Positions 1 to 35,779 of a stretch of DNA of 35,779 bases are shown piece after piece (positions within the stretch are counted from its first letter, which is position 1; each line of letters begins with the position of its first letter). The translations under genes were made by a program, and so were the position numbers. Source of the stretch: Candidatus Saccharibacteria bacterium RIFCSPHIGHO2_12_FULL_41_12 (GTDB lineage Bacteria; Patescibacteriota; Saccharimonadia; Saccharimonadales; 2-12-FULL-41-12); contig MGCQ01000002.1 of the NCBI GenBank assembly GCA_001790445.1, forward strand, positions 1-35,779. Direction: 5' to 3'. The notes beneath the pieces were generated by a model. The model saw nothing but the letters and a program-made list of their open reading frames with translations, did not search any database and was not told the origin of the DNA.

Positions 1-28
1 ATACTTTCTTGTGCTAACAAGAAAGTAT
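1..28. repeat. Hairpin module A (ACTTTCTTGT inverted repeat) flanking structured element copy 1
   Basis: ATACTTTCTTGT-GCTA-ACAAGAAAGTAT followed by GCAAAGAAA; the same module is found inverted at 7161-7188, and variants occur at 15343-15373 and about 35720-35760. Confidence 0.75.
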
Positions 29-40
29 GCAAAGAAATAG

Positions 41-448
41 CAGGCTATTGAAGTAACATTATTGAAATATCTCTTCAATCAACCCAGTTTTTCCGGGACT
101 CCCTTTGGTCGGGCTAAAGCCTGGTCCTCAAAACATGGCGTTGCTTGAATAGATATTTCATCAGTTATTCAAGGGCCTGGAGCTTAAGTGGCTAGATTAT
201 TAATAATATTTTCTACGAAAATATACAGATTTAGAATCAGGCCTTGAGCAGACCTGAGAGATTTCGTCGAGATTACAACTATCAGACGAGGACTGTCTGA
301 CCCTACGTCGCCGAAGGCTATGGAGGGGAGTTCCGAGACCGTGGCTTCTGGCTAAGGTCAGGCTTAGCCTGCCTTTGAGCCAGAAGAGACCATGTCAGGC
401 TGTTGTGATCCTTGACTAGTAGTTTCATAAAGTCTGCTCAATCGCCTG
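41..448 (+). ncRNA. Candidate large structured RNA, copy 1
   Basis: Stem TGAAATATCTCTTCAA (63-78)/TTGAATAGATATTTCA (145-160); outer stem TTGAA(48-52)/TTCAA with TAAC/GTTA; apical motif GACTCCCTTTGGTCGGGCTAAAGCCTGGTCCTCAAAACA (97-135); hairpin ATATTTTC-TAC-GAAAATAT (206-224); closing stem CAGGC..GAGCAGAC (238-253)/GTCTGCTC..GCCTG (432-448). Same architecture as 6807-7148 with compensatory substitutions. Strand inferred by analogy only. Confidence 0.6.
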
Positions 449-460
449 TCGGTTTTTGGG

Positions 461-510
461 TTCCGTTTTGCCGATTCAAAATGGAATAAAAGCAGGCTTG
501 CTTGCAAGCC
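461..510. repeat. Hairpin module B plus GGCTTGCTTGCAAGCC hairpin; possible purA terminator on minus strand
   Basis: TTCCGTTTTG/CAAAATGGAA (461-486) and GGCTTG/CAAGCC (495-510), followed on the minus strand by TGCTTTTATT; inverted equivalent of 6735-6787. Confidence 0.6.
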
Positions 511-524
511 GGGAAAGAGATACT

Positions 525-1754
525 TTAATCTTTTTTGATGACTTGGGTGCGGTTTGGACCGACGCCTATGCGGAATATTGGGGTGGCTAATTTTTGTTCT
601 ATGAATTTAACGTAATTTTGAGCATTTTCGGGGAGCTTGGAAAACTCTGTAATTAACGATATATCTTCTGCCCACGATGGCGAATTTTCATATTCTGGGG
701 AAGAATGGGCAAGTGCATCTGCAGAAACTGGGGCGATATCACCGACACCTTTATAACTTGTGCATACTTGTATTTTATTTCCAAATCTCGGGACGCAATC
801 TAGTTTTGTAATTGCAATGTGGGTTATGCCGTTAACCATGATGGCTCTTTTGATTTGCGGTAAGTCGAGATGCCCCATGCGCCGGGCGCGCCCTGTGGTT
901 GTGCCAAATTCTCCGTCCACTTCTGTTTGCTTACCACGAAGATTATTTAGCTGTGTTTCATCTGTTATTTCCGTGACGAATGGTCCACCGCCGACATGTG
1001 ACTGAGTGGCTTTGACTACGCCGATAACTTTGTTGATATATTTAGCGGGGATGCCGAGCCCTGTGCAAACGCCTCCGACAGTTGTTGTTGAGGAGGTAGT
1101 AAAAGGGTACATACCGTGATCAATGTCGAGCAAAAAGGCTTGAGCCCCTTCTGCTAGCACTTTTTTGCCACTACTTAGTTGTTGATTAACGTAAATTACG
1201 GTGTCAGTAGAAAAATCTGCTAATTGTTTGATCGCATTTATATACTCTTGATTGCTGTTTGTTTTTTCCCTGAGGAGTTCAGGGTTTGCTATGGCTTGCC
1301 CGAGGGTTAATCCAGCCCTTAGATACTTATCGGCAGATACTTGAGCAATGCCGGAGCTGGTGCTGCCTTGCGCGCTCGTAGAATTTTCTCTGGCTTTGTC
1401 GCTCACGATGTGGCTTGGCAAAATCAAGTGTGCGCTAGTACTTATTTTGAGATTTTCTGGAGTTACTTTGACGCCTTTTGACTTTAAATCATTAAATTCT
1501 TGGACAAGTTTGACGGGGTCTATCAGACAGCCATTGCCAATTACATTAACAACGCCAGAGTGAGAGATTCCTGATGGCACTGTGTGTAGGTCTAGCTCCG
1601 TCCCATCAGGTAAAACAACAGTGTGGCCAGCGTTTGGGCCACCGTTAAACCGTGCGACGATATCATGACTGCTGGCTATTTCATCAACAAATCTACCCTT
1701 ACCCTCGTCTCCTCTTTGAAGCCCGAGTACAACCGTGACCGATCCTTTATTCAT
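525..1754 (-). CDS. purA: Adenylosuccinate synthetase
   Basis: MNKGSVTVVLGLQRGDEGKGRFVDEIA...RFNGGPNAGHT, typical PurA N-terminus with GDEGKG loop. Confidence 0.96.
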   Translation of the reverse strand: MNKGSVTVVLGLQRGDEGKGRFVDEIASSHDIVARFNGGPNAGHTVVLPDGTELDLHTVPSGISHSGVVNVIGNGCLIDPVKLVQEFNDLKSKGVKVTPENLKISTSAHLILPSHIVSDKARENSTSAQGSTSSGIAQVSADKYLRAGLTLGQAIANPELLREKTNSNQEYINAIKQLADFSTDTVIYVNQQLSSGKKVLAEGAQAFLLDIDHGMYPFTTSSTTTVGGVCTGLGIPAKYINKVIGVVKATQSHVGGGPFVTEITDETQLNNLRGKQTEVDGEFGTTTGRARRMGHLDLPQIKRAIMVNGITHIAITKLDCVPRFGNKIQVCTSYKGVGDIAPVSADALAHSSPEYENSPSWAEDISLITEFSKLPENAQNYVKFIEQKLATPIFRIGVGPNRTQVIKKD

Positions 1755-1760
1755 AATCTA

Positions 1761-1766
1761 ATTATA
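1761..1766 (-). promoter_or_regulatory. -10 box for purA, leaderless-type spacing
   Basis: Minus strand TATAAT followed by 6 nt then ATG. Confidence 0.55.
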
Positions 1767-1821
1767 CCATCCCAATGTATCAATACGTATCAACAAATAA
1801 CAAATATCAACCCCAAAATCT

Positions 1822-1833
1822 TCACGATCGTGA
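1822..1833. promoter_or_regulatory. Palindrome TCACGATCGTGA, candidate operator upstream of purA
   Basis: Perfect 12-bp palindrome; 10-bp core CACGATCGTG is repeated at 2379-2388. Confidence 0.5.
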
Positions 1834-1866
1834 GAAATATGGGGCAATATATATTCAATTAATGTA

Positions 1867-2361
1867 TTAATTTAATTCGTTGCATTCATATATTTTAACG
1901 TAGTCTTCCAGATTCGATTCTTTGATCTCCGCCAAGAGATATTCTCGAAAGTCATATTTTGTTGTCCAAACGCTTTTCTGAGCTTGTTCAAAATACAACT
2001 CTCTTAGTATTTGTCTGAGTCTGTCGCGTTTGTATCTTTGAGTTTCCGGGATGTCAAATGTGATCATAAGTTTTGCTTCGCCGGCTAGTTTTTTTGGTTC
2101 ATAGATTTGTGCTTTGTTTTTACCCTTTTGGGTTAAGCGAGGAATCCCTGCGTGGTCAATGGCAATTAAGCCTTGGGCTATCATTCTATAGTATGCGTTT
2201 TTTAATGATTTTTCCTTTTTTCTTGATATTTTTGCGAGATCTTTGAAAAATTCTCTGCGAGCAAAACTGAATTTCAAGTTTGGCTTGCTATACGGGATGA
2301 GAGCTTTTAATAAATACACAGTGGTAGAGTTAGGCAAATTGTCACTTCTTTTATTATTCAT
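1867..2361 (-). CDS. PaaX-like / Cas2-fold transcriptional regulator-like protein
   Basis: N-terminal winged-helix-like region, C-terminal KLMITFDIPETQRYKRDRLRQILRELYFEQAQKSVWTTKYDF, resembling PaaX C-terminal/Cas2 ferredoxin fold. Confidence 0.65.
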   Translation of the reverse strand: MNNKRSDNLPNSTTVYLLKALIPYSKPNLKFSFARREFFKDLAKISRKKEKSLKNAYYRMIAQGLIAIDHAGIPRLTQKGKNKAQIYEPKKLAGEAKLMITFDIPETQRYKRDRLRQILRELYFEQAQKSVWTTKYDFREYLLAEIKESNLEDYVKIYECNELN

Positions 2362-2378
2362 ATTAGCATCATTTTACT

Positions 2379-2388
2379 CACGATCGTG
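2379..2388. promoter_or_regulatory. Palindrome CACGATCGTG just upstream of the -10 of the PaaX/Cas2-like gene
   Basis: Minus strand reads CACGATCGTG-AG-TAAAAT-9nt-ATG. Confidence 0.5.
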
Positions 2389-2464
2389 TAATATTTGCAA
2401 CTAATTTAGATTGATAAATGGATAACTTATGTGGTCAGTAGAGCGTTTAAATTTTTAATAGACT

Positions 2465-4342
2465 TTATTCCCATTCTGTTGTGCCTGGAGGTTTGCTGGT
2501 TAGGTCTATTAAAACTTGGCTGATGTAATCGAGTTTAAGAAGTTGTTGAACGCAGCTGTTTATTGTTTTTGCGGGGATGCCGAGGCCAGGCAAGGCGGCT
2601 TCTCCAGTCATAAAGTCGGGTGTAATAAATGGTCGGAGCGCAATTGTCCTTTGTCCAGATTTACCATAAGACGTTGGAGCTAAAATAACTGGCATCTGGT
2701 TGATCCCAAGCTTTGAACCATCTTTGTTGATAATGTCTCTGACGATATGGTCTGCTTTTCTTAGCTGCGTTGTAGTGCGATGGTTGAGATATGTGATCAC
2801 TGGTTCCTGAGCTGGCGTCTTATTAATATAGCCGTATGTAACACGGTTTATATTAATCTTTGCATTTGTAATTTTACGAGATAGATCGGACAACCTATGC
2901 CAATCGGGATTATTGCATCTAAGCACAGCGGCGTAGGCATATGTTCGGCCATCTCCTTGTACGCCGACTGTTTGAATTGGTAAAACATCGCCTTCAACAC
3001 CTGTGTTTTTCAAAATCTTGTCCAAGTTATCTTGGCTTTTTTCAAGTTTTACTCGGTTGCCCATTGTGCCATCAGAACAAATGATACGAATTGCCAATCC
3101 TGGGCCAGGGAACGGATGGCGATTGACCATTTTGTCGGGCAAACCCAGGTCACGACCTAAAGATCGAACTTGATCTTTATATAAAAACTTTAGTGGCTCA
3201 ACAACAAGAGATTCATCGCGGAGTTTTCTAATGCCGTCGGTGTCATTGTGATGAGTCTTAATAGTATCTAGCCCTGTGCCGGCGAGGCTAGATCCGCTCT
3301 CGATTATATCGGGACGTAGTGTGCCTTGGGCAAGAACAGTGTCAGCTGGCAAACTCTTGTTATGGATTATATCTCCCCGGATACTGGCAAAACAATCTCC
3401 AATGATTTTGCGTTTTTCTTGCGGATCAGCAATGTATTTGAGCTGTTTGGTGGTCTTGCCGTGGATTAGAGTACTAGCGTTAAAAAATTTATCAGCTGCA
3501 CGAATAACATTGACTTTAACTCCCAAGTTTTTCAAAGCTAGAGCTACAGCGGTGCTCTCGCCGGCGCGCATGAATCCATTGTCAATGTGGTAAGCGTGAA
3601 TTTTTTCAGGGCTGGGCAATGTTTTGGCGATCAGTACAGCCATTACTGTAGAATCAACGCCACCACTTAGGTACAAGATGACATGTTTGTCGCCGATAAC
3701 TTCCTTGATCTCTTCCATGCAAGTTTTAAGACGATTCTCTGCAGAAAAATCCTTGACGACACCGGCAATGTCAAACAAGAAGTTATTGAAAATATTTTTG
3801 CCTCTTGGCGTGTTGTGAACTTCTGGGTGAAATTGCAAGCCGTAGATTAGCTTTTTGTCATTTGCAATCGCTGATATAAAGTTTTTATGACCTCCAATAA
3901 TCTCAAAGCCCGGTGGTAATTTATCGACGCTGTCTCCATGGCTCATCCAAACTTGCTGAGAGGAATCTATGTTTTTGAACAGGGGACTTGTAGAAAATTC
4001 TGTCTGGGTTTTGCCATCCTCACGAAGTCCAGAATCAGAAACCGTGCCACCCATATATTTGGCAATTAATTGCATACCGTAACAGATGCCAAGTACGGGT
4101 TTGCCAGATTCAAAAATTTTAGGGTCGCACTGCTTTGCTCCAGGTTCGTTAATACTGTCTGGTCCGCCAGAAATAATCAATGCCCTGTATCTATTTAAAT
4201 TATTTACAGGAGTGTTTATTGGCAATATATCGCAATCCACCTCCAGCTCATGGACAACTCGGTCTATTTGCCCACAAAATTGTGATCCTGCGTCAAGTAT
4301 TGCTATTTGCTTATGTTTTGCCATAGAGTTTTTTAAAGTCAC
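2465..4342 (-). CDS. guaA: GMP synthase (glutamine-hydrolysing), long human-type form; start probably at 4324
   Basis: GATase (GICYGMQL), PP-loop (LSGGVDSTV), HPFPGPGLAIR; large insertion before VGVQGDGRTYAY; C-terminus DLTSKPPGTTEWE. Likely start MAKHKQIAILDAGSQ. Confidence 0.96.
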   Translation of the reverse strand: MTLKNSMAKHKQIAILDAGSQFCGQIDRVVHELEVDCDILPINTPVNNLNRYRALIISGGPDSINEPGAKQCDPKIFESGKPVLGICYGMQLIAKYMGGTVSDSGLREDGKTQTEFSTSPLFKNIDSSQQVWMSHGDSVDKLPPGFEIIGGHKNFISAIANDKKLIYGLQFHPEVHNTPRGKNIFNNFLFDIAGVVKDFSAENRLKTCMEEIKEVIGDKHVILYLSGGVDSTVMAVLIAKTLPSPEKIHAYHIDNGFMRAGESTAVALALKNLGVKVNVIRAADKFFNASTLIHGKTTKQLKYIADPQEKRKIIGDCFASIRGDIIHNKSLPADTVLAQGTLRPDIIESGSSLAGTGLDTIKTHHNDTDGIRKLRDESLVVEPLKFLYKDQVRSLGRDLGLPDKMVNRHPFPGPGLAIRIICSDGTMGNRVKLEKSQDNLDKILKNTGVEGDVLPIQTVGVQGDGRTYAYAAVLRCNNPDWHRLSDLSRKITNAKININRVTYGYINKTPAQEPVITYLNHRTTTQLRKADHIVRDIINKDGSKLGINQMPVILAPTSYGKSGQRTIALRPFITPDFMTGEAALPGLGIPAKTINSCVQQLLKLDYISQVLIDLTSKPPGTTEWE

Positions 4343-5699
4343 TTTTCATATAATTCTTGATTATTATTTGGGTCTTTTTTGACGAAATCCCAAAGTAATT
4401 TTGCTCAGGTTTGCTGATTATTGATTTCTCAAAATCAGAAAATTTATCCCAGTAGTTTTTGGCTTCTTCGTCTAAGCTGATTACGTCTACAAGATCTTGC
4501 TCAAGATCAAGAGCAGAGTGTGCTAATTTTTTGGCCTTTTCGTGAGCTTGGGTATGACCATATTTTTCAAAAAGTAGATAAAGAGGCTCAGCAGCAATTG
4601 CACCAGACGACATCTCTAAGTTTTTTTGCATTGCCGTTTCGTCTACCTCGATTTTTGACATGATAGTGTCTAGTCTCTTTGCCATCAATGCCACACAGGC
4701 TGGAATGATTGGATAAAATCTTGCAGAAGCGGAATCTGTCAGGTCACGTTGGTGCTCGCTGGATATATTTAAGTTTGCGTTGAGCAATTGTCCAGTTACT
4801 TGCTTGGACATGCCGATAACATTTTCGAAGTTCCACGGATTACGCTTGTGCGCCATAGTTGATGAACCTGTTTGGCCTTCTTCGAATTTTTCGCGAACTT
4901 CATTGATCTCTGTTCTTTGTAGATTTCTCATGTCGTGGGAAAGATTGGCCATAATGCCACTGGTTATGGTCATTTCATCAAGTAAGCGGATCATTCCCTC
5001 TGCAGGGACAATCTGCGTAGAAGATTCAGAGGGTGATAGCCCGATCTTTGCCAAAATATCTTTTTCAAACTTGATTGGATCGTCAATAAAAATACTTAAA
5101 GCGTTGTATGCTCCGACTGCTCCGGAGAATTTACCACAAAGAGACTGGCTGAGTTCATGAACGGCTTCCCCGGACTGCCGAAGTCTGGAAATGTACTCAC
5201 CAAGGGCAAAGCCAAAGGTTATCGGGACTGCATGCTGTCCGTGCGTGCGCCCGATTTGGGGCTGGTCTTTGTACTTATCTGCCAAATCTACTAATGTTTG
5301 GATAAGCGAATTGAGCCGAGGCAACACTAGTTCTTGAGTAGCAACCTTAAACTGCAATGCACTGGCGCTTGATACAATATCGTACGATGTTGCACCAAAA
5401 TGCACATACGGCTTTGCTTGGTCGCTAACTTCCGTCTTGATGGTATTGACGATAGCTTTAATGTCATGCTTGGTGATTAACTCTTCTTTTATAACGTTTT
5501 CTATATCAATTTTTTTGGTAGCATCTGTTATTTCTTGGGCAATATCTTTTGAGCAAACGCCAAAGTCGGACAGAGTTTGAGCCAGCACAGCTTCAATTTT
5601 GGCCTGATATTGAATCCGAGTTTTTTCGGATAAGTATTTGCTGATATCGGGGTCAAAGTACCTACCGTCTAGTGGGTCTATTGAATTATAGTCGTTCAA
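4311..5699 (-). CDS. purB: Adenylosuccinate lyase
   Basis: MNDYNSIDPLDGRY..., signature GQTGSSTMAHKRNPWNFENV. Confidence 0.95.
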   Translation of the reverse strand: MNDYNSIDPLDGRYFDPDISKYLSEKTRIQYQAKIEAVLAQTLSDFGVCSKDIAQEITDATKKIDIENVIKEELITKHDIKAIVNTIKTEVSDQAKPYVHFGATSYDIVSSASALQFKVATQELVLPRLNSLIQTLVDLADKYKDQPQIGRTHGQHAVPITFGFALGEYISRLRQSGEAVHELSQSLCGKFSGAVGAYNALSIFIDDPIKFEKDILAKIGLSPSESSTQIVPAEGMIRLLDEMTITSGIMANLSHDMRNLQRTEINEVREKFEEGQTGSSTMAHKRNPWNFENVIGMSKQVTGQLLNANLNISSEHQRDLTDSASARFYPIIPACVALMAKRLDTIMSKIEVDETAMQKNLEMSSGAIAAEPLYLLFEKYGHTQAHEKAKKLAHSALDLEQDLVDVISLDEEAKNYWDKFSDFEKSIISKPEQNYFGISSKKTQIIIKNYMKSDFKKLYGKT

Positions 5700-5700
5700 T

Positions 5701-6639
5701 TTATATTGCCTTTAATGCGCTATTAATATTCGCCCCGATTCTTTCTAGAGGGCTGTCATCGTTATTTGGTATAAATTTCTCACCAATTAGTTTTTCGTAA
5801 AGCTCGACGTAGCGATCCGATATCATGTCAATTACCTCGTCATCTATCATTGGCGCAAATTCACCGGCCTGATTAGAAAATCCTTTGTCAAGTAGCCATT
5901 CTCGCAAGAATTCTTTCGATAATTGGACAGGTTTTTGATCTGATGATCCTGACAAATAGGCGTCATAGCTGTCTTTGTAAAAATATCTTGACGAGTCTGG
6001 AGTATGGATTTCGTCGATAAGGCACACCTGATTATTCAAAAAGCCAAATTCGTATTTTGTATCTGCGAGTATAAGACCGCGTTTGTTGGCCATCTCTCTG
6101 CCTCGGGCAAAAAGTTTTTGGGCGTAGTTATAGATTCTATATAAATGCTCTTTGTCTACAAGTTTCTGATCAATAATTTCTTGGTAGGTGATAGGGTCGT
6201 CTGTCTCAGACTTTGTTGTTGGTGTGATGATTGGGACATCAAAGACATGGTATTCGCTTAGTCCATCTGGTAATACCACACCAGAAACTGTTTTGATGCC
6301 GTGTTCATATGCTCTCCATGCGCTGCCCAGTAGGCTGCCGCGGACTATGACTTCAATCATTATTGGTTTGCATTTATAACCGATCGATACATTTGGGTCT
6401 GGTGCAGAAATCAGCCAGTTGGGTGCAACGTCCTTTGTTTCTTCTAGAAAATGTGCAGCGATTTGATTAAGGACTTGGCCTTTGTGTGGGATTAGTTCTG
6501 GGAATTTGTAGTCAAAAGCAGAGATTCTATCGGTGGCTACGCAAACAATCTTATTACCGATGTAATAAACGTCTCTCACCTTGCCGTGATAGAGATTTGT
6601 TTGACCCTTAAATGAAAAATCTGTGGTCGCAATGTTCAT
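5701..6639 (-). CDS. purC: Phosphoribosylaminoimidazole-succinocarboxamide synthase (SAICAR synthetase)
   Basis: YHGKVRDVYYIG..ATDRISAFDY; IEVIVRGSLLGSAWRAY; LILADTKYEFG. Confidence 0.95.
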   Translation of the reverse strand: MNIATTDFSFKGQTNLYHGKVRDVYYIGNKIVCVATDRISAFDYKFPELIPHKGQVLNQIAAHFLEETKDVAPNWLISAPDPNVSIGYKCKPIMIEVIVRGSLLGSAWRAYEHGIKTVSGVVLPDGLSEYHVFDVPIITPTTKSETDDPITYQEIIDQKLVDKEHLYRIYNYAQKLFARGREMANKRGLILADTKYEFGFLNNQVCLIDEIHTPDSSRYFYKDSYDAYLSGSSDQKPVQLSKEFLREWLLDKGFSNQAGEFAPMIDDEVIDMISDRYVELYEKLIGEKFIPNNDDSPLERIGANINSALKAI

Positions 6640-6734
6640 TATCTACATCATACAGGATATTGTTTGAAAATTCGATTCAAATTTATGTAAATTTTTAGCT
6701 TCATTGCGCTAAAGGTTGGGAACAACCTTTCATC

Positions 6735-6787
6735 GGCTTGCAAACAAGCCGTATTTTGTTCCATTTTTGTGTCGACAAAAACGGAAC
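6735..6787. repeat. Hairpin module B (GGCTTG..CAAGCC plus GTTCCATTTTTGT..ACAAAAACGGAAC)
   Basis: Hairpins 6735-6750 and 6758-6787; inverted relative to 461-510. Confidence 0.7.
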
Positions 6788-6806
6788 CCAAAAAACGCTC
6801 GTGCTA

Positions 6807-7148
6807 TTGAACTAACATTATTGAAATATCTCTTCAACCAACCCAGTTTTTCCGGGACTCCCTTTGGTCGGGTCTGGGAGACCTGGTCCTCAAAACATGG
6901 CGTTGTTTGAAGAGATATTTCATCAGTTATTCAAGGGCCTGAAACAAAGCAGTCTAAAGTCATAATTAATAATATTTCCATAGGAAATATACACTCTGCT
7001 TCTGGTCAGGCCTTGAGCAGACCTGAGAGATTTCGTCAAAGATACAACTATAAAGACGAGGACTGTTTGAGTCCCGCCGTGGCGGGATGAGTTCCGCAGG
7101 CAGTTGTATCTTTTGACAAGAAATCCCATCAAGTCTGTTCATAGCCTG
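6807..7148 (+). ncRNA. Candidate large structured RNA, copy 2
   Basis: Perfect 16-bp stem TGAAATATCTCTTCAA (6822-6837)/TTGAAGAGATATTTCA (6907-6922); TTGAA/TTCAA outer stem; apical motif 6856-6897; hairpin ATATTTCC-ATA-GGAAATAT; closing stem CAGGC..GAGCAGAC/GTCTGTTC..GCCTG; long stem GATTTCGTCAAAGATACAACT / AGTTGTATCTTTTGACAAGAAATC. Confidence 0.62.
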
Positions 7149-7160
7149 TTGTTTCTTTGC

Positions 7161-7188
7161 ATACTTTCTTGTCAACACAAGAAAGTAT
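7161..7188. repeat. Hairpin module A
   Basis: ATACTTTCTTGT-CAAC-ACAAGAAAGTAT, 12-bp perfect stem. Confidence 0.75.
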
Positions 7189-7252
7189 GGTGATTGAAAG
7201 CCTGAAAGGCTTTAATCGCAACGCAGCTTTGTGTAATTTCCCCAATTTGTAT

Positions 7253-7258
7253 TACAAT
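7253..7258 (+). promoter_or_regulatory. -10 box for purE, leaderless-type spacing
   Basis: TACAAT, 7 nt before ATG at 7266; TTGTGT 18 bp upstream. Confidence 0.45.
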
Positions 7259-7265
7259 AGATGTA

Positions 7266-7751
7266 ATGAACAACGTACAAGTCGGCATTATGATGGGTTC
7301 CAAATCAGATCTTGACATTATGGAAGGTGTAAAAAAAGTACTTGATGAATTCGGCGTAACTAGCGAACTTCGAGTCCTATCCGCACATCGTACTCCAAAA
7401 GAATGCACCCAATATGCCGGGTCAGCAAGAGATAATGGTATCAAATTGATTGTAGCTGGTGCTGGCGGATCAGCCCACTTGGCTGGTGTAGTCGCAGCTC
7501 ACACAACATTACCCGTCATCTCCATTCCTGTAAAGAGAGACAACCATGATCACGAAGCTTTGTGGTCAAACATTGCACTTCCTCCAGGAATTCCAGTTGC
7601 AACTATGCCAGAAAACGGTTCTAAAAATGCAGCCCTGCTAGCAGTTGAGATCCTAGCATTAAGCGACCCAGAACTTGCTAAAAAATACGATGAATTCCGA
7701 GCAAAACAATCCGCCAAAGTCCTCCAAGACGACGCCAGCCTTAATAGATAA
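7266..7751 (+). CDS. purE: N5-carboxyaminoimidazole ribonucleotide mutase
   Basis: VGIIMGSKSDLDIMEG..ELRVLSAHRTP; GAGGSAHLAGVVAAHTTLPVI. Confidence 0.96.
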   Translation: MNNVQVGIMMGSKSDLDIMEGVKKVLDEFGVTSELRVLSAHRTPKECTQYAGSARDNGIKLIVAGAGGSAHLAGVVAAHTTLPVISIPVKRDNHDHEALWSNIALPPGIPVATMPENGSKNAALLAVEILALSDPELAKKYDEFRAKQSAKVLQDDASLNR

Positions 7752-7830
7752 GTATCTATATTTAATATTAAAAGAATAAGTGTCTGTTTATTCTCTTGTG
7801 GTGCAAAGTTCTTGATTTGCAAGGTAAAAA

Positions 7831-8550
7831 TTATGGAACAATTTTATAAATTGGGTTAGGTGCCCATGGCCAGATATTAAATTTTTGTTCGTCGTACGAA
7901 GTTTTAGTGCTTAAAGTTCTCCCAAGGTTCTTCTCAATCTTTTTTACTATTTCTTTATTTTCGTCGTTAGTATAGTTATTATTATATGAATGTGAAATTG
8001 CCCCCGTCAGAATGTCGCATAACTGGATTATCGATAAATTCTCTGCTGGAATCTCCTGAACATGTTTAATAGTTACCCCAGTATTAGGAAGCAGTATGTT
8101 TATGTAATTGCTTAAGGAATTTTTTACTTCGCTAACTCTATTCGTATGCTCGCCACGGTGAAGCAGTATAGTCAGACGGCAATTATTGTCACAGAAGTGC
8201 TTAACTCTTCTAGTAAGGTGTACCTTTGAGAAGTTAGGTATAGCATTGCTAAAAGGTGTTCCCATATATGGTGTGGCAAGACTTTTGTAAACATTTTTGT
8301 CAACTATGAGAGCACTGAAACGCACATTATGTTTAAAGAACAAGTCAACAAATTCCAAGTACATATCTAAGATATTTACTTGTCTCTTTGAGGATTTCCA
8401 TTTTAAGGTACCCCAGCAGTTGTACTTAACTCTCAAGTCTAGGCATTCAGCATTGAATTCTCTAAGAGAACCGTTCCCAATACTTACCCAAACAGAGCCA
8501 AAAACAACATTTTGTTCTTTTTGGCTTCCAATATCACACGCCACCAGCAT
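7831..8550 (-). CDS. DUF3800-like protein (RNase H-fold-like)
   Basis: N-terminal acidic motif VACDIGSQ, GTLKWKS, and C-terminal LSIIQLCDILTGAISHSYN resemble DUF3800 motifs. Confidence 0.55.
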   Translation of the reverse strand: MLVACDIGSQKEQNVVFGSVWVSIGNGSLREFNAECLDLRVKYNCWGTLKWKSSKRQVNILDMYLEFVDLFFKHNVRFSALIVDKNVYKSLATPYMGTPFSNAIPNFSKVHLTRRVKHFCDNNCRLTILLHRGEHTNRVSEVKNSLSNYINILLPNTGVTIKHVQEIPAENLSIIQLCDILTGAISHSYNNNYTNDENKEIVKKIEKNLGRTLSTKTSYDEQKFNIWPWAPNPIYKIVP

Positions 8551-8740
8551 ATGAAAGTCGTTCTTCCACTATACTGGTAATTTTTTTGATCTTGTTAACG
8601 TAACTCTTTATTTCTTTCGGTTGTTTCTTGGACTTTTCAGCCGAAATATCAAAACTGACAACCTCATTTTCTAAGATGTCTTTTAGCACTTTTAATTCGA
8701 CTTCACTAAGCTGAAGTTCAATAATTTTATCTTTCCTCAT
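8534..8740 (-). CDS. Small helical protein, translationally coupled to the DUF3800-like gene
   Basis: 68 aa; overlaps next ORF by 17 nt; strong SD GGAGGAGGG upstream of ATG on minus strand. Confidence 0.6.
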   Translation of the reverse strand: MRKDKIIELQLSEVELKVLKDILENEVVSFDISAEKSKKQPKEIKSYVNKIKKITSIVEERLSYAGGV

Positions 8741-8849
8741 CTTAACCCTCCTCCGGATAAAGTTATTATAGCAAATTATAGTATATATACATCAGTGCTC
8801 TTAGATATTTGATGTAAGTAACGTGATAAATTGTGATAAAATGTAGTAA

Positions 8850-9971
8850 ATGACAGGGTCCGACGAATCTCAGATTACATATAAAAATTCCGGTGTCGAT
8901 TACGGAGGAGTTGATCCTGCCAAAGTTTTTGCTCAAGACATTGCTGCAACTACAGCCAGTGAACTAGAAAAATTTGACATGAAGGAAATTACAGCCAGTC
9001 GAGGTGAATCTGCCTATGTCTGGGAAGAACAAGATAGCTACAGGGCTTTAGTAATCGAAGGCCTCGGTACAAAAAACCTAGTAGCGGATGTTATGCGGGC
9101 AACAACAGGGAAAACTCATTATGATCAAATTGCCCAGGACGCGATAGCGATGATCGTAAATGATTTGATAGTAGTTGGTGCACTGCCCAATGTAGTGAAT
9201 GCGTATTTTGCTATCGGTGATGCCAAGTGGATGGAAGACAAAGAACGTGCAAATGATTTGCTCCGTGGTTGGGCAAATGCTTGCAGGATATCGGGAGCTA
9301 CATGGGGTGGTGGCGAGACGCCTCCTCTCAAAGACATTGTCGATCCGGCAACGATTGATATAGCTGGATCAGCCGTGGGGATTATTGCAGACAAGACCAA
9401 CCTGGTTTTGGGTGATAAGTTGGCAGAAGGTGATCGGATTATTCTGATCGAAAGTAGTGGGATTCATTCTAATGGTCTGACTATGACACGCAAGATCGCG
9501 GAAGGTTTGCAGGATGGTTTTGCTACTAAAATGCCTGATGGGCGGATGTTTGGTGAAGCACTTTTGACCCCAACATATATCTATGTTGATTTAGTGCGGA
9601 AACTTCAGGAAGAAAAAATAGAGATACATTATATGGTCAATATTACAGGCCATGGCTGGCGGAAATTGATGCGGGCAGATCGTGATGATTTGGCGTATAT
9701 TATCGAGCAAGTTCCAGAGTACTACACAGAATTTGATTTTATTAAAAAACAGGCCAATGCGTCTACAGAGGAAATGTATGGCAACTTCAATATGGGTGTT
9801 GGTTTCGCTATTTACGTACCAGAAAAGTATGCTGAGCAAGTTGTTGAGATAGCTAAGTCCGTAAATCTGAAGGCTTGGGATGCAGGTCATGTTGTAGCTG
9901 ATGACAAAGCAGTGAGAATCAAACCTCTTGATATTGAATTTAAATCCGACACGCTAGGAGTGCGCGGGTGA
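8850..9971 (+). CDS. purM: Phosphoribosylformylglycinamidine cyclo-ligase (AIR synthetase)
   Basis: YGGVDPAKVFAQ, VNDLIVVGALP, GGGETPPL, IESSGIHSNGLTMTRKI. Confidence 0.92.
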   Translation: MTGSDESQITYKNSGVDYGGVDPAKVFAQDIAATTASELEKFDMKEITASRGESAYVWEEQDSYRALVIEGLGTKNLVADVMRATTGKTHYDQIAQDAIAMIVNDLIVVGALPNVVNAYFAIGDAKWMEDKERANDLLRGWANACRISGATWGGGETPPLKDIVDPATIDIAGSAVGIIADKTNLVLGDKLAEGDRIILIESSGIHSNGLTMTRKIAEGLQDGFATKMPDGRMFGEALLTPTYIYVDLVRKLQEEKIEIHYMVNITGHGWRKLMRADRDDLAYIIEQVPEYYTEFDFIKKQANASTEEMYGNFNMGVGFAIYVPEKYAEQVVEIAKSVNLKAWDAGHVVADDKAVRIKPLDIEFKSDTLGVRG

Positions 9972-12900
9972 AGGTCATTGTGCGGGGCAATGCCCTCACG
10001 CCCTCCCATAAAAAAGCGCTGATCAAAAAACTTGCCGACCAAGGCGCTAATGTAACAGATATCTCTGCGCAGTATCTGCATTTTATTGACGCTAAAGGGC
10101 CAATATCAGAAGACGACCAAAAGATCTTAGAAGAATTATTTAATTACTCGGGTGAGTTCAAAGAGATTGATCACAACCAGCAATTTATAGTTGTGCCAAG
10201 ACTAGGCACAATATCCCCATGGTCATCAAAAGCCAGTGATATTATCAGAAACTCTGGAGCAAATGTTGACAGAGCAGAGCGTGGGACAGCTTACTTCGTA
10301 AAGAGCGATTCAAATATAGACCTACAGCAATTGACAGATATATTTTCTGATCGCATGAGTGAAACTATTGTCGAGAGTATTGATCAACTTCAAAACATGT
10401 TTGCTGCGGATCAACCAAAACCTTTGAAGACGTATGACATCTTAGAAAAAGGCAAACAGGCACTGGTCAAAGCAAATCATGAGCTCAATACAGGGTTATC
10501 CGATGATGACCTAGAATATTTGACGGAGGAATTCGTAGAGATCAATCATGACCCAACAGATGCAGAAATTATGATGTATGCGCAGGTCAACAACGAACAT
10601 TGTCGCCATAAAATCTTTAATGCAAAATGGGCTATTGATGGGAAAACGCAGGACGCTAGCTTGTTTAGTAAAATCAAAGATACTTATCACAAAAGCAATA
10701 AAGACATAATTTCTGCGTACACAGACAACGCAGCCATAACTCGCGGCTATGACAGTGCCCTATTTGCTCCAAAAGACGGAGTCTATGTATCAACAAACGA
10801 GCCAGTTCATTTGGTAACAAAAGTAGAGACACATAACCACCCTACAGCTATTTCTCCTGATCCAGGTGGTGCCACAGGTATCGGTGGTGAAATCCGTGAC
10901 GAGGGAGCTACAGGAATTGGCGCAAAACCAAAGATGGGGTTAACTGGTTTTACAGTTTCTAATTTGAATATTCCTCAGCTTAAACAGCCATGGGAGTCAA
11001 AACCAAATTCTCCCGATCATATCGTAAGTCCTCTTGGCATTATGATTGAAGCGCCTCTGGGTGGCGCACATTACGGTAACGAATTTGGTCGAATTAATTT
11101 GGCTGGATATTTTCGAACTTTTGAACAAAATATTGACGGTGTGAACTGGGGTTATCACAAGCCGATTATGTTGGCGGGTGGCTTGGGCAATATCAGGGGC
11201 GGTAATACACACAAAAAACAGATTGAACCTGGTGATTACATCATTGTGCTTGGTGGTCCAGCTATGCTTATTGGGCTAGGAGGTAGCTCATCTGCAAGTG
11301 TGAATTCCGGACAGTCTGACGCCGAGCTTGATTTTGCATCAGTACAAAGGGCCAATGCAGAACTTGAGAGGCGAGCCCAAGAAGTTATTTCGACTTGTGC
11401 AAATATGGGAGACGTCAATCCTATCGTGTCTATTCACGACGTTGGCGCAGGTGGTCTGTCCAACGCTTTGCCAGAACTCGTCCACGACGCAGGAGTTGGT
11501 GCCGAGTTTGAACTGCGTGATGTACTAAACGCAGAACCCGGCATGTCGCCGCTAGAAATTTGGTGTAATGAAGCCCAAGAAAGATACGTGTTGGCTATCA
11601 AAGACAAAGATCTAGCAAGCTTCAAAGAAATATGTGCAAGAGAGCGATGTACTTACTGTATAGTTGGCAAGGCTAGCGAAGAGCAAAAACTGGTAGTTAA
11701 TGATAATCTGTTCGGCAATAAGCCAGTCAATCTACCAATGGGCGTGCTGTTTAATGATAACCGCAGACAGCTATTGTCCTTTGATCGATCAGCAAAAAAG
11801 ACATATGAAAGTGACTACTCTAAATTATCTATCGAGGAGTCAGTTAAGAGAGTGATTAGTCTGCCATCAGTGGCAAGCAAGAAATTTTTGATAACTATTG
11901 GAGATAGATCCGTCGGAGGGCTGACTGTGCGGGACCAAATGGTTGGTCCATGGCAAGTACCAGTCGCAGATGTAGCGGTAACGTCCAGCACATTTGGGAG
12001 CAAAACAGGTGAGGCGATGGCGGTGGGAGAGCGAACTCCGCTAGCTATTTATGATGCTCCTGCATCTGTGCGGATGGCAGTAGCAGAGGCGATCACTAAT
12101 ATCGTAGCCACACCGATTGAATCACTGGGCAAAGTAACGTTATCGGCCAACTGGATGGCAGCAGCTCAGCAAGCCGACCAAAAAGAATGTTTACACGACG
12201 CAGTGAGTGCAGTAAGTGAATTTTGCCAAAAACTTGGCGTCACTATACCTGTCGGCAAAGATTCTCTGAGTATGAAGACAATTTGGAAAAAAGATGGCCA
12301 AGATTTTTCTGTGACTTCCCCAGTTTCAATGATAGCCAGTGGTTTTGCACCAGTGCATGATGTGTCCAGCGTGATGACGCCACAGCTAAAATCAGGAGAC
12401 ACGAAGCTTATTTTGATTGACCTGGGATTTGGTAAAAACCGACTTGGCGGATCATCACTAAGCCAAGTTTATAAATTAACAGATAGCAATTGTCCAGATA
12501 TTGAGCCAGAGAATCTAAAAAACTATTTTGAAATTATCAAGAGTTTAAATGCGGATGGCAAGATTTTGGCTTATCATGATCGGTCTGATGGTGGACTCAT
12601 CGCAACACTGACAGAAATGATGTTTGCAGGCAGAAGAGGCGTTAATGCCAATTTGGAAAAACTACCAGGCCAGACGCTAAATAAGCTATTTACAGAGGAA
12701 ATAGGTGCAGTTATTCAGGTCAAATCAAGCGAGACAGAAGGGGTCATTAGTCAAATCAAGTCAGCTGTAGGTGACTGCGTGTTTGAAATAGGCAAGGCAG
12801 TGGACACGCAAGTAATCACAATAGTTGACAGAGGATTTACATATAAAGCCAAGCGGAGTGACCTCGAAGCTCTTTGGGAGTCGGGGAGTGACGCAATCCG

Positions 12901-13783
12901 CAAACTCAGAGAAAATCCTGAGACGGTAGAGTCTGAGCAGAAGGTAGTCGCAGATGATAACAACGCAGGACTGCCGAGCAAAGTAAGCTTTGAAATTCCA
13001 AAGCCCCCTGCCCTGCCCGGTAAAAAACCAAAAGTAGCTATCTTGCGTGAGCAGGGAGTTAATGGGCAGGTAGAGATGGCAGCTGCATTTACCCATGCGG
13101 GCTTTGAAGCACACGATATCCACATGAGTGATTTAATTAGCGGCAAAAAAAGATTAGATGACTATAGCGTGTTGGCCGTCTGTGGAGGGTTCTCGTACGG
13201 AGATGTTTTGGGTGCCGGTGCTGGCTGGGCCAAGACAATTCTCAACAACAAAGATCTAAAAGAACAGTTCAAACAATTCTTTGAACGACCAGATACTTTG
13301 ACGCTGGGTGTATGTAATGGCTGCCAGATGTTGTCTCACTTAAAATCAATTATCCCCGGAGCGGAGAGCTGGCCAAGTCTACAGCAAAATACCAGTGAAC
13401 AATTTGAGGCCAGAGTTGCCAGCGTCAAGATTGAAGAGTCAAAATCCATATTGCTGGGTGGTATGGCTGGTTCTGTTTTGCCTGTACCAGTAGCTCACGG
13501 TGAGGGTAGAATGGTTTTCGTGGATAAAACAGATAATGTCAGTGCCAGATATGTTGACGACAAAGGTAAAGCCACAGAAGTCTATCCGTGGAACCCAAAT
13601 GGCTCAAATAATGGTATCACTGCAGTCACTTCAACAGATGGCAGAGCCACAATCTTAATGCCTCACCCAGAGCGAGCATTCTTGAGCATTCAAAACTCAC
13701 ATAACCCATATGACTCAACATACAGCCCCTGGTTCAAACTCTTCACCAACGCCCACGATTGGGTAAAAAGAAACGTTAAATAA
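9968..13783 (+). CDS. purL: Phosphoribosylformylglycinamidine synthase, single-chain (synthetase + glutaminase)
   Basis: NNEHCRHKIFNA, KVETHNHPTAISP, C-terminal GATase CGGFSYGDVLGAGAGWA / GVCNGCQML; 4-nt overlap with purM. Confidence 0.96.
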   Translation: MKVIVRGNALTPSHKKALIKKLADQGANVTDISAQYLHFIDAKGPISEDDQKILEELFNYSGEFKEIDHNQQFIVVPRLGTISPWSSKASDIIRNSGANVDRAERGTAYFVKSDSNIDLQQLTDIFSDRMSETIVESIDQLQNMFAADQPKPLKTYDILEKGKQALVKANHELNTGLSDDDLEYLTEEFVEINHDPTDAEIMMYAQVNNEHCRHKIFNAKWAIDGKTQDASLFSKIKDTYHKSNKDIISAYTDNAAITRGYDSALFAPKDGVYVSTNEPVHLVTKVETHNHPTAISPDPGGATGIGGEIRDEGATGIGAKPKMGLTGFTVSNLNIPQLKQPWESKPNSPDHIVSPLGIMIEAPLGGAHYGNEFGRINLAGYFRTFEQNIDGVNWGYHKPIMLAGGLGNIRGGNTHKKQIEPGDYIIVLGGPAMLIGLGGSSSASVNSGQSDAELDFASVQRANAELERRAQEVISTCANMGDVNPIVSIHDVGAGGLSNALPELVHDAGVGAEFELRDVLNAEPGMSPLEIWCNEAQERYVLAIKDKDLASFKEICARERCTYCIVGKASEEQKLVVNDNLFGNKPVNLPMGVLFNDNRRQLLSFDRSAKKTYESDYSKLSIEESVKRVISLPSVASKKFLITIGDRSVGGLTVRDQMVGPWQVPVADVAVTSSTFGSKTGEAMAVGERTPLAIYDAPASVRMAVAEAITNIVATPIESLGKVTLSANWMAAAQQADQKECLHDAVSAVSEFCQKLGVTIPVGKDSLSMKTIWKKDGQDFSVTSPVSMIASGFAPVHDVSSVMTPQLKSGDTKLILIDLGFGKNRLGGSSLSQVYKLTDSNCPDIEPENLKNYFEIIKSLNADGKILAYHDRSDGGLIATLTEMMFAGRRGVNANLEKLPGQTLNKLFTEEIGAVIQVKSSETEGVISQIKSAVGDCVFEIGKAVDTQVITIVDRGFTYKAKRSDLEALWESGSDAIRKLRENPETVESEQKVVADDNNAGLPSKVSFEIPKPPALPGKKPKVAILREQGVNGQVEMAAAFTHAGFEAHDIHMSDLISGKKRLDDYSVLAVCGGFSYGDVLGAGAGWAKTILNNKDLKEQFKQFFERPDTLTLGVCNGCQMLSHLKSIIPGAESWPSLQQNTSEQFEARVASVKIEESKSILLGGMAGSVLPVPVAHGEGRMVFVDKTDNVSARYVDDKGKATEVYPWNPNGSNNGITAVTSTDGRATILMPHPERAFLSIQNSHNPYDSTYSPWFKLFTNAHDWVKRNVK

Positions 13784-14441
13784 GTTTATCTGGGCGGTTG
13801 GTGACTATTGAGACTTCGGGGTAGAGGGTGTGGAATATTTTTGCTATAAATTTGTTATTGATAGTGTAGACATATTGATCAAGTCTGTTACGTTTTGCCA
13901 GCCAATATATGAGCGGATGATAAACCCAGAATTTTACACAAATACCGCTCGTTGAACTTTCACTGGCGAAATAGATTGTTTTAAGTGGATTGTGCCAATC
14001 AGATATAATCGTATCAGTCTTTGGGCAGAGGTTTTTGAATTTTGAAAGCTCTTTGAGATTAAATGATATAACTTTGGGCGGTTTTTTGAATTCAGTGTTT
14101 CGAATAATATCAGACAATATTTCTGCCCAGCCAGAGCCTTTGCCTTCTATGAGTAGGGTTATATTCCCAGCTTCTTTGATAGCTTCTTGAAGGGTTGGGA
14201 TAGGTTCACCTGAAATCGTTTTCACCTTCTTAATTTCTGCAAGAGTAAGCTGGCTGATACGTTTATCTATTCCTGCAATACGCCGCAAGTCTTTGTCATG
14301 GCAAACCACCAGTTTTCTGTCTTTGGTTTTTCTTATATCAAGTTCAATTACATCAAGCCCCAAGTCTCGTGCGACTTGGATAGATTTGAGAGTGTTTTCT
14401 GGAGCGAGTCCGGCTGCTCCACGATGCCCAACGATATTCAT
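13776..14441 (-). CDS. Glycerophosphodiester phosphodiesterase family protein
   Basis: MNIVGHRGAAGLAPENTLKSIQVARDLGLDVIELDIRKTKDRKLVVCHD. Confidence 0.9.
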   Translation of the reverse strand: MNIVGHRGAAGLAPENTLKSIQVARDLGLDVIELDIRKTKDRKLVVCHDKDLRRIAGIDKRISQLTLAEIKKVKTISGEPIPTLQEAIKEAGNITLLIEGKGSGWAEILSDIIRNTEFKKPPKVISFNLKELSKFKNLCPKTDTIISDWHNPLKTIYFASESSTSGICVKFWVYHPLIYWLAKRNRLDQYVYTINNKFIAKIFHTLYPEVSIVTNRPDKLI

Positions 14442-14448
14442 ACATTTG

Positions 14449-14475
14449 ATTCTATCATGGCATAGACCATATAAT
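14449..14475. promoter_or_regulatory. Compact divergent promoters for GDPD and Nudix genes
   Basis: Plus TATAAT 14470-14475, 8 nt to ATG 14484; minus TAGAAT 14449-14454, 7 nt to ATG at 14441; whole intergenic gap 42 bp. Confidence 0.5.
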
Positions 14476-14483
14476 GCATAACA

Positions 14484-15038
14484 ATGAGTGGTAACGAAGA
14501 GTCAGCATCTCATGGCAAAATAGGCGAGGTTATTCATACCAAGCAACCAGATGGACGAATATTTGAAAGATATCGACGTCCGCCGGGTACAAGGTTGGTA
14601 ATCATTTCTCCTGATAAAAAGATATTGATTACCCGTGAACACAGGCAAGAAAATGACAAAATTGATTTGAGACTGCCTGGCGGGAAAGTTGTCGACAGTC
14701 TGCCAGAATTCCATAAATTGTTAGATGAAAAAGCTGATATGGTTGAGGAAGCTATAAGAGGTGCCAAAAAAGAGGCGGTTGAAGAAACAGGACTGATCGT
14801 TAATGATCTAAAGTTGCTGACTATTGCAAGAGCTGGCGCAACGGTAGAGTGGGATTTGTATTATTTTGAGGTAAGGAATTTTGGAGAACATCCAGATGGT
14901 CAACAGCTGGAACATGGCGAAGATGTAGAAGTGACGTGGATGGGTGCGCAGGAGCTCAAAGATGCAATTGAGCGAGGCGAAATGCATGAATGGCGAAGTG
15001 TCGGGGTGCTTCTAGGGTTAGTTCTGCCTAAACTTTAA
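14484..15038 (+). CDS. Nudix hydrolase
   Basis: Nudix box GAKKEAVEETGLIVNDL preceded by LRLPGGKV. Confidence 0.88.
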   Translation: MSGNEESASHGKIGEVIHTKQPDGRIFERYRRPPGTRLVIISPDKKILITREHRQENDKIDLRLPGGKVVDSLPEFHKLLDEKADMVEEAIRGAKKEAVEETGLIVNDLKLLTIARAGATVEWDLYYFEVRNFGEHPDGQQLEHGEDVEVTWMGAQELKDAIERGEMHEWRSVGVLLGLVLPKL

Positions 15039-15045
15039 GCCAGTA

Positions 15046-15146
15046 GAATCGAACAACATCTCAAAAGAGAGCGTTTCGAGCCGAGAAGATATCTTCTCGG
15101 TCTGCGTTTGCGCTCTATACTCTCTTTTGAAATATTGATTCGATTC
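15046..15146. repeat. Long near-perfect hairpin
   Basis: GAATCGAACAACATCTCAAAAGAGAG / CTCTCTTTTGAAATATTGATTCGATTC arms; internal perfect palindrome CCGAGAAGATATCTTCTCGG (15081-15100). Confidence 0.8.
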
Positions 15147-15211
15147 CATCAGGAGTTGCAGTTTTTACTCAGTGTAACTTTCAGTCCTGCAGGAGGGCTC
15201 ACAAAAAAACT

Positions 15212-15315
15212 GATGAAATATCCACAGGGCAAAGGATTGTTTTGAGGACCAGGCTTTAGCCCGACCATAGGGAGTCACGCAAAAACATCTTTTGCTATGG
15301 GGGTATTTCAATCAA
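15212..15315 (-). ncRNA. Diverged copy 3 of structured RNA (domain 1)
   Basis: Minus strand GACTCCCTATGGTCGGGCTAAAGCCTGGTCCTCAAAACA (15238-15276 region), one mismatch to 97-135; enclosing arms 15214-15237/15287-15310 still pair but with different sequence. Confidence 0.55.
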
Positions 15316-15342
15316 GTTCTTTTTGTAAGCCGAGTTTCTTTG

Positions 15343-15373
15343 CTTACTTTCTTAGTCGGTACAAGAAAGTAAG
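15343..15373. repeat. Hairpin module A variant next to copy 3
   Basis: CTTACTTTCTT / AAGAAAGTAAG, with GCAAAGAAAC adjoining on minus strand. Confidence 0.7.
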
Positions 15374-15503
15374 TACAATTGTGTTGAAGATCAAAATTTG
15401 ACCAGCGAAAAAATAAACAAAAGTAAATAGAATTTATTGAGGAGGCTTCGTCGAGAGTGATATAATGTAATCTAGATAAAGAATAATACGAAAAGGATAT
15501 ATT

Positions 15504-16025
15504 TTGGACTACGACGCATTTCTAAAACCATACGCAGAAGGTAAAGTCATCAACACAGTTATTGAGATAACCAAAGGCTCAACTGCAAAGATAGAGTATG
15601 ACCGCAAAAATTGTGCATTTTATTTGGACCGAGTTGAACCAAGTATCTTTGCCAAGCCAGGAAACTACGGATTTATCCCCAACACACTGGATGATGATGG
15701 TGATGCTCTGGATACTTTGGTACTTGCAGATGAATCAATCCCAATGGGCGTGTATTTAAAGGCAAAAGTTATCGGAGTGCTCAAATTCGAAGATGACGGC
15801 GAGATGGACCACAAAATTCTTTGTGTCCCTGAGGATGACCGCAATATTGCCAACGAGATTAATGATTTTGGAGACATATCACCAACCTTGATCAAAAAAA
15901 TTGAGCATCATTTTACTCATTATAAGGACTTGAAAAAACCCGGCTCAACTATCTCCAAAGGTTGGGGAGACGCCACAGAAGCTCACAAAATCATTGAAGA
16001 ATGCATAGAGGCCTGGAGCAAATAG
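15504..16025 (+). CDS. ppa: Inorganic pyrophosphatase (TTG start)
   Basis: NTVIEITKGSTAKIEYD..LDRVEPSIFAKPGNYGFIPNTLDDDGDALDTLVL. Confidence 0.94.
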   Translation: MDYDAFLKPYAEGKVINTVIEITKGSTAKIEYDRKNCAFYLDRVEPSIFAKPGNYGFIPNTLDDDGDALDTLVLADESIPMGVYLKAKVIGVLKFEDDGEMDHKILCVPEDDRNIANEINDFGDISPTLIKKIEHHFTHYKDLKKPGSTISKGWGDATEAHKIIEECIEAWSK

Positions 16026-16091
16026 TAACCGAATATTCATTTGTTGAATTCGGCTTAAGTCTCGACATTTGTGATATAATTCATATTAATT

Positions 16092-16436
16092 ATGAGCGAT
16101 AACGCAACAAAAAAGGATCTGGAGAATCTAGGCAAAAGTCTAGAGGCTTCTTTTGATAAAAAAATTGATAAAAAAATAGATAAAGCTGTGACAGACCTGT
16201 CTGAGATTATCGCTAATTTTGCCCAACAAGTAGATGTAAGGTTTAATAAGTTAGAATCAAGAGTTGATGAGTTAGATAAGAAATTTGACAGGCTTTTACA
16301 GACTATTGATGGTTTTGTCTCTCGCATTGATTCATATGAGACAGAAAATGCTATGCGTGATCGTCAGTTCGAACGATTGTTAAAATGGGCTCGTAAAGTT
16401 TCTAAAAAAACAGGCATTCCCCTAGAGAATTTGTAA
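16092..16436 (+). CDS. Hypothetical coiled-coil protein
   Basis: Heptad-rich KIDKKIDKAVTDLSEII..NKLESRVDELDKKFDRL; TATAAT 11 nt upstream of ATG. Confidence 0.65.
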   Translation: MSDNATKKDLENLGKSLEASFDKKIDKKIDKAVTDLSEIIANFAQQVDVRFNKLESRVDELDKKFDRLLQTIDGFVSRIDSYETENAMRDRQFERLLKWARKVSKKTGIPLENL

Positions 16437-16437
16437 G

Positions 16438-16992
16438 ATGTCTGAAAACAAAATTCCTGACGAAGCTAAAAAGGTTTTTGTCGGTGAAATATTTGATGTT
16501 TATCAATGGGAGCAGGAGCTTTACGATGGTAGCATTACAACTTATGAAATGCTCAAGCGCGCTGACACCGTGCAGGTCTTGGCAATTGTCGAGGGCAAAC
16601 TAGTCATATTAATAGACGAACAGCCTTTTCGGGGCAAAAAACTATGTTTTCCAGCTGGTAAAGTCGAGCCGGGTGAAGATTGGCTGACAGCCGCAAAACG
16701 AGAGACTAAGGAAGAGGCAGGTATGACATTTGCTGACTGGCGATTGATATATGTTGAGGACAATATTCCCCGCATGGAGTATGCAAGTGTATTTTTTGTA
16801 GCCCAAAATCTAGTTAGTCGTGGAGAGCAAACACCTGACCCGGGTGAAAAAATAGAGGTAACTTTGCGAGAATTTGCAGAGGTAAAAGACATTGTTATGA
16901 ATAATGTGGACGAACATCTTAGATTTGCCAAGCCTATTTTTGAACAAATTGACTCATTGCAGCAGATTATTGACTTGCCAGAACATAAATAG
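16438..16992 (+). CDS. Nudix hydrolase (ADP-ribose pyrophosphatase-like)
   Basis: FPAGKVEPGEDWLTAAKRETKEEAGM. Confidence 0.88.
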   Translation: MSENKIPDEAKKVFVGEIFDVYQWEQELYDGSITTYEMLKRADTVQVLAIVEGKLVILIDEQPFRGKKLCFPAGKVEPGEDWLTAAKRETKEEAGMTFADWRLIYVEDNIPRMEYASVFFVAQNLVSRGEQTPDPGEKIEVTLREFAEVKDIVMNNVDEHLRFAKPIFEQIDSLQQIIDLPEHK

Positions 16993-17062
16993 TTGTCACT
17001 GGCGTCAAATATTGTTTATAATGATTATGAGAATCAAGTAATCTAACAAAAGGGTGTAAATA

Positions 17063-18265
17063 ATGGGTAAAACAAAAGTTGCTATTAATGGTTTTGGTAG
17101 AATCGGGCGGAGTGCGTTCAAAATTGCTTTTGACCGACCTGATCTCGAAATAGTTGCAATTAATGATTTAACTGATAACAAGACTTTGGCTCATCTACTG
17201 AAATATGACAGTAATTATGGCACATACTCTCACGACGTATCTGCAGATGAAAGCGGCATCACAGTTGATGGCAAGAAGATTCAAGTGCTTGCCGAAAAAG
17301 ATCCAAGCCTTTTGCCGTGGACGAATTTAGGCATAGATGTAGTTATCGAATGTACAGGGCGTTTTACCAAAAAAGAAGACGCAGAGCTTCATATCAAAGC
17401 AGGAGCCAAACGAGTGGTGTTGTCTAGCCCGACCAAAAGTGAGGGAATCGATACTATTGTCTATGGAGCCAATGAAGAAAAGCTCAAGACAGCTACTCCA
17501 GTAATCAGCAATGCAAGTTGTACCACTAATTCTTTGGGTGCAGTTATGGCGATACTTGACGAGGCGATTGGCATAGAAAAAGCCTTGCTGACGACGGTGC
17601 ACAGCTATACTGCCAGCCAAGTCCTGCAGGACGCACCGTCAAAAGATCTCCGCGAAGGACGAAATGCCGCAGAGAATATCGTACCGACAACAACTGGTGC
17701 AGCTGTGGCCGTGGCGTTGACATTGCCCCAGTTAAAGGGCAAATTTGATGGTATGAGCGTGCGGGTTCCGACTCCTGTAGTATCACTAAGTGACGTGACT
17801 ATTTTGTTCAAAAAAGACACTTCTGTTGATGAGATCAATGCTATTTTGAAAAAGGCAGCCAATGAGCCGTTTTATCAAGGCATACTTGCAGTTAGTGATG
17901 TGCCACTAGTGAGCAGTGATTATATTGGCAATAGTCACTCTGGAATTGTTGATCTGCTACTGACTAATGTCGTTGGAGGCAATTTGGCCAAGGTAGTCGT
18001 TTGGTATGACAACGAATGGGGCTATAGCAATCGTCTGGTTGAAGAAGTTGCAGACGTGGGCAAACTACTGCAAGAAGGTGGAGGACTTGGCTTACCCAAA
18101 ACTCCCCAGCTCCCAGAGAGCGACCAAGCGACCAGAACCGATTTTTCTTCAGTCGACGTAGCTACGGCTATGCCTTCTTCAGATAAAATCAATTCTGAAC
18201 CACCTGGATCACACTCTGATGAGCAGGCGATTTCGGGCAAGCCAAGTTCGGGGCTCGCTCAGTGA
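17063..18265 (+). CDS. gap: Glyceraldehyde-3-phosphate dehydrogenase with C-terminal extension
   Basis: KVAINGFGRIGRSAFK; SNASCTTNSLGAV; WYDNEWGYSNRLVE; followed by ~60-aa low-complexity tail. Confidence 0.95.
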   Translation: MGKTKVAINGFGRIGRSAFKIAFDRPDLEIVAINDLTDNKTLAHLLKYDSNYGTYSHDVSADESGITVDGKKIQVLAEKDPSLLPWTNLGIDVVIECTGRFTKKEDAELHIKAGAKRVVLSSPTKSEGIDTIVYGANEEKLKTATPVISNASCTTNSLGAVMAILDEAIGIEKALLTTVHSYTASQVLQDAPSKDLREGRNAAENIVPTTTGAAVAVALTLPQLKGKFDGMSVRVPTPVVSLSDVTILFKKDTSVDEINAILKKAANEPFYQGILAVSDVPLVSSDYIGNSHSGIVDLLLTNVVGGNLAKVVVWYDNEWGYSNRLVEEVADVGKLLQEGGGLGLPKTPQLPESDQATRTDFSSVDVATAMPSSDKINSEPPGSHSDEQAISGKPSSGLAQ

Positions 18266-18753
18266 GGATAGCTCTCAGCACTGACCACGCAGGGTTTGGG
18301 GCAGTAAAACAGCTAGCATCTTTTTTAACAGGGCTGGGGCATGAAGTGATAGATTATGGACCAAAAGAATTTGTGGTCACGGACGATTATCCTGATTTTA
18401 TCCGTCCATGCGCTGAGGCCGTAGCGAGTGGCGAATGCGAAGTGGGCATTATCTATGGCGGGAGTGGGCAAGGCGAGGCAATGGTTGCCAACAGAGTCAA
18501 AGGTGCTCGCTGCGGAGTGTTCTACTCTCCGGCAAAAGCGGTAGAACCGATAGATGCAGAGGGCAATATGTCAGAAGATGAATACGAAATTCTCAAGCTT
18601 AATCGTCAACATAATCACGCCAACATGCTAAGTCTGGCAGCAAGATTTTTGACTCAGCAACAGATTGAAAAAGCAGTCAAAACTTGGCTTGATACTCCAT
18701 GGAGTGATGAAGAACGACACTCTCGCCGAGTAAAAAAGATCGACGAGGCTTAA
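18262..18753 (+). CDS. rpiB: Ribose-5-phosphate isomerase B / RpiB-LacAB family (GTG start)
   Basis: MRIALSTDHAGFGAVKQL; EVGIIYGGSGQGEAMVANRVKGARCGV; 4-nt overlap with gap. Confidence 0.9.
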   Translation: MRIALSTDHAGFGAVKQLASFLTGLGHEVIDYGPKEFVVTDDYPDFIRPCAEAVASGECEVGIIYGGSGQGEAMVANRVKGARCGVFYSPAKAVEPIDAEGNMSEDEYEILKLNRQHNHANMLSLAARFLTQQQIEKAVKTWLDTPWSDEERHSRRVKKIDEA

Positions 18754-18756
18754 TCA

Positions 18757-19401
18757 ATGTGCGAGGTTTGCCCAACAGTTACAGCTTTTGATATAGGTGA
18801 GTACAACAGGCAAATGAGAGTTAATACAAGCTTCGCAAAAAGAATACATGTAGATCTTATGGATGGTGTTTTCGCCCCTAGCAAATCGCCAAACTTGTGT
18901 GATATTTGGTTGCCTCAGATTGCTATCAGCGATATACATCTTATGTATCAGAAGCCACACGATTACCTAGAAGAGTTGATCAGGCTCAGGCCAAATATGG
19001 TGATTATCCATGCTGAGGCCGATGCTCATCATATGCATTTTGCTGCAGAGCTACATAAAGAAGGTATCAAGGCAGGACTGGCTGTTTTGGCTGACACGTC
19101 GATTGAGTCAGTCGAAAGAATTATGCATAGCTTTGACCAGATACTTGTTTTTAGTGGTAATTTGGGTTATCAAGGTGGAAGCGCAGTTGATCTTTCTCTA
19201 CTGAGAAAGGCTGATTATGTCAAAGAGCATCATCCAGAAGCAGAACTTGCTTGGGACGGTGGAATCAGTGACCAAAACGCCAAACAACTGGCAGATGGCG
19301 GAATAGACGTGCTTAATACAGGTGGCTATATTCAAAAAGCCGACAATCCACAAGCAAATTACAACAAAATTATGGACTTAATCAGCGGATCACAGGTATA
19401 A
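18757..19401 (+). CDS. rpe: Ribulose-phosphate 3-epimerase family
   Basis: IHVDLMDGVFAPSKS; HAEADAHHMHF; ELAWDGGISDQNAKQLADGGIDVLNTGGYI. Confidence 0.82.
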   Translation: MCEVCPTVTAFDIGEYNRQMRVNTSFAKRIHVDLMDGVFAPSKSPNLCDIWLPQIAISDIHLMYQKPHDYLEELIRLRPNMVIIHAEADAHHMHFAAELHKEGIKAGLAVLADTSIESVERIMHSFDQILVFSGNLGYQGGSAVDLSLLRKADYVKEHHPEAELAWDGGISDQNAKQLADGGIDVLNTGGYIQKADNPQANYNKIMDLISGSQV

Positions 19402-19412
19402 TCATAAATAAT

Positions 19413-20279
19413 ATGGGTGACAAAACAAAAACACTTACATTTAAAGAATTAAAAAAACAAGCTAACGACATCCGCGTCAGTATTATCAAGATGGTCGAAG
19501 CAGCTGGTTCTGGCCACCCCGGCGGGTCACTCGGATTGGCAGACATATTCACAGCTCTGTATTTTGACGTGATGAACTGCGACCCTAAAAATCCTGATTG
19601 GGGAGAACGAGATATATTGCTACTTAGTAACGGACATTGTGTACCGGTGCAATACGCGACTATGGCCCATGCTGGGTTTTTTGATACAAAGGAATTGATC
19701 ACTTTGCGCAAGCACAAGTCCAGGCTGCAAGGACACCCTGAAAGACATGCACTTCCTGGTCTTGAAAACACCAGTGGTCCATTGGGTTGTGGGCTATCTC
19801 AGGCCTGCGGGATGGCTCTAGCTATGAGGATGAATAAGCAAACTAACAGGTATATTTATGTGGTTATGGGGGACGGAGAACTAGATGAGGGTAATGTTTG
19901 GGAAGCTGCTATGCTGGCACCAAAATACAATCTAAATAATATTATTGGGATCGTTGATCGTAACAATATCCAGATTGACGGACCAACAGAAAACATTATG
20001 CCTCTGGGAGATTTAAAACAAAAGTGGGAAGCTTTTGGTTGGAACGCAGTTGATATAGACGGCAATAACATTGAGGCAGTAATTAGTGCTATTGATATGG
20101 CAAAAGCTGTTAAAGAAAAACCGACAGTCTTGATAGCACGGACAACCCCGGGCAAGGGCGTGAGTTTTATGGAAAACGATTACCACTGGCACGGCGTAGC
20201 TCCAAACGCCGATCAAGCAAAAGTAGCGCTTGATGATTTACATGAATTGGGCGCAAAGATTGAGAGCGAACATGAGTGA
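19413..20279 (+). CDS. Transketolase, N-terminal subunit
   Basis: GSGHPGGSLGLADIFTALYF; GDGELDEGNVWEAAMLAPKYNLNNIIGIVDRNN (TPP motif). Confidence 0.93.
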   Translation: MGDKTKTLTFKELKKQANDIRVSIIKMVEAAGSGHPGGSLGLADIFTALYFDVMNCDPKNPDWGERDILLLSNGHCVPVQYATMAHAGFFDTKELITLRKHKSRLQGHPERHALPGLENTSGPLGCGLSQACGMALAMRMNKQTNRYIYVVMGDGELDEGNVWEAAMLAPKYNLNNIIGIVDRNNIQIDGPTENIMPLGDLKQKWEAFGWNAVDIDGNNIEAVISAIDMAKAVKEKPTVLIARTTPGKGVSFMENDYHWHGVAPNADQAKVALDDLHELGAKIESEHE

Positions 20280-21243
20280 TTTGCATTTAGTGGACATGGG
20301 CAATGAACTTGCGAAGGAGCCAACCAGAAAAGGCTTTGGGCGGGGGCTACTAAAAGCTGGGCAGATTGACGAAAACGTCGTAGCGGCGTGTGCTGATTTG
20401 ACTGGTTCTACCTGTATGGATAGTTTTGCAAAAGAATTTCCAGAGAGGTTTGTGCAGGTTGGAGTCGCCGAGCAGAATTTGGTAACAGTCGGCTCAGGAC
20501 TGGCTGCGCAGGGAAAAACCCCTTTTGTCAGTAGCTATGCGGCCTTTAGTCCAGGGCGTAACTGGGAGCAGATAAGGACTACGATTTGCCTGAACAATCA
20601 GCCTGTCAATGTGGTTGGGTCACACGCTGGGATCTCTGTTGGACCGGACGGCGCAACTCACCAAATGTTAGAGGATATAGCTCTGATGAGAGTGCTACCA
20701 AATATGGTTGTAGTTGTCCCCTGTGATGGACCAGAGGCAGAGCGAGCTACTTTAGCACTTGCTAAGGACGATAGACCGTCATACCTGAGGCTCGCGCGTG
20801 AAGCCAGTCCGATTATTACAACTGACAAAACACCTTTTGAAATTGGCAAAGCCTACGTATTTTCTGAGGGCACGGATTTGACAATTATATCTACTGGCAC
20901 TATGACGGCCCAGGCAATGATAGCTAGCGAGCAACTTTATAAACAAGGGGTTGAAGTTGAGGTAGTGCATGTACCGACTATCAAGCCACTAGACAAAGAA
21001 ACAATTCTCAAAAGCGTACGAAAGACCAAAAAGGTGATAACGATCGAAGAAGGTCAAGTAGCCGGCGGGCTGGCTGGCGCAGTGGCAGAACTTTTGGCAG
21101 AAAATTATCCAGCGCCAATGAAAAGACTCGGTGTGCATGATCGATTTGGTGAGTCAGGCACACCAGCAGAACTACTAGAAGACTTTGGTCTAACCGCCCA
21201 CCACATCAAATTAGCCGTCCACGAATTTATCTCTCAAAAATAA
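20272..21243 (+). CDS. Transketolase, C-terminal subunit (called ORF begins 20230; ATG at 20272 preferred)
   Basis: MSDLHLVDMGNELAKEPTRKGFGRGLL; RFVQVGVAEQNLVTVGSGLA; overlaps N-subunit stop by 8 nt. Confidence 0.9.
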   Translation: MSDLHLVDMGNELAKEPTRKGFGRGLLKAGQIDENVVAACADLTGSTCMDSFAKEFPERFVQVGVAEQNLVTVGSGLAAQGKTPFVSSYAAFSPGRNWEQIRTTICLNNQPVNVVGSHAGISVGPDGATHQMLEDIALMRVLPNMVVVVPCDGPEAERATLALAKDDRPSYLRLAREASPIITTDKTPFEIGKAYVFSEGTDLTIISTGTMTAQAMIASEQLYKQGVEVEVVHVPTIKPLDKETILKSVRKTKKVITIEEGQVAGGLAGAVAELLAENYPAPMKRLGVHDRFGESGTPAELLEDFGLTAHHIKLAVHEFISQK

Positions 21244-21685
21244 CGCCTAGAAGACCTAGTTGGTCGGTTCTACTCTTCCAAATTTCTCCGTCTGGTTTTG
21301 TCAAAACTCCATCTGGACATGCGCCTGGGTGCCCTAGGTTATCATACGTTGCAGCATGCTCCCCAAGTTCATCAAGAGTACGCTCGCTTTTTATAACATC
21401 ACCACCGGCTTTGCTACAATATAATTCTGCATGAACTCCAGGTTTATCGACACGATATATTCCACCAACAAAAGTTCCCCCGGCATATATGTTATCCGCG
21501 GATGATCTTAAAATCCTCTCACCACCAAAATTTATTGTGGCTGCTAGCAACCCCGCAACTGCAAAGTATGTAGCTAGTTGTCCGTCATTAAATCTTCTTT
21601 TCTTGGTACTTATAACTTCTGGCGTCTTCTTGGGTGGGTTTCGCCTTCCATTAGCGTCCTCTATACCAGTATTGGGCTTGCCCAT
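21227..21685 (-). CDS. Hypothetical single-TM protein
   Basis: 152 aa with hydrophobic LATYFAVAGLLAATINFG segment; convergent overlap with transketolase C-subunit. Confidence 0.55.
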   Translation of the reverse strand: MGKPNTGIEDANGRRNPPKKTPEVISTKKRRFNDGQLATYFAVAGLLAATINFGGERILRSSADNIYAGGTFVGGIYRVDKPGVHAELYCSKAGGDVIKSERTLDELGEHAATYDNLGHPGACPDGVLTKPDGEIWKSRTDQLGLLGVIFER

Positions 21686-21824
21686 AGTTTACTCCTTTAC
21701 AATTAACTCAAATTATACACTTTATATATAATATTGTCAAAGGTAGTATTTTAATATTCATTCAGAGAGTTGCCTGTGGTATGATAACCATAAGCGTGAA
21801 TTAAAATAAATGGAGAACGCGTAA

Positions 21825-22736
21825 GTGTCTTTGCCAATAGAAGAGATTAAGAATAACACTGCCAAAGCGAGAGAGCTGATGACTAGGGCTACAGCAGAGC
21901 ATTTTGCCGTGGGCGCTTTTAATTTGGATAATCAAGACACGCTCAAAGCGGTTGCACGGGCTGCAGTTGCTAAGAATTCGCCAGTTTTGGTAGAGGTTAG
22001 CCAAGGCGAAGTTGATGCAATTGGTCTCGATAACATCAGGGATGTGGTTGACAACTACAAACAAGAACTGGGGCTAGAGGTATATATCAACCTGGACCAC
22101 AGTCCTACTGTAGAAGCCTGCAAAGCTGCGATAGATGCAGGATTTGAATTTATCCATATTGATATTTCGCAGGCTAATAAAGGCGCCAGCGAGGATGAAA
22201 TTATTGCCAAGACCAAAGAAGTAGTCGAATACGCCAAGACAACTGGTGCGCTGGTGGAAAGCGAACCGCATTATTTTGGAGGAAGTTCAAATGTCCATGA
22301 GGAAAAGATTGATTTTGAAGAGATCAAAAAGACCTTTTCAACCCCAGAGGGGGCAAAAGCATTTGTTGACGTGACTGGAATTGATACATTTGCGGTTGCC
22401 ATAGGTAATTTACATGGATCTTATCCAGTTCCAAAAATACTTGATTTGGCATTGCTCAGTAGAGTTAGAGCAGCAATTAACTGCAATATTAGTTTGCACG
22501 GTGGCAGTGGTACGCCAGGGCATTATTTTAGAAACGCAGCAGTGATTGGCGTGACAAAGATAAATATCAACTCTGATATGAGAATTGCTTATCGCAAAAC
22601 GCTAGAGAAGGTCTTAAAAGAAAATCCCAAAGAATTCGCGGTTGTGAAACTAATGGACGAAGTTATCGGGGCTGTTCAAGATGTTGTAGAGGATAAAATT
22701 GACATGTTTGGTTCTGCTGGAAAGGCAAGACCTTAG
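21825..22736 (+). CDS. fba: Fructose-bisphosphate aldolase, class II (GTG start)
   Basis: FAVGAFNLDNQDTLKAVARAA; NLDHSPTVEACKAAIDAGFEFIHID; LHGGSGTPGHYF. Confidence 0.9.
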   Translation: MSLPIEEIKNNTAKARELMTRATAEHFAVGAFNLDNQDTLKAVARAAVAKNSPVLVEVSQGEVDAIGLDNIRDVVDNYKQELGLEVYINLDHSPTVEACKAAIDAGFEFIHIDISQANKGASEDEIIAKTKEVVEYAKTTGALVESEPHYFGGSSNVHEEKIDFEEIKKTFSTPEGAKAFVDVTGIDTFAVAIGNLHGSYPVPKILDLALLSRVRAAINCNISLHGGSGTPGHYFRNAAVIGVTKININSDMRIAYRKTLEKVLKENPKEFAVVKLMDEVIGAVQDVVEDKIDMFGSAGKARP

Positions 22737-22739
22737 ACA

Positions 22740-22857
22740 AACTACAGATTTGGCGTCTTTCAGCCAAAAACCTGTAGTTCGCACTCAGCGTACCTTTTAG
22801 TACGCTTCATTTACGAGCCTCGCTTTTTAACTGAAATACACTCAAACCTGAAGTTTG
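22740..22857. terminator. Cluster of three hairpins between convergent aldolase genes
   Basis: AACTACAG/CTGTAGTT (22740-22779, inner TTTGGC/GCCAAA), AGCGTAC/GTACGCT (22787-22806), CAAAC/GTTTG (22843-22857). Confidence 0.5.
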
Positions 22858-22872
22858 TTGGATTATTGAAGA

Positions 22873-23886
22873 TTATTTGCGTAATACGTTGGCGTTGGTT
22901 TGTGTAGCTTTGAGAAATTCTTGTTGAGTTCCGGAGTGGTCACTAACACCAAATTTTTTCAAGGCTTCTGATTGGACCCCACGCCCATAACTGGCGCTTA
23001 ATATAGGATCTTCAGCATTGGCAATTGCATTGACAGCTTTTAAGCATTCGGTTGACTGGGGTATACTTAAACCGCCTGATAGAAACACAACTGTGCCAAA
23101 TTCTTTTGGCAATACGTCTCTTATGACTTTTAGGGTTCTGGTCGCAATGTCTCGGTAGTCAAGAGGAGTCGCATCGCTAACAGTTTCTTTGCCAGGTAAC
23201 ACAAAACCAATCTTTAGAATTATCGCTGATAAATCTACGCCTTCTTTTTGCATCGAACTAACCACGGTTGGCAATACATATCTAGCGGCTGCTTCACACT
23301 GGTCAATACTATGAGCTCCCCCCTCATGTTGGGGGTTCATTTTGGCGTAAGATATCTCAGGTTCCACAATGGGTATTAGCCCTTGGTCTTGGTTAGCTTT
23401 GGCGTAATGTGCTAATCCTTCTGCGTTGGTCTGGACATTTGTCTGATAATCAGCATTTGTGGGATCACCAACGGCAATAAAGCTTCTCCACTTTGTACCG
23501 ACGGCTCCCAATGACTTAGACTCACCGAGGAGTGACTCTAGTGTTTCAAATCCTTTTGTCACGTTATACCCGTTTTGTTCGTCCGTATCTAGCCCTTGGT
23601 CGACTTTAACAAAAGTTCCAATCCCTTTGCTGCTAAGTAGGGCAACGGCGTTTTGCTCATTAACTGTTTGATTGGCTGTGGACGGGTGTAATATGACGCC
23701 TCCTACATAAGCTTCTACCCCCCCTGTTGTTAGTAGGTCATCTCGATATTTCTCTGCAAGCTCTACGCTGGGCGTGAGACCGACAGAAGAGAGTCTTTTA
23801 CTAATTGTTCCTGGGCTTTCATCCAGCGCTGCAATTATTTTTGTATTTAACCCAACATTTTGAAGTTTTGTCGATAAATCGCTCAC
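22873..23886 (-). CDS. Fructose-bisphosphate aldolase, class I
   Basis: IIAALDESPGTISKRL; GTFVKVDQGL; GLIPIVEPEI; TVVFLSGGLSIPQSTECLKA. Confidence 0.92.
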   Translation of the reverse strand: MSDLSTKLQNVGLNTKIIAALDESPGTISKRLSSVGLTPSVELAEKYRDDLLTTGGVEAYVGGVILHPSTANQTVNEQNAVALLSSKGIGTFVKVDQGLDTDEQNGYNVTKGFETLESLLGESKSLGAVGTKWRSFIAVGDPTNADYQTNVQTNAEGLAHYAKANQDQGLIPIVEPEISYAKMNPQHEGGAHSIDQCEAAARYVLPTVVSSMQKEGVDLSAIILKIGFVLPGKETVSDATPLDYRDIATRTLKVIRDVLPKEFGTVVFLSGGLSIPQSTECLKAVNAIANAEDPILSASYGRGVQSEALKKFGVSDHSGTQQEFLKATQTNANVLRK

Positions 23887-24017
23887 AGTTTCCTCCTAAA
23901 TTTACTAATTTATAAGACTATTATAGCAAAACTTGGCTAAGTAAATTCTAAATACTTGATATCATGTGGCCAGTTATGTCACAATATACTGAACAATAGT
24001 AAGCTAGGAGGTGGGGC

Positions 24018-25019
24018 TTGAGTCAGATAGAAGTGCTATGTGTCGGAGACGTAGTTACAGATGCATTTATTAGGCTACTTGATGATCGAGCAGAAGTCAT
24101 CGAAAATGCAAATGGCAATAAAAAACTTGCCATGGACTTTGGTACAAAGATCCCATTTGATCATGTAGAGGTTCTTGAAGCTGTTGGCAACGCTGCGAAC
24201 GCAGCAGTAAATTTTGCTAGGCTAGGTTTTAACACAGGGCTTGTTTCAAATGCTGGTGAAGATCGCGATGGTAGAGGCATTATTTCTCATCTTAAAAAAG
24301 AAGGCGTTGATACGAGGTTTGTAACGCTTAACCCTGGCAAGAGCACAAATTACCACTATGTCCTTTGGTACAAGGATGAGCGAACAATACTTATCAAGCA
24401 CGAAGAATATAATTATCACTGGCCACATCTCAGAAAAAACGAAATGCCGAAGTGGATTTACTTCAGTTCTATCTCACAGCACGCTATGGAATACCATGAT
24501 GAGCTGGTAGAATCGCTTGAGCGCCATCCAGAGATAAAGCTTGCTTTTCAGCCTGGGACATTTCAAATGGAGGCAGGTGTTGAACGGATGAAACATGTCT
24601 ATGCCAGAACAGAGCTTGTGGCTGTTAACAGAGAAGAAGCAGTCTATATAACTGGTGGTGAACACGATAATCTTGATGACCTGTTTAATCGTCTTCATGC
24701 GCTCGGACCTAAGATCGTCGTCATCAGCGATGGGCCAAAGGGTAGTTATGCCAGCGATGGCACAAATAGATACAGCATGCCTCTGTATCCTGATCCAGCC
24801 CCGCCTTTTGAGAGGACAGGAGCGGGCGATGCGTTCACTTCAACATTCGTAGCTTCAATCATTAGAGGAAATACAATAGATGGGGCCCTACAATGGGCAC
24901 CAATTAGTTCTATGAATGTAGTCCAGCATGTTGGAGCACAAAAGGGTCTATTGACAGAGCATGAGTTAGCAGAATTGCTAAAAAAAGCCCCATCAACTTA
25001 TCATCCAACAAAAATTTAG
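24018..25019 (+). CDS. PfkB-family carbohydrate/nucleoside kinase (TTG start, SD AGGAGGTG)
   Basis: GNAANAAVNFARLGFNTGLVSNAGED; C-terminal ERTGAGDAFTSTFVASI. Confidence 0.9.
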   Translation: MSQIEVLCVGDVVTDAFIRLLDDRAEVIENANGNKKLAMDFGTKIPFDHVEVLEAVGNAANAAVNFARLGFNTGLVSNAGEDRDGRGIISHLKKEGVDTRFVTLNPGKSTNYHYVLWYKDERTILIKHEEYNYHWPHLRKNEMPKWIYFSSISQHAMEYHDELVESLERHPEIKLAFQPGTFQMEAGVERMKHVYARTELVAVNREEAVYITGGEHDNLDDLFNRLHALGPKIVVISDGPKGSYASDGTNRYSMPLYPDPAPPFERTGAGDAFTSTFVASIIRGNTIDGALQWAPISSMNVVQHVGAQKGLLTEHELAELLKKAPSTYHPTKI

Positions 25020-25046
25020 CACTAAACCTGCGAGGTATAACCAAGA

Positions 25047-26183
25047 ATGACACAATTTCTCATACGGCTTTTTGAAGCTCCCGCGCTCGACTTTCATCGT
25101 CATATTGCTGCCATGGAAAGTAAATTTGGTGCGCGCTCTGTAGATATACAATTAACCAATCGTATCAATGTTGATTCAAAAACAATTCTTCCACATCTCT
25201 CTTTAGAAGCAGATACATTGCCAAAAGAGTTGTATCACTCTCTCAACCAATATCTCTCACAAGAAAACAATTTAATTGAGACAACTCTGGGCTTGACCCA
25301 AGAAAATTTACCTGAGCAGGTAGTCAAAACAATTGTTGATTTTGTTCATAGTAATAAAATGCTTCGTCCTAGTTTCTTTGCGAAACCAGCCAAGCTCAAA
25401 AGCTTTATCAAAAAACACCCTCCCAAAAAAGTCATGAAAATGCTTGGCTATAGATCAGTTGACTCTTTAATGAAGAGAGAAGCGAGCGGGTTTATTATCT
25501 CTTTGGCTAGAGACATAGAAGGCAGCGATTGGCAAAAAGAATATCTCAAATTTTGTTCGAATTTTATTGGTAGTGACTGCTCTATACAAGATATTCATGT
25601 ATCTATCATCTCAGCCAGAACCAGGAAACATTTAGACGCCGACAAAGTTGATCTCAGTTACCTTGTACGAATGTCCCCTGAGTCGGGTAGCTTATCGCTT
25701 GTTCCTCCGGCAAATAGGTTTAAAAATGACACGATTACTTATGCTATGGCGATACTAGATGGTATTTATCAACTTCGTTTGCAAGGAAATTATTATAACT
25801 ATATAAGTTTTGGCAAGGACTTTGGCAAAAAATATGCCAAAGCACTGTTTGGTGGTATACGTAGTGGCACCGGAGATGAAAACTCGATAATGTGGCCAGC
25901 GCTATACAAACAAGTTGCAAGGACGGAGTTGGATGAGCCACTGATTATTGATGATGTCATAGAGAAGCCAGCGCAGCTAATAATGAAACATTTTAAGCTA
26001 ACATTGCCGTGGGATAGGTTTGACGACGTAGTATATGGGGATAAAGATTTAGTGTCATTGAACCTAATGGACGTTGTGACTAATTCGAGCAATAATTTTG
26101 ACTTTGATCAACGGTATATTCACTCTGCACAGCAAGAAATTTGGGACAAATTATCTTACGAATTTTTAAAAAGTAGCGTATAA
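25047..26183 (+). CDS. Conserved-looking hypothetical protein downstream of pfkB-like gene
   Basis: 378-aa ORF, same strand, 27-nt gap; no family recognised. Confidence 0.7.
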   Translation: MTQFLIRLFEAPALDFHRHIAAMESKFGARSVDIQLTNRINVDSKTILPHLSLEADTLPKELYHSLNQYLSQENNLIETTLGLTQENLPEQVVKTIVDFVHSNKMLRPSFFAKPAKLKSFIKKHPPKKVMKMLGYRSVDSLMKREASGFIISLARDIEGSDWQKEYLKFCSNFIGSDCSIQDIHVSIISARTRKHLDADKVDLSYLVRMSPESGSLSLVPPANRFKNDTITYAMAILDGIYQLRLQGNYYNYISFGKDFGKKYAKALFGGIRSGTGDENSIMWPALYKQVARTELDEPLIIDDVIEKPAQLIMKHFKLTLPWDRFDDVVYGDKDLVSLNLMDVVTNSSNNFDFDQRYIHSAQQEIWDKLSYEFLKSSV

Positions 26184-26197
26184 TAAGCACAAGAATT

Positions 26198-26770
26198 ATG
26201 AAATCAATATATCAGATATGTATATCTGGAGCCGCCAAAGGTTCCAGCGTAGAAGAAGGTAAGCGTTTGGCGCTACAGGCCGGTATTGCTATGGCAGGCG
26301 CCAATCAGACATTACTCACAGGTGCAACAATTGGTTTGCCAAATTTTGCGGCAGAAGCTTATAAGCAACACGGTGGCAGAATGAGCGTGGGGATTAGTCC
26401 TGCATCTAGCAAAGTTGAGCATGTCTTAAAATACAGATTACCAACTGCAAGTTACGACACAATATTGTACACAGGTTTGCATTACGTCGGGCGGGATGCT
26501 TTGTTGATCAACTCTAGTGACGCTGTAATAAGTATCGGGGGAAGACTAGGCACGCTTCATGAATTTACAATTGCCATGGAAACGGACACACCTATTGGTT
26601 TTTTGCAGGGCGCAGGCGGGATTAGTAACGAAATCATGGATTTACTAAGAATTGCCGGAGAAACAAAAGCAGACAACGTAGTTTTCAGCGAGGATCCAAA
26701 AGATTTGATTGAGCAGCTGATTTTGATACTTAACCAACGTAACCAAAAGTATCTCAAGATATACTCATAG
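26198..26770 (+). CDS. SLOG/LOG-like Rossmann protein (TIGR00725-like)
   Basis: ISGAAKGSSVEEGKRLALQAGIAMAGANQTLLTGAT..; VISIGGRLGTLHEFTIAMETDTPIGFL. Confidence 0.7.
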   Translation: MKSIYQICISGAAKGSSVEEGKRLALQAGIAMAGANQTLLTGATIGLPNFAAEAYKQHGGRMSVGISPASSKVEHVLKYRLPTASYDTILYTGLHYVGRDALLINSSDAVISIGGRLGTLHEFTIAMETDTPIGFLQGAGGISNEIMDLLRIAGETKADNVVFSEDPKDLIEQLILILNQRNQKYLKIYS

Positions 26771-26795
26771 TTTGATAAACTTAGATAGTGAATGT

Positions 26796-26970
26796 TTCAA
26801 CCTACATACTTGAGTTAAAAACCACTTTTGTCTTTGAGAAACGGACTAAGCTGTACCAAAAGTACAGTGAAAAGAGTATCGCAAAAGAAAAAGTAGTTTT
26901 AAACCAAGAGCCTTTTCGGCGCAACCCCGAGTTGTTGGGGTTGACAGGGAAAGGCGGTATGTAGGTTGAA
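26796..26970 (+). promoter_or_regulatory. Multi-branched RNA-like structure covering the uvrB SD and start codon
   Basis: P1 TTCAACCTACATAC (26796-26809)/GTATGTAGGTTGAA (26957-26970); P2 CTTGAGTTAAAAACCACTTTT/AAAAGTAGTTTTAAACCAAG with inner hairpin CTGTAC-CAAAA-GTACAG; P3 GCCTTT (26910-26915)/AAAGGC (26950-26955) with CAACCCC/GGGGTTG. Confidence 0.65.
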
Positions 26971-28927
26971 TGGGTTTGTTTTAAAGAGTGATTTTAAGCC
27001 TGAGGGGGACCAACCGAAGGCTATTGCTGAATTGGTGGAAAATATAAAATCTGGGTTTTGCCAACAAACATTGCTTGGCGCAACTGGTACGGGCAAGACA
27101 TTTACTATGGCAAATGTGGTGGCGCAGATTCAGAAACCAACGCTTGTTCTGGTTCATAATAAAACTTTGGCAGCACAGCTTTATAGTGAGTTCAAGAACT
27201 TTTTTCCTGATAATGCAGTACATTATTTTGTTAGTTATTTTGATTATTACCAGCCAGAAGCATATATAGCTAGAAGTGACACATTCATAGAAAAAGACAG
27301 TCAGATAAACGAAGAAATTGATCGTTTGCGTCACGCAGCTACTGCTTCGCTGTTGTCACGCAAGGATGTGTTGATTGTTGCCAGTGTCAGTTGTATCTAT
27401 GGGATTGGGTCTGTCCAGGACTACGGCGACATGTCTGTTGATATCAAGGTGGGTGAGAAAAAACAAAGGGATAAGTTGCTCCGTCATTTGACGGATATTC
27501 AATACCAGAGAAATGATATTGATTTTCACAGGGGGACTTTCCGGGCACGTGGTGATGTTGTTGATATTTTTCCGGCGGGGGAGGAAATTGCTTTTCGGGT
27601 GGAATTTTTTGGTGACGTGGTAGATCGTATTACAAAAATCGACCCACTGACAGGCGAGATACTTGGTGATCAAAAAATAGTTAAAATATATCCCGGGAGT
27701 CACTACGTTACCCCTAAAGAAAAACTTCAAGTAGCAATTGCGAAAATTAGAGAAGAACTGGCAGGCAGAACTAAATATTTTAAGTCACGCCAGATGCTCA
27801 TAGAAGCTCAGAGGATAGAGCAACGGACAAATTTTGATATTGAAATGATGGAGCAGACGGGATTTGTAAAGGGGATAGAGAATTATAGTAGGTACTTAAC
27901 AGATCGCGAGGCGGGTGAGCAACCAGCGACATTACTTGATTATTATCCAGATGATTATTTAATGTTTGTTGATGAATCTCACATGAGTTTGCCCCAGGTG
28001 CGAGGCATGTATAATGGCGATAGAGCTCGCAAAGAAGTTTTGGTAGAGCATGGATTTCGTCTGCCGAGTGCATTGGATAATAGGCCGTTAACTTTTGCTG
28101 AATTTGAACGACATATCAATAATGTTGTTTATGTTAGCGCTACACCTGCTGAGTATGAACTTGAGCATTCACCAAAACCTGTCCAGCAAATAATTCGTCC
28201 GACGGGGTTGGTTGATCCAAAGATCGAAGTGCGGCCTGTTGGTAAACAAGTCGAGGATTTGATCGCAGAGATTAGAACTACGATTACTGGCGGTCATCGT
28301 GTTTTGGTCACTACTTTGACCAAGAGAATGTCAGAAGATCTAGCTGAGCATCTTCAAGAACTAGGTATTAAAGTGGCATATTTGCATAGTGATGTTGATA
28401 CATTGGACAGGACTGATATATTGCGTGATCTGCGACTGGGCGTTTATGATGTTGTGGTTGGGATCAACCTATTGCGTGAGGGACTTGATCTGCCCGAGGT
28501 TAATTTGGTAGCAATACTTGATGCTGACAAAGAGGGATTCTTGCGGAGTGACACCGCGCTGATCCAGACAATTGGGCGTGCTGCTAGACACCAAGATGGT
28601 CGAGTGATTATGTATGCCGATAAAATCACCGGTAGCATGGGCAGAGCAATTAATGAGACCAATAGGCGCCGCGTGGTGCAAGAAGCCTACAACAAAAAAC
28701 ATGGCATTACCCCAGCAACTATCTCTAAACTTGTAGGCAAAGGCATGCGCCCAGATTATCCAGATGACCTAAAGCCAAAGCTTGATCTGAAAAAAATCCC
28801 TAAAGATGAGTATAAACATCTTATCCGTGATTTGTCTAGGCAAATGGACCTAGCTAGCGCAAATCTTCAGTTTGAGCAAGCCGCCGAACTCCGCGACACC
28901 ATCGCCGAGATAAAAAACGCCATGTAA
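26966..28927 (+). CDS. uvrB: Excinuclease ABC subunit B (TTG start)
   Basis: [77 protein letters not shown]. Confidence 0.97.
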
Positions 28928-29004
28928 TATTTACATAGTATTATTGCTGGAGCCGCTTTATTGTGAAATAATATCTAAAGTTTACTTAAGGATATAGGTT
29001 ATAT

Positions 29005-29610
29005 ATGCCCACCCTAATTGACCCAGCTGAACTGGCGGAACTAAATTTACGATTTCTAGCTGGACTGGACGAAAAAGGTATAGTAGGCCCTGAAGATTTA
29101 CTAGCAGTTGCAAATCTTATTGGTCCTTGGGCTGTTATGCAAGCTGCCGTGTGTATTGGGCAAAAAGACGGAAGAATTTCTTTTGATGAAGGTCAACCAT
29201 TAGCTGTAGATGGAATATACGTGCGTACTGGAGAACCGGAGCAAGTTGCTGCTCAAACTGCGCCGGCATTAAACGGAGGTGAGGCAACGCAAACAAAAAA
29301 AGCGCACGCACAAGAACTGAACGGAGGTGAAACTGAAAAAACGAAATCTCAACAGGCTAGAGAACAGATAATAAGCTACATTGCTGGTAAAGGAAACACA
29401 CTAAAAGTTGAAGATGATGTACTCCCTGTTGTAGCTATGATAAATGAGATAACCAGTTCTTCTGAGATTAGCGTGGGAGTAATTCGCGCCGCATTCAGTA
29501 AGCTCGAAAAAGAAGGTAAAATTATAGTTAATAGAAAACATAAGAAAAGAATTATAGAAGTGAGTTTGCCAGATATTGATGATGCCGATAACCCAGTAAA
29601 AAAAAATTAG
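29005..29610 (+). CDS. Hypothetical protein with internal repeat and C-terminal winged-helix-like region; probable first part of frameshifted gene
   Basis: Repeat LNGGEATQTKKAHAQE/LNGGETEKTKSQQARE; ends after A9 run. Confidence 0.6.
   Translation: MPTLIDPAELAELNLRFLAGLDEKGIVGPEDLLAVANLIGPWAVMQAAVCIGQKDGRISFDEGQPLAVDGIYVRTGEPEQVAAQTAPALNGGEATQTKKAHAQELNGGETEKTKSQQAREQIISYIAGKGNTLKVEDDVLPVVAMINEITSSSEISVGVIRAAFSKLEKEGKIIVNRKHKKRIIEVSLPDIDDADNPVKKN
29598..29606 (+). other. A9 homopolymer slippery site (candidate -1 frameshift)
   Basis: GTAAAAAAAAATTAG; -1 frame is open from 29592 through the 29679 ORF. Confidence 0.5.
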
Positions 29611-29678
29611 AAAATGATGCTGGTGTTGACCCTCCAGATGTTACAGACCTAAACAAAGTTAGAGAGCTAAAAAAACGC

Positions 29679-30080
29679 ATGAAGCGAGTGCCTGCCTCTG
29701 TGTCCAAGTTTATGATTAACCCCAGCGTACGTGGTGTTCATCAAGCTTCAGCCAAGTATGTCATACTTGATGAACTCATAAGGCAGGCAAAAGCAAATAG
29801 ATTCGGCGCTATGCACGAAAACGTCAGTATGAGTTCTTTGCCAAAACACAATATTTCTTGCAAAAAGGGGTCAATAGAAGTTTTTGTCCAAAGCTATTTA
29901 ATACTTTGTGGCACAGAATTTTTTGATGAGGATGTCCATTTTGAAGCATATCAAGATTTAGTTGCAGTGGCTGACAAATTTGGCTTGGATATTGACCAGG
30001 TTTTTGCCCAACAAGTAGAAGAAGGTGATTTTGAAGAAGACCAAAATTTTGAAGAAGAACCGATGGCAAAAGAATTTTGA
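29679..30080 (+). CDS. Hypothetical protein, probably C-terminal part of the 29005 gene
   Basis: Frame extends open 87 nt upstream of called ATG to the A9 site; no clear SD. Confidence 0.55.
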   Translation: MKRVPASVSKFMINPSVRGVHQASAKYVILDELIRQAKANRFGAMHENVSMSSLPKHNISCKKGSIEVFVQSYLILCGTEFFDEDVHFEAYQDLVAVADKFGLDIDQVFAQQVEEGDFEEDQNFEEEPMAKEF

Positions 30081-30135
30081 TTTATTGACACCGAGCTCCG
30101 TGACACAATAACAGAAATATAATCCATACTATAGT

Positions 30136-31209
30136 TTATATGCCGAGGCTGACATAGTTGTAGTCTATGGCGTCTAAGTTGCCACCGTGGGTTTTGTACT
30201 CTTCTGCTAGGCGCAGTTGTCTTTCCATGGCGCTGGACAAATCACTAGGGCTAACTACACGCAGATGCCCATTAAATATCCTGAGTAATTTGTTATTTGT
30301 GATTTCAACAGATACACCATCAAAGTTAGTGAAGTCTTTTTGCCATGTTTCGCCCATTCCCATGACATCATCATAGAAACCAAGGATATAACCTCTGGTT
30401 GCTCTAGGATCTTTTGACATATAATTTCTTGCTTTACCCGCATCGCCATTAACTAGCGAAACAGCTTCGGGGACTAAAAACCGTAGATCATAATCAATAG
30501 AATTGGGGTAGTGTGACAGTGCTTTGATTGGCATTTGCGCCAAGTGATACGTCAAAGAAGCTGCCTCATAAAGAGACATTTTTACTACGTCTTTTAGTTT
30601 AAGTTCTATTGGTCGGGGATAGCAGGGTGCAGTGGCGCTGAAATAGAAAGGATTTAATCCGTATTGCTCTGGCCTTTGTTGAGCCAGCGCGGTTGCCACT
30701 AAAGCATTCATACCTCCTCTAGATATTCCCCTAGGTTGAACATTTATTGGATCTAGCAAATCATTCCTGCTGACCATATACCTGCCGATTGTTAGTACGT
30801 TATGCGCGGTTCTGGCCTGGCTTAGTTCTCCTTCCCACTTCAACGGGCGGCTTACTGATACTGTTGATAGGCCCATCTCAAGTTTCTTGATAAGGCGGTG
30901 AAGATTAAATCCATCCATCCTTGTCGCATACGCTGTTGTTTCTAGCGAGGTTTGAGGTAACTTAAGGCTACGTAAAAACGGCTTGCCCTCTCGGGTCTCA
31001 TATACAGATCCGTCTTCCATGGTTATGATTCGGCTATCTATTACTCCGCGGTGAGGGCTTCTGTGTATTTCTTTAACTTCAGAAACGGCAGCAATCCCAT
31101 GGTTAAATAACCATTGTTTGGGCAAAAAAACACCCTCAGTTTCTTGAGGGCTTTTGACCCCGCCGAGGGCTTCGGCAGGAGGTATAACTAGGTTTGCGTC
31201 TCTATACAT
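30136..31209 (-). CDS. Putative alpha/beta hydrolase
   Basis: Nucleophile-elbow-like QPRGISRGGMNALVATALA (GxSxG), later Asp and His candidates (FYDDVMG, FNGHLRVV). Confidence 0.55.
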   Translation of the reverse strand: MYRDANLVIPPAEALGGVKSPQETEGVFLPKQWLFNHGIAAVSEVKEIHRSPHRGVIDSRIITMEDGSVYETREGKPFLRSLKLPQTSLETTAYATRMDGFNLHRLIKKLEMGLSTVSVSRPLKWEGELSQARTAHNVLTIGRYMVSRNDLLDPINVQPRGISRGGMNALVATALAQQRPEQYGLNPFYFSATAPCYPRPIELKLKDVVKMSLYEAASLTYHLAQMPIKALSHYPNSIDYDLRFLVPEAVSLVNGDAGKARNYMSKDPRATRGYILGFYDDVMGMGETWQKDFTNFDGVSVEITNNKLLRIFNGHLRVVSPSDLSSAMERQLRLAEEYKTHGGNLDAIDYNYVSLGI

Positions 31210-31313
31210 AGTTTGAATATTTCTATGAACTGCGGACCTAGTGCGTATATTAGCATAACTGGAACTAATTTTGTCAAACTTAATTTTATTTCAGTACCCA
31301 AACTGTTTTGATG

Positions 31314-31319
31314 TATAAT
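31314..31319 (+). promoter_or_regulatory. -10 box of gatC
   Basis: TATAAT, 9 nt to ATG at 31329. Confidence 0.5.
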
Positions 31320-31328
31320 ATATCTCAC

Positions 31329-31619
31329 ATGAGCAAGATTTCTAAAGATGACGTACTTCGGTTGGCGAAGTTGTCGAACATATATATTGACGACAGCCAA
31401 ATTGATGCTTTTGCCAAAGATTTAGCGGAAATTCTTGGATATGTGGAAATGCTTGGCGAGGTAGATGTGTCTGGACTTGCCCCAACAGAACAAGTAACTG
31501 GGCTCAAAAACGTTATGCGCCCCGATAAGGTGATTGATTACGGTCCCTCGCCCAAAGAATTACTGAAAAATGCTCCGGCACAGGAGAAAAACCAGATAAA
31601 GGTTAAAAGGGTTCTATAA
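31329..31619 (+). CDS. gatC: Asp-tRNA(Asn)/Glu-tRNA(Gln) amidotransferase subunit C (called ORF begins 31308)
   Basis: MSKISKDDVLRLAKLSNIYIDDSQIDAFAKDLAEILGYVEMLGEVD. Confidence 0.92.
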   Translation: MSKISKDDVLRLAKLSNIYIDDSQIDAFAKDLAEILGYVEMLGEVDVSGLAPTEQVTGLKNVMRPDKVIDYGPSPKELLKNAPAQEKNQIKVKRVL

Positions 31620-31620
31620 A

Positions 31621-33045
31621 ATGTCTATCTGGAAATCAATCGAAGAAGAAGCAAAAGATGTAGCTACAGGTAAAACCACTGCAGTTGCCAATGTCGAAAA
31701 ATCCCTAAAGCTTATTGATGAAAAACAAGAGTATAAAGCAATCATTGCTACAACCAGAGATAGAGCACTTGCCAGAGCCAAAGAGGTCGATCAAAAGATT
31801 GCCAAGGGAGCCCCAGTCGGCAGATTAGCCGGCGTGCCATTTATAGCTAAAGATAATTTTTTAGTATTTGGGGCAGATACCACAGCCGCGAGTAATATTT
31901 TAAAGGGTTTTGACGCACCATATCAGGCAACAGCTATAGAAAAACTTGAATCAGAAGGCGCAATCTGTGTGGCCAAGGCCAATCTAGACGCATTTGCGCA
32001 CGGATCGAGCACAGAAAACAGTGACTATTTCACTACCCTTAATCCATACGATAAATCACGAGTGCCTGGCGGTAGTTCTGGAGGTTCTGCAGCTGCTGTG
32101 GCGCTTGAATTGTCTCCTTTTGCCCTAGGTACTGATACAGGCGGTTCTATCCGTTTGCCAGCCAGTTTTTGTGGTGTTGTGGGATATAAACCGACCTATG
32201 GGTTAGTCTCAAGAAATGGCGTTATTGCTATGGGCAGTAGCCTCGACGTTATTGGACCGCTGACTAGGACGGTCGAAGATGCAGGATTTGTTACGGAACT
32301 TATTGCTGGCAAAGACGAGCTTGATAGCACAATGATAGATCGTGCAGAGAAAGATTACAGCCAACTCGACAAAGTTAGTCTGGGGAGTCTAAACATTGGT
32401 ATAGTCAAAGAACACATGGGCGGAGGACTTGACCCAGGAGTAAAAACAAACGTCCAAAGGGTTATTTCTAGTCTAAAAAAAGCCGGGGCAAACGTAGAAG
32501 AAATTAGTCTACCTTCATCAAAATACGGTCTTGCAGTGTATTACATACTTTGTCCAGCGGAAGTCAGCAGCAATCTTAGCCGGTACGATGGACAGAGATA
32601 TGGGTATAGTCAAGAGGGAGTAAACAATTTGGAAGAATCATACGCAAAGAGTCGTTCGCATGGTTTCGGTGATGAAGCCAAGCGACGTATTATGATTGGT
32701 ACATATGTTTTGAGTAGCGGATATTATGATGCTTATTACCAAAAAGCCCAACTTGTCAGAACCAAAATAATCAATGAACTGAGCAGTGCATTCAAAAAAT
32801 TTGACGTTTTGTTGGGTCCGACGGCACCGATGAATGCATTTAAAATTGGTGAGAACATTGACGATCCGTTAAAGATGTATTTGACAGATGTTATTACGGT
32901 GTCTGCCAATTTGGCTGGAAGTCCAGCGATATCTGTGCCAGCCGGTTTGGTAGAAGGATTACCCAGTGGAGTTCAGATAATGGCGCCGCAAAATAAAGAT
33001 AAATTTTTGCTTTCTGTAGCAAAAAGAATTGAGGAGATAGTATGA
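31621..33045 (+). CDS. gatA: Amidotransferase subunit A
   Basis: Amidase signature GGSSGGSAAAVALELSPFALGTDTGGSIRLPASFCG. Confidence 0.97.
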   Translation: MSIWKSIEEEAKDVATGKTTAVANVEKSLKLIDEKQEYKAIIATTRDRALARAKEVDQKIAKGAPVGRLAGVPFIAKDNFLVFGADTTAASNILKGFDAPYQATAIEKLESEGAICVAKANLDAFAHGSSTENSDYFTTLNPYDKSRVPGGSSGGSAAAVALELSPFALGTDTGGSIRLPASFCGVVGYKPTYGLVSRNGVIAMGSSLDVIGPLTRTVEDAGFVTELIAGKDELDSTMIDRAEKDYSQLDKVSLGSLNIGIVKEHMGGGLDPGVKTNVQRVISSLKKAGANVEEISLPSSKYGLAVYYILCPAEVSSNLSRYDGQRYGYSQEGVNNLEESYAKSRSHGFGDEAKRRIMIGTYVLSSGYYDAYYQKAQLVRTKIINELSSAFKKFDVLLGPTAPMNAFKIGENIDDPLKMYLTDVITVSANLAGSPAISVPAGLVEGLPSGVQIMAPQNKDKFLLSVAKRIEEIV

Positions 33046-33470
33046 TACTTAATATGTCATTTGAGTTAATCGTTAGTTTGGCAATAGGCTGTTTAGTTGC
33101 GTCCGTAATCTTAGTGATTTTACTCAGAAAGTTTTTGTTCAGAAAAAAGACAAAGCCTTCAACGATCACGAGCAAATGGCGCGAAGTAGAAGTTATGGTC
33201 AAGGATAAATCCAAATGGAACGAAGCGATTATCATGGCGGACGAAGTATTGTCTTTGGCCTGCCAAAAATGTGGTTCTGCAGGTAAAAAAACAGGGGAAA
33301 ACATGGTCGATTTACAGGCAAAATTCAGCGATAATGAATCTTTGTGGTTTGCCCATAAATTGTCAAAAAAAGTTCGTGAAGAATCAGATATAAAACTAAA
33401 ACCAGAACAAGCGAAAAAAGCCATACTGTCCTTTAAGCGGGCACTCAAAGATCTTGGAGAACTCAGTTAG
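33042..33470 (+). CDS. Hypothetical membrane-anchored protein between gatA and gatB
   Basis: N-terminal TM LIVSLAIGCLVASVILVILL; ATGA overlap with gatA; stop overlaps gatB GTG start. Confidence 0.75.
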   Translation: MILNMSFELIVSLAIGCLVASVILVILLRKFLFRKKTKPSTITSKWREVEVMVKDKSKWNEAIIMADEVLSLACQKCGSAGKKTGENMVDLQAKFSDNESLWFAHKLSKKVREESDIKLKPEQAKKAILSFKRALKDLGELS

Positions 33471-34930
33471 TGTCTGATTTTGAGCCAACTATTGGCATCG
33501 AATGTCATGTTCAGCTTAAAACAAAGACTAAGCTTTTTGCAGCGGTGGGTAATGATGCCAGGGAGGCTGAGCCAAATACGTTGATTAGTCACATCTGTTT
33601 GGGCATGCCAGGGGCTCTGCCATATTTAAATGAGCAGGCTGTGGACCTAGCGTGTAGAGCAGCGTTTGCTCTAGGGGTTGAGCCTCAGAAGTTTTCTAAA
33701 TTTGATCGCAAACATTATTTTTATCCAGATTTGCCTAAGGGGTACCAGATAACTCAGCTCCATCATCCAATTGTTCTAGGTGGTAAAGTAAAAATCAAAA
33801 TAGATGGCAAAGAGAAACCAATTGGTGTTACTCGTGCACATTTAGAAGAAGATGCTGGTAAAAATACACATCCAGAAGGCAAAGATTATAGTTTAGTCGA
33901 TCTTAACAGAGCTGGTACGCCACTTCTTGAAATAGTTAGTGAACCAGACCTGCATTCCGCCCAAGAGGCCAAAGCCTACGCCACTGAGCTATATCTGTTG
34001 ATGAAATATGCAGATGTTACAGAAGGCGATTTGTATCATGGCAATATGCGTTTTGACGTTAACGTCAGCGTCAGCAAAGATTCAAAGCTAGGGATACGCA
34101 CAGAAACCAAGAATCTTAACAGTTTTAAATCTGTCGAAAAGGCAATAGAATACGAAATAAAAAGACAGACAGAGTTGATTCAAAAAGGTAAAGCCGTTAC
34201 CCAAGAAACCCGAGGTTGGGACGATGCAAAGCAAAAGACGACAACCCAAAGATCAAAAGAGGAGGCTCACGATTATCGCTACATGCCAGACCCGGATATT
34301 CCACCTCTTGAGCTAACTGACAAATTTATCAACAAAGTTAAGTCAGAAATGCCCGTAATGATGCCTGATGACTGGCGATATAAGCTTAAAGGTCTTGGTC
34401 TTAACGATCAACAAATAGAGATACTAATCCAGTCTGAGCTTGAATTGCAGGATAAGATTTCTATATTGCCACTTATAGAACAACACTTGTCAGACAAAGC
34501 GTTGGCTAAATTCTTAGCAAATTGGAACGTAAATGTTTTTTTGCCATTAGTGCGCGAAGGAAAGCTAAAGCTTGGCAAAGATTACCATCTAGCACTAGAA
34601 AAAAGCATCTATGATCTGACTAACCAAAATAAATTAAGCTCTACAAACGCAAAAGCGCTGTTTGAGAAGTTAATTTCGCAAGAGAAATTACCAGAAAAAG
34701 TAGAAGATTACGCCAAGGCAAAAGGATATATACAGGTATCGGACGAAAGCGAGATTGCAAAGATTGTCAGCGATGTTTTGACTGCTAATCCGCAGGCTGT
34801 AGAGGACATTAAAAAAGGCGAAATGAAGGCTACCGGATTTTTGGTTGGGCAAGTAATGAAAGCCAGCAGGGGTCAAGCAAATCCAGCACTTGCCCAGAAA
34901 CTGATTAAAAGTCAGATAGACAAACTATAA
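33470..34930 (+). CDS. gatB: Amidotransferase subunit B (GTG start)
   Basis: PTIGIECHVQLKTKTKLFA; KFDRKHYFYPDLPKGYQITQ; C-terminal YqeY-like tail. Confidence 0.97.
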   Translation: MSDFEPTIGIECHVQLKTKTKLFAAVGNDAREAEPNTLISHICLGMPGALPYLNEQAVDLACRAAFALGVEPQKFSKFDRKHYFYPDLPKGYQITQLHHPIVLGGKVKIKIDGKEKPIGVTRAHLEEDAGKNTHPEGKDYSLVDLNRAGTPLLEIVSEPDLHSAQEAKAYATELYLLMKYADVTEGDLYHGNMRFDVNVSVSKDSKLGIRTETKNLNSFKSVEKAIEYEIKRQTELIQKGKAVTQETRGWDDAKQKTTTQRSKEEAHDYRYMPDPDIPPLELTDKFINKVKSEMPVMMPDDWRYKLKGLGLNDQQIEILIQSELELQDKISILPLIEQHLSDKALAKFLANWNVNVFLPLVREGKLKLGKDYHLALEKSIYDLTNQNKLSSTNAKALFEKLISQEKLPEKVEDYAKAKGYIQVSDESEIAKIVSDVLTANPQAVEDIKKGEMKATGFLVGQVMKASRGQANPALAQKLIKSQIDKL

Positions 34931-34981
34931 ATACGCATCAGTGGTCTTGATATCTGTTAGCATTTATGCTTAAATAAGGCT

Positions 34982-35236
34982 ATGGATAGCACATGGTTTG
35001 AAATAAACGTGATGATACTTTCGATAATGCTGGGTATTTTTCTAATCGTAGGAATTGCTACTGGCATACTGATTTATAAAATTGCTAAAGAAACAAGGGC
35101 TCTAATCCAGCAGACGATGAATGTAGCCGATCAAGCAGAGAAGTTAGCTACTAACTTTGCGAAGTCAGCAGCACCGCTTGCATTTGTAAAATTTTTATAT
35201 AATCTTCGAAAGGACAAAAAAAATGAAAAAAGCTAA
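34982..35236 (+). CDS. Small membrane protein
   Basis: 84 aa with one strong TM helix; overlaps next gene. Confidence 0.65.
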   Translation: MDSTWFEINVMILSIMLGIFLIVGIATGILIYKIAKETRALIQQTMNVADQAEKLATNFAKSAAPLAFVKFLYNLRKDKKNEKS

Positions 35237-35618
35237 AGTAGGACTACTTGCTCTAGTCGCCACCGTAGCCGGGTTTGCTACGGGTATTTTAACAGCACCT
35301 AAATCTGGCAAAGAAACAAGAGCAGACATCAAGAACAAGGCGAAAGAAGTCAGAGCTGCAAAAGAAGAAGAACTAAAGAAATTGCGCCAAGATCTGGACG
35401 CACTTATAGAAAAGACAGAGGCAAAAGCAGGAGTTTTGGTCGCAAAGTCTGGGGTTGAAAAAGATAAAATACTAGCAAATGCTAAAAAGGCAAAGAGCAA
35501 GGCAGATGAAGTTATCAAATCAGTCAAAACCAAAGAAGTTAAAGACCCAGACTTGAGTAAAGCAATTACAGAACTTAAAAGCGCAAAAGATAACTTAGCA
35601 AAATTCATCAAAAACTAG
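35223..35618 (+). CDS. YtxH-like protein
   Basis: VATVAGFATGILTAPKSGKETRADIKNKAKEV. Confidence 0.75.
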   Translation: MKKAKVGLLALVATVAGFATGILTAPKSGKETRADIKNKAKEVRAAKEEELKKLRQDLDALIEKTEAKAGVLVAKSGVEKDKILANAKKAKSKADEVIKSVKTKEVKDPDLSKAITELKSAKDNLAKFIKN

Positions 35619-35645
35619 TTCTTTTTCCAAAGAACCAAATTTTTG
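35618..35645 (+). terminator. Rho-independent-like terminator after ytxH-like gene
   Basis: GTTCTTT-TTCC-AAAGAAC followed by CAAATTTTT. Confidence 0.5.
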
Positions 35646-35683
35646 TTCCATTTTTGTGTCAAAAAATTCTTGATTAAGAGTCA

Positions 35684-35779
35684 GCTGCATTGCGCTAAAG
35701 CCTCCAAGGAGGCTTTTATCACCTTACTTTTTCTCTGTGTGCCAAGAAAAAGTAAGCAAAAAGTGCTACCCCAGTGATC
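35684..35779. repeat. Left edge of another structured element, truncated by window end
   Basis: GCTGCATTGCGCTAAAGCCTCC..GGAGGCTTTTATCACC then TTACTTTTT..AAAAAGTAAGCAAAAAGTGCTA; aligns with the reverse complement of 7150-7227. Confidence 0.55.

Follow-up and report, generated by a model that had tools for sequence, protein, structure and literature searches.

The window analysed here spans 35,779 nucleotides and is contig C2 of an assembly of 856 kb in 9 contigs. The gene content suggests a reduced patescibacterial genome of Saccharibacteria-like type. Clustered purine biosynthesis genes (purA, guaA, purB, purC, purE, purM and purL-like, named by eye) lie at positions 525-13783, and an open reading frame resembling the DUF3800 type, also named by eye, occupies 7831-8550. 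We found that the window also contains three copies of a folded element and part of a further one at its right end (Table 1). The second copy separates purC from purE within the purine gene cluster. Since the contig begins inside copy 1, the outer left hairpin of that copy is missing, while the short-type copy 3 has three relatives elsewhere in the genome.

Table 1. Positions of the elements and their parts in the window
Feature	Position	Strand	Remarks
Element copy 1	1-511	+	Left arm A1, right arm C
Ends of copy 1	H1 1-28; closing strand 29-45; right H2 460-486; outer hairpin 494-510
Left arm A1 of copy 1	46-172	+
Tip A of copy 1	96-135	+	Motif of the initial annotation
Central hairpin B of copy 1	174-243	+
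Right arm C of copy 1, inverted	244-441	-	Tip C 288-334 (-); extra nested hairpin 335-397
Element copy 2	6700-7220	+	Flanked by purC-like (-) and purE-like (+) genes
Ends of copy 2	Left H2 6758-6786; right H1 7162-7188		End types opposite to copy 1
Tip A of copy 2	6855-6897	+	Inner hairpin swapped (GGTCTGGGAGACC)
Tip C of copy 2	7058-7098	-	TGCGGAACTC, hairpin, TCAAACAGTCCTC
Element copy 3, short type	15030-15380	-	End hairpin H4 15344-15372; arm A4
Second long hairpin of copy 3	15046-15146		Without the motif
Tip A of copy 3	15238-15276	-
Partial element at right contig end	35685-35779	+	End hairpin H3 from 35724

The initial annotation drew attention to a near-invariant motif of 39 letters at 97-135 (+), 6856-6897 (+) and 15238-15276 (-), and we recovered it at exactly these three places. 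The minus-strand copy indeed carries a single mismatch (T to A), and the hairpin swap described for the 6856 copy is present, with GGTCTGGGAGACC in place of the inner hairpin GGCTAAAGCC. Across the genome the motif has 5 exact matches, 7 matches by a looser pattern and 19 by a tip covariance model; shuffled sequence gave 0 chance matches.

Our data place the 39-letter motif at the tip of one arm in a larger intergenic, non-coding and strongly folded DNA element. The full element measures 450-550 nt. Its left half runs from an outer hairpin through an end hairpin and a closing strand to the left arm (A1, A2 or A3) and then the central hairpin B, and its right half continues with an inverted right arm (C, or A1/A2), a closing strand, an end hairpin and an outer hairpin. 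Arms are approximately 130-200 nt long and half-units approximately 200 nt. The end hairpins are H1 (ATACTTTCTTGT..ACAAGAAAGTAT), H2 (GTTCC..GGAAC), H3 (TTACTTTTTCT..AGAAAAAGTAA) and a further type, H4. End hairpins and arms are shuffled among copies, with copy 1 reading H1-A1-B-C-H2 and copy 2 reading H2-A1-B-C-H1. The two arms of an element differ from each other in 17 of the 17 elements typed by eye, which is near chance given the left and right preferences seen.

The arms fall into at least five stem sequence classes, all of which still pair. Within the window, copies 1 and 2 share nearly one enclosing helix (class A1) while the helix of copy 3 differs (A4); the earlier statement that the enclosing helices differ but still pair holds in the wider family, across classes A1, A2, A3, A4 and C and on unrelated stems in other genomes. 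In the C arm, 10 of 32 pairs have changes on both sides and 96.9% of cells are paired, and 0 of 500 shuffles reached either value. All three pairs of the inner hairpin change on both sides in a 19-sequence tip alignment, and the tip covariation score was 0.344 compared to 0.141 for shuffled alignments, bearing in mind that related sequences may inflate covariation scores. In one alignment, the inner part of the long tip hairpin of the L139 sequence was shortened by hand.

We collected 25 A-type and 15 C-type tips. The A-type tip reads [C/G]CGGGACTCCYTNYRGTCG, hairpin, RGTCCTCA and the C-type tip reads TGCGGAACTC, hairpin, TCARACAGTCCTC, with a tip hairpin that is exchangeable among GGCTAAAGCC, GGTCTGGGAGACC, GGGACAAGCCC, GCCCCRCCTGAAGGCGGGG and others. 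The right-arm tip is related to the left-arm tip with its orientation inverted, and at several loci (L139, L141, L142 and L166) the A-type tip is close to an inverted C-type tip. In relatives, the left strand of the A arms has recurring unpaired bases, AAC[N]TGA[T]TGA against TCATCAGTT, as judged by eye. The recurrence of the tip and of these extra left-strand bases in inverted arms points to recognition at the DNA level. A pseudoknot between the tip loop and a CCYTYY strand is visible by eye in some tips. Furthermore, in three elements (335-397 of the window, L051 and L063) a hairpin of approximately 62 nt sits nested next to the tip, with both A and C tips, and looks as if one hairpin had been inserted into another.

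When copy 1 was used as a BLAST query against its own genome, 60 pieces were recovered at approximately 28-30 places, with more loci contributed by two other element types. Overall, the genome contains approximately 25 internal elements, 7 partial elements at contig ends and approximately 40 tips. All 24 elements checked are intergenic. Of the assembly's 18 contig ends, eight fall inside elements (positions 1 and 35779 of the window, and ends of contigs C1, C6, C7 and C9), and the repeats therefore probably explain the assembly breaks. From this dispersal we infer that the element has been mobile within its own genome.

A tip model built from this genome alone matched 7 other genomes of the order. 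With a broader tip model, 16 of the 392 other genomes searched in the class yielded 1-3 copies each, compared to 16 copies in the genome studied here by the same search; one of the 16 genomes (G318) is marginal (E of about 1e-3), and weak tip matches were not taken as secure. The stems of relatives differ in sequence while pairing is kept, with approximately 21-57 Watson-Crick pairs per arm. The initial annotation had raised the alternative that the motif occurs only in recent duplications, and this does not hold because other genera and families carry it. Scanning 85,462 species genomes for the exact pattern gave three singletons, which is about chance level. The exact pattern was absent from the viral contigs searched, and plasmid and phage records gave no match. 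In the open-licence literature searched, we found neither the motif string nor an earlier account of repeats of this kind in these bacteria.

In two relatives the hairpins lie in frame inside genes, while the copies sampled in the own genome are intergenic. One relative (G376) has a C-type hairpin in frame inside a RecJ-like gene, where residues ~181-235 (approximately 55 amino acids) are extra compared to the protein of G288. In a second relative (G451), recJ carries an insertion at this position too, with a different and longer tip hairpin, and given the common position the two may be one shared insertion. The recJ open frames of G376 and G451 encode 644 and 643 amino acids, respectively, compared to 541-573 in eleven other relatives. 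The insert is missing in all five other relatives read at the DNA level, and since the site is empty in these relatives the hairpin is an insertion. In addition, the linker of an RNase HII-YraN-like (rnhB-yraN) fusion in G451 contains an A-type hairpin and is longer than in relatives. The recJ and rnhB-yraN cases are direct signs of insertion. Inspection by eye revealed no target-site duplication, either for the recJ insertion or for the ends of elements, which are not sharply defined.

We considered whether the elements could be host regulatory sequences, such as bidirectional terminators or nucleoid-protein sites, that were spread by gene conversion. The sampled copies are all intergenic and few lie between divergent genes (13 pairs of neighbours are codirectional, 7 convergent and 3 divergent), and by eye the outer hairpins look terminator-like, both of which agree with such a role. 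However, a copy in the window sits between divergently transcribed genes, the distribution in relatives is sporadic, and copies occur within open frames. We regard this explanation as a remote one.

The initial annotation suggested a ligand-binding, protein-binding or catalytic core held on replaceable stems. The structural part of this proposal was supported, since unrelated stems lie under the same tip in other genomes and the inner hairpin is exchanged without loss of pairing. As to function, our preferred reading of the conserved tip is a possible site on DNA for protein binding or recombination. For a core of ligand-binding or catalytic RNA we found no support, given the inverted core in the partner arm and the lack of a consistent strand that tolerates G-U pairs, and the dispersed, sporadic copies, found in two relatives within coding genes, argue further against it, as does the lack of an Rfam match (Rfam 15 gave none in the window at the gathering score and only chance-level matches at relaxed thresholds).

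The strand evidence bears on a broader form of this idea, in which a large structured non-coding RNA of approximately 450 nt with several arms was multiplied in the genome and the tip is its ligand- or protein-binding motif. The strong covariation in arm C and the tip is in keeping with such an RNA. A functional RNA strand would be expected to tolerate G-U pairs, and we counted 33 G-T against 12 A-C in the own C arms and 4 against 30 in the own A3 arms (counts that are not independent), biases that fit an RNA read from C to A. Furthermore, the A arms prefer to fold on one strand: with RNA and DNA parameters alike, the strand opposite the motif as initially annotated gave the stabler fold in 12 of 15 arms of relatives, in 10 of 10 own A3 arms and in 2 of 2 own A4 arms. 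However, the bias is not seen in the C arms of relatives (1 G-T against 7 A-C), own A1-C elements are mixed, and the variable T-G pair of the A tip can wobble solely on the opposite strand. Moreover, with its core in inverted arms a single RNA would hold the motif plus its complement, and an RNA sits poorly with the absence of an Rfam family, with the 1-3 sporadic copies in relatives and with copies in coding genes. We therefore consider a structured RNA unlikely. With DNA parameters, the same strand was favoured in 5 of 5 C arms of relatives, but not in own C arms. If polarity were fixed to the half-unit, a folded single strand of DNA could account for it, as with attC and REP, a likeness that is suggestive only.

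We next compared the elements to known repeat systems. Miniature inverted-repeat elements (MITEs) and pneumococcal BOX elements are likewise short, non-coding, multi-copy and inverted-repeat, with exchangeable modules, and the elements described here fall within the usual MITE description of less than ~600 nt, non-coding, multi-copy and with inverted-repeat ends (450-550 nt, hairpin ends and approximately 25 internal copies). They appear to differ in that neither a parent insertion sequence, among the two Y1 genes inspected, nor a target-site duplication, at ends that are not sharply defined, was recognised, and they have a conserved tip on changing stems. Rickettsia palindromic elements are approximately 150 bp and often lie in frame within protein genes (PMC10969869). 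By its in-frame style and similar size the recJ insertion resembles them, while the majority of the copies here lie between genes, have two arms and a conserved tip and measure 450-550 nt. Integron attC sites are imperfect hairpins with conserved extrahelical bases, a variable terminal structure and one-strand folding (PMC3053210), features that our elements appear to share. Unlike attC sites, the elements occur one by one between genes instead of in cassette arrays, are much longer and conserve the sequence of their tip.

REP sequences, whose recognition as folded single-strand DNA is documented (PMC8266576), are defined as palindromes of 20-40 bp (PMC3733652), a size that arms of approximately 130-200 nt exceed. 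As in REPINs, which are associated with the transposase TnpA-REP (RAYT), two bulged hairpins are inverted relative to each other, but the units are approximately ten times longer, have no association with a Y1 transposase and gave no positive for a known tag motif. A REPIN-type unit moved by a RAYT (Y1) transposase of the same genome would account for the inverted pair of bulged hairpins, and the genome does encode two Y1_Tnp proteins whose similarity to REP-associated tyrosine transposases falls short of NCBI's cut-off. However, half-units of approximately 200 nt contrast with 20-40 nt, and the palindromes flanking the two Y1 genes inspected differ from the element sequences. In addition, Y1_Tnp is present in 5 of 16 carriers compared to 14 of 42 non-carriers sampled, which suggests that it is not generally required. 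We consider this explanation very unlikely, and mobilisation by Y1/RAYT was rejected as a general explanation because such proteins are not commoner in carriers. The two Y1 genes (L128:1351-2004 and L129:1303-1953) are RAYT-like and each has its own near-perfect palindrome on both sides, TGTACAAG..CTTGTACA and GCGTCAGGGTCG[C/T]ACCCTGACGC. A PDB search with one of the RAYT-like proteins returned nothing.

Together, these data suggest that the motif is probably the arm tip of a non-autonomous, mobile, palindromic DNA element. Most likely the family is an undescribed set of mobile palindromic repeats and not a riboswitch or ribozyme; it is best read as a MITE/RPE/REPIN-like family with a conserved protein-recognition tip. 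The element consists of two inverted half-units flanking a central hairpin, and each half-unit joins an end hairpin and closing strand to a long imperfect hairpin arm bearing the tip. In the mechanism we propose, each arm would fold as single-stranded or cruciform DNA, and an enzyme supplied in trans would recognise the tip together with the conserved unpaired bases and move the unit. The variable helices would then act as spacers that need to pair but are free in sequence. More speculatively, the elements might belong to a single-strand-DNA hairpin mobility system of this order, with long bulged half-units, a conserved recognition tip that bears an exchangeable terminal hairpin, and an enzyme class new to palindromic repeats, a possibility that we regard as doubtful.

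Few selfish repeats are expected in very small, streamlined genomes. The family is a large and elaborate repeat in a small genome, is old enough to have spread over several families, and lies within genes in frame. The tip, conserved on changing stems, offers a ready probe for a protein that moves or binds it. Furthermore, the family suggests that DNA palindromes can yield strong covariation, a trap for RNA-discovery pipelines.

Several relatives (L159, L160, L161, L162, L166 and L174) have a long AT-rich tip hairpin with a TAGTTATTTA-like loop string. An element also follows the end of a metK-like gene both in the own genome and in a distant relative, G012 (L056 and L134), which may reflect a shared site or coincidence.

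Follow-up and report, generated by a model that had tools for sequence, protein, structure and literature searches.

A modular palindromic element with triplex-type ends between purC and purE in a small Patescibacteria genome, a candidate non-autonomous mobile element

Closest described systems

MITEs, mobile insertion cassettes and integron cassettes are non-autonomous, occur in empty and gene-carrying versions and have conserved ends around unrelated genes; integrons recognise folded single-stranded DNA. Rickettsia palindromic elements (RPEs) are palindromic units that lie in frame in conserved genes as well as between genes. BIMEs and REPINs, linked to RAYT transposases, are intergenic, multi-copy, mosaic and without coding capacity, and REPINs are inverted pairs of palindromes (PMC3116915). 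The PIT or TM_ECO motifs are hairpins with a mirror-image tail; these G/C-rich triplex motifs are intergenic and present in many copies, sometimes in inverted pairs, do not occur on plasmids or phages, and have been linked to genome instability in E. coli (PMC4666352).

The element described here comes from an 856-kb Patescibacteria genome (9 contigs, 92.6% complete), of which contig C2, 35,779 nucleotides long, was analysed as a whole and is referred to as the window. It resembles each of these systems in some of these features, and the differences are as follows. Unlike MITEs and mobile insertion cassettes, it has neither known transposase ends nor a visible target duplication, and in place of the integron array beside an integrase, with a single attC, it has symmetric double ends and scattered copies. 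It is likened to RPEs by behaviour, not by sequence, as related units lie in frame in recJ and recG, whereas the element in its own genome is mostly intergenic, two-armed and provided with triplex-type ends. In comparison with BIMEs and REPINs, the units are about ten times longer than the 20–40 nt REP and end in triplex-type hairpins, the arm core is shared across phyla, there is no link to Y1 genes, and some relatives bear cargo. The PIT and TM_ECO consensus is G/C-rich, whereas the present motifs are A/T-rich and part of the ends of a larger two-armed element. Literature searches by sequence string and by topic returned triplex motifs, REPINs and RPEs only, and no description of this element.

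Anatomy of the element

The element is a 530-base copy flanked by the divergent genes purC, at a distance of 58 bp, and purE, at 38 bp. Its parts are:

6698..6751 (+): left end, with end motif GCTTCATTGCG at 6698-6708 and two small outer hairpins at 6711-6730 (AAAGGTTG..CAACCTTT) and 6734-6751 (CGGCTTGC..GCAAGCCG); from sequence and DNA fold
6758..6798 (+): terminal hairpin B with inward tail CCCAAAAAAC; from fold and module map
6804..6950 (+): arm hairpin X, 147 nt; from module map and fold
6950..6993 (+): short A/T-rich centre CTAAAGTCATAATTAATAATATTTCC..GGAAATATACA, the position of the cargo site in Gallionellaceae relatives; from module map
7013..7155 (+): arm hairpin Z, 143 nt, which contains the cross-phylum core (7058-7099)
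7144..7189 (-): terminal hairpin A, its mirror tail pointing inward; 7153-7184 (-) is a perfect triplex motif
7190..7227 (+): right outer hairpin and end CGCAACGCAGC at 7217-7227; from sequence and fold

The ends GCTTCATTGCG and CGCAACGCAGC are those given by the first-pass annotation, and they match at 9 of 11 positions as imperfect terminal inverted repeats of the kind that characterises MITEs; the left motif recurs in other copies (L032 and L034, for example). The same annotation placed hairpin B to the left and hairpin A to the right, which the module map bears out with B at about 6758-6798 and A at 7144-7189, and reported no transposase in the window, in agreement with a Pfam scan that found none among its 28 ORFs. 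The X apex (about 6853-6892) reads GGGACTCC..GTCCTC and is the inverted counterpart of the Z core. As single-stranded DNA, 6698-7227 folds to -118.5 kcal/mol, against -57.5 +/- 5.0 in dinucleotide shuffles (z -12.3), and this structure is not due to chance. Isolated matches to hairpin B are also seen in other genomes of the same order.

Copies and module exchange in the genome

A search of the genome returned 60 matching pieces, corresponding to about 25 copies plus fragments, and several contig ends lie inside copies; assemblies of MAGs may break or misjoin at repeats of this kind. The window also holds:

1..511 (+): copy 1, A-X-centre-Z-B, lacking its outer left end because the contig begins inside it; triplex motif at 5-36 (+)
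15205..15372 (-): solo half-element, an A-like triplex hairpin with an X-like arm; triplex motif at 15336-15368 (-)
35641..35779 (+): beginning of a further copy, with terminal hairpin C and truncated where the contig ends; its triplex motif is at 35728-35763 (+)

The copies are mosaics in which terminal hairpins A, B and C and long arm hairpins X, Y and Z are arranged around a short centre. The module map contains B-X-Z-A twice (the 6698-7227 copy and L031), A-X-Z-B four times, A-X-Z-A once, C-Y-Z-A five times, C-Y-Z-B once and A-X-Y-C five times, together with three solo halves (two of them outside the window, like that at 15205..15372) and single-arm or cut copies. Ends A and B are each paired with both X and Z, and end C with Y. 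This genome-wide catalogue with classified ends, proposed earlier as a check, supports the claim that end and arm modules are swapped between copies: the exchange of A and B is real, as copy 1 reads A-X-centre-Z-B and copy 2 (6698-7227) reads B-X-centre-Z-A. Hairpin B of copy 1 does lie on the right as described, but the limits given for it (461-510) are slightly narrow, since with its tail it spans about 444-511. The arms are paired as XZ (7), YZ (6) and XY (5), and identical arms (XX, YY or ZZ) are seen in 0 of 18 copies, for which the chance is about (2/3)^18 = 7e-4 by arithmetic that assumes roughly equal arm frequencies. Identical inverted arms would form long near-perfect palindromes and were probably lost, which would leave the mixed-arm copies that remain. 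The genome thereby offers a concrete case of module shuffling at very small genome size in the Patescibacteria.

The 22 copies examined all lie between genes, the neighbours being co-directional for 13, convergent for 6 and divergent for 3; one overlaps a 112-codon ORF that was judged spurious. As copies occur in all gene orientations, they are not simply terminators or promoters. The first-pass annotation had proposed a non-autonomous mobile element or one reshuffled by recombination, and the multi-copy, intergenic and mosaic character, with no internal enzyme, agrees with this; a clean empty site, a target duplication and a mobilising enzyme were not found.

History of the purC/purE locus

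Three relatives of the same family (G003, G004 and G005), all from other genera, have the order purC-purK-purE with little room and no element; the order was read fully in G005 and by spacing and sequence in G003 and G004. In the window (6640-7265) the element occupies the purK position, and purK was not found anywhere in its own genome, which is 92.6% complete. Full synteny across related genomes, named earlier as the observation that would count against mobility, is thus not the case at purC/purE in these relatives. The empty sites and target duplications that were suggested as signs of insertion were not seen either, as the relatives without the element carry purK at this place and no duplication is visible by eye. 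The difference at this locus is also a gene loss and could therefore be a rearrangement.

A recombination hotspot driven by structure, as opposed to a transposable unit, has to be weighed here. In such a process triplex and palindrome motifs would stall replication, and new copies and cargo swaps would arise by template switching and homologous exchange between halves, aided by natural transformation and without a dedicated enzyme. The absence of purK where the element sits, the visibly recombined modules, the association of triplex motifs with genome instability in E. coli (PMC4666352) and the lack of a Y1 transposase or reverse transcriptase common to all carriers are in keeping with it, but it gives a poor account of whole arm-core-arm units in frame in unrelated genes and of conserved end motifs around unrelated cargo, both described below. 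A hotspot is considered rather unlikely, and a mobile element with recombined halves is preferred.

Terminal hairpins with mirror-image tails

The tail of each terminal hairpin is the mirror image of the purine strand of that hairpin. Such mirror pairs of stem and tail are AAAAGAAAG and AAAGAAAAGG, AAGAAAAAG and AAAAAGAAGG, AAGAAAAG and AAAAGAAG, AAAAGAAGG and GAAGAAAAGG (Gallionella), and AAGAAAG and AAAGAAA (type A of the window's own genome). Over the 49 distinct stem/tail types, tails score 6.61 in mirror match to their own stem and 5.78 when permuted, and none of 2000 permutations reaches 6.61. A reading of the tail as a direct repeat was rejected, as the non-reversed match shows no excess over permutation. 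The only perfect triplex motifs in the window are the four at 5-36, 7153-7184, 15336-15368 and 35728-35763, all of which are element ends; at a laxer setting, the scan returns about 3 matches in shuffled sequence.

Judged from sequence, tail and stem together have the geometry of an intrastrand purine-motif triplex, which could form in principle. If this is right, the mirror-tailed ends are evolutionary evidence that such a geometry is kept in bacterial genomes, and the open question of the role of triplex motifs becomes directly testable.

The arm core across phyla

The apex of arm Z, GAGGACTGTYTGA-(small stem)-AGTTCCGCAG, was found as an exact match in at least 118 contig stretches of a 257-Gb species collection (a lower bound), where about 0.4 would be expected by arithmetic. 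The listed matches include Proteobacteria, Nitrospirota, Lachnospiraceae, Bacteroidales, Coriobacteriia, Spirochaetes, Chloroflexi, Myxococcota, Gastranaerophilales and several Patescibacteria groups, and only two viral contigs carry the core. The invariance of the core is partly built into the search pattern, which left the stems free. Taken over 177 distinct copies, the two flanks base-pair (score 11.6; 7.5 when permuted) through stems that differ from copy to copy, and the closing pairs of the core covary (score 0.356; 0.066 when shuffled, no more than 0.108 when slid). With a covariance model, the core is recovered at E<=0.01 from 28 of 380 Patescibacteria genomes, some of the matches being short and partial.

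Covariation in the stems, an apex that does not vary and GA-rich internal loops would also fit structured non-coding RNAs, or RNA processing signals, that form a family multiplied in the genome. Such a family is improbable: with arms in inverted pairs, a single RNA would have one of the two arms from the wrong strand, copies are found in every gene orientation and, in related cores, in frame in coding genes, and there is no Rfam match at the gathering score and nothing credible at E<=5. A search for tRNA and tmRNA likewise returned none.

In genome G366, all 11 core matches lie on the same strand of a 1.24-Mb contig (C3), each with a different, mostly near-perfect closing stem, and a second, related core (GAGGAYSTGTTCGAGATAGACT..GCCCCGCAG) is seen beside some of them.

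In-frame copies inside genes

Related cores in other genomes, as distinct from the 6698-7227 copy, are found within genes. In recJ of G408 the frame is open through two core hairpins, each translated as LPAELATLRQSSATE, and the first of these inserts corresponds to about 32 extra residues between two conserved blocks when compared with RecJ of PDB 8y30, approximately the length of arm, core and arm. Genome G312 has one core in the same RecJ loop and another in an ATPase-like gene, and a recG-like gene of a Kaiserbacteria genome has one in-frame core with a perfect 22-bp stem. These in-frame units suggest that whole units are inserted, beyond what recombination alone would do.

In-frame palindromes were repeatedly seen in recombination genes, namely recJ in two lineages, at the same loop, and recG (L086, L091 and L197); chance, permissive loops or a preference could each lie behind this recurrence.

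Cargo-bearing relatives

Symmetric two-arm elements with the same core are present in Dechloromonas, Azonexus and Marinobacterium; those of Dechloromonas and Azonexus have the complete terminal-hairpin architecture. In Gallionellaceae and related genomes, a half-element query gives 1-29 matches per genome, largely in facing pairs. Among the pairs read, 4 are empty (0.1-0.25 kb inside) and 24 enclose 0.7-1.9 kb of unrelated ORFs. The cargo includes a TIR effector (PADLOC PDC-S35, E 2e-74) and a RelA/SpoT protein (PDC-S33, E 3e-104), as well as a GmrSD-like nuclease, a type-I-restriction-like protein, a DUF4238 protein and a CoiA-like protein. Most of the 20 profiled cargo proteins, an incomplete catalogue, have no profile match and none is a transposase; the cargo is suggestive of a possible enrichment in defence genes. 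The ends of the Gallionella cassettes are conserved, with GTCGGGGGTAGCCCGAC preceding the triplex hairpin. Among the copies that were read in the genome of the window, none was seen to carry cargo; these copies appear to be related to the Gallionella cassettes through shared architecture and core, without alignment of the whole element.

Plasmids and phages are the usual gathering place of mobile elements. The Gallionella half-element has no match in plasmids, phages or E. coli, and the Dechloromonas element none in plasmids. When 60 relatives were searched for an empty site with the joined flanks of one Gallionella cassette, they were too diverged, with the two flanks on different contigs. 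REP-like repeats (GTAGGTTGGGTTAGCG..CGTAACCCAACA; CGTTCGTGCTGAGCTTGTCGAAGCATGAACG) are often seen 10-20 bp outside both ends of Gallionella cassettes and sometimes form an inverted pair.

If the relationship is right, a repeat that goes unnoticed between the genes of many phyla would be a mobile cassette platform with defence-like genes. A broader proposal, possible but tentative, is that of an unrecognised, phylum-spanning class of mobile gene cassettes, in which inverted pairs of modules with triplex-type ends and arm hairpins would capture single genes, some of them defence-like, and move them on bacterial chromosomes without a dedicated transposase, using housekeeping enzymes, the Xer recombinase perhaps among them, together with folded single strands; the copies in the window would be its empty form.

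Candidate mobilising enzymes

A trans-acting transposase or tyrosine/HUH enzyme had been named in the first-pass annotation as something to look for, and the genome does contain two Y1_Tnp genes (IS200-like, RAYT-type) at C7:118685 (L084:1300-2050) and C9:97583 (L085:1270-1960). Each is framed on both sides by its own short palindrome (TGTACAAGGACGTTCCTTGTAC; TGCGTCAGGGTCGTACCCTGACGCA), unlike the element hairpins. Y1 is present in 13 of 18 carrier genomes and was not found in carriers G312, G363, G225 and G366 (completeness 99-100%) or in G434, which weakens a RAYT as the mobiliser. Movement of REPIN-like elements by these Y1 transposases could draw on the presence of both genes, on the inverted palindrome pairs that REPINs likewise form (PMC3116915) and on the REP-like repeats that flank Gallionella cassettes, but in view of the different palindromes and the core carriers in which Y1 was not found it is given little credence. 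The element works like a non-autonomous palindrome of the REPIN, RPE or MITE type, but does not have the cognate Y1 gene that defines a REPIN. With a core found across phyla, ends of triplex type and relatives that bear cargo, it goes beyond an ordinary repeat.

Reverse transcription was rejected as the mobiliser, as no reverse transcriptase was found in carriers G312, G386, G279, G225, G366 and others. A tyrosine recombinase is present in 16 of 16 genomes tested and is single (Xer-like) in 7 of 8 Patescibacteria; as 14 of 14 control genomes have one as well, its presence does not discriminate. This leaves a housekeeping or undescribed factor, and mobilisation in trans of a folded single strand would be the most likely route.

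Preferred reading and proposed mechanism

Taken together, the 6698-7227 element is probably, though by no means certainly, one copy of a palindromic mobile element that is modular and non-autonomous and whose halves have been reshuffled by recombination. This reading is drawn from the dispersal of roughly 25 copies over unrelated intergenic sites, the occurrence of every mixed arm pairing together with the A/B swap and a recurrent end motif, the lineage-specific presence at purC/purE, tails that mirror their own stems, a cross-phylum core with covarying, copy-specific stems, the arm-core-arm additions in frame in recJ and recG, and the empty and cargo-bearing pairs with conserved ends in one clade. 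Against it stand the lack of a clean empty site, target duplication, excision product or enzyme, and the absence of plasmid matches for the Gallionella and Dechloromonas forms and of phage matches for the former.

Each half consists of an end motif with outer hairpin, a mirror-tailed terminal hairpin and a long arm hairpin whose apex carries the conserved core. Two such halves face one another across the centre, which contains one or two genes in the Gallionellaceae relatives but is short and empty in this copy. In the proposed mechanism, the halves would fold when the DNA is single-stranded, as in lagging-strand synthesis, repair or transformation, and the folded ends may be recognised by a trans-acting factor, so that the unit would be copied or pasted into intergenic DNA and rarely, in frame, into permissive gene loops. 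Later homologous exchange and gene conversion between halves would reshuffle ends A and B and arms X, Y and Z.

As to the surroundings of the two window copies, a PaaX_M/Cas2-like protein (1867-2361) is encoded near copy 1, and a protein with a weak DUF3800 match (7831-8550) near copy 2.
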